64,000 bases of DNA, from assembly GCA_963920765.1 (NCBI GenBank), contig OY987243.1, positions 19,773,419 to 19,837,418 of the forward strand, read 5' to 3'. Below the pieces are notes generated by a model. The model made no database searches. It worked only from the letters and a program-made list of their open reading frames with translations, and was not told where the DNA came from. Below, in pieces: positions 1 through 64,000 of this stretch. The stretch is from Ulota crispa. Its lineage: Eukaryota > Streptophyta > Bryopsida > Orthotrichales > Orthotrichaceae. Position 1 is the stretch's first letter; every line of letters begins with the position of its first letter. The translations under genes and the position numbers were made by a program.

Positions 1-10
1 TCTTGATCCC

Positions 11-2055
11 ATGTATTGCGAAAAAAACCTTTGTGAAAATATTTTGAAGACAACATTTGGAGAGAAAGACTCAGTAGCAGTCAGGGCAGATATGCAAGCA
101 AGACAAATTTGCCCCAATCTTCATTTGCAAAGAGTTCTTAGTCATCTAGAGAAATATTACATGCCTGATGCACCTTACATGTTAACTCCAGAAGATAAGA
201 AGAAGGTGTTATATGTTTTGAAGTCTTTACGCACTTCAACTTATTATACAAGTACTATACATACAAAAATCAACAAGGGGAAGTTAAGTGGTAAGAAATC
301 TCATGATTTTCATGTCCTTCTATAATAGATATTGCCACTATGTTTTTGTACAATTTCTAACAAATCTCTAGCTAAGTAGTAATCTGTTTGAGTAGAGTTT
401 TCCAAAAAATTTGTGCTAAAACAATAGACTATGACAGTAAAGACCTGCTAATGGCAGAGTGTGTAGAGACCATGTGTATGGTAGAGAAGGTGATGCCTCC
501 TTCATTTTTTGATATTATGTCTCACTTGCCAAACCATCTGGTGGAAGAGCGTTTTTTGCTTGATCTTGTCCACACCAAATGGATGTATCCTTATGAATGC
601 TATTTCAAGACATTAAAGGGTTATGTTAAAAATTTGGCTACACTTGAGGGAAGCATTGCTCAAGGCTATCAAACTAAAGAGGCTCTAGGGTTTATAACTG
701 AGTATATGTCTGAGTATAACATTACTTCAAGAAGAGTGTGGGACGACAAGGAGGACCCAACAATGGTGGACAAGATTGTGGAGGGGAAGGGGAAGAAGAG
801 GACGTTATCACTTGAGTTAATGAATGCAACGCACAAATTCATTTTAGACAACGCAATTCATCTAGAGCCTTACAGGAGGTGAGACTTTATTTTCTCTTAA
901 AGTGTTTATTTTCTTTGTAGCAATGGAAGCAAGGCATTAATACAATTGAATCAGTACTATTAGAGTTGATAATACAATGTACATGTATAACAGCTATAAT
1001 GATTTCCATGAACTACCTAATACCAGATGAACAAAGCAGTTGTTAGTACTGCTTATAACTTTGGATGTGTAATGTTAGTGTTGTGTAAAGGTTAGTAGTA
1101 CTTGATTTTCTTACCAAATTATTTGTGGAATTCATGTTCTTTAGTTCTAAGGTCTTTTTATGATTGTGATGAAGGTCATATGAAGAGATATGGCAGAACG
1201 GAACTGTTGCAAGAGCGGAGTTTTGAACCAGACATTTGCGGAGGACTGGCCGCAGATGGGTGTCGTATCTTACAAATTTAGAGGAAATTCCTCCCTTCTT
1301 AGAATGGATTATAGGAGAGATACAAACCGCTCAAGAAAATGGCTTGTCAATTCCTAAAGATGTTGTGGCATCCTCAAAAGCACCATCTTTAATTGCACGA
1401 AAATTCAGAAGCATGTACGTTTATGGATACCACTATAAGGTTAAAAGTGCCAAGGAGAATATCACAAGGACTTGCATTTCAAGGGTGGCTGCAATTTTTT
1501 TAAAGACCCCGTGAGTCTGGCAGACGCGATATGAACTCGGTTGATGCATTGCTAAAGTACATAGGGCAAATTCTAGAGATAGTGGAATTGAACTATGGAC
1601 AACATTGTACTCTATTGCTAGTATGTGAATGGGTGAAGGCAAATTATAGGGGAAGAAACGCAACTGTGAAGAAGGATGAATGGGGATTCACCATGGCCAA
1701 CTTCAACTTGAAGATTTCTTTTGGCTATGAATCATTTGCTTTCCCTGTGCATTGTGCTCAAGTTTTCTTCTTTGATGTTGAGGAGGAAGCAGGTTGGAAG
1801 ATAATCTTACATAATGAGGTTCGAGGTCGAAGAGTGGACAGCGCAGAAGATGAGGAAATGGAACCCGAGATGTTCAGAATGGGCAAAAATGTAGACTTTG
1901 CTGGGCTTCATGATCATCCGTCAGATGGTGATGCAAATGCGGCCCCCATTCAAACTGGCCAAAACATCCAGATCAATGAAGTCATCAGAGAAGCGACCCA
2001 GGAAGAAGCCCCTATTTTTTATCGAGATCTTGGAGAATCCTCCAATGACGACTAA
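11..2055 (+). pseudogene. CACTA (En/Spm, TNP2-like) transposase, C-terminal half, decayed
   Basis: Several frame-broken pieces follow the order of a plant CACTA transposase downstream of its catalytic domain. Bases 11-325 match the linker region, ending in KSHDFHVLL (family: KSHDCHVLL). Bases about 400-882 carry a DUF4218-type block, with MPPSFFDIM, WMYPYECYFKTLKGYVKN, EGSIAQGY and EAL. Bases about 1236-1514 and 1531-2055 carry a DUF4216-type block, with YGYHYKVKS, ILEIVELNY, CEW, GFTMANF and AQVFFF. A plausible donor follows codon 880 (GAG|GTGAGA), so 883-1235 may be an old intron. After HVLL the frame runs into TAA TAG where the family has Gln codons, then shifts. The element enters from beyond the left edge. 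It is dead as read; family assignment is firm, exon limits are not. Confidence 0.85.
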
Positions 2056-5000
2056 GAATACTTCAAGGATGAAAGTTGGTTGAATTTACTGTTGACTGTA
2101 AGCGGTTTCTAATGATTCGCATGAGTTTTCTACTTATTTTTCAGCAACGTCGTTCATGCAAATCATGACTTACCATTGTCGTATTTGTCAGAGAGTATTG
2201 GTAAGGAGCCCTCGTCAAGTATATTGGATTTGTATGTTAATTCCTAGAATATACTGTCGTAGGACGTGAGTGATCTCTGCAACTTTGTGTGCAGCGTTGC
2301 TCGCTTGTGTTTGTAATGAACTAGAGTGCCAGTGTTTGTGCTTTTATGGTCTGTGTATTCAGTTACCAATATTGTTGTATAAAGTTTTGTAGAACAGGCA
2401 CTGTCATGTTCGACATTCGAGCTTCAGGTGGTAAGACTTAGTTATGCATTGCTATATAAAAATTTCTATTTGTATTGGTGCCACATTGCCAAGGATTTCA
2501 CGTTAGTATTCCTGAGGATTTTATTTTTGCATTCCGGATCTAGAATGCACTAATATAGAATATTGAATGATGTAGAACGCCCATATAACAGGCATGCGAT
2601 TATGGGTGGAGATTGAATCGATTTTCTTTGAGTTGTCCATGGTGAACTTTTGTGTTAGGACTTCTTTTAGTCAGGGAAGTGTTGTAGAAATAGAACAGGT
2701 CAATATATAGCTATTTCAGAGAGACTGCGACTCAAGTGAGATGAAAACATTCATAGATACTTTGAGACTTGCGCTTGTTGTGTGGTATTAGAGTTGATGG
2801 TTGTAACTCACGTATACTAGCGAGGGAGGGTATGCATGCATGATTGTGGTCGCTAAGGTGATATGATGACTGTGTTTCAATACAGTATGATTGGAAACTC
2901 TCATGCTCACATTGTACTCATTTGCAGCGGATTTTTTTATGATGTGATAGTTTTGGCATTGATTAAAGTGCATGTCCGACAATGTACAGAGCATATGGAA
3001 AGCAGAAATTGTGAGGTGGAGCAACGGTGAACAAGGGGTACGACAGAGTGAGAATTGTTCCTGCAATTGTCAGTGTAGAATGAGATGAGCCTAATAGAAA
3101 TGATGCTAGTAGAATTCTGTAGATCTTCTTCACGAAAGTCATTTCTGTAGAGTAGGTGAATTGTAATGTCTACGTTCTATTATCAAATGTAGTAGCTGAG
3201 TATTTTTATTGTTGCTTCTCTTTGCAATCAAATTCTAGTGTATTAGCAATAAGAATTGTAAGGAGGGACTTGTCTATGTTGACATGAAATTGGAAGTTTT
3301 CAGGGAATTTAAGGAGATGCACACCTCAAGAATTAGTAATGAAGGACACCGAGGAGTTATAGTTTGTAAATTGACTCTGTTATTTGCAAGCCCACTCAGG
3401 TGAGCGTCCTATGTTTCATCAAACTTTATGACATTAGCTATGTAGTGCAGAGTATTGCAATTGCAAGATGCTGTGAACCTGTAACAAATGTGTATTGAGC
3501 AGATGAGTAGGAGTTATGTTCAAATTATAGGTCGAGTGTGCATTATAATTGTATTCTGTATGAGATGTTGATCTAAACATGTGCCCCTCCTGAACAAAGA
3601 AGTCACGTAATAGTACTTTTCTTGGATGGTAAACAACTTACTGTATTGACCGTCTGACGTATTTGTATTACCAGTATTTCATTGTAATAATCTTATTCTG
3701 AAGTGTAAGGCAGTACTAGATGCTACGTAGGGCGGGCTGAAGAATTGACTGCAAATTTTGAAGGTGCATTGTTTATGGATACATGAAAGGGGGTAATCGG
3801 TATTTGTTTCAGAGCTACCAAGCTAATTTGTATAAATTTTGATTTCAACTGTGAAATTTTGGAGTGGGAAAAAGACCATTGAAGAGTTAAAGAATACCAT
3901 GCTATTTCTATAAAGGGACTTAGCCCGGAATTTATTGTTGAAAGCCGGTAGGACTAAGAGAGTTTTGGATATTGACAAGTTAAGGTACTTACAAAAGCTG
4001 ATCTTTGCTGCAAATGAAACTAGTACAAGCAATTCATACGTGTAATTGCCTCGATCAAACGAAGTAAGAACGCTATGTACTAGACTGTGCGTATGACAGT
4101 GGTGTACTTGTTTTTTACAGTATCTGACATGATATACTTAAAGCATCAGAAGTGAGTAATTTTTTTTTATTGTTTTTATTATGAAGTATAGAGCCGCATG
4201 TCTGGTTCTTTCATGCTTTCATGTAGTAAAAAACACGAGAATGTGGAAGAAGAGTTTTCGGCTATAGAAGAGAATCTTAGGTACAATAGCGTAAGTAAGG
4301 TGGAGGAAGGATATATCAGCAATGTGTAATGATGAATTTCAATAGTTAATTTGTCGACGCATTTGGGTTCCATTACTTCTCAAAGTTGATGTTCTGAATG
4401 AAAGGGTGAATTTGTCTGTGTAGTAGCAAAACTGGAGTTGCAATCTCTGGTATTTGTCCTAGTGTGGTGAATGAATATGTTGGTGGTAAATACGCGTTAC
4501 TGTAGAACTTAAACTTTTTAGGAATTGTTTGGAATAATGTTTTTTGTATTTAGTGCGGTGTAGTGGTACTCAGATCATGGATACGTAAGGTCTGTGCACT
4601 TGTGAGTGAATTTGCGAGGAGAAATAAAATCAGACGGTTCAGAAGAAGAGTCTGAAATCGTAGAAGTTAGGCGGTTGTCAATATACTTGGGCGAGTGTGA
4701 GTAACAATTTTTCATTGATTAGGGTGAACAATTGTTGTTCGATTGGTCATTGTCAAAGTCAAATGTAAAGAAATTGTCGTCATGTGGACACTACTAGGGA
4801 GTTCCTCTGTGACGTATGTGAATAAGCAGTGAATAGAAGCTATGTAGAAATGATTGCATTAGGAGAGTGGAGTTATTATGTGACTTGTTACTTATCTTTG
4901 TATTTGCAATTTCTTGAAATTGAGTACTATTCCAAGGAAAGATGTCAGCAAAAGTGGAACATTATGTATAGTGATGGTTTGATACCTTAGAAGGGCAGGA

Positions 5001-5542
5001 CTTTGATGTGTGGCTAACCTAGTCATGCGTGTGGTAGCATGTGTAGGGGCCAGGCATCTGCATGGAATACTCTAGTAACTGGACCCGGAAACACTTGCGA
5101 GAAGAATGCTGGATGAGCGGTGTACGATGAGAGGACGACATCCATTATTATCGGGAAGAAGGTGTGAACATGTAGTTCTATACTGATTTTCTTATGTGCA
5201 TCTTATTTGCGGCAGAGTAGGAAATTGAAATATGGCTGAAGTCCTGAAATGTATGTGCTGAGTCAGTGGTGACAACGCTAAATGATCTTTTGCAAAGCTC
5301 GTGAAGTTATTAGAAACTTTTTCTAGCAATTGAAGTTCTGTTTTGGACTTTATGGTTATCTGTTGTATTTGATCAATATATTTAGAGAAATGTGTCGTTT
5401 GTTTAGGACAAAATAGGACGTTGTCAATCCAATTTGTACACTTTAACAAAAGACACAGTTATCAATGAAATAGAAGTTGGTGTTTTGTGGGAAAGAGTAA
5501 GTGTTTAGTAAGTATTAATTGATGAAGGAGGGGCAATGGAAC
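2056..5542. other. Non-coding tract, strand-asymmetric, probably interior of the CACTA element
   Basis: No reading frame here resembles a protein; the longest is about 90 codons. The plus strand has roughly twice as many G as C (hand counts: 18 vs 9 in 2281-2340, 19 vs 8 in 4561-4620). The short motif TGTAGAA recurs (near 2390, 2573, 2684, 3073, 4503, 4844). Both features fit subterminal or intronic sequence of the transposon to the left, but no CACTA terminus was found, so ownership is an inference. Confidence 0.4.
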
Positions 5543-5872
5543 TAAGGTCAGAGTCTCGAAGTCCGTTAGGGCACTAATTCTGTTGCCCTCCCCAAATGAT
5601 CTCCGTCAGTACATGTCTTATTCATAGCCTTTCCATAATGCACAGTAGACGTACATTTGAGGAGGTGCACCATTTTAGAACCCCATGACCTTTCCACTTC
5701 AAAATTTCATAACTAATTCCACATTGCTATAAAAAATACACAGTCTCTTAAGTTACATGCCAATTCCTCTTGTCTTTCAAGGAAAATTTAGTGAAAAATA
5801 TTTCAAGAAGTTCAACCACAACAAATTTCAGTTTCAGCTCTTAGATGGTCGGTTTACAAGCCTCTTTCCTTA
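5543..5872. mobile_element. MITE, family with TAAGGTAAGAGGCTC ends, copy 1
   Basis: The left end reads about CTAAGGTCAGAGTCTCGAA and the right end CAAGCCTCTTTCCTTA, an imperfect terminal inverted repeat. The interior (tracts around GTTAGGGCA, CTCCCCAAATGA, GTACATGTCTTATTCATAGCC, CACTTCAAAATTTCATAAC) is shared with copies at 24630 and 34355. No coding capacity. It lies within the strand-biased tract, so it inserted later. The superfamily is uncertain. Confidence 0.7.
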
Positions 5873-8520
5873 CTGGGAGGTGGTGATTGCAATTATGCTG
5901 CAATGGTCGTAATATTTTTAGTTGGAGGTACGTGTCTCGAGAACTGGGTAGTACCGCACTTTTACACTTGCATGTGAATATTTCGAGGGATTTAAATGGT
6001 CTGTGTGTTTAATTTTCACGTACGAAGGCAATGCAGCTTGTAGTATTTGACGATGTTGTTCACTTTTTTTGGAGCATATCTTGGACGAAATTGGAAGTTA
6101 GAGTGCTCAGGTAAGTTAACAAAAATCAATGTTAGTTAAAAAAATTTATTAAAGTTTCGTTGGGTGTGGGGGAAACGATGTTATGACGTTTTGTAAGGTC
6201 TAGTACCTTCTTAGGCGTTGTTTTCTGTCACCGTATTGGACAAAATTGAGAGAAATAGAGTTCAAGTGAATGACAAGCAATAAGTGTCAGTGGTGATTGG
6301 TGTACATAAATTAGTGGGTTGTAAGTGAATGGCCTTTTTGAGTGACTAAAGAAATGAGAGAAAGAAGGACTGAAATGTCTATAATTGTGTGAGAGCTCCT
6401 TAGTCCTTACAGAGCAAGAAAACATTGAAGATGTCGAATGCACTAGGGATTATTATTTTGTGGGCATGGTTTAATTTTGGTGTGAAACCGCAAAGCACAG
6501 TCTACGATGTCTTTGTTATTCTAGCGCAGTACTGGTGGAGAACGTCTTCCCGAAAGGCTTGCTGTACTCCTTGTGGAACAGAGGGCAAATGTTTTGACAT
6601 GTTCTGAGTGAGTGCTACGTAGTGCTGTAAAGGACCAAAATTATATGATGTAATTGCTAAAAACATAACCGCTTATGTCAACTGGTTACATGTTGGTTAG
6701 TAGGATTCTCTTGGTAGAAAGCAATCAAGCATTCGATGTTTAAGTTGTACTTATGTATTACAAGTCGCAGGGGGAGTTGCACGGGGAATGAGGTGGAGGG
6801 GACAGTGATCCGTGGAACATCTACACAGAACTTTGGTATGTTAACGAAGACACCAATTTCTAGAGAGTATGGGAGAAGCTGGAGAGAGCATGTTTTGTAT
6901 CGCAAGAATACGGTATGTTGTCCACTGAAGTACTTGGATTGAGTAATGGGTCATTGTGTAATGCAAGAGGACAATATATTTTGGACGAAGCCATTTATAA
7001 TGAGTTATGGTTATGTCCACGGTAATTATTTTCAATTAGCATCTGAAGTGTGTTTGTATAGTAAATGGATTTGGTGTAAAAGTTATTAACATTCAGTTTC
7101 GCTATGAATGGAGTCAGGTTAAGTGAGAGCAAATTAAGTACCGTAGGAGGACTTTTTGTTTGTTTGTCAAAACTAGGATAAAACCACAGTTACATGTGGG
7201 GAGAGGGTTCAGTATTTTATTTCTTTAGAGGGTTCTGCGTAAGTGAGGAGTGAAGTGTGCACGTTGGAAATTGCAAGTTATTCAGAAGTTTATTGTGATG
7301 ATTCTAAGTGTAGGTATGCCGCATTGTGGATTTCCCAACAAGCAAGTATGAAATGGATGGATTTGCGTTTCGTAGTTAGAGAAAGCATGGAATTTACGGA
7401 GGTCAGTGCGGTATGAGGTAAGGACAGAACAACTCTTTTTGTAGTCGTGCCCGTACTGTCTGTGGTACTATTCCTTGGAGCATGTGGTTTGTACATGTTG
7501 ATTTTCGAAGGATATGCTTCTCTTTTTAAGCTGATGGTAAATTTTTGCAGAAGTAGACATGGATTAGGTTATGGGCAGAGCAAGAAACAAGATTTTGTTC
7601 ATGCATACTTCAGCCTGAAGGAGTACAAAAGTGAGGTAAGGTTATTGTAAGCATTGTCTTAGGCCAAGGAAGATTACATTCTCTACGCTTGTATCCTAGA
7701 AGTGGTGGGGTGGCATGTGCTAGTTTTTAAGGATAGATGTGAATGGGTTGTTTTCTGTTAGTTCTGCGGGACATGAACCGTATTTATAGTGTTGTATGTG
7801 TTGCTTTTGGTTTTCGTACTTGGTACATTACAATACAAAGGGAGGATTGACATCTTCTTAGTAAACAGTGTATATCAGAGTCTAGTGCAATCTAATTTGG
7901 GACTTGAATTGTAGGGAGTTGTAGAGAGGAATTCAGGTATGGATTTCACTTGGCTTTTGACATGTACAGAATTCCATGCGTTTCATGCAGGGGCAATAAC
8001 TGAAGCACTGTTGAGAGCACTGTCACGTCATCCAGAATCTCTGAAAGTATGAATGTGGTTGTAGGTTTTCCTGAACCTTCTGTTGGTTCCTGCGACAGTA
8101 TTTCCTTGTACGTTCTTCTTTGCTTTCCCTGAACGCGTTATTCGTTGAGCTTGCAGAAAGCAATGCCCCAAAATGCATGCAGGGAATACGGAATGTTGTG
8201 TTTTTGAGAGTATGTTGTTGAATTGGAGTGAGTGATGTGATAACTTGTGTCCTATATTTCATCAGTCGTGTATGCTGTTGAAGAAATCATTTTAATATTC
8301 AGTGTGAAACCCAAGAAATCTTTTTGAAGTGGGAAATTCATGAGTCAAAATATGTAAGCTTATTGCAAATTGAAGAAAGAACACGTTGAATACAAATATG
8401 CAGGTGTATACAGTAAGCAGTGAATTAATTGGGAAGGTTTTTGTCTTTGTTTGCCAGGTCAAAAGGAAACCGCGAAGGAGTATGTTAAACTGCAAAGAGA
8501 GCGGCATCTTTTGAAGGACC
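5873..8520. other. Continuation of the strand-asymmetric non-coding tract
   Basis: The composition matches 2.1-5.5 kb (19 G vs 6 C in 7741-7800), and no convincing gene is present. Open frames at 6425-6607, 6736-6942 and 7447-7650 are short, without domain signals or splice partners. The bias ends abruptly near 8.5 kb, where AT-rich DNA begins. Confidence 0.4.
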
Positions 8521-9349
8521 GAATCATAAATGGCTCATATTCGATTTTTAGTGTAAATGCAGAAAATTAAGCACATATGTCAAGTGGTGGATAATTGTTA
8601 CTGGAGATCAAGAAAATTGTAGTATAGTTGAAGCCATTTAGAATTTGTTATCTGCCATTATCTGAATAATGGATGTATTTATGCATTTTTGAATTTATGA
8701 GGTCACTTTTATCTATAAAAGTATTGTTTATTCTCCTGGAAATTGGAATTTCCAGTCCCCAAATTTTAAAAGTGGCACAGTTTGGCTGATAAATCGATTT
8801 GCATGGCAGAGAGAACGACTTTTTAAAATATTAGAAGGGCACGCTTTTAAAAGTGTTGAAATAATTTCAGTATCCAAACCAACAGAGGAAGGCCACTGTT
8901 CAATGCAGCCGGTACAAAAATCAGTGAAATTACTGTCATTCTCAGTTTTGGTGTCTTGTATAACAGAGAACAGTTATTTTTCTATCAAATTTTAATCCAT
9001 TTTCTACTAGTGTAACTTTCAATAAAACACCTTATTATCAATGATACAAAGTCATGTAAACTTGGAATTGAGCCTCAATGCTCCCTTTAACAAAAATAAC
9101 ATACTCAATGAACTTAGGAAAAAATCGCTTTTGCAAAATTTGTAACAAAATTTTAGAAAGCTTGCAAAAATAGACAATGAATAGAATTTAGAGAATTTTT
9201 TTTGCAATTAAAATTTCAGCCATAAGTTGGATGCTCTTGTTATTTGCTACAAAAGAAGTTAAATATCTATAACTTCCTTTAGTTTAGTACCCTCATCCAT
9301 GTCAAGATGAAAAAAAAAAAAATGATAAAAAATAAGTTCTATACAACTC
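8521..9349. other. AT-rich intergenic DNA
   Basis: I see no gene. TTTCTACTAGTG at 9001-9012 resembles a CACTA-type terminus (ends in TAGTG) and could be the right end of the element starting before the window, but no matching left end is visible. Confidence 0.3.
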
Positions 9350-9660
9350 ACTACACCAAATATTGCATTTAGGTTGCCCCATACTAATTTCTCAACATTC
9401 CACACTATTTAAATACTTATTGTTACTACAATAGCTTTTATTATTGTGGTAAATATTTTTTAATAAATTTGACAACTTCTACAAAACTATAGAAACACAA
9501 AGTAACAACATCCAATTGATCCAAGTTGTAAACCAAGTGAAATTTTAATATATAAAGAGTTACATGCACTTTTAAGTGGGCAATTGGTGGGTCATGAGAT
9601 AACTTTTCAAGGTAAGGCAACCTAATTGTTAAGACAACCTAAATGCACTATTTTGTGTAC
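9350..9660. mobile_element. Small inverted-repeat element (MITE)
   Basis: The left end, TACACCAAATATTGCATTTAGGTTGC, is an imperfect inverted copy of the right end, which finishes ACAACCTAAATGCACTATTTTGTGTAC. About 310 bp, non-coding, single copy in the window, no clear target duplication. Confidence 0.5.
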
Positions 9661-9996
9661 AAATGAAAAATCAAAATTATAAAAAAAATCACATGTCCAT
9701 ATCTCTACTATCTCCATTATACTATGTTTCCATAATTAAATGAAACCATGACTTTCACTCAAAGAGCATGAACTGTATCCTATGGCCCACCAATTCTAAA
9801 CTTGTTTATTGAAGAAATTTGGTAATGCAAAATTTCTTTCATAATTTATTGAAAATCTTGTTAAAAATTGTTTAGAGGGGGGGTGGAGTTCACAATAAGC
9901 AAGCCAATTTTTTTAATTAAATTAAACTTCCATGAGTCACATATTTATGCAAACATTTCTTATCATATTGCATCATGCAAAAATGCTTTAAATTTA

Positions 9997-10405
9997 GGGA
10001 ATTACTACAGCAACACCCTAAGTTACTAACATGACACCTCCTCTGAGCATGAAAATGTGATAATTTAGGGCTGATTTTGCTGATTTTTTTATTTGGATCA
10101 AAAAAATTGTTTCACCTTTATCATTCTAAGGTTATACTAAAAAAAATAGGTGTGCTTAAATTTCAAACTAAAAATATAGCATTTTTGAGTTACTTAAAGC
10201 ATAAATATATCAAAAAATAGTATTGGTGCAATAATATTTCAAAAGAAATTTATGTTTGTCATGTTTTCTTTCAATGAGGTGATAATGTTGTGACTGAATG
10301 AATGATGGACCACTTAATAAATCAAAGATAGCACCAAATTATCAAATATCATGCTCAGAGGACGTGTCGTGTTAGCAATTTGGGGGTGTTTATGTAGCAA
10401 TTCCC
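9997..10405. mobile_element. hAT-type MITE, copy 1, with 8-bp target duplication
   Basis: The ends are GGGAATTACTACAGCAACACCC and its near inverted copy ending GTAGCAATTCCC. The element is flanked on both sides by TAAATTTA (9989-9996 and 10406-10413), an exact 8-bp direct repeat as expected for hAT elements. The interior matches the copy at 23990-24380 in inverted orientation (blocks around GAGCATGA, CACTTAATAAAT, GATCAAAAAAATTG). No coding capacity. Confidence 0.8.
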
Positions 10406-10413
10406 TAAATTTA

Positions 10414-13313
10414 TACAATGATTTGAGTGTTTGGATTGCTACATGTCAAAGTATTCAACAAGTGACAATCATGTCCACAAAACTCATAAAAATCAAGTTT
10501 AGTGTTGAAATTAAGTATCAAGTATCTTAGACGTTTTTCTATTTTACATGACATGAAAAAAAACTCTTTTGTCTCAAATGTCACAGTTGATATGGTTCAA
10601 ATGTTGGAGAAAAAATATATAAACTTGTCACCTCATTTTTGAACAATTTGTATAAATTAAAAAATATAATATTTGTTTTATATAAATCACTGAAAATTTG
10701 TGAAAATACCTTGTTTAACTTAACAAATTATATTAATTATGCCCATATAATTTTACAGTGCTTTGCAGCCTTGCAAAGCCTTACAAACGTTGATGTGCGC
10801 ATGCTTGTATCCATATTCACCAACATATTAAAATTAATTTAAAAGTCATGTCTTCAAGTTCACGGAACCTTTGTTATATATTGCAAGCAAAAAAGATGCT
10901 CAAACACAAGAAAGCTATATCTCACTAATGTCCATACTTACAAAACAAACAAGCTCAAACACAAGAAAGCTATGTCTCACTAATGTCCATACTTACAAAA
11001 CAAACAAAAGTGTGTTGGTGGATGTACATAATGTGTTCTCGACATGTCTTCACTTTATTATCCAAATCACATATATGTACACACAAGCTGACAATTAACA
11101 AAATCAGATTTTGTAAGATATTCATCTCTTGTAAGATGAAACACAACACTAGTTGCCTCCACCTCTCTAGCACATTTGCATTTTCTTCACTTTTATTTTC
11201 AATTTCGTATCCATCTTGTAGAAAGAGTAATTGATCATCAATTAATCATAGCAAAATTGGCACTGCAGCTTTTTAGACAAAATCTAATTACAAACAAAAT
11301 ATGAAATTGCCTGAAAACAACAACTCAAATGTTGTCATGAATTAATGACTTAACATGTCAAAAACATCTGATTAGTATCCAAATAGAGACAAGTTGAAGT
11401 GACAAGATTCTTTTGCCAACTTCAGATGTATTAAGGCTTGGTTGCCGTCTCGGTTGCCGTGTTTGCCTAATACCCGGCCTCTGCAAATCATATGTTTGTG
11501 TTGTGTTTTGTTGACTAGTACTTAGGAAAGAAAGAGGGAGATACAAAAAGAAGGAGGAACAAAAATGAACATACCACTTTCTACTTTTAAAAAAACCCCT
11601 TTTTATCTAATAGGCAAGACTTTTGTCAATTTGTGATGATTATATATACAAAAAATTGACAACCACTTGACCATATTTTGGGTTTCTACTTTTTTTAAAC
11701 CCAAAATCATTTCAAAAGGTTTTTGCTTTAAATGATAAAGTGATGACATGTAAGCATTTGGAGAATGAAAAATTTTGGATTTTGGCCTTTAGTGTGAAAG
11801 GTCAAGAGACCAAACTTTTAATTTTTTGCAATCAACATTGATCTTTGGCCATAGTGTGAAGTGGCCCTAAGTGTGTTTTTGAAAATATGTCTTATTGATT
11901 ATGGTGGATAAATTGCTATTTATAGGATAATGTATAGCACATGCCATAGAATGTTCAACTTTAAGACTTTGACATGCAAGCACAAGCTTAGAATATATCT
12001 TGACTCTCATCTACTTCATAAACTCTAGATGCAATTTTAAAATGTTTTTTTATGGACTTCATTAAGATTTGAAAAGAAGTGTTTTATGTGTGACTAAAAA
12101 GCAAACTTTACCAACACCCAATCATGGATATCAAGAGAATTTATTTGAAAATACAGCAACTTCTGTTTGATTGTTAAACAAAAATTACCCATTATTTTAT
12201 TGGCAAAGTTTTATTTTATTTTATTTCAAGTAAAACTTGAATGTATAAAATGGCTCTATGCTTATTGGTCACTTTTCAACAAAGAACATAAAAGATCAAA
12301 TGGTGTATAATTCAAATTACAATAATTGTTTGAATGTATTCATAATGAAATTTTAACACCATGTATGAATGAAACATTTTCAAGGAAAGCTAAACCGCAA
12401 GCAAAAAAACAATGTTGGTTTTTACTCTTTTGACACTGTGTAAGATACTTAAGTTAAAAGTTGTTTAAAAATAGAATAGATAACATCTATGTTTCTGACT
12501 CTTTATGCATTTGTGTTATATTTGTAACCATTTTTTAATTTTGGTTTAGAATCTTCAAGATATCCAAATGTGTTACACATTTTTTTAAATCTTATGCATT
12601 AGATTCATAAGCTGCTCTTCAAAATTTGTTTTTCTAAAGATGACTCAACTTTCTTATTGATATCACTCTATCTCATCATATGAGTTCAAAGTGATCAACA
12701 GAAGATTAAATATGTCTTATATCCTTGACATATGAAGACTAAGGGTCTACAACCTTAAATTCATTAATTTTTTATTATAGTATGAAAATAATAGTTAAAT
12801 TTTCTAATTATTTAAAAAAAATCATATTGAACTAGGTTTATATCGCCTCAATCAACAAAATGTTGTATTATTTTGTAGCAAAATAATGAAATAATATTAT
12901 GATTATTTTAAAGTATGATATCAGTAACTTTTCTAATGACATGATATATTATATAATAAAAAAAATTAAATTCAGGAGTTAGAGTATCAATACCTTGTTC
13001 CAATCTACATAAGACTTTGAATATGATTATCATTTTTAGTTTAAACTACTTTTTGATTGTCACTAAAAGAAAAGAAAGTTCCTTTTTTCTTGTTTTTTCA
13101 AACATTTTATGTTTGTCTAAATTGCATGGAAGATTCAAAATCCTACAATTTGACTTTTGGGTATCTAGAAGTGATTGCAAAATTTTATGTTCACGCTATA
13201 CACATTCTATAATTTATACTTGATTTTAAGACAAAATCTTTAAGTATTTCATATAAAAGGTCTTATTTAGATGCCGTTGCAAAAAAAATTTAAAGCTCAA
13301 GGGTGCAAACAAA
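10414..13313. other. AT-rich intergenic DNA without recognisable gene
   Basis: Open frames are short and lack domain signals. The only structure I can define is the tandem duplication at 10898-11007. A stretch near 11430-11480 is slightly GC-richer but has no usable frame. GTGTGAAAGGTCAAGAG near 11795 and CATAGTGTGAAGTGGCCCTAAG near 11855 resemble parts of the 42.9-43.6 kb region and may be debris of one repeat family. Confidence 0.4.
10898..11007. repeat. Tandem duplication, two 55-bp units
   Basis: The unit beginning GCTCAAACACAAGAAAGCTA occurs twice head to tail (10898-10952 and 10953-11007) with one difference noticed (TATATCTC vs TATGTCTC). It is a recent local duplication in AT-rich DNA. 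Confidence 0.9.
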
Positions 13314-13572
13314 GAACACCATATTTGTTAAATTGGGAAAAACAGATGTACCATTTTGTCCTCCAACTAAAACCCAAAATGTTACCTTAAACCACATTTG
13401 AAGGTATCAAATTCAGTTTGAGTTTCTAAGATGTTTTCCCTTGCAAATTCCTCCTCTTAGGTGAGGGCACATGTACCCAAAAAAAAGTTGCGAGCTCGGT
13501 TTTAGGTGGCACCTAAAACTTTTGAAAGTCCCAAAATATATTGTTTTTCCCAATTTAACAAATGTGGTGTTA
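13314..13572. mobile_element. MITE with GAACACCATATTTGTTAAATTGGG ends
   Basis: The left end ACACCATATTTGTTAAATTG is repeated inverted at the right end (CAATTTAACAAATGTGGTGT). About 260 bp, no coding capacity. A related element at 43052-43323 has ends of the form AACGCCATATTAGGTAAA. A reduced relative with GTAAAATTGGGAAAAAGTGAC ends lies at about 32062-32206. Confidence 0.65.
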
Positions 13573-14256
13573 AAGCTTACTCGCCTTAATTGAATACTTA
13601 CTAGCTTGATTTGTGTTAGTTACTGGTCAATTTTCTTTTAAAATTTGAACTCAAGTTGTAGGATAGCAAATGAAAATTACAAAAAAAATCTTAAGTTTGA
13701 AGCTTTCATAACTTTGTTAAAATTTAATATAAAAAGTGTACTAATGATGAAGTTAATCTTAAATTTCTTTCTCTCCCTTACAATTCAAGAATAAAAATGT
13801 TTTGTGCTTGAAAGGCAAAAGATATATATCACTCAAAAAATTAACATTGTGACTACAACACATTGAACTAACATTTCCAGATTAAACATTGGTCCTTCAA
13901 AAAGGACTTCAAAAGAAAATGAAAAACTCGAGAAAACTCATTGATTATGACAGTCAATAATCTCATTATAAAAGAGCCACACTATAAATCAATCATTCAA
14001 ATTTGTCACATATTTTTACTAGCCTTTTTTTTAACATGCAAAAGCACCAATCATGAGTTTTTCATGAATAACAATGTTGACATGAAACAAAATCTTGGTG
14101 TATTCAAACGTCATACTATGAGGAAGTTGAAATTTCTTTTATTGTTTAATTTAAATCTTTGTATAAACAAGCCTACTAAGCAGAAGCATTTGCATAAAAT
14201 TCCTCTTCTACGGAATTAAAGTCTAAAATTAGTTAGCCAGTAAGTTACATGTGAAG
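13573..14256. other. AT-rich intergenic DNA
   Basis: Nothing recognisable. The 92-codon frame at 13941-14219 is Lys/Asn/Phe-rich, as expected of random AT-rich sequence. Confidence 0.4.
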
Positions 14257-14574
14257 TAAGGTAGGAGCACCCATTAGCAACCCTGTCCCCATAACCATCG
14301 GCTCTGAAATCTTGAAAAATCTTTGGAAGTAAATAGATGTAATGACAAGGATGTATAACATGTGAACATGAAATCTTATAAGTGGTTATGGGTACAATGA
14401 CATTTTGCTTTTTAAAAATTCACAACTTATTCACACGGTATCCAAATAATACATTCAAAATTGCAAACTCATTATTTTTCTGTTCCTAATAGGATCCTAT
14501 AATTTGCTAACTATTTACTAATACTCATCATGTTCAAAACCCTTAGATTGACACTTATGGGTGCTCCTACCTTA
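14257..14574. mobile_element. MITE, TAAGGTAGGAGCACCC family, copy 1
   Basis: TAAGGTAGGAGCACCCAT at the left faces ATGGGTGCTCCTACCTTA at the right, a perfect 18-bp terminal inverted repeat. The 318-bp element is closely matched by 44006-44323, with shared interior blocks such as AAGTAAATAGATGTAAT and GGATCCTATAATTTGC. Non-coding; superfamily unassigned. Confidence 0.85.
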
Positions 14575-14965
14575 GCTCAAGTCAAAGGTACGTCAGCGTA
14601 TTTTTTAAAATTTTTTGCTAGGTAGAGCGACACGCACCCCACATGCGAGCAAGTAAGGAAAATTTTTGACAAATTCATCGATGTCTGCTTGTTCATCCAT
14701 AAATCTACTAATTTTAGTAACTTTCATCCAAAATTTGGCAAATTGGCTGCAAACCTCGAGAGGGGTTTGGCAAATTCATCCATTTTTCCAGAGATTTTTT
14801 CTAGCGTTGTGTTTGCCAGGCCGGTTTCAAGGTAAGATTCAGGCAACTATTTGCTAAGAAAATTTACGTTGAGGTACGTGATTCCTTGCAATGTACACTA
14901 CCCTAGTTGCTTTACTTGTAACAAAAATCAAGATTTGGGGAGATTTTTGAGCTTTACTAAGTTAG

Positions 14966-15912
14966 TTAACCCCTAAAGGCCTTTGACTACGTTTCACTAA
15001 AAAATACTCAAAATGAGTTGTTTTGATAGCAAAGGGAAAAGAAAAAGAAAAGAAAAGTTGAAAATGAAATCTTGGTGCAATTTACTATAGGATCTAATAG
15101 TAGAATACTTTATTATGCTATGGTAAAAATATGAAAGCTATTTACTGCATAGATTGTGAGATTATAAGGTGTGATGTGAGAAATAGTTTTTTTTGGGGGT
15201 GGGCATTCAAATTTTGGGTAGCTCTAATTTGGGGAGGCTTTTGCACCAATTAATGCCACCATTTTTATTGTAAATTTTCAAATTGACTTTTATAATAGAG
15301 CTAGTCTTATGTCCAAAAACTTTCATAATATTTTGAATCACGGAGCACATACTAAAAAAATAGGACACAAAACTAGCTTCAAGAAAATTCTCATACAAAA
15401 CCACTTTTTCAACAATTTTTAACTTCCACATCTAATGATCATTTCAAAATGATAATGCTAGAGGTTTAGATTTTAACTAGCTTTAGAGGAGGGGAAATAT
15501 AGGAAATTGGTCAAAAATGTAGCTTTGATAAGCTTGATCAACATAGGGCCACTTATAACAAAGGTGAAGTAAAGGGCAATAAGCAAAAACAATCACCTTC
15601 ATGGAATGAGGTTGGGTTAGATTCAACAAGGAAATATCTATGCTTCTCAACCTTTGGGCAAGATCCCAAAATTTCAACTGCAATATAAATTTTTTTACCT
15701 GTGCTGCCCCATAAGCAAACAAAACTACAAATTGCATCATAATTTAAATTTTTACCAATTGAAATGATTTGAGAATTGTTGCATTGGAAAGCTACTCTTT
15801 GGACACATATCCTCTAATTTTTTTGTGAAAATTTATGTATTATTCTACAAGGAGTAGCTTGCCCAAAATTCTTTTGCCAAAAAAAGAAGCAATTTGGGCT
15901 CTTCGGGGTTAA
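14966..15912. mobile_element. TTAA-flanked MITE, probable
   Basis: The left end TTAACCCCTAAAGGCC and the right end GGCTCTTCGGGGTTAA are imperfect inverted repeats including TTAA, as in the better-preserved elements at 26827, 45045, 47652 and 59918. The interior is diverged and I could not align it, so the pairing of these ends is tentative. No coding capacity. Confidence 0.45.
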
Positions 15913-16873
15913 AATCCTTTTCATCCCAATTTCAACTAGTTTTCCTAGACATGCACTAGATAATTTCCACAGTTATTGTATAGTATTTTATAATTAAGAA
16001 AATTTGAAAAATACTGGCCCATTCTTTTGTGGTAGTATCAAATTCCAACTGGTTTTTTTTGCCCTTTCAAGCAGACTTAGAATTGATAGCCGGTTGAGAA
16101 GATCCATGAAATTTGTAAAAAAGAATATCAGATCGTACCTCACCCAAAAGTGAAAAATACTCACTGCCCTCTACAGTACTTAACAATTCAGTCTTCACAT
16201 ATTGAGCCCAAACATTCGCATACCAGCACTTCCATAACATTGTTCACTAGCTTTTATTCTTCCCCTAGCCGTAGAGGGATATTCTTCATTATATACATGT
16301 GGAGCCTTTGGTTATAAATCCTCAAATGTGATTGGTCCTCAGCTAGAGCTAGCGGATGGGCATTTGTTGGAGATTCCTCATATTTGGGAAGCAAAAGGGA
16401 CCCATCAATAAAGGTTAACAAAGTGAGTCACTTTGGCCCAAAGCCAGGGCTGAGTTAAGGTGACCGCACCCATACCTGAGCGTTTAAGGGCGTTTAAGGG
16501 TTTAGGGTACTTCAAAGTCTCAGAAAATTTAGGATTTTTTTTATAGGGTTAGCCTTTCAACAAGGTATCATGGAACGTAATTTTTGTGAAAAAAAGTAAA
16601 GTAGATTATTTTATATTAAAGGGCAAAGTTGCAACTCATAGGTCCCTATTAGCAACTCTAAACTACCCTTGAAGCTGCTTTGATGTGTTCCTATACATGT
16701 GCTTGACAGTCCCAATCCCAACCATCTCACAACAACTTAGCAATTGACATGTGGCAAGATTTACTTGTGCAAGGGACATTCACTGCTCCACTTTGGGTTC
16801 ACAGTGAGTGATGAACACCTCAAAAGTAGGGCTCCACTTTGGGGACTGCTCAAGTATGGGTGTTGTTATCTTA
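15913..16873. other. Intergenic DNA
   Basis: No gene seen. The only repeat noted is GCGTTTAAGG twice in tandem near 16480. Confidence 0.4.
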
Positions 16874-17187
16874 GAGCATCTCCATTAGTTGCTTTGGCTT
16901 GCTCAAAGTGCATGAAAAGTAGCCAGGCCCCTCTCAGGCCATGCTCAAACTCTCTTATTTGACGAGTTTGGCAAGCCACTCTTCAAACCACTATTCATGC
17001 ACTATTCACCCTAATTTTAGTGAGCTTTATCCTCTAATTCCCTAAATAAATGGTCAACTACTTATTTATGGGATGTCTTGGAGTGTTAGGTCACCTTTTC
17101 AAAGAGCATGAGTGGAGATTGGGAGCCTTCAGGCCTAGCCAAACCAGATGAAAAACTTTGAGCGAGTCTGAACCGGTGGAGATGCTC
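16874..17187. mobile_element. PIF/Harbinger-type MITE with TTA duplication, 385 bp upstream of the SFR2 start
   Basis: The ends GAGCATCTCCA and TGGAGATGCTC are a perfect 11-bp inverted repeat, flanked by TTA on both sides (16871-16873 and 17188-17190), the signature of Tourist/PIF elements. This end sequence is widespread in plant MITEs. The 314-bp body has no coding capacity. It lies in the likely promoter region of the SFR2-like gene. Confidence 0.85.
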
Positions 17188-17571
17188 TTAGTATTGGGCA
17201 TGTTCACCTCTCTTGCTGGCCCTTCACCTGCATATCGTCAAACTCTAACTTATTCATCCAGAGCAAAAGGCGAAGCCAGGCTGAAACAGCACTCACGTGT
17301 GCATTAAATCTGCCAAGTGGCCGTGGTTGACAGCACCCCATTGCAATCCCAGATGCGCTCCTGCGTTCCTGATTGCACACAATTTACTTCCAATTAAACC
17401 CATTGTAGCTTCAAAACCCAATTGATAATCCAGTTTCAGTTGACTCGGAGGTTTGAGGTTTTGGATATGGCTGACAGAGAGGCGGTGAATTGGAGGGATA
17501 ATCTGCGAGTTTAGAGGACGCTTGAGGAAGGGTGTTTGGGTTGTGCGTTGCTCGAGTGGGGGGGAGTAGAG

Positions 17572-20500
17572 ATGGCGAGGGTGGCGCGGTTGTTGTGTCA
17601 GGGTTTCGCTGCCAGCGTCGCCCTCTACTTGCTGCTCTGCTTGAGCTTGTATCCTCTTGTGATGTTGCCGCCTCGCCCGGACTTCCCACCTGCAGAAGAC
17701 CAAGTCGTGGTGGCCGATTTCAACAGACAGTCTCCCAGCTCGGCACATCTCTCAGTTGCCGACTCAGGTGACACCCAACTCTTGGTGCTTGTGATTCCCA
17801 ATTTTTGTAACAACCTCGTATCTTATCAACATAGTACTACAGACACTATCAGCAAATTTGAATTTCGAGATTTCCATTGGGGAAGACTGTGAAGATCACA
17901 CTCTTACCAGCCATGTCCTTTGAATTTGTGATTACCCTTCAGATTGCAAAGGGGAGAGTCCAAAGTTTTTCTTTGGATTGGCGACCGCTCCTGCGCACGT
18001 CGAAGACAACTTGAATGACTCGTGGCTCGAATTCGCAGAGAGTTCGGTATAATTTCATCTCTTTGAGAGATTTGCTTTTCTGTTTTTTCTTGTCTCTACG
18101 GAAGGGAAGTCACAAAGCAAAAGAATATTCTGAAAACATAAAAAGGTAAGGAATTCAATGATAATGAGACAAGTGTATAAAAGGAGTAGTTGCGGGTTGG
18201 GGCCCATCATTCTGTGTATTGGATTTCTTCTGGTTAGTGCAACTGCAACACGTCACTGTTGGAGTAGTGACTTTTCTAAGTTTTCAAATATGATTTCCTA
18301 ATCTTCAGTTAGTGAAGGATTACTACATTGAAGATTATACTAAAGATTGTAACGAGGATTTAGGGTGACGATTATACTGAGGATTGTAAGAAAGAGTATA
18401 TATGAAAGTTATAAATTTCCATTTTGGGGTAGAGACACTTGCAATTATCCTTGCAACGTGATTAACTGGAGTTGAGGCGACGGTGGGGAGTACAGAAAAC
18501 ACGGGTGAGAGCATGGCACAACGTCCCTCTTCCAGCCGAGCGTCTGCGCTTCTGGTCGTCTCCAGATGTGGAGATAGAGTTGGCGAAGGAGGCGGGTTCC
18601 TCCGTGTTCCGGCTTGGTATCGACTGGGGTCGGATCGTACCTCAAGAGCCGGTGAATGGAATCCAAGCAGTGGTACACTCATCCCCGCTCTGAAGAAAAA
18701 GTTAATTTTAGTTTCTTTGTTGACTAACACGTACAATGTGGACACAAAGTTTGGCATTGTTTTTAAACAAGTTTTCTTCATAGCATAATAACTTGAATCA
18801 GGCATTTTGAAATCGGTTTTTAGGGTTTACAGAGTTTGGATGTGGGGGTTGTATGACAAGGTTGACATGGAGGCAGTGGAGCATTACAAGTGGATTCTGC
18901 AGAAGGTGAAGAAGAATAACATGCGAATCATGCTGACCCTTTTCCACCATTCATTGCCCAAGTGGGCTCTGTCTTACGGAGGGTGGATTGACCCGCGTAC
19001 GATCAAATATTTTGAAGATTTTGCAAGGTGATGTGTGTGTGTCCTTTCGTAATTCTCAATCGGTCTCTCTGTTTGAATTCGAGGGTTATTGAATGTGCCG
19101 TTCTTGGTGATAAGGGCATGGTTCTGAATTGGAGTGCTCGTGTAAATGGCGCAGGTTTTCAAGGGAACATTTTGGGGAGTATGTGGATTACTGGGTCACG
19201 TTCAACGAGCCACATATCTTCGTCATTCTTTCGCATTGTTCTGGGACCTGGCCTCCTGGGAACACGCCATCCACAGCGACGTCACTTTTTTGCTTTACAC
19301 CGTGGGGACAGTATGCCCGGGCCATGGACGCCATCACCAGTGCTCACATCGCTGCATACAAAGCTCTTCATGAAGGGTAAACATTCACGGGGTTTATACA
19401 TTGTGCAAATTTATTGGTTTTTTTGAGTTTAGAGAGGAGGAGCTACTAACCAGGAAATTCTACATAATTGCAAAGATACCACAGGAGCATTGTAGCCTTC
19501 TTATACTCCTGACCACCAGGAATACTCAAATTTAGCGCGAAATGTTTATTTTTGCACTTTTGAGTTACTTGCATGTATGAGAATTTTCGTTTTGTTCAGT
19601 TTTTAGTTTCTGGACCAACACATGCAACGTGATTCTAGTAATGTAAACTTTAGCCCCATCTGTATTGTATTCTCCATAGCGAGATATTTTACAACTATGA
19701 AATATCTGTCGTTGAGGGGTTAAATTATCTGAGGTAAATTTTGTTTTGCAGGACGCAGAAGGTTGTTGTTGGGGTCGCACATCACGTGGGAGTGATACAA
19801 CCTTATGGCTTTCTCGACATTCCCATTGTTTACATCACAAGATTTCTGACAGAGTTCCACTGGATAGATGCTATTCAAGATTACCTGGATTACTGTGGAA
19901 TCAATTACTATGGCCAGGTCAGGGTTCATGCTGTTATCTGTTTCACCCATTGTATCTTATTGTTGCCTTGTTTCTGAGCTAATTATAGATTCCTTGGGGT
20001 TTTGTGCTGCAGGAAATTTTTTCAGGAGCAGGGCTGATGTTGGTTCCAGAGGAAGAGTACAGTGAGGCAGGGCGGGGTGTGTACCCTGACGGCCTCTTCC
20101 AGGTCCTCGTGCAGTTTCATCAACGATACAAGGCAAAGCAACCAAAGCTTCGTTACATTATCACAGAGAACGGGTTTGCCGACTCCCGTGACATCATTCG
20201 TCGGCCATATCTCGTTGAGCACTTGCTTGCCATCCATGCCGCTATTCAGCAGGTTTGCCAGTACCTTCAGACACACTTTTTAATTTGATCAGTCATCTAG
20301 AACTGAAGTCATTCCCCTTCATTTTGAAGTGGATGCCATTCAACTAGTAAATTTGACACGTAGGGATGAGATTTGTTGAATTTTTCTACCAAATGCATCA
20401 CAATATGAGCAATTATCTTTGCGAATGCCCATTTTGAGGATTTTGCTTACCACACTTATCTTGCGGGATGGATGGATTGTGTGTAGGGTGTCCCAGTGGA

Positions 20501-21439
20501 TGGGTACCTGCAATGGACCATTTCAGACAACTGGGAGTGGGCAGACGGTTATTGCCCCAAGTTTGGCCTTGTGGACGTTGATAGGTCACATGATCTGACT
20601 CGAATTCCTCGACCGTCGTACTATTTGTATCAGAAGGTAACACTTGCCATTTTCTGAAAGTTTGAATGGTTTGAAGATTGAGGACATATTCCACCCTCTA
20701 ATTTTGAACTAAACAGCGTATACTGTTGTCTGATATTTTTGCTCCTTTTCAGAGCTACATGCAAAACACCCTTAGAACTCCTGCAGGCTTGCTTTCATCC
20801 GCATATGAATGTATTCGAGGTTGTTTTCACAGGTCTCGAAGTCAGGTGTTATAACCAAACAACAACGAGAAGGGGAGTGGCAAACACTGCAAGAAGAGAT
20901 AAAGAGGGGTGGGGTTCGCCCTTTCTGTCGTGCTGCTGCTCAAGATAAGCGAATGTGGGCTGGTGAGTTCCTTAAATGGCTTGATACGCTACATTTATTT
21001 ACCAAGATTTTCACTTCTAAGTGTAAGAACCAAGAGATTTAAATTGGGTCGTATGTTTTTCTTACTTTGTTGAGTAGGTCATTTTTGGTTCAGTTTTGTA
21101 TATTTTTTACCAACTCATTTCAATGTTCTTCTCCTATGATGGGCACAATATAACCAACTGAAACGAATTGGTCATCTTCAAACCATCCTATAGGGTTATT
21201 CAGCACCTGCAGAATTTAACTGTTTCTTGTGAACAGAGTCGCTTGACACGCCACGGATGAGAGCAATTGCCAACAAAGACTGGCGATTTACGAAATACAC
21301 ACAGCCCAGCCTGCTGGTGTTTGCGAAGCGTTCCTTTGAAGTGGCAGGGATACTCGTGAAGGAGCTTCTGCGGTTATTCCTGGGTGGGTCGATTATGGAA
21401 GTGAGCCTTCCGCCAGAAATCATCTCCGGGGAGCTTTAA
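17572..21439 (+). CDS. SFR2: SFR2-like galactolipid:galactolipid galactosyltransferase (GH1 family), ten exons
   Basis: In plants SENSITIVE TO FREEZING 2 sits in the outer chloroplast envelope and moves galactose between galactolipids, stabilising membranes under freezing or dehydration. My exons are 17572-17767, 17943-18046, 18496-18672, 18861-19027, 19155-19376, 19752-19917, 20013-20252, 20487-20636, 20833-20962 and 21237-21439. All junctions are GT/AG and in phase, giving 584 residues. The exon 3 donor could be 3 bp earlier. A hydrophobic N-terminal segment (residues about 8-32) fits the membrane anchor. GH1 catalytic motifs are intact: TFNEP (acid/base Glu about 233) and ITENG (nucleophile Glu about 396). 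SFR2 hallmarks include FFFGLATAPAH, VEHYKWIL, MLTLFHHSLP, GINYYGQ, RGVYPDG, RRPYL and TISDNWEWADGY. The roughly 50-residue charged insert that Arabidopsis SFR2 has before AWHN is absent. Confidence 0.95.
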
Positions 21440-23456
21440 TTTTCCTTGGTATACCCTGGTCTCTTCAATCTGACTGCCGGGGGCCTCAAGAAAATGATTA
21501 TATAATAGTTTGAGATAAGTTTGCTACAGTCAACGATTGTGGTAGATGTGCAGGATACAATAGTCCAGACTGTTGTTCTAAGAGGTCATATTAAAGAGAT
21601 CTTATGAAAGTGGTCTGAATGCACCAGTTGCAGAAAATTTGGGAGAAATTATGTCCTCACAAAACCCTTCAAACAAGCTGTGAGTAATTTATTTCTAGTC
21701 ACAGGGCATGCCACTACTAGGTTCTACATGTAGAAGTGCAAAGCCAGTCAAACAGGCTTTGGATTTTTCTCAGTTCTGAAAATTGTATGGTATGAGGGGT
21801 TAGTGTCCCTGCTTCTTTTTCGCTTTCTTAGCTTCAAGTGTCGATTTCCTTGGGAGACGTTAGAGTTCCTTCAAGAAGCTGCAATGACTTGTATCATACT
21901 GTGGAGGCTTACTTTGTGGATTGAAAAACGTGAGATTACTCTGTAGTTCACGTTCCTATGACTATTGCATCACGTCAGAGTACATTTCACGTGTACAGAA
22001 AGTGCCTTTCAAGTCCGATCCATGGATTAGTTAATGTATATAAGCTCCGGAGGTCCTCTGTTTTGGTAGATTTGGTAGAATAAGTACCTTGACTTTCGTT
22101 TAGAATTTGATAAAATGTAGTTGAAAGCGAACTTGTCTGTTTGAAAATGTAGACAAAGCTGCTATTCTTTTCAATGTCAAGGTTTATAAGATAACTAGGA
22201 CAACAACATCCAACGATTATTACAATTTTTTAGTTTCACAACACATAATAGCAAAAAAATTCAGAGGACTCCTCAAAAACAGTTGCAATAGTCAATGTAT
22301 CATAGAACTGTTGCAAATTGGGAGGTTGTTTTTACGAGGTTCTAGAACATAATGTAGGTTATACTGTTGAAACAAGGATGCTCAAGGACGTATATTTTGT
22401 TTCATCAGCAGCTCCAAAGCTTAACATACTGAAAAGTTAGGATAAGGATATCTTGAATATTGGAAGGGTCTAAATTTAACATGCTCTCATTACATATGCA
22501 AGTACAACATTTGCTGTTCCTTGAGACTAAACCTGTTTGTGCTAATTAGTCAAGTCATAATAGGAAACACTTTAAACATTTGATCTCCATTAGTAATTGA
22601 CATAAATCACTGGTTCTTAATTTTTTGCAACATAAGCCTACAATTGGGTCCAATGGATGGTTGCCAATATTAGAAGGTGTGTCATTTCTAAACTTGGTTA
22701 CTATCACATATTTCTCCTAGTTTGTATGCAATGTTATATTGGTAATACCTATGTTCAAGAAGATTTTTTTAGGTTCATATAATATTTCCCATTTTCTACT
22801 ATTTCCTTACAAGCTTACACTAGACATTGCTTCTATTTATACTATAGTATTACACTTTTTGAAACTTAGCCGGTTGTTTCCCACAAATTAAAAAAGAAAA
22901 ATGTCTTTTTTATGATTGTTCCATAATAATAGTAAACTACTATAATTGAGTCATCTGGTAGTTATTGTGGACATTTACAACCATTGTGAATTAATTATTT
23001 ATGCAAGTATTTCCTTTAATGTTGTGTTTTCAAAATTCTAATTTTTTTTTGTGTATTTTGACCAACCAACAAGGGATTAACTACTTGTTATCCTTGGTGC
23101 ATATGGGTGTTACCATCAAAATCAAAAACTTAATGAGACATGACTTGTATCTATACAGCGCTTTTTCTTGTCTTGCCAAAAAAAGCCCTTGACATTTCTT
23201 TCATGCCACATATAACTACATATGGCTTATGCTTGTAATCATGGACTTTTTTATGTTCTTGAGCATTTAGAATTTTTTCACGTATTTTTCTCAAAGATTT
23301 GCATGTTTTCTAACCTGGACATAACTCGTGATGTTTTGAAAGTACCTCCCAATGCCTTTACATACCAAAGCAGTTTCTAATCAATCACTTATGGACTTTG
23401 GTTACTTTGTATTGAGTTAAAATGGTATCTTCTAAACCTGATTTAATATTTATTCG
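21440..23456. other. SFR2 3' flank and intergenic DNA
   Basis: The first few hundred bases presumably include the SFR2 3' UTR. After about 22 kb the sequence is AT-rich with no convincing frame. Confidence 0.5.
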
Positions 23457-23888
23457 GGGATTGATATGTCTATCACACCTTTTCAGCTATTCTACCACAC
23501 CTTTAGGGTAAATTTTAGATTTCCACCATCAAATAGTTGAATTTGAGATTTTGGAATTTTGATTTGGACTCAAATACCTTGATTTTGTCTAGAACCATAA
23601 AAAAATATTATAATTGAACAACACCCAATGAAAAAGCTTAGCTTGGGGGAAAAGTATTACTTTTACTTTTGTTTATAAAAAGAGATAAGCTTTTTCATTG
23701 GGTGTTGTTCAATTAGAACTTTTTTATGATTCTAGAATAAAGCACAATCTCTGAGTTCAAATCTGAATTCCAAATTCTCAAATTTAGCTTTTTGATGGTA
23801 GAAATCTAAAATTCCCCTACGGGTGTGGTAGAATAGTTGAAAGGGTGTGGTAGAATAGCTGAAAGGGTGTGGTAGACATACCAATCCC
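23457..23888. mobile_element. Foldback MITE, GGGATTGATATG family, copy 1
   Basis: The two halves are inverted copies of each other: GGGATTGATATGTCTA at the left faces TAGACATACCAATCCC at the right, and AACACCCAATGAAAAAGCTT near 23620 faces its complement near 23690. The right arm carries a short internal tandem repeat (GTGTGGTAGAATAG). Interior blocks recur at 54096-54607 and 57459-57868. Non-coding. Confidence 0.8.
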
Positions 23889-23989
23889 TTATTTATTCTC
23901 ACTTCAAACAAAATTACCACACTTGTAACATTAGTTTTGAAATGTGGAGACATGGATTGTCCCAAAATCTTCCACTAGTATTATATATA

Positions 23990-24380
23990 GGGAATTGCTA
24001 AAGCCACACCCAAAATTGCTAACGCCACCCGCCTATGAGCATGTAATTTGAGAATTTAATGCTATTTTTTATATATTCAGGTGGTTCATCATTCATTTAG
24101 TCACGGCATTACCACCTCCTTAAAAGAAAGAAGAACAAGTATAAATTTTTGTTGAACTTTTATTGCCTCATTGGTACTTTTTTAATGTGTTTTTGCTTTA
24201 AGTAATTCAAAAGTCCTATATTTTTTATTTCAAATTCAAACATCTCCAAATTTTTCAAATATAACCTTACTAGGATGATAGAGGTGAAACACATCTTTTG
24301 ATCCAAATCAAAAAAAGCAACATCAAACTCTCGCATTTTATGCTCAAAGCACACCTTGGGGTGTGGCATTAGCAATTCCC
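23990..24380. mobile_element. hAT-type MITE, copy 2
   Basis: The ends GGGAATTGCTAAAGCCACACCC and GTGTGGCATTAGCAATTCCC are inverted repeats, flanked by TATATATA on both sides (23982-23989 and 24381-24388). This is the same family as 9997-10405, in inverted orientation. The right flank continues as a (TA)n run, so the exact duplication length there is less certain. Confidence 0.8.
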
Positions 24381-24412
<32 letters not shown>

Positions 24413-24629
24413 GATTAGGATGTCTGTCAGTTTGCAATAGTCCGTCAAGCAATTTAAATTATGAACATGATTAAGCATGGATAGAGAGCTCAAGGCTTGA
24501 AATTGATTGAGAGCCCAAGTATGGCTACTGTGTTCATAGGACATGGGGCATACTAGTAGTCCAAAAATGATTTCCAGTTTATACATCCTCTCAATTTTCT
24601 CAATTCTTAATCACTTTGTCAACCCCTGC

Positions 24630-24967
24630 TTAGGTAGGAGGCTTGAACTCTGTTAGGGCATTAAAATGGTTCACCTCCCCAAATGAACTCTACCTGTACA
24701 TGTCTTATTCATAGCCTTTTAGTAATATACAATGAACATGCATTTGAGGAGGTGGGCGGTTTTAGAGCCCTATGACCTTTCCACTTCAAAATTTTATAAC
24801 TAAGTCCATAAAGCTCCAAAAAAATATGAAAAAAACTTGGATTAGATGCCAATTTCTCTTGTCTTTCAAGTAAAACTTACTGAAAACTATTTCAAACTAT
24901 TTTAAGAAACTCCACCTCCCCAAAATTCAGTTTCATTAGATAGTCAGTTTATGAGCCTCTTACCCTT
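24630..24967. mobile_element. MITE, TAAGGTAAGAGGCTC family, copy 2
   Basis: The left end CTTAGGTAGGAGGCTTGAAC and the right end GAGCCTCTTACCCTT are imperfect inverted repeats. The interior aligns by eye with 5543-5872 in the same orientation and with 34355-34684 inverted. Non-coding. Confidence 0.75.
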
Positions 24968-26644
24968 GTAGGAATCTATCGGCCCTTTTCCAGCTTTTAC
25001 AAACTTCACAAACTTATCCTCAGCAGGCTCAGCCCCTGCTTCTGCAAGTGTGGTCAAAAAGCAAGTGTGGTCAACATACTGACGCAAATCTCGTTTACAA
25101 TGCTGGGGCACGGTCAATCAGGTGACCAATCATAGCAGTTTAGGTGTGGTAGCCAAGCATATGCCAAAAAACAAACAAAAGAAAGAAGAGAAATCCGGAT
25201 ATTGAAACTTAATCGCTGATCTAGTCATCATCCAGGCTTGGTCTGTCAATTTTTTCTCCCCCTATTGTCAAGCTCAAATTGTTCTCCTTAATTTTCTTCC
25301 ATTGTTCCTCATTTTCACGGTACCGCTACCTTTTTGCTGAAATCTGTACACGGTGAGATAAAATTTCGGAAATCAATCTGAAATCTCAGGAGTTGCCAAA
25401 AGACTCCTGATATTGCATGTTTCAGAAGAGGGCCCGGAGTTTAGGGTTCTCAGGGATAACCGGATAAAGGATAGAAACAAAAATCAGTTAGTTTGGCCTC
25501 CTTTCACAGTTTTGCAATTCACATTCCTACACTCATTTAGAGACTTTGAATCCAAATTTCATAGTCTCTAAGTTTCCAAAGCCAAAATCATTCAATTTTT
25601 TGAATTTAACACGAATTTTTTTTAAATGGCAATATTTCATTAAAACGGCTCATAGGTTCTACAAAATTATGTCAAGATTTGGGAGGTATGAAATTGGAGT
25701 GGAAATTGTATTGAAGATGCATGTGTATTAAAATTGCTTACATATCTTGCATTTCAACCATTGTTGAATCCCCTATTCACTTTTCACTTCTCACTTTCTT
25801 GCACATATGCAAACTACATTTAAATATTGTCCTTTTGAGGAAATTGATGTTATATGGTCCTAAACTATGTCATGTTTAACAAGAGTTGGACTCATACCTC
25901 AAAGTACAAAAATAAGAATTCAAATTTTTGATTTTTTGGGCATATATGCAAAACATTAAGAGATGTTCTATGTCATATTTAACCAAAAGTGGGCATTGCA
26001 AAATCCATAGATAATAAAAAAATAAAAAAATCTAACAAGGATCTTTTGTTGAAAACTTAGAATGTCTAAACATTGATAACTTTTATGACGTTTTGCCTTA
26101 AAATCCAAAGATTTCATGATGCTATTCCTAAGTTTGTCTACACATCTAGAATTATCCCAATTTATTAGCATAGTCCAACTATTCTTTGCAAAGTTTTTAA
26201 CTACATAAATCATAAATGATTCATATTTAGTTTAATATGAAATTTTAGTATTGTGGACAAGGACAAACCATAATTAAATACAAAATACTAAAAATTCCAA
26301 AATTACATTAACAATCTGGATTTAACTGAATGTATGATGCAAGATAGCAAAAACCAACAAAAACCTAATAACCACATGAGCTATTCATAGCACCGCCCCT
26401 TAATAAAAACTTTGTAACTAAAGCAAGAAGGTCTTATGATAAAGTTACAAAAAGAGATTAGAATTACTGTTTGCAAATAAAAACTATTGGCATTCATAGT
26501 TGGCAACTTTTTGACATATTTGGCCAACATGGTGTCTTTCACAATAGCATTCCACGATAGCATTATAGGTAAATTGTAAGTTTCCTAGAGTTGAAAAATC
26601 ACAAGTAAAATGTTGGAAAAGTGCACACTCCGGGTCCTAGTCCT
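24968..26644. other. AT-rich intergenic DNA
   Basis: No gene or well-defined repeat recognised. A GC-richer stretch at about 24990-25450 has no usable frame. Confidence 0.4.
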
Positions 26645-26826
26645 TTAACCCTTAAGCACCCCAGCGATGGGATCTTGTTGCTGGGGATCACAACTTGATC
26701 TCTCTTTTTCTCTTGATTTATACAATGAAAACTATCGTGGCTAGTCCCCATCAATAGAGATGGTAGTCCTTTTTCAAATCCTACAATCACTTTTTCTGGA
26801 TGTAATTTTTCAAGCTCAAGTGGCCA

Positions 26827-27744
26827 TTAACCCCTAAAGGACCATTGTGACAAATGGGGTTTTGGGTATGTACCTATGGCTAAACTACTTTACGTGATTT
26901 TATGAAACTTTTATTGAAGGTGAGGAATTTAAAGATCTACTTGGAAATGTAATTTTTTCTTCATTTCGACATTTATTGAAGAAGTTATGCATGAAAATCT
27001 AGAAAATGCTGCTCCCCAAGCAACCAAAAACTTCTTTAAATTTTTTATTTTTTCAAATAAAAATCTGAAATAGGTTCTTTAGACTTATATAGACATGGGG
27101 AGCTTCGAATCATTCAATTTTGATAAATGAGATGAAAGTTATGAGAAGTTTTAATTTGCGGGTAGGTGTGGTTTTGCTCTAAAAAAATAACTTATAAACT
27201 TCATTTTTGAATGCAAATTTAACATTTTTGCAAAAAAAACTATTGGAGTGGGTGAAGATTGCTTGCTAGAATAATCTCACCATTGGGATTATTTTGATTC
27301 AATTCCATTGCTAGGTAATTAACAATGTAAGATTTTGTTCTATCTCAAACCATCTTTTGTTTAATGTTTTTTTTAAGAATGAAAATGAAGTATTTTTTGT
27401 TTTGGTTTTTTTCCAAAGATTCTCAACTCAATTCCCCACCATAAAAAATAAACCTCAAAACTCCATGGTGCAAAAATTTTAGTTGAAAAAATTCAAAGTC
27501 AAATAATCTAATTGTGCAAAGTGCAAAAAAGCTTGTTTTTTACACTTTAAACGCAGATATCTTGCAATTTGTGCGGTCAAAGTTTTTAAGTTTTGAATGA
27601 CATATTCTTATACAAGTCTAGTACAAAATCCTATGGTTAGATATGCAAAAAGACTAATCTTCAAACTTTTTTACTTTTTGCCACAAAAATGACAATTTTG
27701 AGTATCTTTTGACAAAATAAAAGCCATGCTCCATTAGGGGTTAA
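26827..27744. mobile_element. TTAA-flanked MITE (piggyBac-like), 0.9-kb subfamily, copy 1
   Basis: The left end is TTAACCCCTAAAGGACC and the right end CCATTAGGGGTTAA. TTAA is duplicated at 26827-26830 and 27741-27744. The right end read in reverse (TTTTGTCAAAAGATACTCAA, CTTTTTGCATATCTAACCAT) aligns with the left end of 45045-45974, so the two are inverted copies. The left end also resembles 51492-52383. No open frame of transposase length; presumably moved by a transposase encoded elsewhere. Confidence 0.85.
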
Positions 27745-27794
27745 TCCCTCATTTTCTCCTAAACCCTAAAACAACTCCGGGCGCTTAGGGTTAA

Positions 27795-29357
27795 GTTAAG
27801 GTGCATAACTTACTCTGAGCCGGGGAAGGTTCTGAAAAGCCGGGAAATGGTACGAGGGTCAAGGGCGGTATGACGACGGTGTGGCTGTCAGTCTGTCTGT
27901 TTGTCGGTCTATCTCTTCGCCACTTCCTCTGGAATTCAGAGCAAGGCTGAATTGAGAGAGAGGCGTGTACGCGGGTCAAGAGCTTCCAATTTCTGCAATT
28001 GAGCAACTTACAGCGGTGTGCTTAGAAAGAAAAAACACGCCGGAAGTTGCATGCCAAGGGAGACTTTATTTTGCGTGGGCTCTCCTTGCAAGCATGAGCG
28101 GCATTTTCACACGTGTTGTATTTTCTGGCATGAAGAACAAGAAATATAAAATCCCGCGTGATGTCTGCGGCATGCTTGAATCTCGGGCTTGAATCTGTTC
28201 GCAGTCCATCACGTCATGCACTGTGCACGGCAAGGACTGCAGTCACTCCAATACTGTACTTCACTGCTTTCCACTCTGATGCCGGGGCCACACAGGCTCA
28301 GAACCGGCCTTTTGGATGATGAGTAACTTGTATTTTTGGAAAATTAGGAGACAATTATTTTTTCAAGTTTTCATCTATTGTTCAGTTAAAGATAACCTCT
28401 CTACCATTCCAGGACAGGAGGTTTGAGACGCCAATTTGTGAATTCTCAAAACTGACGTTTTTAAACAAACCAAAAAAATGGGCCCTCAAAAGTCAAAGGA
28501 TCTGCTTTTACTGAAAGCAGTAACTCCAACACTTGTTTTTCACAAACGGACGTTTTGAAACGCCGGTTTCGGTCTGTGTAGCCCGGCCTTGGTAGATTTG
28601 CAGCCTCCCAGGTCCCACTGATTTCTCCATATTCTCATTGGTTGAGCAGTGGATGCTTGGAACTTATAGGGCTTGTTCACACTGTATTCCAAGTTAAAAC
28701 TCTACAAGTGCCTCCTTAGCGCAAGATCCCAGTTTTGTTAACTGCTATACAGGGCCATAATAGAAATACCAACAAAAGTTTCAGAGTGTTTTAAGCAAAA
28801 ATAAATACAAATGGTGGCACTTGAATTGGAGCTGAAGTTTTCTTTGGTTCCACTCAACTCTTGAGCAAAGCCGTACCTTCTTTAACTCCAAATCCTCTAA
28901 AAAGTTTTACCGTGTAGTCATTTGACTCATTTCTAAGTGAATTGGAGCAAGGTTGTTACTTTGGGTGAGATTTGGTTGTTGGACAATATAGGTTGACGCA
29001 TAAAATGGACAACACATACAGATGTGTTTGTCTTCTTGTGTTTTTTAGGGTATTTTTAGGGTTCTGACCTAAAATAAGAAGAATCAAATTATTATTATTT
29101 GTATTTACTATGTGCTAGGGTTTTAAATCTGCATTGTGATTTCATGTTGGCAACCATGTGTGTAACCAGCATGTACAAAGTAAGCTTTTTTTTATCATTT
29201 TCTAAAATCAATTATGAGATGACTACATTAGACATACAAGACCTCAATCGAGCATATGAAGTGGACATGCAATTTGTCCAATGTGACAACCATGATTTTT
29301 ACAAATATGTTTTGAAGGTTGATGGGGCTAACTAAGACTTCTACCTTAAGAATCTGC
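27795..29357. other. Intergenic DNA with a GC-richer island
   Basis: 27.8-28.6 kb is less AT-rich than its surroundings. The 75-codon plus-strand frame at 27965-28192 begins with GTG and has no recognisable domain. It could be a remnant exon or promoter DNA, but I cannot support a gene. Confidence 0.35.
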
Positions 29358-29965
29358 TTAACCCCTCAAGGTCCAAGGGGCTCAAACAACGCCCATGCGT
29401 TGTATTTTGAGATGCTTGACTTTTCTTCGGAGATTGATTTTTGAAGTTGTTATTTTAAACTATTCTTATTGGAGTCTTGTTTTAGTACCAAAAATCTGAC
29501 TTTGAAAATGAATGATTACGATTTGTCCATTCAATATTTTATGCAAGGGTGTCAATTGCAAATCTTCACTTTCTAGTGTTGAGAGCTCTTGGGAATGAGC
29601 CTCAAATACACTAGAACTTGGAGAAGTTGCAAATTAATTAGGGTTGCACGTGCTGTATTTTACATACTCATATTTTTTTGGTATTTTCAATTTTAAATTT
29701 GAGAAGTGAAAAGAGAATTGAAAGACTTCAAATCACTTTCATAGTTTTAACACCCTCATGATCAATTCTTATATTCTTTTAAACTATAAATAATATTGTT
29801 GTGTTTTCTTTTCCAAATTTCCTATGTAATCTCTTGAATTTGTATGGTTATATATATATTTTTAAAGTAATAAAATTTATTAAAATTTTGACATTTTGTT
29901 CATCCTCGAGCAGATTCTGAGATTCTCAGAAAACTGAGAAAAGTCTAGTGCCGTTGAGGGGTTGA
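29358..29965. mobile_element. TTAA-type MITE, 0.6-kb subfamily, degenerate
   Basis: The left end is TTAACCCCTCAAGGTCC and the right end GCCGTTGAGGGGTTGA, with one target copy mutated to TTGA. The interior matches 31588-32042 in the same order (TTTTTGAAGTT, followed by ACCAAAAATCTGAC there ATCAAAAATCCGAT, and later TGTGTTTTCTTTTCC). Non-coding. Confidence 0.6.
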
Positions 29966-30150
29966 GAAACTTTTGTGAGTTCAAAACTTCTAAATGATTG
30001 AGCAGATTGAGCTCAAGCTTGAAAAAGGACCTATTGAATAAATCAAACTTCTTTCAGTACAAAGCCTCACCCTAATTGGTCCAGAAGCAATGATCCCAAT
30101 TAGCCCGAGGAACAGGGGGGACTCATACTAAAGCCAATACAAAACTAAAG

Positions 30151-30871
30151 TAAGGTAGAAGCATCCAAAACTGAGTGACACTAAACACCATATTCATTAA
30201 AATGGAAGATTGGGCACCTCCAAAAATAATCAAATGAGACATAAAATTTTTCAATTTTAAGTCAATTTTGAAAAGTTTTATTGCAATTTAGCTCAAATCA
30301 AACTAAATTGCAATAAATTTTTTTAATTTTAACTTAAAAATTCTAATTTTAGGTCAATCCTGAAAGGTTTTATGTCAATTCAGCTCAAATCAAGTTGAAT
30401 TGACATAAAATCTTTTGTCAAATTTTCTTTACATTACCTCACATTTCAATGGAAAACTCCCATTCAAATGAATATGAGGTTACTACTTATTAGTCATTTA
30501 GTAACAACTAACATCTATAAATAAACCTAAAGTTAAGCTCTCATGCACCCAAACAAGACACGCAAATACCCAAACTAGACATGCAAGTCAACATAAGGGA
30601 ACATAAATTGTGTAAGTGGCGGTTTATGATTGGATGTGACATGGTGTTTTTGTTGTCGCTTTTTTAGGGGTCTAATGTTCACAGTAGGTCAATCTAGCCA
30701 TCTAGGGATTTACCTTCAACAATTCATAATTTATTCATACAATCTCAAAAAAATTCCAATTTTTTTTGCTTGCATCTATACCCATTTCCTAACAAGCCTA
30801 TGCCATTAGATTCTCAAAAGACCCTCCAAACTACTACATCTAAAGTGTCACTTTTGGGTGCTTCTACTTTA
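30151..30871. mobile_element. Larger element with TAAGGTAGAAGCATCC ends
   Basis: The left end TAAGGTAGAAGCATCC and the right end GGGTGCTTCTACTTTA are imperfect inverted repeats resembling the 318-bp family at 14257 and 44006. The 720-bp interior differs and includes an imperfect tandem duplication at 30249-30417. Confidence 0.5.
30249..30417. repeat. Imperfect tandem duplication, about 77-bp units
   Basis: Two similar blocks (about 30249-30325 and 30341-30417) share TTTTAAGTCAATTTTGAAAAG / TTTTAGGTCAATCCTGAAAGG followed by TTTAGCTCAAATCAAACTAA / TTCAGCTCAAATCAAGTTGA. Each block holds its own small inverted repeat. Confidence 0.6.
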
Positions 30872-31587
30872 ACTTGAGTGTTGCAGCATTATTTCACATA
30901 GGAGTACCAGGTGATAGTACACTAGATCCATACCACTTTTGGCATCACAACCCAAAAACAGAGGTAAATGTGATTTTGTACTTGAAATTTCTCAAAGTTT
31001 AAAGTTCTTTTTTAGACTTTTTTGTTATTTTTCTATTAACTATATGAGTTAAGTACATAGGAGCATGATTAAATTTGTTAATTTTGTTTTAAGTTGTTAA
31101 ATTTGTACTTTTGTGAACCATTACTAAAATGTCACAGTACTAGAAAATCATGGAAAAGTACAATTTTTTTGGACTTGAAGATATCATATTGTTCCACCCT
31201 TACTTCACAAAAGACATCTATGACTCTTCTATCCAAATATGCATTCAAATTTCTAAATAAATCACAACTTTTTCAAATATCTACAAAAATAGTGCTGAAT
31301 TTTTGCTCATTTTTTGACAAGGGATAATTTTGTGAAAAAGCGTGTTTTCTTTAATAGTGTTTTAAGATTCCAAATGATTGCAACTAGGTTTAGAATGGCT
31401 AAAAATCAAATTTCCAATTTTTTTTTCACCAAAATATTTAGTATTTTAGTGTTTTTGAGTGTGTTTTTGTACACTAAAATTGTCCAAAAGTAATACGGGT
31501 CTAGTGTACTTTCTCCCTACCCAACACTAACAATGTATCAAATACCAACAGCATATTGCAGGGTTTCTTTTTTAAACTCATTATTTG
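30872..31587. other. AT-rich intergenic DNA
   Basis: No recognisable gene or repeat. The 77-codon frame at 31094 has low-complexity AT-driven composition. Confidence 0.4.
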
Positions 31588-32042
31588 TTAACCTCTAAAT
31601 GCCTGAGGCAATACATTTTGATATTGTCAATACCTTGAAGTTCAATAAACCTAACTAAGTTGCTATTTTTAGTGGTTTGTATTTTTGAACAGTTATTTTT
31701 GAAGTTTAGCTTTAGCATCAAAAATCCGATTTTGAGAAGTGATTGGAGTTATCAATATGTTAACAAGTCTTTCAACCTTATATTTTTTTGGTGACCATTT
31801 TTTAGGTTCAACATCCAAAAAGAGGATTGAAGACTTCAAGTTGTTTTTGCAGTTTTAACACTTTCATGATTAAACATTATAATCTTTCAATCCATAAGTG
31901 AAGTCATTGTGTTTTCTTTTCCTATGTGATCTTTAACATATCTAGTTTGAATTTGTATGGTTACAATTCATTTTTTTAAATAATGGAACTTAACAAAATG
32001 CTGGCTTTTAATTTAATTTAGAGCAAATTCCTAGAAGGTTAG
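31588..32042. mobile_element. TTAA-type MITE, decayed second copy of the 29358 subfamily
   Basis: The left end TTAACCTCTAAATGCCTGAGG is recognisable and the right end near 32042 is badly eroded. Membership rests on the interior alignment with 29358-29965. Confidence 0.45.
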
Positions 32043-32208
32043 CTCAAAAAAGTCAACAAGCATTTAGGGTAAAATTGGGAAAAAGTGACATTTTGGGACT
32101 TTTGGATCTTATGTTTTCTTAAAGTGTATTCAATGAATAATTGAATACTCTTTTAAAAAAAGAAAATTCAAAAGTCTCAAAATGTCACTTTTTCCCAATT
32201 TATTGAAC

Positions 32209-33233
32209 AATACATTTTAGGCTTTAGAAAGCAAGAAAGCTAAAAAAAACCCAAGCTACAAGCATGTACAAAAAATTAAAGAAAAAATAGCATCATGGTG
32301 CCAAGTGTCACTCATCGTTTAAAACACTTAGGCAGAAAACAAGTAGCGTGATCTTCATGCCATGTGGAACCATATTATTTGAAAAGGCAAGCCGCCCTTA
32401 AATTTCTTTAAGACAATGCCTCTTTTGTTATAAGTTTTTGGGTTTTGTAACCCATGTGTTCATAAAATTCAATCTTGCAATACCAAGTTTTATTTTAGGA
32501 AATTCTAGTCACAATCAACAAGCTCATAGTGTAAATACTTGCACCTTGATTTTGCATTAAAAAAAATCTAGTGTGGCCATATATGAATCATTAAAAATTT
32601 CCTCATAGCCTAGGAAGTTGCTAGTCTAAAACCCAAAAAAAAACCTTTGTGTATCTAATGTTGTCTCTCTTTACACAATTTACACAATATGATCATTCTA
32701 GAGCTTGAATCTAGGTACACTATAAACATCATTTTGATCAACAGCAATAAGCTATCTAGATGATATACCTAAATTTAAGTTCTATAATGACCACCTCACG
32801 TAGAGAGTAACAACATTAGATACTTTATTGGTATTGGGTGCTTGGTATTGGGTGCTCCCACCCACCTTACTAGAATAGGGGCGCATTAAAGTTTCTTTGT
32901 GTATCTATCTGTCCTAGTACCTGACTGCCCAAGTTCAGCTGCCCAAGCTCATGATGGTTCAGACCAGCGTTCCCAAAATTGGTTTTGGGTTTTTAGCCAA
33001 ATGGCTATAGCCATGGGTAGAAAGGAGCTATTAACGCAATATGAAAGGAAAATGGTAAAATCACAATAGCTAACTCATGGAAAAAAATGTAGAAATTTGA
33101 ATTCTTTTTTCCCTAAAGTAGAGTACAACTTGCTAACTGGAAGGAAATTGTGGAGAATATTGATGGCTACTTTTGGTTAATCAATTTGTTGGAATTGCTA
33201 ACCAATCTTATAAAATGTAAAATATTGACAATT
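32209..33233. other. AT-rich intergenic DNA
   Basis: No gene seen. GGGTGCTCCCACCCACCTTA near 32850 resembles a lone end of the TAAGGTAGGAGCACC family without a partner. Confidence 0.35.
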
Positions 33234-33447
33234 CACTAGAAGAAAAATAAGGAAAAACGACTGCCACAAATCACAACAACTAGGTCACCAAAACTGCCTT
33301 GCAATTGCACAAACAACTGCACAACAACTGCACGACTATATTGTAGTTGTGCAAATGTTGTGCAGTTGTTTGTGCAATTGCAAGGCAGTTCTAGTGACCT
33401 AGTTGTTGTGATTTGTGGCAATCGTTTATCCTTCTTTTCTTCTAGTG
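33234..33447. mobile_element. CACTA-type foldback MITE, copy 1
   Basis: The element begins CACTAGAAGAAAA and ends TTTTCTTCTAGTG. Almost its whole 214 bp is a palindrome; for example AACTGCCTTGCAATTGCACA faces TGTGCAATTGCAAGGCAGTT. The CACTA...TAGTG termini are those of CACTA transposons. The flanking triplets (ATT and ACT) do not match exactly. A diverged copy lies at 55950. Confidence 0.75.
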
Positions 33448-34354
33448 ACTGTGGTGCAAAATTTCAAATGTTCTAAGACAAACATTGTAACAAATATTGT
33501 GTCACTAATTTAGAAGTTGAACTCAATTTGCGTAGCAAGATTGCCCATTTTGCAGCATTAGTGATTTGCATAATAACAAAGATAAGCCACTTTAGTATTG
33601 GTTAGAATTGATAGAAGTAATGTAAAGTTGCAATTGCACTTGCCTTAGACTATGTGCTCCAAATTTCCTTGCAAGTTCAAGTAAAATCTAATAGAGGCTG
33701 TTGAAGTTAAGGTTCAACTTTAGAAATGCAAAGTGCTTAATCTTTGCTGCAATTCAACTGCGCATGTACGCATTCCGTGCAATTGAACCTAAAATGCACA
33801 TTAACAAGCAATGGAGCATTGGGCCACACAATTCTATGGACAATGGCAAGTATGCAAGTAAAGAGCTTTCACAATTTGGCGATGATTGCCATGAATGAAA
33901 GGGCCAAATGAGACATTGGAGGCATTGCGTCCCTTCAAGTTTGCAACAATGATTAATGCCTAAACAAGTAAACCACTAAACCTAAACTCCATTGGTTTAA
34001 CTAACCCCTCTACTAACTTCAGCTTGCTTTATTTGCATAGAAGCAAAGTGGAGGTTGTGATTTGGACGGTGGAGATGTTATTGCCGCAGCGGTATGTGCA
34101 TGCTCAAGATAGCTAAGGAGCTACATTTGTGAAATTGATGGAGGGGATGGATGCTAATTATGGAGCAAGAGGAAATAGCAAGTCGCTATTCAACATTTTC
34201 TAGGTGCAATTTTTTGCTAAAATCTTCATTTTTTTCAAAATTTTCCCCATGTAAGTTTAGCGCACAACTTAATTTTGTAGAAATCCAACTAAATTTAGCC
34301 AGTTTAGGGAACATTGGTTTAGACTCCGGAGTACCACCATGCCCTGCTCCACGA
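33448..34354. other. Intergenic DNA
   Basis: Nothing recognisable. The 65-codon frame at 33701-33898 has no domain signal or splice partner. Confidence 0.35.
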
Positions 34355-34684
34355 TAAGGTAAGAGGCTCCTAAACCGACCATCTAACATTTGAAACTAAA
34401 TTTTGGGGAGGAGGAACTTCTTGATTTATTTTTTAGTAAATTTTCCTTGAAACACAAGAGGAATTGGCATTTAACTCAAGTTATTTTGTATTTTTCAGAG
34501 CAATGTGGAATTAGTTATGAAATTTTGAAGTGAAAAAATCAAAAGGCTCTAAAATGAATCACTTTCTCAAATGTACGCCCGTTATACATTTTTGAAAGGT
34601 TATAAATAAGACATGTACCTATGGAGTTCATTTGGGGAGGTGAGCGATATTATTGCCCTAACGGAGTTTGAGCCTCTTACCTTA
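34355..34684. mobile_element. MITE, TAAGGTAAGAGGCTC family, copy 3 (inverted)
   Basis: TAAGGTAAGAGGCTC at the left faces GAGCCTCTTACCTTA at the right, the best-preserved ends of this family. The interior is the reverse complement of 24630-24967. It ends about 1 kb upstream of the MYB start codon. Confidence 0.85.
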
Positions 34685-35693
34685 GTGCAGTATCATTCTG
34701 GATCCAGAAATTGGAGAAAAGAGCCATTTGGTGTTGAATTTCTAGAGGGCAGGAGACAACAACACTTGAGTGACGGTTTTTGAGACATCACACGTGGACG
34801 TGGTTATCTCTCTTGGGCTTGGAGAGTCATGTGGCAACTGAGCAGGCTGGCTGGATTTGGACTCAATACCGACACCAGTGAGTGCCAGCGTCATCTGTCA
34901 GAAGTGGTGATGCACATCGTGCGTCATGTCCGGAATTCACCCACGTGCTTTAGTTGCTCCTTTCGAAGCTGCGGGCACTAATTGCCGAGTTGTTATGTCA
35001 TTCCTTTGTCATTCCTTTGGTCAGCAGCATCTCGGTCCTCTCCGCCCACACTTCCTGTAGCTCGAGAATTATTTAGTTCGTGCCGGCTCTCCGTATCTAA
35101 GAAAATGTCACCAGCCTCAGTGTTTCGGTCGGTCGCTCAGGTCCTTCGAGCTGGCTTTCGTTAGAACTAGACACAGCTTCTGTTGCCCTAGGTAGCTCGA
35201 AGTTTGATCTTGCATGATGCTCTCCTAATACTCACACCAATTGGAGTGCCATTGAAGACTGTAACAACCCAAGGTTCCAGTTTTCGGGTTGTCCGCATGG
35301 TTAGAAGAGATTGACTCCTTTACACAGCTGACTCAAACTTAGGATTTCAACCCAATCTAAAGTAGAGAGAATTAGCACGTGTGTGGACAACATGTGGAAG
35401 AAGATCTCCACCCTAGCTACTCCGGTCGATTGCCCAGGACTTTTGTGAAATATGGCTAGCACGTACTGCGAAGGTCGTTGCTGATAAATAAGACATTGGA
35501 TCTCGTTTTTCTGTACTAGATGGTTTGATATCTACCTAGTGCTGAAGCTTGGACACGCATGATCATCTTATGAAGATTGTCGTGCCATTCCAGAGCTCCA
35601 CAACTCACACACGGTCTTAGTTGTAGCTGTGGTAACTGGAAGGCGATTTCATTGAGACTCAACCTTCAGATTTGGATTGCTAGAATAACCTAG
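34685..35693. promoter_or_regulatory. Upstream region of the MYB gene
   Basis: About 1 kb of GC-richer single-copy DNA between the last MITE and the MYB start codon. It should contain the promoter and 5' UTR, but I could not place a TATA box or start site with confidence. The 60-codon frame at 34982 is not convincing. Confidence 0.35.
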
Positions 35694-37055
35694 ATGGGAA
35701 GGCCTCCAGCTTACAATAGGGTATCGGAAGGAGGACTCAACAAAGGGCCTTGGACTGAAGAGGAGGACGCCATTCTGGCTGCCTTCATCAAGGCAAATGG
35801 AGAAGGGAATTGGCGCACTCTCCCCAAACTCGCAGGTAATGAAATAAGTACGATTCATCATGCTTGGCACTATTACCTGTTCAATTCCTAATATTCAGTC
35901 ATTTTAGAAGCCAGATTCAATGTAGTGTAAACAACCGCTGCACTGGAGGCTGAATCCATGGGTGAAATTGCAGGATTGCACAGGTGTAGGAAGAGCTGCA
36001 GGCTACGATGGATGAATTATCTCCGACCAGATCTGAAACGGGGCAACTTCTCGCCTGATGAGGATGAGCTCATCGTCAAATTACATTCTCTTCTGGGAAA
36101 CAGGTGTTGCAACGCTAAAGTTACTATCCTTTCAGATTCAGCCCCATCTCTATCGTCAGATGTAGCAATCCCTGGCCAATTTGGTAGCTCTGTTCTGGAA
36201 CAAAGTTCATAGACAGCTGACTGCTTAGAGGCACACATAAAATGTACATGTCTGCTACATCCTCTCCATAGCATGAAAAAGCAGGTGTCCCAAGATCAGC
36301 AGTTTCTACCCTCAGCTAGCTTGTACTGGGAGAGCGTGGCCTCCCCAGAAATGACCTAACCAAAAAAATCTGATGTCTTGTTGTGCAGGTGGTCATTGAT
36401 CGCAGGTCGCATTCCCGGTCGAACAGACAACGAGATAAAAAACTATTGGAATTCTCGGTTGCGTCGTAAGCGAAACACTGGGCTAGGCGGCTTAGTCGAG
36501 GCCACAAAACTTTCTTGCTCAGCTTTGGATTCGGTTGTTACCAGCTCCAGTGGTCTCTCTATCCCAACTGACCACACCACAAGCTTCTCCTGCGACACAA
36601 TCGCAGAACCCTCATGTTCTGGTCATGCCGAAGGGCTGGCAGCTTCAAGCTCCTTGGACGTATCCATGCTTCAGGAGTATTCCGGAATCCATATATCCGA
36701 CAGTAACCCCGCTTCAGGACCCTGCAGCAGTAGCGATATGACAGCTTGTCGAGAGGATGGGTCAGACCACCAGTCTCTTGAAGCCGGGTACTATTCTTCC
36801 TGGACATCTGTGGCTACAGACCCTACTGCAGACTCGGTAAAGCATGAATCGGATGCATCCTCACCGGGGAGTGTTCTGCCACAGGGGCTGGATTTGGAAG
36901 AAGATTTCTCCTGCACTGACTTCATCAGCTTCGCCAAAGGCTTGGCTGATCTCGGGGAGGCCAACTGCCGAAAGCTTCTTTATCCGATGCCCCTATCTCC
37001 GATGCAGAAGAATCTGGTCACCATGTCATGGCCGGCGGATACCTTCTGGTCATAG
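35694..37055 (+). CDS. R2R3-MYB transcription factor, three exons, bHLH-interacting type
   Basis: A DNA-binding regulator acting in the nucleus. Exons 35694-35835, 35974-36103 and 36389-37055 join in phase to 312 residues. The two introns fall at the canonical R2R3-MYB positions (after KLAG in R2 and inside GNR|W in R3). R2 tryptophans are W20, W40 and W60; R3 has F73, W92 and W111. The recognition helices are intact ([34 protein letters not shown]). The bHLH-binding signature [DE]Lx2[RK]x3Lx6Lx3R is complete (E79, L80, K83, L87, L94, R98), which in plants marks MYBs of MYB-bHLH-WD40 complexes controlling flavonoids or epidermal traits. The tail is Ser-rich with an acidic LDLEEDF stretch, a candidate activation region. 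Target pathway cannot be read from sequence. Confidence 0.95.
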
Positions 37056-37571
37056 CCTTTGAAAAGATGATTCTGTCAGATACGCCGTGGGGCAGTGTTT
37101 TGTAATTAATTTACATGATTGTTGCTGAGTTGTGGTAAAGACTTCGACAAGAAAGTAATTTGTTTTCCTTTAGTGTGCACATCGATGCAGCTAGGAAAAA
37201 GTTGGTAAGATTGCTCCAGCTTCCTGCGCATGTGGGATGTAATGAAATCCATTTTGCTGAAGGGCTCGGTGAAAACTACAAATGTATTGTACGCTGAAGA
37301 AATATGGACATTAACGGGCGTTGTGCCTACCAGATTGTGCATTCAATTTAAGGGATCTCTGACGTTTCTCGACATTGGCTGGGCTGCCATTTGTGGTTCG
37401 TTTTCGTTTTGCAGCCCCTAAAGGATGTTGCCTACCAAAAGTGATGTTTGTATTCATACAAGGACCATTTAGTACTTGAAGAAGTGACTTCATGACAAAT
37501 GCCCAAAAAAATTCCAAAAAAATCCTAATTGACTAGTAATATGTTTGTGGCTTGGATTAAAATTTACAGGT
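37056..37571. other. MYB 3' flank
   Basis: Probably includes the 3' UTR and terminator region of the MYB gene. No separate gene is seen, and the short frames on both strands look incidental. Confidence 0.45.
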
Positions 37572-37903
37572 TTAACCCTTAAAGGATTGAGCTACTATGA
37601 TACAAAGTATGTACACTGCTGTATAACTGGCACTTGCTACCAACAATTTTTTTTAGTTTGGGATTTTGGCCACCTCACTAGAATAGCATTGATGTATATT
37701 CTAACTTCTTTGTTGATCTCAAATCTGATAAAGGTGTGGATGCACTCCAAGTACAAGAAAAATACCTTGTGTTGTATTGGTCGCAAAGGGGTGCTTGAAT
37801 TGGTCGGTTTTGGGGTTAATGGGATTCATGAGCTATCCAAATACCCCATTTGTGTACAACACATGAGAGCATATAGAGTACAACAACATTATTTAGGGGT
37901 TAA
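37572..37903. mobile_element. TTAA-flanked MITE, 332 bp
   Basis: The left end TTAACCCTTAAAGGATTGAG and the right end ATTTAGGGGTTAA are inverted repeats with TTAA at 37572-37575 and 37900-37903. A 122-codon open frame overlaps most of it but shows no protein-like feature and is best explained as chance. Confidence 0.7.
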
Positions 37904-39204
37904 TTTATTTTAAGGTAGTATGCTTGAATTGCAACCCCTAGTAAAGCATTCCATAGGGTGTCATGAATGGCAATGTTGTGGTCCTTGAATGAACTTCTTT
38001 AAGTCAATAAAGAAATGGTGATTTTTATTGCAAGAGCCAATCATACTCCTTTGGTTTCACCTCATTTCTTCTTAATTTGCAGAGGAAAGATTTATAGGTG
38101 ACCTAGAGTTACAAATAAATGTCTACTACATAAAACTTTGAAAATTCATCAACTGTTCAATAATGCTTCAAAAAATATGAAAAGAATTGTATTACATTTG
38201 ACACTATTTCTCTTTATCAAAAAATCTTCCTACTTTGAAAAACCCATGAAAAATCAGACCAGCTCTTACGGGAACGGGTTTAGAGCATACTACCTTAGTG
38301 CAGGATAGATCAGGTCTTTACTATTGGAAATTCAGTTTATCATGAACGATGAATACTCCTGAGCTCATGTGCAGTAGCATTCTTAATTTCTTACTTCTGC
38401 TGTATGGCACTGATTTTAAGCTAATTATATTTAGGCAGCTATTTTTGAGTTATTAATTTTCGAAATTTGGAATTCTAGAATTAGTTGAATATGGCATATG
38501 TAACGAATAGATAGGTATGAAATTTATTTATTTATCCAAAATGCACAGATTTCAGCGAAACATTTTGCCAGAAATTCAAATGGCGATTAAAGAAAATTGC
38601 AAACAAGGTCTTGCAGAGATAATTTTACTCACGCAACATGACGAACTCCTTTTAGCCACACCACAATGAGAATTCAAATTGGAAGATGCCTAGTTGAACT
38701 CAGCCAGTGATGGAGCTACAGTTATGGGAAATTTAAGGATGAGTGGACGACGCAAAGAAATCTTGGGAAATATGTGTCAAAAACTGACAGAAACCAGGTC
38801 AGAAACCAGGTCGAGGAAGAGTGGTAAGGCTATGGCTTCCAACATTGCTCCTCTTACAAAATGGTTGCCATACTCCTGTAAGGCTGCGGGCTATATATCA
38901 CAGAAAATATTATTTCGACGTAAGGTGCTTGTCAGTTGTCACAACAGAAAAGAAAAAGAAAAAGAAAAAGATCTGTGAATTATGGGCTCTGTTGGTTCGG
39001 GCCAAATTTTTTGCTTTCATATCTGAACGTAATCTGCTGCAAGAAAGGAAAAATTCATTCGCCTGCTGTCTGCAAAGAAGAATCACTGCAGCTAAGTTAC
39101 CCACCGTCAACTTCTTCGAAAGCTCAGTTGAAGAAATGCACGTTAGCAGCCAATAATTACGTAACGCCCAAAGAGGGTAACGTAAGTGGAAGTTCCAAAG
39201 TCTG
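37904..39204. other. Intergenic DNA
   Basis: No gene recognised. A purine-rich run (AGAAAAGAAAAAGAAAAAG) lies at about 38944-38969. Confidence 0.4.
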
Positions 39205-40465
39205 TGCCTGAATAGAAATTCCAAAAGCCCCAAAGTTTTAATCTTCGTTAACAAGGTAAGATTTCGCGAATTTGATACTTTACCAGTCACTGGTCTGGGA
39301 CTACTGGTACTGTATTCTGTATACTGGTCCTCAATTCTGGAGCTTTGTGCACATGAATGCCGCCATTTTGGCGCACTACGCTGGGCCAGTTAACAGGCCT
39401 GACCTCACACCATTTTATATTAAGTGTGACTGACAACATCCACATTATGATATTACTAGCAATCAAGTTCAAGCTGAAGGCAAATCGCGTGCATGATCAA
39501 TGACAATGCGTGAACATGTCGGCTAAATTCTCAGTTTCACAACTGTAAGTTACCCAAAAAACAGACGATTTTGGAACTTGTCATCAAACATCTGAGAAGC
39601 TGCAATTCATAATCGGAACTCACAATTTTCCCAATCGGTTGAAAAATTTATGGTGATTTACAGGCCTACTCGAGTGCAGTCCTCGATCGCGGAGAACTCA
39701 TGAATGCGCATACATCACATCAAATCATCTCTACATGGGATAAGTTACGTGCAGCTCTGTATCTGAACTTTTCAACCTTGAAGAAACATCATGCACGCAC
39801 AAAGCACATCGGCCTTGCCCAAGACCACAGCTTCTCTTCATGTCAAATTCCACCCATCGAGCAACACGAGCTTCAAAAGAAACCTCCTCTTTTGCCACAG
39901 CTTCATAGAAAAATCTTACCTCATACTCCTTTCCGAACATATCATACAAAACCTTCGCAAATGGACATCGACAGCTCTTCCAGTGTAAGGATCACTGATC
40001 ATGTAAATCATCCGCAACTTCTTCTTCTGCATTTTTTCATTCCAACTCCACAAGATCACCTTTTTAATAATGAAAGGATCCGAAAGAGTTGATACGGCAC
40101 CCAGCTTGGAACTTCAAAAGGGTGAGCTGTAAATATATACATACGAACTCTTTTAGCCACGGCCGGACCGACAACGTACTGACAACGGAGCCCTTTCAGG
40201 TTGCTAGCAAAATTGTAGAGCAGAGCACTAACTTACACCCTAATCAGTCTAACTTAATACCTGGTTACATGGTCTGAAAAGGATGAGGCAAGGAAGAGAG
40301 TTTACTATCCACATTTTTCTTCAATGGCGACGTTACCGTTGCTCGCGACGTTGGTGCAGTCCATCTGCAACACTTCGCCCATGTCGAGAGCAGTCTGCTT
40401 GTATTTCTACCTCGTTTAATCGCAGTTGCAACTATCTCGTGTTGCAGATTTCTTCTTCTTTCCAC
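39205..40465 (-). pseudogene. Truncated duplicate of the 3' part of the lectin-TIR locus
   Basis: This segment aligns by eye in the same orientation with 44424-46320. The minus strand keeps coding-like blocks: KYKQTALDMGEVLQMDC near 40,420-40,370 (main locus: NYKQAALSIGIVLQIDC), VPSWVPYQLFRILSLLK near 40,120-40,070, and KEEVSFEARVARWVEFDMKR near 39,890-39,830 (main locus: KEEISFQARFPQWVEFNMKR). The differences are mostly conservative, suggesting the blocks were translated when duplicated. One-base indels break the frames and no lectin or TIR sequence precedes it, because homology stops near 40,465. It retains an uninterrupted TTAA (40064-40067) where the main locus has a MITE. Confidence 0.65.
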
Positions 40466-40492
40466 GTCGTTTAGCTGTGAACCTGTGGCACT

Positions 40493-40563
40493 ATGTGGTT
40501 GCCCTAATGTGGTTGCCCTAATGTGGTTGCCCTAATGTGGTTGCCCTAATATGTTGCCCTAAT
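40493..40563. repeat. Minisatellite, 14-bp unit, about five copies
   Basis: The unit GTGGTTGCCCTAAT repeats four times exactly from 40495 to 40550, followed by a shorter variant (ATGTTGCCCTAAT). It begins about 30 bp beyond the point where the duplicate of the lectin-TIR locus breaks off. Confidence 0.9.
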
Positions 40564-41015
40564 TCCTCGTTGTATTTACCTTGTAGTCGTCCGAATCGGT
40601 TAGCACAACCGGATAAACATGTTGTCATGTAGTTTTCGGAAAAATAAAGAAGTTTGGATTTTAATTTTTTAAACAATTGTGCATTCTTCAGAGTTGTGAT
40701 ATGCAGTATATCTTAATTGCGACTGGCAAATGCTGTGCAGAGCTTTTCAAATTGCAGGGTTGGACTGCAGGTTGTTCTTTTTCTTTCTGGAGAGCGGTCA
40801 TCTTTTTGGGATGAGTTGGTTTAGTCACTCGTGGGTGTAGGGTTATTCATGTTGGGCAATTGGCATTGGCGATTTAACCCATCCAGGAGTGCAACATCTC
40901 ACGGCAATGAAGATTGATCTCCTTATGGAAAGAGAGAGCGACATATTTTGCAAGTTATTAGACTTTTCATGTTTTGTTTGTATGAATTGATATTTGGGTA
41001 AGACTTCATGCTAAG

Positions 41016-41366
41016 ATGATTGTCATATTATCAAAATTAATCCGAACCGTTACGGCATGCCGCAAGAAATTTAAGACCTTTTTTGATGCATACAAAGAGG
41101 ATAAAATTGCAAATGGGATTTCAAACAACAATCGGCAAGAGAACAAATTCTATGAAGCAATAGACAAACGGTATCATAAATCCAGGCAAGTCATGAAGCA
41201 CGTCTCTGCTACAACCACAGATCAATTTCAGACCAACTCCTTTCTGGATGTAGAAAGTGCACCAACATCAACTATTGTTTTTACACCATCATCAAAAGGT
41301 AAGTCAACCATTCATGATAGGACTATTGACATATTTGAAAAATGGCAAAAACTAGCACATTTTTGA
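41016..41366 (+). pseudogene. Myb/SANT-like protein fragment, probably Harbinger-associated
   Basis: A 116-codon frame with CRKKFKTFFDAYKEDK and KFYEAIDKRYHKSRQVMKHV resembles the helix-rich DNA-binding accessory protein that accompanies PIF/Harbinger transposases. The first helix and the tryptophans of a full domain are missing, so it is a fragment. A transposase relic lies less than 1 kb away on the opposite strand, an arrangement typical of such elements. Family assignment is tentative. Confidence 0.5.
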
Positions 41367-41800
41367 TGAAGTTTTTGAAAGAATGTTAGAAATGATATAT
41401 TACCAAGTTGATTGTTTAATCAATAAGCTCTAGAGTACTATCCGCTGCTCTTCATTTAGGCTACAATGCTCAAATTGAATGTTTGCATTTTTAGCCAAGT
41501 GACTTTTGTAAAATGTCACCACTTGCAAAAGATGAAATTCGGGTTGCTTGAGCCAACATGTTATTCATTTTGTCTTGCCATTCCTTTATTGTTTCTTCAC
41601 TTCCTAAATTGTCCTCATTCTCTACCTTTTCTTCTTTTCTTGATTATGATTAGGGTTTCTTCACTTTTTGAATTTTTCTTTTGCAGATTCTTCATTTGTC
41701 TCAATGATGATTTAATGAATGAAACATATCTATTTGTTGCAAATTTTCTAGTGACATGTTAACTTTGGCTTGTAGCTCTTATTTTGCTTCTTTGGCTCCA
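41367..41800. other. Spacer between the Harbinger-related fragments
   Basis: AT-rich. The 98-codon frame at 41466-41762 is Phe/Leu-rich without domain signals and probably incidental. Confidence 0.35.
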
Positions 41801-42400
41801 TCTATAGAAAATTCATCATTCTCTAAAATGCAGAGGTTGTGAAGACATAGGGAGGCTGTGACAATATCAAGCACATTTTGAGGTGGCATATTAATTTGCT
41901 TTAGTAATATACGCCATCTCCCTTTCAAAATCTCTAAAGCCCTTTCTATAACCATATGTGTGCTTGATTGGATGAAGTTCCAATGTGCTTTACTTCTAAG
42001 TAATCCCTCTCTTACCTCTTTGAATGGAAACTAAAACCAAAGCCTCAAGGATATGCAGCATCAACAATAAAAAAACACTTGTTATGGTTTTCTTCCCAAT
42101 TTTAGATTTTTGAAATAAGGCCCAATTGTGAATCCGGCCAGCCCAACCAAAATCATAGTCTCAAAATCTACATTCTGCATCTACAACCCCTTGTAGTAAA
42201 CATGAGTAATATCCTTTCTGGCAATAATATGCTGTAGGTTCATAAGAAGGTGCTAAAATAGGGTTATAACTACCATCTTTGGCCCCTAAAATATATGAAA
42301 TGTCATGGAATGCCTCAAAACCCTTTGTTACTTGTTTCATCCAAAGAAAACTAGGATTCTCTTAAAAACTAATGGTCTCAAATGAATTTTAATGGCCTCA
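41801..42400 (-). pseudogene. PIF/Harbinger transposase (DDE_Tnp_4 type), decayed
   Basis: The minus strand contains, in order and across several stops, KGYYSCLLQGVVDAECRF, DYDFGWAGRIHNWALFQ, a block ending FERRWRILLKQINMPP, and QNVLDIVTASLCLHNLCI. These match the conserved second half of HARBI1-like nucleases of plants (family forms: YYS.N.QAVVD, GW.GS.HD, FG.LK.RWRIL, ..V..CCILHN.C). The catalytic Asp of the GWAGRIH(D) block reads Asn here and in-frame stops are present, so it is inactive. Confidence 0.75.
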
Positions 42401-43051
42401 CAACATTGCTTTACAATGATAGAAGTTGTATTCAAACCTATGCAAATAAATCACCAACCATTTGAAAAGAATTGCCATTTTTTACACGGGAAAGAATTAT
42501 TGCAATCCTTTGCTCCAAATTAAAACTTTTTTTGAAATTTGTATCTTCTTTCTTCAAAACAGATCCTAAAAGAGTACATGAATACTAAAAAAAATAGATG
42601 TACTCACTCTCATGCGCTTTTGAAATTTTCCATGTGAAAAAGATCATATAAGCATTTGCTTCAAAAAACCTCCACATCTTTCAAATTGCCAACATATCCT
42701 TTGAGAATTCACCCTCCATCCTTGGGCAATAAAAATTGCCATCATCATCATTTGGGCATTTTGCTAAAAAAAATTGCAAGTTTTTGCAATGCCAATATGC
42801 CCACAATGGTATACTTCATAACCATGAAAATTGAAAGTAGAACAAGAGTGTGCTCTTTGTTGCATTCCATGATTAGTGAAGGTGAGAGGAAGATTTCAGA
42901 AATTGAAAGGATTCATGTAATCATGTAGGAATATAGATGGGTAGAGATTTGGCAAATGTTATGGGGTTGGCCTTTGGACTTGGCCTTTGGAGGCTTCACA
43001 CGATGGCCACTCAAGTTGAGAGGCCACATAAATTTATTGCCAAGAGTTTAA
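42401..43051. other. Intergenic DNA, possibly Harbinger flank
   Basis: No confident feature. The 90-codon frame at 42656-42928 has no recognisable domain. Confidence 0.35.
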
Positions 43052-43323
43052 TAGAACGCCATATTAGGTAAAGTGGGCAAAAGAGCACATTTTGGAACTT
43101 CTGAAGATTTCCTGAAGGTTTGAGATGATCACCTCAAACCAAGCTCTAGTGTTTTTTTGGCACACGTGTCCTCACTTGAGAGGAGAAATTTGAGAGGGAA
43201 AAAATTATAGTGGTTTAGATTGAATATAATACCTTTGAATTTGGTTTAAGGTAGCTTTTTGGGTTTAAGGTGGAGTACAAAATGGTACCTCCGTTTTTCC
43301 CAATTTACCTAATATGGCGTTAT
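43052..43323. mobile_element. MITE with AACGCCATATTAGGTAAA ends
   Basis: The left AACGCCATATTAGGTAAA is inverted at the right (TTTACCTAATATGGCGTT). Inner bases next to the ends (GTGGGCAAAAGAG / CGTTTTTCCCA) resemble the element at 13314-13572. About 270 bp, non-coding. Confidence 0.7.
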
Positions 43324-44005
43324 AGCCTTTCAACTTGGCCTTTGGAGGCTTCACACTATACCACTCAAGTTGAGAGGCCATAGAAATTTATTGCCAAGAG
43401 TTTGGCCTTTGGACTTGACCTTTGGAGGCTTCACACTAAGAGGGTGCCAAAGCATTTACATACAATATTTTATTAATTTTTATCAGCCCATTTTGTTGGC
43501 CTCTCATCAAAGTTTGGCCACTCAATCCCACGGCCTCTCGACTTGGCTGGTCATAGTGTGAAGCCGCCCTAAGTTATCAAGCATGGTCACATTGTTGCTA
43601 TGTATGTCAAAATTTTCTTTAGCAACAAAATCTTAAAAATAATTCCCAAAAGTTGAAATATCCATTTAGCCAGCCATAAATAGCTTATCTTATCTATGGC
43701 TAGCCTAGATTTTAGATTTAAAATGTATCACTTGTGTACATGTGAGCGGCATTAGGTTCTTGAGTGAGATTGGGTATGTCTACCTCAATGATCAAGGAGA
43801 ACCGGTGGTTAATATATTGTCAGCTAGTTGAAACTACCAGATAAAAAACTGGCCATTTTTCTCCAAAATCTAATTATAGAATATTATAGTATATTTGTAG
43901 AAGTTTCACAAGAAATAACCGGTCCATGCTTGTAAAAATCCGGTTGAAATTGGGAAATGTCAAATTTTAGTTGGTGAAGTTGAAATTTCTCCCTGACCCT
44001 TGGTC
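43324..44005. repeat. Low-order repeats of a TGGCCTTTGGAGGCTTCACAC block
   Basis: TTTGGCCTTTGGACTTG, CTTTGGAGGCTTCACAC and CTCAAGTTGAGAGGCCA recur around 42970-43440, on both sides of the element at 43052, with an inverted relative near 43530-43570. They look like partial copies of one repeat family. No gene is evident. Confidence 0.5.
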
Positions 44006-44323
44006 TAAGGTAAGAACACCCATAAGCATTAGTGTCCCCATAACCATCACCTCTAAAATCTTGAAAAATCTGTAGAAGTAAATAGATGTAATTACAAGGA
44101 TGTACAACATGTGAACATGAAATCTTAATGTTGTTTATGGGTACAATGACAGTTTGCTCTTTAAAAATTTACCACTTATTCTTGTAGTATCCAAATAATA
44201 CATTCAAAAATACAAAGTTATTATTTTTCTATTGCTAACAAGATCCTATAATTTGCCAGTTGTTTATTAATAGTCATCATGTTCAAAACCCTTAAACTAA
44301 CGCTTATGGGTGTTCCTACCTTA
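44006..44323. mobile_element. MITE, TAAGGTAGGAGCACCC family, copy 2
   Basis: The ends TAAGGTAAGAACACCCATAAGC and GCTTATGGGTGTTCCTACCTTA are inverted repeats. The interior aligns throughout by eye with 14257-14574 in the same orientation. Non-coding. Confidence 0.85.
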
Positions 44324-44423
44324 CCATACCCTCCATCATACTTTTATAATGCCATAAAGTAGAATTCTATATTAGCGGCCAATATTCCGTCTTACCCAAA
44401 CAGGAGAAGGGGAAATCTAAAGT

Positions 44424-46429
44424 AAATGCTTGAATAGGAATGCCAATAGACCCATGTTGTCATATTCGTGGATCAAATGGCAAGCTTTCAGAATTTCGGG
44501 ACTATTGAAGTCACCAGTCTGTGACTTCACATCTGATCCAGTCCTCGATTCTAGAGGGCTATGCATGCACTTAAATGCCACCATTGTAGAGTGCTCTGGA
44601 CTCACTGGGCCAACTCAACACATATGACTACACAGATCTACAGGAGTGCATTCCTCAATCATGAAAAATTCAAGGATGCACAAAGATCAGGTCAAGTCAT
44701 CCCTACATGAGATGGGTTAATAAGCGCTCTCGCATCGGAACCTCTCAGTCTCGAGAAAATGTCGTACACTCACAAAACACATCTGCTTTGCCCAAGATCA
44801 CAGCTTCTCTTCATGTTAAATTCTACCCATTGAGGAAAACGAGCTTGGAAAGAAATCTCCTCTTTGCCACAGCTTCTTCATACAGAGTCATGCCGGATAC
44901 TCCTTTCCGGACAAATGGTACGAAACCTTCGCAATGGACATCGACGGTTCTTGCAGTGTAAGGATGTACCGGTCATTCGAATCATCCACAAATTCTTCTT
45001 CAATCACTGCATTTCATCAGTCCAACTTCGACATAGTCATCATTTTAACCCCTAAATCCCTGGGGCCTTTATTTTGTCAAAAGATACTCAAAATTGTCAT
45101 TTCTATTGCAAAGAGTAAACAAATCTGAAAATTGGTCTTTTTGCATATCTAACCATAGGATCTTGTACTAAAGTAGTATGAGAATGTGGGAACAAAAATT
45201 CAAAAACTTTGACCACACAGATTGCAAGATATATGCATTCAAAGTGTAAAAAACAGACTTTATTGCACCTTGCATGACTAGACTATTTGACTTTGAACTT
45301 TTTTAACCTAAAATTTTTGCACCACAAAGTTTTGAGGTTTATTTTTGTATAGTGGGAAATTGAGTTGAGAATCTTTGGAAAAAAATCAAAACAAAAAATA
45401 GTTAATTTTCATTCTTAAAAAAAACATTAGGTAGAAGAAGGTATGAGATTGAACAAAAACTTAAATTGTTAATAACCTTGCAATGGAATTGAAACTCAAT
45501 AATCCCAATGGTGAAATTGTTCTAGCAAGCAAACTTCATCCTCTCCAACAATTTTTTTGAAAAATAGTTAAACTTGCATTCAAAAATGAAGTTTATAAGT
45601 TATTTTTTCAAGAAGATGCTTGAACTACCCAAAAAACAAGATTGTCCATAACTTTCTCATAACTAGTCCAAATGGAATGGATCAAAGCTTCAGATGTAGA
45701 CAAAACTATAACCTATGAGAAAAAAAAACAAAAATTAAAAAAGTTCAAGTTTTTGTGAATTTTTTTGCTGCCCAATTTGCATAAATTTTTGCTTATATGG
45801 GCATAACTTTTGCTTTTGGGCATTGATTGGAATATAAATCATATTCTCCAAAAGCTAATGTATTTTCCTATCTTCAAAAAAAATTCAAAAAATCAGAACA
45901 AAAATTGAGAAGGTAGGTACCTGCCCAAAATCCCATTTGTCCCCCGAGAAGACACTCAGGGATTTAGGGGTTAATAATGAAAGACTCCAAACGAGGTAAT
46001 AAAGCACCCAGCTTGGAATATCCAGGGGTTAAGCCTTTCAATGCGATTTTACCCAAAAGCGTAAAAAGGTCTGAGAGGTTCTAATAACGTACCCCGTTCG
46101 CTTTGAGAGCAAATTGTAGAATGGACTTAGCCCTAATCACTCAAAACGGGATACGTGATCCGATTACGACTCGATAAGGAATATTGCTGTTCATCTTTTA
46201 CTGAGGTGACGATGTTAGTGTTCCCCGCAATCGCGCTGGTGCAGTCGATTTGCAAAACGATTCCAATGCTGAGAGCAGCCTGCTTGTAGTTCTCTGTCAT
46301 CCGACGTCGTGTACAGAGAAAGCTATCTCCGGCAGCTTCATCCGGTTGAAAAACAATCACCATGTCATCGCACCCCTTTGAGCTGGTGTCCTGTGACATT
46401 TTTGAATGCAGGCGGGCATGGCCCACCAA
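44424..46429 (-). other. Conserved coding-like tail of the lectin-TIR locus
   Basis: Beyond the TIR exon the minus strand holds blocks conserved in the duplicate at 39.2-40.5 kb. First, 46429-46133 is open in a frame one base off the TIR frame and contains DDMVIVFQPDEAAGDSF and NYKQAALSIGIVLQIDC. Adding one T to a five-T run (46432-46428) would join it to the TIR exon. Next, IPSWVLYYLVWSLSLL ends at about 45975, where the 930-bp MITE interrupts the block. Then KEEISFQARFPQWVEFNMKR lies near 44,860-44,800. I do not recognise these domains. They may be further exons, or relics if the gene now ends at the TIR stop. Confidence 0.5.
45045..45974. mobile_element. TTAA-flanked MITE (piggyBac-like), 0.9-kb subfamily, copy 2
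   Basis: The left end TTAACCCCTAAATCCCTGG and the right end CAGGGATTTAGGGGTTAA form a 16-bp inverted repeat, with TTAA at 45045-45048 and 45971-45974. It is an inverted homologue of 26827-27744. The duplicated genomic segment at 40.06 kb reads straight through a single TTAA at the same place, which dates the insertion after the duplication and fixes the element's limits. Non-coding. Confidence 0.95.
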
Positions 46430-48921
46430 AAATCTGACTTCCAGCTCCTCTCTTTGCGCAGAATCGTGTCAACTGCTTCACATACTCTATTTGCGTATTC
46501 TTGGTCGTGATCGCGTCTTAATGCGACGTATGGAACCCCTCTTTGTGTGCAAAGATATCTCACTGCAGCTGTACACCTTTCGATTGTGAGTGGGCGCGTG
46601 CCCCTATTCATTGCATCCCAATGATTTTCCCAAGTGTTTGCTTCCAGATGCGCCTTTACATCGTCAGGCGTGAGCTCGTAGAACAGGGGTAACACTCGAA
46701 TTCTTCCGTTCAACGCAGGCTGGGTCTGTTGTGCTTCCACAAAAGCGATCAGCTCTGTCATGGGCCACTTCCTCTCAAAGAAGTCCTTGGTGACGACCAC
46801 GATCCCCACGTCAAATCTCGCTAATTCTCTACCGATGTCATCCGCAAAACCCAAGCCCATTTCGCAATTTTTTTGATCGAAAAAGATTTTGACACGAAAC
46901 CTGAACTTGGACCAGCGCCTTCTTGTCATCATATCATTCAGCCAAATTGGAAAGTTTTTCAGTGATCCATCTGGACCACCTGTGTGTGAGATAAAAACTC
47001 GAAAAGGTCGTCTCAAACCGACCCACCGACAAAGCGAACAGGGTATGCAAGCCACGGCCACCAAAACTCCGATGGAAACTCCGAAAGTTATCCATAGCTT
47101 CTTTTTACCCCGCCCACCCGCTGGCGGTGCAGCTGGAGGAGCAATGGGTGGGATGAAAGGTGGAGGATTGAAAGGATTAGGAGGATTGACCGGTGGAGGA
47201 CTGATTTCAAGTGGAGAAGGACTGCTGCGGGGCGAAGGAGTCGGTGGTACAGGTGAAGGTGGCGGAGGAGCTTTTGCTGGACCTGCTTTTAATGATGACA
47301 AACACAACAATTTCCAACATGTCACATATTTGAACATTTTGTAGCTACGAAAATTATCCCAACAACACGCTGAATGATCACAGGGCATCACAAATGTAAG
47401 CATTTCACTCCTTCCTGAGATTCATTGCACGTTGATGCACTCCAGTTATTTACCATTGATATCGAAACCCAGTAAGTTATAGTCTATCATTCTGCTCTTA
47501 TCTAGACCTGGTTCAACGATATGTCCTACTGTGGGAAGTCAAAGATTTAGCACTCACTGAGGGCCTGAGTGTACATACACAATCACTAAACACGTTCACG
47601 TATTATTCATGACCATCATTAAGGTATAGTTAGGTGCTACAAGAACACCTTTTAACCACTGAAGGGCCCTTGAGCTCTAGAGATACGGTACCAAATACGG
47701 TCGCAACCAATATTCAGAAGTTTGAATTAGTTGGAAATTAAGTGTTACAACCATACATATTGAAGGATTGGACAATGGTGGGTGCATATTTTTTTTTGAA
47801 AAATCCTCATAGCAGCTCAAATACGGCTTTACATACGGCCACAGATGCCGATGGGCCGTTCAGGGGTTAACCACACCATAAATTTCAGATGCTACAGGGA
47901 TGGGGCTAGGTGGAATCATACCAGGTGGAGGTGCTTGAGGTCCAGGGCTCGGCGGTGAAGGATAGCTTATATCTGGAGGTGGAGACGGTGCAGCTGGCGG
48001 AGCCGCTTGGTTAATATAAATAGGTGGGGCAGGAACACCATCGTTGCTATAGCTCCATGCGAAAACAGCCGGGTCATCTATATACGTGCCAGTTGAGAAT
48101 CCGATGTACATGCTCTCCTTCAAGTACGACAAATCGACCAACAATTGCGATCCTTGTGGCTTGTCAGGTTTGGCTTGCCCGTAGTACCCAGAGTAGATAT
48201 CCATAGCAGAGGTGGCTCCAGTATACTCGATCCAGATTTGCTGGTATTGGACTGTACTTTCCGAGGCTAGGATAAAGTCCGGCTTGATCAAATGAGACGA
48301 AATCATGCTTGCTAAATTAACTCCAATATGATTGTCGTTGGGATCACCAAACATTGTGTCATTGTGAGTGTCCAATTCCACAGCAAAGGTGTAGTTGTCA
48401 GATTCATAGTTCTTTGTTGTATCCGAGGTATCCGTGGTTATAACTCCCATGTAGCCTGCAGATCCTCCAATAGTAACATTGTCAGGAACTATGATGAAGG
48501 CTAGACCAGGACCATTAATGCCTGAAAACGAAGCCCGCATTTGATAGATGAATGAGGTACTGAAAGATTTGACTGCCGTGGCCCCAGGATCTTTCATTTG
48601 CACTGCGCTTGGATGCAAAAATCGACCAGCGTCGGTGATCGCACCATAGGAGAAACATCGAGAATCGGGGTCAAAAATCCAGCTGCTATCTCCTACTATA
48701 TATACATCCGTTTCGCTGAAGCCACTGTTCGCAAACGTGATAGCTCCGACGCCGCAGTTACAAGGCAAGGTCAGAATAAGTGCCAGCACACCCAAACAAA
48801 ACTCCTGAGCCCCTGCTGCTTGGACGCTGGATCTTCTTGACAATTTGCCCTTGGAAGGGGTTTCGGATCTCGATCTCCTTGTTTCCGCGTGGACTTGCTG
48901 ATAGGAATCTTGCAAGGCCAT
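46357..48921 (-). CDS. Lectin-TIR receptor-like protein: legume lectin, proline-rich stalk, TM helix, TIR
   Basis: Two exons (48921-47922 and 47282-46357) joined at CTG|GTATGA...AAAGCAG|GT keep the frame (both phase 1) and give 641 residues. Order: polar N-terminus, hydrophobic signal or anchor (41-56), legume-lectin domain (about 62-292), proline-rich stalk (about 297-388), basic GRGKKK, TM helix (396-414), TIR domain (about 426-560). The lectin metal site has concanavalin A spacing (E182, D184, D188, D193, H198), but the usual sugar-binding Asp is P138 (GPGLAF). Three NxS/T sites occur. TIR landmarks are FRVFISHTGGPDG, KIFFDQ, VGIVVVTKDFF and KWPMTEL. By analogy with lectin receptor kinases it should sense ligands outside and signal through TIR inside. 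An alternative phase-1 donor lies at TATG|GTGTGG; upstream exons and a different end remain possible. Confidence 0.75.
47652..47870. mobile_element. TTAA-flanked MITE, 0.2-kb subfamily, inside the lectin-TIR intron
   Basis: The ends TTAACCACTGAAGGGCCC and GGGCCGTTCAGGGGTTAA are inverted repeats with TTAA on both sides. The body aligns with 59918-60129 (GATACGGTACCAAATAC, ATTCAGAAGTTTGAATTAG, ACATATTGAAGG, GGTGGGTGCAT). It lies between lectin and TIR exons. Its right end supplies the last codons and stop met if the intron is retained. Confidence 0.9.
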
Positions 48922-49301
48922 GAAGTCCACGGTGAAGACCTGCCTCAGTCTACAGATGGAAAAAGGTCCAAGATATGGTCTTCGTAATACCTACTACACC
49001 ATAGCGGATGTTGAGATTCGGAAGTAAACACGTTCAGATTCCCCTCATGAAATCCACAATAGGACCTGTTAAGCGGAAGAGCCCAGCATGGCTACCACAT
49101 GCGCATGTAGCTTGTGCAAAAGTCTCTGCAGACCATGCCGAGTTTAAGTTACTGAATGCCTGCATGCATCATTAACCCAGCTTCTCTTATCAGTGCATTT
49201 TCCACACCTATTCAAGGGTAAGCTTCAGGGGAAGACTGTTCATTATTTCTGACATTGTTTCGTACTGAGAATCACCTAGTACCCACAGTCGATAACACCT
49301 A
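48922..49301. promoter_or_regulatory. Upstream region of the lectin-TIR gene
   Basis: The minus-strand frame stays open for some codons 5' of the ATG at 48921, and a possible acceptor (TGAGGCAG|GTC) lies just upstream. A further 5' exon is therefore possible. No clear TATA box was found. Confidence 0.35.
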
Positions 49302-49699
49302 CTCCCTCTGTCCCTTTAAAAACTTCCAAATCAGACAATTTTTTTGTACCACTAAAAAGCTCCTTTTTGCTGATTTCAAGCGCTGCAAAAGCCGTTTGTC
49401 ATGTTCAATGATCTCATGGGGATTAGTTAAGCGATTAAGGAGCATTCGTCTACTAGCAAGCTTGGCCTTGCCCATATGAGGTACCATTGTTTAATCTTTA
49501 GATCGTTAATAATAAAGAGCTGGCATCATGCACAAGTATGGAATTTTTTGCATGAAATTTGGGTGCCCAAATGACAACATCAAAGCCAGAGATTTTGCCA
49601 TTTGATTCTAGAATGCATGTGTCACTAGCACAAAGACTTAAAACAAAGTTAATCCTTCGCCAGGAAGCTTTTTGGCCGTCTTTAGAGGGACAGAGGGAG
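49302..49699. mobile_element. Stowaway-type (Tc1/mariner) MITE with TA duplication
   Basis: The ends CTCCCTCTGTCCCT and AGGGACAGAGGGAG are perfect inverted repeats flanked by TA (49300-49301, 49700-49701). CTCCCTCYGTCCC is the classic end of plant Stowaway MITEs. The 398-bp body has no coding capacity. It lies about 380 bp upstream of the lectin-TIR start. Confidence 0.9.
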
Positions 49700-49701
49700 T
49701 A

Positions 49702-51491
49702 GATCACAGGAAAAACACCCAAACAAATTAATTGCAATGTCCGCCAGAATGTTCACAGCACTGACCACAGACCATGTTCGAGATCCGTTTCTCGGGGTTT
49801 ACCTCTGACTTCAGAACTAGCGGGAAATAGCAAGCTTCTACACAAGTCTGCAAACAGGGCACGAAGGCAACTATTTGTTCTGCATAATTTTAACCAAGGC
49901 TTGAAGTGCAAATGATGGATCCACAGGTAATTACACTGGGGGAGAACGAGATCGGGGAGTTTACACGAATCTCGAGTGTGACAAAAGAGGGATACGAACA
50001 AAAAAACCCTGTGGCCTCATTTCCCCTCCACCTCCCCCCGTCAAGGAATGCCGCAAATACCTCAAGAGATCAAAGGGGAATGTTTAACACAAATAATGTG
50101 CGGAGATGAAATAACCTCAGCCAGGCTTGCAGGTTGATGACTTCTCATACACTGCTCAGTTGAGGACAAAAGGCATGTCGGACTGTCGGTACAATGTAGT
50201 TATCTACTGGTTCCGAAACTTGGCCAGAAGATCAAAGTTAGGCATCAGAAAATCGATTCATCAATGTTTGCTAGCTAAGGATATTATTGTGCTTTAGAGG
50301 AATCAAAAGCTGGGCACTTGCCTGATCACATCAGCTTCAATAGAGTACGCCAGTGCGCAAGACTGGTACATGACTTCTCAAATAGATTGAATATGTACAC
50401 GTTTGCATGTAACGAAGACCTTAGACAGAGTTCGAAGACTTGAAATCCAGGCACAACCCTTGAGTTCAGTTCCAGTCGCTTTACGAAGAGAGTAGGCCCG
50501 CAACGCATGTAAGTTATGGGCGAAAGAGAGACAAAACAAGGCAACCTCTTGTCCCACAGACCTTCGGGGCACGACCATCAATTTTTATATTTTATGCTTC
50601 CGCCCCTTTCGCCGCCCGGAAAAAGGGAAACAGTCAATGCCGACTGACTTACCGATCAGCGCCTGCTAACACTGCACGCCTCTCCATGCATGATTATGGG
50701 GCCAGGTGGACAACATTCGATTCTCCATCCAGCAGAAAATGTACAGAACAAGTTTAGAAAACTCTCACCGGGAGATTGAATTCGGGAATCAGACAGAGAC
50801 CTCGATGGCTTGATGTAGATTTGAACCCCGGGAGGAGATAGAATAGACCTACTGCAAAACGTCAGGGCAGATTCTTACGTCTGCCCATGTTTTTATAGAA
50901 ACTGGATTTTTTCGCCTTGGCCCCACAAGCAAGTGTGTGCAGCTGTGCACACTGTGCAGTATGCCAGCCAAACCCCGTTCAGTAAGCACCTTCTCTGGAA
51001 AAATTGGAAAGCCAAATGACCAAATTAGGTTGAGCCACCGGACAGGCGGACACTGCTTCTACGAGAGGTCCTTGCAAAGCGGCTCATCAATTCCATCCAA
51101 GCCTTGCAGGAAAATATTGTGACGTCAGTTGACGGTAGCTACATCGCTTCTGCGATGATTCGGGCACGGCACTCTTCATGTGACCTTCATGGACTCAGTG
51201 GTGAATTCTGACAAGCACCTCAACTAGTTTTTGAACTTGTTCTTCAAATATATTAAATTACCTGTAACATGCACTTCTAAGATGTGGTGGTTTTATGGAC
51301 ATTCAAAATGAGGGAGGATGGTTTGCAACAAAGAAATCCAAGTCACTCAAATCGTAGGAAAAATCTTACAAAGTGTCACTAGAGGGGATGGATCTTTGGA
51401 TTAATTTGATCCTAAGTTTGTATTTCTCCATACAGTCATGACAGCGTTTCAACATTACCATCTATAAGAATATTTAGGTAAGAGATATGTG
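49702..51491. other. GC-richer single-copy intergenic DNA
   Basis: No frame shows a domain or convincing splice partners. The moderate GC suggests old genic or regulatory DNA upstream of the lectin-TIR gene, but no gene can be supported. Confidence 0.35.
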
Positions 51492-52383
51492 TTAACCCCT
51501 AAAGGACCAAAGTCCCCTCGGGGACTTTTGGGATTTTGGGTAGGCTTGTGTAATCTCAATTTTTTACATGATTTTTGAAACTTTTTATGAGGGTGTAGGA
51601 ATGTATAAGGTTTGTGGGATGCAAAAAATCATGTGATTATGTCATACGGTTCAAAAGTTATGGGCTGTTTTTGGCCAAAAGCAATTCAAGGGGCAACTTG
51701 GGCAAGGGAGAAAATATTAACTTTGGAGGAGAGGGAGTAAGGAGGGTTTGCCACATGTTGCTATGGTGGTCCCTATTATTTCATCATTGCCCCCTTTCAT
51801 CTCCAATTAGGAGGTCAAATTGGACTTTGGGAGTTTCTAAATTTTACAAATTTTGATTTTTTTAACTTTTTATTTTTGACATTTGAAGTACATGCTTATC
51901 TTCAAACACACTCTTTAGATTTTCCATATCTAAAAACATGTGGTAGGAAACTTCACTCAAAAATGTCATAGTGTATTTGCAAAACTTGTCATATAATGGC
52001 ATTGCAATATTTTTTAGGATGTGTTTTGTGTCTTTGATTGCCTTGAAAATTGATGTACAATGGTCTAACTTGATTACATATAAGATAAAATTACAAATTC
52101 AAGGTTTGTAGTGCAAAAAAAATCAGCAAATGGTGGTCAAAGCCATCTGAAATTTTTGGGCACAATGGAAAAAAAAAACTTTTCCCTTCAGATGCTCATA
52201 ACTTTCAATCCGTATGGTCAAATGTCACGAAATTTTCAATGATTCTTTTCCTACAAGGGCATTACACAATTCTATGGTTGGGTTTTCAAGAACAGCATTT
52301 TGTTGAAATTTTGATGAACGCAGCAGTAGATGCAGTTTTTAGTGGTTTTTGACAAAAAATGACTTTGGTAGTTTAGGAGTTAA
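51492..52383. mobile_element. TTAA-flanked MITE, 0.9-kb subfamily, copy 3
   Basis: The left end is TTAACCCCTAAAGGACC (identical for 17 bp to the copy at 26827) and the right end GTAGTTTAGGAGTTAA. TTAA is duplicated. The interior (ACATGATTTTTGAAACTTTT near the left end) parallels the 26827 copy. Non-coding. Confidence 0.8.
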
Positions 52384-54095
52384 TCTAAATTCAAAAGTGC
52401 AAGCTAGTCTTCTCTATCAATTGTTGCTTAGACAACCCCCCTCTCACACATAATTGTGCAAGAAAGTATTATCACCACCTTCTCCAAAGCATGTATAACC
52501 TTGTCCAATTTGTAAATCACTTTGGAGCTATGCTTGCAAAAATCCCATGTTTCTCTCAAATGCCCTTTTTGAGATGCTTTGCCTCCCTTTCTGTTGCTTA
52601 GTCCCGTTGCACCCTTGGTATTCCCCTCCATCCTTACTCTCTAGCTTTGCCCTTTTTTTCTAGCTATGCCCACTTTATCAAGCTAAGCCCACTTTATCCA
52701 ACTCTGCTAAATTGTTTAACTCTAAGTTTGTAATTTTAGAAAGGTTGTGAGAATTAAAAATAGAAAACAAAGGAAAAAATAATGTATGATTGGTTTTCAT
52801 GTCATTACCCAAGTATTAGTGAGTAGTAAATGTAGTTCTTTTTTGAATTGTTGTTTTAGACCAGAAATAGTTCTCAAGTGGTCATGAGATGGGTACATTT
52901 CCAAACTAGGGTTATTTTGGACGGACTCCAAAAAAAATTCTCTTCGGTTGAGGTTTTTCTAAGTGTGACTGGCAGGTTTTTTGTCAAAAATCAATTCAAC
53001 TCTTGATAAATCATTGATTGAATTGGAGGCTTTATAGGAGGGGATTAGAAAATAATATTCCACATTAGGGCATCCTCAATACATCCGGTAAACATGCCCA
53101 AACTACTAAATTTGATCAGGTAACTAAACATAACATAAATGTATCATTATTTGGATGCCATTGAAAATTATATTGACAAACTGAACGTAAGAGAAATGGG
53201 ATTTGGACTTTGGTCGATTGAGGTACATACCCTGAAATATTAGGGGCTTCCAACATGAAATCAGGTGCACAAGTTTCTCATCTCATAGGGTTCCACCTCA
53301 CTAGTGAATTATATTCATTCACTTGCATCTTCAAAGTTTGAGATATTCGTGAGTTTGCGGTCAGCCTTTAGTACGGTTTTGGGCATAAGTTAAGGGTTTG
53401 AGCATCTGAGACACTCGTGAGATGAGCTGCACGAAGGTGAATTTTTGGAGTTCACTCCTAACTGGAATCACGTTGGGAGTGAATTCCAGAGGAGAGTCAC
53501 CTTACTCTTCACTAGTAAATTCACCAAGGTGAATCAAGATGTGAGTCACTTGAAAAAGTTAATATTTGAAGCCCCTTATTAGCTAATTTCCTAGCTAGTT
53601 TCTAAAAAAATTGACAACTTTCCAAATGAAGACCAAAAATGAAATTTGAGTTAAAAGTGGACACAGATGTAGTATTTTGCTTTGCTTTTGGCTAAAAACA
53701 AAATGGAATTGATTTGGAAAATCCTTTGTGAGTGGTCTATTCTCTGATTTCTCCCCTTCAAAATTGTTTTTTTTTCCACATCTTCTTGTTTGTTTAAGTT
53801 TTCTTTGTATAAATGTTTGTGTAGAGAGTAATGAACACAATATTCATTAATTTGGGAAAAAGATGTGATTTTAGAAATTTTTGATTTTATATCAGTGAAA
53901 CAATACTTGGTAATTTGGTATATTATAAGCGTTCAAGAACAAATTATCCAGAAGCCCAAATTTGTATTTTCTTTTCCCAGATGAAGGACTATTGTGTTAC
54001 TATGAATTATCCATTTGGTCTTCCAAGAAAACGGGCACTCGTACTTTTATTACATTGTATTGTTATTTTTACCTTCTGACTTTGGATTAGAAATA
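52384..54095. other. AT-rich intergenic DNA
   Basis: No gene recognised. Short frames look incidental. GGTGAATTTTTGGAGTTCACTC and similar GTGAATT words cluster near 53430-53550 in both orientations without clear element limits. Confidence 0.35.
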
Positions 54096-54607
54096 GGAAA
54101 TTGATACGTGCACACCGGGGATTGATATTTGCACACCGGGGATTGATATTTGCACACCGGGGATTGATATTTGCACACCGGGGATTGATATTTGCACACC
54201 GGGGATTGATATTTGCACACCGGGGATTGATATTTGCACACCCCCTGGGAGGTAAATTATAGATTTCTACCATTAAAAATTTGAATTTGAGAATTTTGAA
54301 TTCAAATTTGGATCAAAAGATCATCGTTCACTTGAAAATCAAAAAAAGGTTGCAATTGAACAACACCCAATGAAAAAGTTTATCTTTTTTTACAAACGAA
54401 AGTAAAAGTAACAATTTTTCTCCTAGTTGAACTTTTTCATGGGATGTTGTTCAATCCCATTTTTTTGCGGTTTTAGAGTAAACCATGGTTTCAAAAACCA
54501 AATCTGAATTCAAAATTCTCAAATTCAACTTTTTGATGGTAAAAATCTATAATTTACCTCCCGAGGGTGTGCAAATATCAACCCCCGGTGTGCACATATC
54601 AAGTCCC
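54096..54607. mobile_element. Foldback MITE, GGGATTGATATG family, copy 2, with an expanded minisatellite
   Basis: The left arm (TTGATACGTGCACACCGGGG) mirrors the right arm (CCCCCGGTGTGCACATATCAA). Inner arms match copy 1 (AATTGAACAACACCCAATGAAAAAG and its complement). The left arm carries seven 21-bp units where the right arm has about two. Confidence 0.8.
54110..54242. repeat. Minisatellite of seven 21-bp units inside a foldback MITE
   Basis: GCACACCGGGGATTGATATTT repeats head to tail with essentially no divergence, so the expansion is recent. Read on the minus strand it gives a Cys-Ala-Asn-Ile-Asn-Pro-Arg repeat, but nothing else suggests it is translated. Confidence 0.95.
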
Positions 54608-54774
54608 TAAAAATATTATAAGAAATATCTGATTTTTTTTCAACTTTTAGTTGATAATTATAAAAAATAACTAAAGTTCTAGAGTTCTTCCCCTTCTTTG
54701 CAAAACTATGAGGTTTGTTGGGCGTGGTGTTACAAACCCAAGTTATAAATATTTGCATTTTTGCCTCTTAACCC

Positions 54775-55488
54775 TTAACCCTCTAAGGACCACGCAACCA
54801 TATTGTGGTCGTTAGGAGTGGTTTTTGGCCTACAAGTTGAAATCGCTCTCACATATTTTGAATGTTTGTCTCTAACTTTTCACTCTTGAGATATCGAATA
54901 AAAGACTTCTTCATTGCACAAAAAATCATGAAACAATGACTAGTGTATTGCCCATTTGCCAAACCTCCTTGCATTGCAAGGTGATTTTGAGTAAGCTAGA
55001 TTTTAAATTTGCTTCTAAAAATTTTCAGAAGTGAATCTAACATCATATGCTTGTGTTGGGTCAAAAATCTTGTTTTTGTGTAGAGAAAAAAATTTACTAT
55101 AGGAGGACTCAAAGTCTGTTGATCTTGTTTTGCAAGAATAGTAAAAAGTTGTTTTTCTCACTTCAAAATTATAACCTTACAATCTACGTAGTCAAATGGA
55201 CTAATTTTTTTTCACACATTGCCTTACTATACAGTTGAAACTCAAAAAAAAATTCTTATTTTGAATTTTAGATAAATCATCAATAAATGATAGTTTTGGT
55301 CTTGTTATTCTCTGCAACACCCTTTGAGCCAGCGGATTTTTTTTTGGCAATTTTTTGCCAATTGGCAAAAAATCTAGCAAATAAAACATTGTCCCGCCAT
55401 TTATAGAGCAATGGTCTTGCACTATTGCAAATCTGGCAAAAACATATTTGCCCTAAAAAAATGCCTTGCTTCGGGCTTTAGGGGTTAA
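54775..55488. mobile_element. TTAA-flanked MITE, 0.7 kb
   Basis: The left end TTAACCCTCTAAGGACCACG and the right end GGGCTTTAGGGGTTAA form an imperfect inverted repeat bounded by TTAA. The interior is diverged from other subfamilies. Non-coding. Confidence 0.65.
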
Positions 55489-55949
55489 AGCATTTTCCTT
55501 CAAAGTCATTTTACAATCAAGTGAATCAACAAAATGCCCATAAGAAAGAAATGCTAAACGTTCTTGAATGCTCTAAGAATTTGATCATTTTCACACCTCT
55601 AGGTTCATAAAAAGTAACATCCTAGAATAATAACTTGATGTTGGATTTTTAGTCAAAGGTTTAGATGTTCAATTTCAAATTAATTGTACATATGGATTTT
55701 CTAATGCTGCCTCCAATATTTATCAAAATGACAAATTAAAATTCAAGAATCTAGGCAATGGCACCAGCAAGGTACCCCAAATGGGCCCCCTAGACCTCCG
55801 AAAAGGACTTTGTGTTGTTTGCATTAGTGAATCCAATTTCTTTATTTAGGGGGAAATTTAAATGTGCAAGCGTTGATGCATTTTTTGAGGATGTAAGAAG
55901 TGCAATGGTAGTTTGAAGAGTTATTTTTCAATGATGCTTTGGTAACCTT
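55489..55949. other. AT-rich intergenic DNA
   Basis: Nothing recognisable. Confidence 0.4.
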
Positions 55950-56161
55950 CACTAGAAGAAAACATGCCATAAATAAGTGCCTCATTATGTCACTACAACT
56001 GCTCAACAATTGCCAACAACTACAAGACTATTGAATGAGCCCATTTTCTAATCTTGCAATTGTTGGCAATTGTTGACAGTTGTTAGTAGTTTTTATCCAA
56101 TTGTTGAGCAATTGTTATGACATAATTAGGTAGTTGTTTATGACATGTTTTTCTTATGGTG
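55950..56161. mobile_element. CACTA-type foldback MITE, copy 2, diverged
   Basis: The left end CACTAGAAGAAAACATG matches the element at 33234. The right end is eroded (ACATGTTTTTCTTATGG). The arms are rich in CAATTG/TTGTTG words and mirror each other (ACAACTGCTCAACAATTG vs CAATTGTTGAGCAATTGTT). Confidence 0.65.
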
Positions 56162-57096
56162 CCTCAAAAAATTAGATGATATATATTGCGCCAAAGTAAA
56201 TAGAAGAATTTTTTTGGGAAATACATAAATCCCTTTATAACTTTTTAAAAAAATCAGAAGATTAAAGAAGCGGCAATGTCACTAGAAGATTTATTTCTGA
56301 AAATATGAACATCCGCGAGTAATCGTAAAAAAACATTATACAGTTTTCAAATGACATGGTAGTTAAAGGAACTAAGTCTATAAATGTAGAAATCCCACAA
56401 ATTATTTTGTTTATTTCTATACAAATTTGGAGGTGGTATATTAATTCTAGAAATAATTGTGTAGGAATTAGTGACATCTATTATTAAATAAGCATTTTTT
56501 GAAGCATGTAGAACTAATGGGCAATTGCAAGAATGACTTCCCAACTTTGTCTTAAACACCCTTAAAAATGATAGTGCTATGTAGTACTATGAGCTTTTGA
56601 AATATATATATTTTAAATAAAATAAAATATGGACAATTTGTAAAGCACTTAAAATAGCATACTTGTGAATATTCAGACCTAAAAAAATTTTATTCTAAAA
56701 GTTATGCACAAAACAAAATCACCAATAAAAAGCCAATGTCTTTCTTGCTTTTTAGAAAATAGTAAAATAATTCAAAAAAACACAATAAATAATGACCATT
56801 TGAGAACCCATTAAACACATTCACATGGTACAATTGCTTTGTTGAGGAATTTCTTTGTATTTTGCCGATGAAGGGAGATAGGATGCTCACTTTGAGACAA
56901 TGAAGATGCCATGGAAGTAATAATTTTGCAAAACCCTTCTACAAATGCATGTAAGCATGCTCCATAAACAACATCCTTGATTTATAGCCCTAGAAAAGCA
57001 TTTTTGGACCCAAAATAGTACTAAAAACCCCCAAAATAGCCAATGTAGACACATATTTTGGGATTGCTTAAAAATAGTAAAATACTTTTAAAAAAG
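56162..57096. other. AT-rich intergenic DNA
   Basis: No gene recognised. Minus-strand frames of 60-70 codons near 56262-56890 have AT-driven composition. Confidence 0.4.
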
Positions 57097-58238
57097 AGAA
57101 AATATCAAAACTAGGCTTGATAATTGGCTGTATTCCAAAAACAGTCATGACTACTTTGAAATATCAAAAATAGGTCTCATCTAGAGTTTTTGTGGTTTTG
57201 CGGTTGATTTTTTTTCAATTTCCAAACTGGTTAGCCAAGGATTTTTTTTTTTGTTATTTCTCTATATTGGATTATAAATATTGAAAAACTAGATTTTCAA
57301 CCGGTTTTTTAGCCAATGTTTACAAATTGCGAACTAATTTTTCTCATTTCAATGGGCTAGCTTTGACCTAGTTATTGATTCTTCCCGGACCAACTCATCA
57401 TATATAAAAAGTAGGCCTTGCAACTAAGGTGACCAAAATTTTGTACATGTTTCTATATGGGAATTGATATGAGCACGCCTAGGGTTTGATATATGCACAC
57501 AAGGAGAGGGGAAATTTAAGATATTTACCATGTACAAGTCAAATTTGGAAAGTTCAGATTCAGATTTGGATTTAGAGACCTTGATTTCATCTAGAACCAC
57601 AATGGAGGTTACAATTGAACTATGTCAAATGGAAAAGCTTAGTTGTTTTTATAAATAAGGGCAAAAGTAAAAATTTGCCCTCTAGCTAAGCTTTTCCATT
57701 GGGTGTAGTTCAATTGTAACCTCCATTGTGGTTCTAGACTAAATCAAGGTCTCAAATCCAAATTTGAATTTGAACTTTCCAAATTTGACTTGTACATGGT
57801 AAATATCTTAAATTTACTCCTCTCCTTACGTGCATATATCAACCCTAGGTGTGCTCATATCAATTCCCATATAGAAACATGTACAAAATTTTGGTCACCT
57901 TAGTTGCAAGGCCTACTTTTTGTATATGATGAGTCGGTCCGGGAAGAATCAATAACTAGGTCAAAGCTAGCCTATTGAAATGAGAAAAATTAGTTTGCAA
58001 TTTGTAAACATTGTCTAAAAAGCTGATTGAAAATATAGTTTTTCAATATTTATAATCCAATATAGAGAAAATAACAAAACAAAATCCTTGACCAACCAGT
58101 TTGGGAATTGAAAAAAATCAATTGCAAAACCACAAAAACACAAGACATGGATGAGGCCTATTTTCAATATTTTAGAATAGTCGGGATTGTTTTCAAAATT
58201 ACGACCAATTGTCAAGCCTAGTTTTGATATTTTCCCTT
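57097..58238. mobile_element. Large foldback element: 1.14-kb palindrome with a nested GGGATTGATATG-family core
   Basis: Two arms of roughly 560 bp are inverted copies meeting near 57667. Outer arms pair GAAAATATCAAAACTAGGCTTGA with TCAAGCCTAGTTTTGATATTTTC, middle arms pair ATTCTTCCCGGACC with GGTCCGGGAAGAAT. The core 57459-57868 (GGGAATTGATATGAGCAC ... GTGCTCATATCAATTCCC) belongs to the family at 23457 and 54096. RNA from either strand would form a long hairpin. Confidence 0.85.
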
Positions 58239-59661
58239 TAACAAACACCAAAAAATCACCAAACGTCAATAACTTGCATGTTCACGTTACCCTAAAAGGA
58301 CAAGTCAATATGACTTCTTTAGCAAAAGTTACTAGCAGAAAACAAGCCGTAGAAGGTGAGGGGGACAAAATGTAGTATAGGTCATTCTTGCAATCACCCT
58401 AATATGCTACTTAATAAAATGCATCAAGGCTCCTAATCAACTAGCTCAAATGAGATAGAGGAAATGAGGATATAGGGCTAACATTTTAGAGGTTAAGAGT
58501 TAGGGTTTATAAGTAAATCCAAAATTGTATTTATCTCTTGAGTGTTTAGATTTGAGCCAAAACGGCCAACACTCATACTAGATCATTTATGAATGCCTCT
58601 TGGATGCTATGGATAGTGGCCCAATCTCTATGCCCCACTACTTGTGCCTCTTTGGAAAATTAAATAAATAAATAAATAACATAAATTTTTGCAGTCAAGG
58701 TGTTAGAGTTGAGCCAAAATGACCAACATTGGCACCATGGTTGTTGCGATTTCCCCAAGGTCATTACCATTTGCACTGTGCCGTCCACGCTCCCTTATTA
58801 GGGCCTGGCCCAAAAATTTAAAAAAAAAATTGGAAGTTTTTTGTTTTTTTTGCTTTTTTTGTTGGCACCTTGTCTTTTGGCATCTGCACCTTGACTATCG
58901 GCGTCCACATCTTGTCCATTGCCATCAACGCCCCATTAAGAAATTGAAATTTACAATCGAAATTTTTTAAAGGAATTTTTTAAAATTAAGTTATGTACGT
59001 CGGCGCTCATGCAGCCTACATTGGTGCCCATCATTCATCCCACCAACCACCGTATACAAGGTAAGTCCACGTCTGTCATTTTTACCATTTAAAAATAAAT
59101 AAAAAAATAAAAAATCACATGGAATAGACATGAACTTGATTGGGCATTTTGGGCGGACTAGTGGATGGTGCTATTTTTTGTGAGCATAAAATGGTGAGCT
59201 TGTGAGCAGTGAACCAAGATTTGGTGAGTAGGAATCAATTTTGATCTCAAAATCAATGAAAATACATTAAAAAGTAACTATTTCAAAAAATAAAAGTTTA
59301 AAATGCATAATTATAAGGTCCTATCCCTCTTATGTACATGGTTATAGGTGAAATTGAGTATTTGACAAAAAAAATTAGGCTCATGGTTCACAGTTCATGG
59401 CTCATGGATCCTTGCTCACAAAATAGCATTCCCCTTTGGGCCTGTAGGGATTACCTTTGCATTTTACACAAAATTGAGACTTGAAGTTCTTGAACTTACA
59501 AAAGCATCATTGCAACATCTTCATATGCCTTGTGAAATATACAAATTTACTTAATTATTTACATTGGTTACATCAAAAATACCTTTCCATTCTAATTTAT
59601 TCTTGTATTTGGACTACCTTGGACCTATGTGGGTATGTGGGGTTAGTTTACAATAACCGTG
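58239..59661. other. Intergenic DNA
   Basis: No gene recognised. A short AAAT microsatellite lies near 58660. The segment around 59160-59430 contains GTGAGCA-type words in both orientations but no definable element. Confidence 0.35.
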
Positions 59662-59830
59662 CTAGTAGAAAACTCAGTATTTTTGTTGTTTTGGTCACGT
59701 TGATCATGATACTTTTCTGTTAATGTTCAATAGAAATTTGTTGATTTTTGCTAATTTTTGTTGAACATCAACACAAAAGTATCCTTATCAAGGCAACCAA
59801 AACAAACAAACAAAATGAGTTTTCTACTAG
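59662..59830. mobile_element. Short foldback MITE with CTAGTAGAAAACTCA ends
   Basis: CTAGTAGAAAACTCA at the left is perfectly inverted at the right (TGAGTTTTCTACTAG). 169 bp, inner arms partly complementary (TTGTTGTTTTGGT / ACCAAAACAAACAA). Non-coding. Confidence 0.8.
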
Positions 59831-59917
59831 TTATACTAAATCCATGTACCAAAAGAGAGGAGATTGAATGTTTCATAGGGTACTTCAATTGGCAATTCTA
59901 AGTCAGATCAATGCAAC

Positions 59918-60129
59918 TTAACCCCTGAACAGTCTGAAAGCCCTTTGCAGCCGTATGTACAATCGTATGTATAGACATATTTGAGTTACTCTGAAGGCTT
60001 TCCAATTTTTTTAATGCACCCACCATCATACAACCCTTCAATATGTATGGTAGCTGATTCGAACTTCTGAATATTGATTGCCACTGTATTTGGTACCGTA
60101 TCTCCAGCCCAAGGGCCTTCAGGGGTTAA
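59918..60129. mobile_element. TTAA-flanked MITE, 0.2-kb subfamily, copy 2
   Basis: The ends TTAACCCCTGAACAG and CCTTCAGGGGTTAA are inverted repeats with TTAA at 59918-59921 and 60126-60129. It is an inverted homologue of the element in the lectin-TIR intron. Non-coding. Confidence 0.9.
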
Positions 60130-60326
60130 GGCAATCCGTTTCCCACTCCTTTTCTCTACATGTAGTCAAGCTTTGACAAAATACTGGTCTAGCTATAAGA
60201 TTATATGAAACTCAAGGGCATCACTGTCAAGTGTCAACAGAGGAAAATGCAAGTATCCAACCTGATTTCACGAGAATTAAAAAGTACTTAGCTGTAGCAA
60301 TATATTATGATATTTTCCAGTGGACA

Positions 60327-60417
60327 ATGACCCAAGTCAAGACATCCAGCATTCTCAAGCGAAGGTCGCGGGAGGATCACGGACGGGATAGTGAGAACAT
60401 TAACGTCGTCTCGCTTG
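60327..60417 (+). CDS. Possible first coding exon of the unrecognised 61.5-kb gene
   Basis: From the ATG at 60327 an open stretch of 30 codons (MTQVKTSSILKRRSREDHGR...) ends at a fair donor, TTG|GTACGT, in phase 1. The next long frame has two acceptors in phase 1 (before 61458 and 61548), so joining is formally possible. The peptide is basic and Ser-rich. No family recognised; the link is an inference from phase only. Confidence 0.3.
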
Positions 60418-61477
60418 GTACGTCGCGTTTTCTGTTTCAGCATAAAGACAGACTTTACTTTGACAGCAGACGAAGTCACTCGATTATGTGTACAGGGAGA
60501 CTGTTGAAAGGAAACTTTCTGAGTCTTTAACGTATTCTCATAATGATGTTTCTTTTACATAGCTAGATTTAAGTCCATCACTTGGATCCAAACCTCATCT
60601 CATATTGACTTCTGAAGCTTTCTGATCAATTCAATGAGATGCGATGTCAGTTTGTGTCCTACTACCACTACTCAGCTTGCAGGCTAGAGCTGTCTGTCAA
60701 TGAAGGTGTAGCTGCATGCACTCGGACATCTTGCAGCAACTTATGTCTTTGCAGGGCCCGCAATGCTTGCATCCTTTGAACGCTCTATGCTACTCCCTCG
60801 GTAGTATTCAGCTACACAGTTGGTTGCTTTGAACCCTACCTCATGAGTAGCTGTTAGCAATTCACAACAACTGTGGTTGATAATCTGTCACTTAGTATAA
60901 TGCCGGTCATTTGATTTTCTCAGTGAATTGTCCATTTATCGATTCAGAACGCCGTTGGCAGGGGTTGGTCTACAGCTTAGTCACTTACACTGGAACGGTC
61001 TATCACCCTTCCCAAGGCCAAAGAGGTAGGTAGTTTGTTTAAGCATCTCAGAAAACTGGAGATAAAAATAGCAGCATTGTAACGTTTTGAGTAAGTAAGG
61101 TCATTCGCCATAGCTGCAATCAGTCGTAAATGCTGTTAACTATTGGGCAGTGAAAAAACGATGTGAGGCTAGTTCTCCTCGTTTCTACAGTATCGGTCAA
61201 TGTCTCTCCTACGCTGCCAAAATCTTTTATCTTTATGATTGATTGTCTAGAGCTGCGGCTACCAAATAGGTTCTTCCCTTGAACTGGATCTGTCCATAAC
61301 CTTTCCTGGAATGGGAGGAGTTGTCAGTTATAGGAGCTTGAGTGTTTTTTGAACCCAACAATCATTGAGTAGAATACCAAATTATATTCAAAGTTGTGGA
61401 AAGTGAAAGGTCAACTGAGAGCATTGTACCTATTCTATAAAATAAGCTTAGTTACAGGCCATAGCTGTGCATTGAAC

Positions 61478-62509
61478 ATGGATTATAAGTTTCTCAGCCA
61501 TTGCTTCCGATGTCTGATCTGGTTCGCCTTTCTGCATTTCTACACAGAAGCCTCGCCATGTCCCAGGATCGAACCCGATGCTTGCAAGGTTCACCAGTCT
61601 AATTTCGGTGTGTCTGCTTTGAAGACTACTATGCAGTCTTTACCAACAACTACGGAAGACGCCGCGGCTGCACCGGTCTCACCATCTTGCAACCAAGGAG
61701 AGCGTGGCAGCAGTGTTGCTGAAATGACGGGCTTTCCTACTGAAAACGATGAAACTGGCATTGCAGAAGAACTAGCCCAGGTATTCAAGCTTCCATCATG
61801 TCCTTCTGAAAACCAACGTGAAGGAGAAAACGCAGATGGTGTTATCCAATCTGTGACTAGTAGCAGTATTGCTTTGGAAACAAAGCCGAGTTACAGCCGC
61901 AGCTGCAACAGCAACCCTAATTCGGGGATGGCAGATAACCAGGTGCTTCTGGTGCAAGCTCGAGATGACAAGCTCCCCCTACAACAGAATATTTGTTCTC
62001 TAGAAATGCAGCAAACTATGACGGAAGAAAGCGCTTCTGATTCCGACCCTGCCTTTTTTTTACTACTCCCCACAGAGATGGCAGGTCAACAAATGCTGGT
62101 TCATGACTGTCCAGCAACTGCAAGTAACGGTGATGCTGGTGTTTTTGAAACTGAACTACGAAAGAAAAGCAAGCGCCCTGGATCTGGCACACCCAGCCGG
62201 CAACATAACACCATTCCACTGGCAGATAATTTGCGTAGCTCAGTTGCGGAGACAATGTCCGCTACTATTTGTCAGCTTGGGACTCAAGCTGATGTTTCTT
62301 TGGGTTTGGAATTAGTTAACAAGGACCTCGCAAGTGGTGAGTGTCAGGTACCTGCAGCAGCTTCCGGTGGACAAGTTCAGGAATTAGCTGCAAGAAATGG
62401 AGACGATGGTGGATCTTTTGATAAAATCGAACCAAGCCATTTGCAGAGTGTTTTAGCTAAAGGTTCCAAGAAGCCAGGGAGCGGTGGATCCAGTAAAGGA
62501 CACAACTGA
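61478..62509 (+). CDS. Unrecognised protein, Ser/Gln/Asn-rich, with a repeated SKxPGSGxxSxxHN tail
   Basis: This is the longest uninterrupted plus-strand frame outside the named genes: 343 residues from the ATG at 61478, and open further upstream. If that ATG is used, residues about 8-22 are hydrophobic and could be a signal or anchor, followed by SPCP. If the acceptor TACACAG before 61548 is used, the protein instead begins inside the frame and has no such segment. The body is hydrophilic, low in complexity and probably disordered. Two related motifs occur: SKRPGSGTPSRQHN near residue 235 and SKKPGSGGSSKGHN at the extreme C-terminus; SSVAE also occurs twice. I know no family with these features. 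It is probably a genuine last exon given its length and composition in AT-rich DNA. Confidence 0.55.
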   Translation: MDYKFLSHCFRCLIWFAFLHFYTEASPCPRIEPDACKVHQSNFGVSALKTTMQSLPTTTEDAAAAPVSPSCNQGERGSSVAEMTGFPTENDETGIAEELAQVFKLPSCPSENQREGENADGVIQSVTSSSIALETKPSYSRSCNSNPNSGMADNQVLLVQARDDKLPLQQNICSLEMQQTMTEESASDSDPAFFLLLPTEMAGQQMLVHDCPATASNGDAGVFETELRKKSKRPGSGTPSRQHNTIPLADNLRSSVAETMSATICQLGTQADVSLGLELVNKDLASGECQVPAAASGGQVQELAARNGDDGGSFDKIEPSHLQSVLAKGSKKPGSGGSSKGHN

Positions 62510-64000
62510 CAAAGTTGCAGCATCAGTGTGAGCCCACGGCAACAAATTGTGTGTTTGAAGAAATGATTTGCACCTGATAAAGTTCTAAACTGCTAACTCC
62601 TAAAAATACATATTCTGATGAAATTCGATGTGAAGATTGGTGAAAAGAGAGAATTTTGTGGCTGTTTAATGGTGCTGCAGGGGCTTGAATGTGTAGTTCT
62701 AGATGTTTCACTGAAGACTTTTTTGAATTCATTTTGTAGGTTTGCTTGTGCAACCTTCGCTGTGAAGGCAAAGTAGTGCGAAATTATAGCACAGCAACTC
62801 TTATCGTATAACTTATTACTCTAGAGCTTTGAGGGAAGAACAGTGTGCCCTGTGACATTTTCGTATAAGAACTACTGTTACTTGGCCTTAACCTAGTTTC
62901 AATGCTGAACAATTTCGAAATTGCAAGTTAATGCAATCTTTTCCTAGTTGATAATGTAATCGTCGGAAGGCTCCATTGCCTGCATTGGATGTGTTAAAAC
63001 AGTTGTACATCATAATATCACCATTTGGACATTTTGAGTTTTCCATCTTAGTAATTTAGGAGGCAATTTGAGATGCGTGAGTCCATTATAATTTGACACC
63101 AATGCGAACTGAGAGAACGCATCTCAAAATGTCACATTGGGCAAAACGGATAATTTCCTTGGGGATTTGCACTAAGACTGTTACCGTAAGCCCTCTCACA
63201 AGGCATAACTCAATCCTTTGTTTTGAAGGAAAGTTACGTGGATCAAACTCATTTACTTCGTACTCAATGAATACCACAAGTTATAGCTCATTGTCAGGTT
63301 TTCATTTCTTGTAATTTTCATTGTTGAGTATGTTAGATTGCATGGAAAAGCAATACTATGTCCACCACAAGTTGCAGCATGTTGTATTTCATACTTAATC
63401 TAAGTCAAACCAAGTCTTTACACTAAGCTATATAATTAGAATACGATTGCTATTACTGCACCCAAAGAAAATGTTTGATCTAAATGAAGTCAGACTTGAT
63501 TTTATATTGATTGTAGCACAATAAACTGGTACATGAAACCTCTTGAGTTTTTTAAGCTTTCATTCTTTTGTAAAGATCTTTTATGAGAAGTCGCAGATGT
63601 TCTGTATTAATTGAAATGTGAGATTCAAAATGTGCCTAGCTTTAGGGCTTCGAGCATATTGGGAGTTTGAAAACTCTGGCCAATTTTCAGCGCACTTGCA
63701 CTTCCGATTTTGGCCTTTTGAGACTCCATTTTAACGAATACGACCATGCTATTGAAATTGAGACCAACCATAACAACTACTTAAGCCTACCGTCACTACA
63801 ATCCATGTGTTGCAAAGACTCTGTTTTCTTTGAGGCGTAACGATCAAATTGCTTGGGGCTAATCTCCTTGATCCTCCTAGTGGTGCTTGAGCCTTTATCC
63901 GTAAGACTGCAAGGGTGGCCAGCATGTAGATTTGGAGCTTTCAATGCAAAACAAAAGTGATTCTAGAGGGTTGCTAGACAAGATCTTCATTTGGCAAGTT
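62510..64000. other. 3' flank of the 61.5-kb gene and intergenic DNA
   Basis: The first few hundred bases are probably 3' UTR. No further gene is recognisable before the window ends. Confidence 0.4.

What the first reader, a model, noticed from the sequence alone, without database searches (positions are those of the whole stretch)
46357..48921. A lectin-TIR transmembrane receptor: lectin receptor architecture with TIR in place of the kinase
Seen: a legume-lectin domain with intact metal-binding spacing, a proline-rich stalk encoded on both sides of the intron, one TM helix, then TIR motifs. The donor CTG|GTATGA and acceptor AAAGCAG|GT are both phase 1 and join proline-rich sequence to proline-rich sequence. 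Known: plant L-type lectin receptors signal through a kinase, and plant TIR domains are normally cytosolic (TIR-only, TIR-NBS-LRR). Inference: a surface sugar- or glycan-sensing TIR receptor, analogous in plan to animal Toll receptors, which I do not know to be described in plants.
Basis: partly seen in the sequence, partly recalled or inferred. Interest (0 to 1): 0.95.

Follow-up and report, generated by a model that had tools for sequence, protein, structure and literature searches.

The report
Plant membrane receptor: lectin plus TIR
A plant gene, probably from a moss, encodes a likely cell-surface receptor with a lectin domain outside and a TIR immune-signalling domain inside, a layout resembling animal Toll receptors that I could not find described in plants.

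Summary
On the minus strand, two exons (48921-47922, 47282-46357) join in frame into a 641-aa protein: signal-like segment, legume-lectin domain (Pfam E 1e-34), proline-rich stalk, one TM helix, TIR domain (E 4e-5). The window splice is inferred, but the fusion does not rest on it. A paralogue in the same genome (C9) encodes lectin, stalk, TM and a TIR-like domain in one intronless 1082-aa ORF, and P0001, from another source, has the same order in 538 aa. Lectin and TIR trees agree: (C9,(window,P0001)), which points to one fusion inherited as a unit. The TIR model is closest to plant resistance-protein TIRs and keeps the WxxxEL glutamate (E510). The lectin keeps its metal ligands, but the sugar-binding Asp position is Pro in six of six clade members, so "sugar-sensing" is not supported. 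Most likely this is a type I plasma-membrane receptor in which a TIR NADase replaces the LecRK kinase; activity, ligand and expression are untested. Eight paper searches found no description. Two such genes were found in this genome.

The parts
47922..48921 (-). Exon 1: start Met, signal-like segment, legume-lectin domain, first half of the Pro-rich stalk
   Evidence: start aligned with the paralogue (tblastn, L002 residue 4 at 48918)
48742..48816 (-). Hydrophobic segment (about residues 36-60), probable signal peptide with a long n-region; no signal-peptide program was run
   Evidence: Kyte-Doolittle; helix 30-51 in the model
48025..48741 (-). Legume-lectin domain (residues 61-299); metal ligands E182, D184, D193, H198; Pro138 at the sugar-binding Asp position
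   Evidence: fold of the model
47923..48024 (-). Pro-rich stalk, part in exon 1
47283..47921 (-). Intron, 639 nt, GT-AG, phase 1 (inferred, no transcript seen)
47652..47870 (-). MITE-like repeat inside the intron, about 219 bp, imperfect terminal inverted repeats beginning TTAACC; holds the stop codon that ends the exon-1 frame if the intron is kept
46357..47282 (-). Exon 2: rest of the stalk, TM helix, TIR domain, stop
47110..47280 (-). Pro-rich stalk, part in exon 2
47044..47100 (-). Transmembrane helix (residues about 395-413 within a hydrophobic run 394-424)
   Evidence: model helix exon-2 residues 59-88
46447..47010 (-). TIR domain (residues about 425-612)
46753..46755 (-). Codon of E510, aligned with the glutamate of the plant TIR WCLDEL motif; invariant in 20 of 20 aligned TIRs

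Best explanation
The gene encodes a type I membrane receptor of a small lectin-TIR family. Shown by sequence: legume-lectin ectodomain, Pro-rich stalk, one TM helix and a TIR domain of plant NLR type, in one open protein at two other loci and by one (inferred) splice here. Inferred: the protein goes to the plasma membrane with the lectin in the apoplast and the TIR in the cytosol. Ligand binding to the lectin, or ligand-driven clustering, brings TIR domains together, and the assembled TIRs cleave NAD+ through E510 to make a nucleotide signal for defence. The TIR thus takes the place of the kinase of an L-type lectin receptor kinase. The ligand is probably not a simple sugar bound in the classical way.
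Against: No transcript, protein, topology or activity data. The window splice is inferred, and 30 of 112 GT/AG pairs would also keep the frame. The paralogue's TIR is weak by Pfam (TIR_2 E 0.088, TIR not reported) and differs around the BB loop. The models are of middling confidence, with exon-2 residues 139-144 (BB loop) and lectin residues 165-174 under pLDDT 50. The charges flanking the TM helix do not decide the orientation. No signal-peptide program was run, and the region before the hydrophobic segment is long (about 35-40 aa). Only three family members are known, from two sources.
Confidence: 0.62

Rival explanations
1. Two neighbouring genes in the window: a secreted lectin ending at 47860 and a separate TM-TIR gene starting in the region upstream of 47282.
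For: Both frames stay open past the proposed splice sites. The exon-1 frame stops at 47860. The exon-2 frame has upstream Met codons followed by a short hydrophobic stretch (read by eye).
Against: The same order is uninterrupted in the C9 paralogue and in P0001; lectin and TIR trees agree; the Pro-rich composition continues across the junction; the stop that ends exon 1 lies in an inserted repeat.
Confidence: 0.06
2. The gene makes two products: spliced mRNA gives the membrane receptor, intron retention gives a secreted soluble lectin ending ...IYGVVNP.
For: The retained-intron frame adds a further Pro-rich tail and then stops. Lectin-only relatives with a Pro-rich tail exist as database proteins (P0002, P0003), though these may be first exons.
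Against: No transcript data; the extra tail is not shown to be conserved.
Confidence: 0.15
3. The receptor signals as a TIR scaffold that recruits other TIR proteins, as animal Toll receptors do, without NADase activity.
For: TM receptor plan; the C9 paralogue's TIR is divergent around the BB loop, so at least that copy may be non-catalytic; the fold also resembles MyD88, MAL and IL-18R TIRs.
Against: E510 is conserved in all three members; nearest structures are plant NLR TIRs. [quoted passage not shown]
Confidence: 0.2
4. A decaying or silent relic: the gene is not expressed, or the intron repeat blocks splicing.
For: Repeat insertion after the first 51 nt of the intron; H and D where most aligned lectins have Y and N in the window's metal loop (three other rows share H and D).
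Against: Both exons open over 641 codons; third-position excess in both domains against the paralogue; 59% identity to P0001 in the TIR.
Confidence: 0.1

Closest known systems
L-type lectin receptor kinases (LecRK) and L-lectin receptor-like proteins of plants
   Same: Lectin_legB ectodomain, Pro-rich juxtamembrane stretch, one TM. The TM flank resembles those of this genome's own LecRKs (GKKVGIIAGVSSGV in L012 and L016 against GKKKLWITFGVSIGV here).
   Different: TIR instead of kinase. The lectin clade is separate from the three LecRKs compared and has Pro in place of the sugar-binding Asp. In the scheme of PMC10834447 (passages) it would count as an L-lectin RLP; that paper says 2.1% of L-lectin RLP endodomains match a Pfam pattern and, in the passages seen, names no TIR among them.
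Plant TIR-NBS-LRR, TIR-NBARC-TPR and TIR-only proteins
   Same: TIR of plant NLR type with the WxxxEL glutamate.
   Different: No NB-ARC, LRR or TPR match; TIR at the C-terminus behind a TM helix; separate clade from 26 other TIRs of this genome. PMC9153377 (passage) says in general that some TIR proteins across prokaryotes, oomycetes, plants and animals carry short extra regions such as transmembrane ones.
Arabidopsis PP2-A5 (TIR-Nictaba, 'TIR-lectin two-domain protein')
   Same: TIR plus a plant lectin domain, linked to defence (PMC12355970, passages).
   Different: N-terminal TIR with a Nictaba/PP2 domain, a different lectin family, and no TM named in the passages seen.
Animal Toll / Toll-like receptors
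   Same: Plan: ectodomain, one TM, cytosolic C-terminal TIR (recalled).
   Different: Lectin instead of LRR; the TIR model scores higher against plant NLR TIRs than animal ones. Resemblance of plan, not shown common descent.

Membership tests
L-type lectin receptor kinase | Lectin_legB ectodomain | tested here: met
   Pfam E 9.7e-35; model matches legume lectins, best Foldseek E 8.4e-17
L-type lectin receptor kinase | Single TM helix after the lectin | tested here: met
   Hydropathy
L-type lectin receptor kinase | Cytosolic protein kinase domain | tested here: not met
   No kinase match in Pfam at E up to 1; TIR there instead
L-type lectin receptor kinase | Signal peptide | tested here: inconclusive
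   Hydrophobic segment at about 36-60 by hydropathy only
Catalytic TIR (NAD+-cleaving) proteins | TIR fold | tested here: met
Catalytic TIR (NAD+-cleaving) proteins | Glutamate in helix alpha-C (WxxxEL) | tested here: met
   E510, 20 of 20 aligned TIRs (window, P0001, C9 and 17 other loci of this genome); aligned with AT1G72930. That this is the catalytic residue is recalled; the title of entry 7s2z, 'E100A mutant ... RUN1 bound to NAD', fits
Catalytic TIR (NAD+-cleaving) proteins | NAD+ hydrolysis | not testable with these tools
   Needs an enzyme assay
TIR-NBS-LRR resistance proteins | NB-ARC and LRR domains | tested here: not met
   No such Pfam match in the 641 aa at E up to 1
Toll-like receptors | LRR ectodomain | tested here: not met
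   Ectodomain is a legume lectin
Toll-like receptors | Animal-type TIR | tested here: inconclusive
Sugar-binding legume lectins | Loop-A Asp that binds the monosaccharide | tested here: not met
   Pro138 in the window; Pro in 6 of 6 clade lectins; Asp in 3 of 3 LecRKs compared; Ala in one and Ser in three of the other 4 rows; Asp in the seed lectin aligned. Its role is recalled
Sugar-binding legume lectins | Metal-ligand residues | tested here: met
   E182, D184, D193, H198 in 13 of 13 rows; window has H186 and D188 where most have Y and N

The most novel reading that the evidence does not exclude
A plant lineage built its own Toll-like receptor: a lectin-TM-TIR protein in which an extracellular ligand, perhaps a nucleotide such as NAD+ or ATP rather than a sugar, directly switches on a membrane-bound TIR NADase without any kinase. 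Surface perception and TIR signalling, normally separate tiers in plants, would be one molecule.
Probability: 0.42. Interest if true: 0.92.

Novelty: new variant of a known kind. Interest (0 to 1): 0.8.

Why it matters
In flowering plants, surface receptors signal through kinases and TIR proteins act inside the cell (general knowledge); how the two tiers are connected is an open question. Seed-free plants have TIR proteins but no EDS1 (PMC9153377 and PMC11218826, passages), so it is open what feeds and reads TIR signals there. A receptor with a lectin outside and a TIR inside would be a direct, testable link, and an independent arrival at the Toll plan. The C9 paralogue and P0001 make it a small family that can be tested, not a single oddity.

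Tried and rejected
Two separate genes: rejected at family level because two other loci hold both domains in one ORF.

Further lectin-TIR genes in the genome: none found. tblastn with the window and P0001 lectins gave nothing at E up to 0.01 in 30 of the 36 TIR (PF01582) loci (flanks 1.5 kb), and TIR queries gave nothing in 14 further lectin loci. Not examined: five other PF01582 matches (the sixth without a locus is the window's own), the match C4:5328243 seen only, and the 758-codon frame at C2:35925047-35925814 with two lectin matches. A diverged lectin, or exons further apart than about 1.5 kb, would be missed. One weak lectin match (C6:13174662) lies about 5 kb upstream of a TIR gene; it is a broken LecRK-like fragment, and the TIR there is followed by a frame with a P-loop (by eye) and preceded by a ZZ finger, so I do not count it as a lectin-TIR.

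More relatives: the search with the window's TIR scored 475 candidates and found P0001; one with the C9 TIR found none among 1294 candidates. The alignment search found P0001 plus three lectin-only pieces, with only the 7985 candidates sharing most words scored. P0002-P0004 may be true lectin-only proteins or first exons; their downstream DNA was not read (metagenome scans are capped at 0).

Rows dropped before the TIR tree: three of the 30 loci with short or broken frames (L036, L039, L055) and one row identical to another, leaving 26. Lectin comparisons used 7 of the 14 further lectin loci; of the five with kinase motifs (L012, L013, L016, L020, L021; no Pfam run on their kinase part) three were compared.

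Naming the organism: the assembly (274.8 Mb, 157 contigs; eleven contigs of 41.4 to 6.3 Mb, the other 146 together about 3.7 Mb by subtraction) fits a moss of the order Hypnales with n=11 (chromosome number recalled). PMC13120521 (passages) lists Hypnum curvifolium, Hypnales, at 262 Mb. Not proven. Lewinskya acuminata (n=6) does not fit. P0001's organism is not shown.

Frame as evidence for the splice: weak, 30 of 112 joins stay open.

Foldseek E-values for MyD88 TIR were 9.5e-4 and for SARM1 TIR 2.9e-3; animal TIRs are not excluded as kin.
Full report
WHAT IS THERE. On the minus strand, 48921-47922 and 47282-46357 join into a 641-aa open frame over a 639-nt GT-AG intron in phase 1. Pfam finds Lectin_legB at 96-299 (E 9.7e-35) and TIR at 462-543 (E 4.4e-5, above its cut-off), with TIR_2 just under its own cut-off. 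Hydropathy shows two segments: one at about 36-60, taken as a signal peptide, and one at 394-424, taken as the TM helix. Between lectin and TM lies a Pro-rich stalk coded on both sides of the intron. The splice itself is inferred: 30 of 112 GT/AG pairs in the stalk region also leave the frame open, so an open frame is weak support for this particular join.

THE FUSION DOES NOT REST ON THE SPLICE. A search of the window's own genome (274.8 Mb, 157 contigs) with the TIR part gave 24 matches, the window's own included; the best other one is on contig C9. There a single intronless ORF of 1082 aa holds a signal-like segment, legume lectin (E 6.6e-44), short Pro-rich stalk, TM helix, a TIR-like domain, and 472 further residues with three more hydrophobic segments and no Pfam match. 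Its TIR is weak by Pfam (TIR_2 E 0.088) but aligns with the window's throughout. A protein search drawn from the window's TIR found one hit among 475 candidates: P0001, 538 aa, with Lectin_legB (E 1.4e-42) and TIR (E 3.1e-7) in one frame. It is 55% identical to the window protein. P0001 has almost no stalk, so the stalk length varies in the family.

ONE FUSION, INHERITED AS A UNIT. In a tree of 29 TIRs (the three lectin-TIRs and 26 others of this genome; four of 30 loci were dropped as broken or identical) the three form a clade (98/99), with window and P0001 together (99/93). In a tree of 13 lectin domains the same three group (88/99), again with window and P0001 together (96/92). Support values are ultrafast bootstrap / SH-aLRT; 88 is under the program's mark of 95. 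The program warned of long branches, C9's TIR among them. P0002-P0004, database proteins with a lectin and no TIR, lie next to the lectin-TIR group (six together 87/100), and the three LecRKs compared lie further away. The two trees agree, which fits a single fusion followed by a duplication older than the split between the two sources. Third codon positions differ more than first and second ones between window and C9 in the lectin (0.48 vs 0.25/0.26, 236 codons) and the TIR core (0.51 vs 0.34/0.32, 119 codons), as expected for protein under constraint. The N-terminal segment (0.42 vs 0.31/0.34) and stalk (0.68 vs 0.47/0.38) show it on fewer codons; the TM (0.60 vs 0.67/0.37) and the C-terminal part (0.52 vs 0.54/0.42) do not.

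THE LECTIN. The predicted exon-1 model (13-row alignment, mean pLDDT 76.2) matches legume lectins in all of the 50 rows shown. Metal ligands E182, D184, D193 and H198 are kept in 13 of 13 rows. The position of the sugar-binding loop-A Asp is Pro in 6 of 6 members of this clade; among the other seven rows it is Asp in the three LecRKs, Ala in one and Ser in three. One search shows the same Asp-to-Pro difference against a crystallised seed lectin. Classical monosaccharide binding is therefore doubtful. [quoted passage not shown]

THE INTRON. A stretch of about 219 bp (47870-47652) is a dispersed repeat: 43 matches including itself, with only 40 of 2044 candidates scored. Its ends are imperfect inverted repeats beginning TTAACC, MITE-like. 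The stop codon that ends the exon-1 frame lies inside it. If the intron were retained, the product would be a secreted lectin with a Pro-rich tail; whether this happens is unknown.

HOW IT MOST LIKELY WORKS. Shown: domain order, family, conserved key residues. Inferred: plasma-membrane location, lectin outside, TIR inside, clustering by ligand, NAD+ cleavage, defence output. The TM region resembles those of this genome's LecRKs (GKK...GVS.GV), so a LecRK-like receptor whose kinase was replaced by a TIR is a plausible origin; the resemblance is short and could be chance, and the lectin tree does not place these lectins inside the LecRKs.

COMPARED WITH WHAT IS KNOWN. It fails the LecRK test (no kinase), the TNL test (no NB-ARC or LRR) and the TLR test (no LRR). 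It meets the fold and glutamate tests for catalytic-type TIRs. Plant TIR-lectin proteins met in the papers seen are TIR-Nictaba proteins such as PP2-A5 (PMC12355970 and PMC5485960, passages). A soybean protein with signal peptide, GNA, S-locus, PAN, TIR, NB-ARC and LRR domains is mentioned in PMC6272470 (passages); it is a different architecture. PMC10834447 (passages) surveyed RLKs and RLPs of 350 genomes and would file such a protein as an L-lectin RLP; no TIR endodomain is named in the passages seen. PMC9806590 and PMC9153377 on plant TIRs hold the word lectin nowhere in the main text (term counts 0); the latter mentions TIR proteins with transmembrane regions in general terms. Searches for a description: (listings; of these papers passages of 9 were read). 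They cover open-licence PubMed Central only, and database annotations (InterPro, Phytozome) could not be checked.

VERDICT. The organism is an inference (moss, probably Hypnales).

Noticed in passing
window 47652-47870 (-), divergent copy at 59964-60129: MITE-like element of about 219 bp with TTAACC-type inverted ends, 42 other matches in the genome in a capped search, sitting in the intron of the lectin-TIR gene.
   Followed up: partly
L002:2200-3615 (G000 C9, after the TIR): The paralogue carries 472 extra residues with three hydrophobic segments and no Pfam match; the window gene and P0001 end before this part.
   Followed up: partly
G000 C6:13178434-13180825 (L042): A ZZ zinc-finger frame, a TIR frame and a P-loop (NB-type, by eye) frame in a row on one strand, possibly one ZZ-TIR-NB gene; similar TIR frames on C6 and C10.
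   Followed up: partly
G000 C6:13174400-13174850 (L064): Broken fragment of an L-type LecRK-like gene in two frames, about 5 kb upstream of the ZZ/TIR gene.
   Followed up: partly
G000 C5 between about 4.6 and 6.2 Mb: Cluster of closely related TIR exons (KHKVFLCHSGEQKDFVE...), some with stop codons inside.
   Followed up: no
window 36360-37052 (+): MYB-type DNA-binding exon (Pfam E 3e-7).
   Followed up: no
window 376-2052 (+): DUF4218 and DUF4216 frames, parts of a transposon-like gene (the transposon link is recalled).
   Followed up: no
window 61373-62506 (+): Open frame of 378 codons with no Pfam match.
   Followed up: no
L011 (G000 C3:15315844): Legume lectin with a Pro-rich tail and a C-terminal hydrophobic end (404-codon frame), possibly GPI-anchored.
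   Followed up: no
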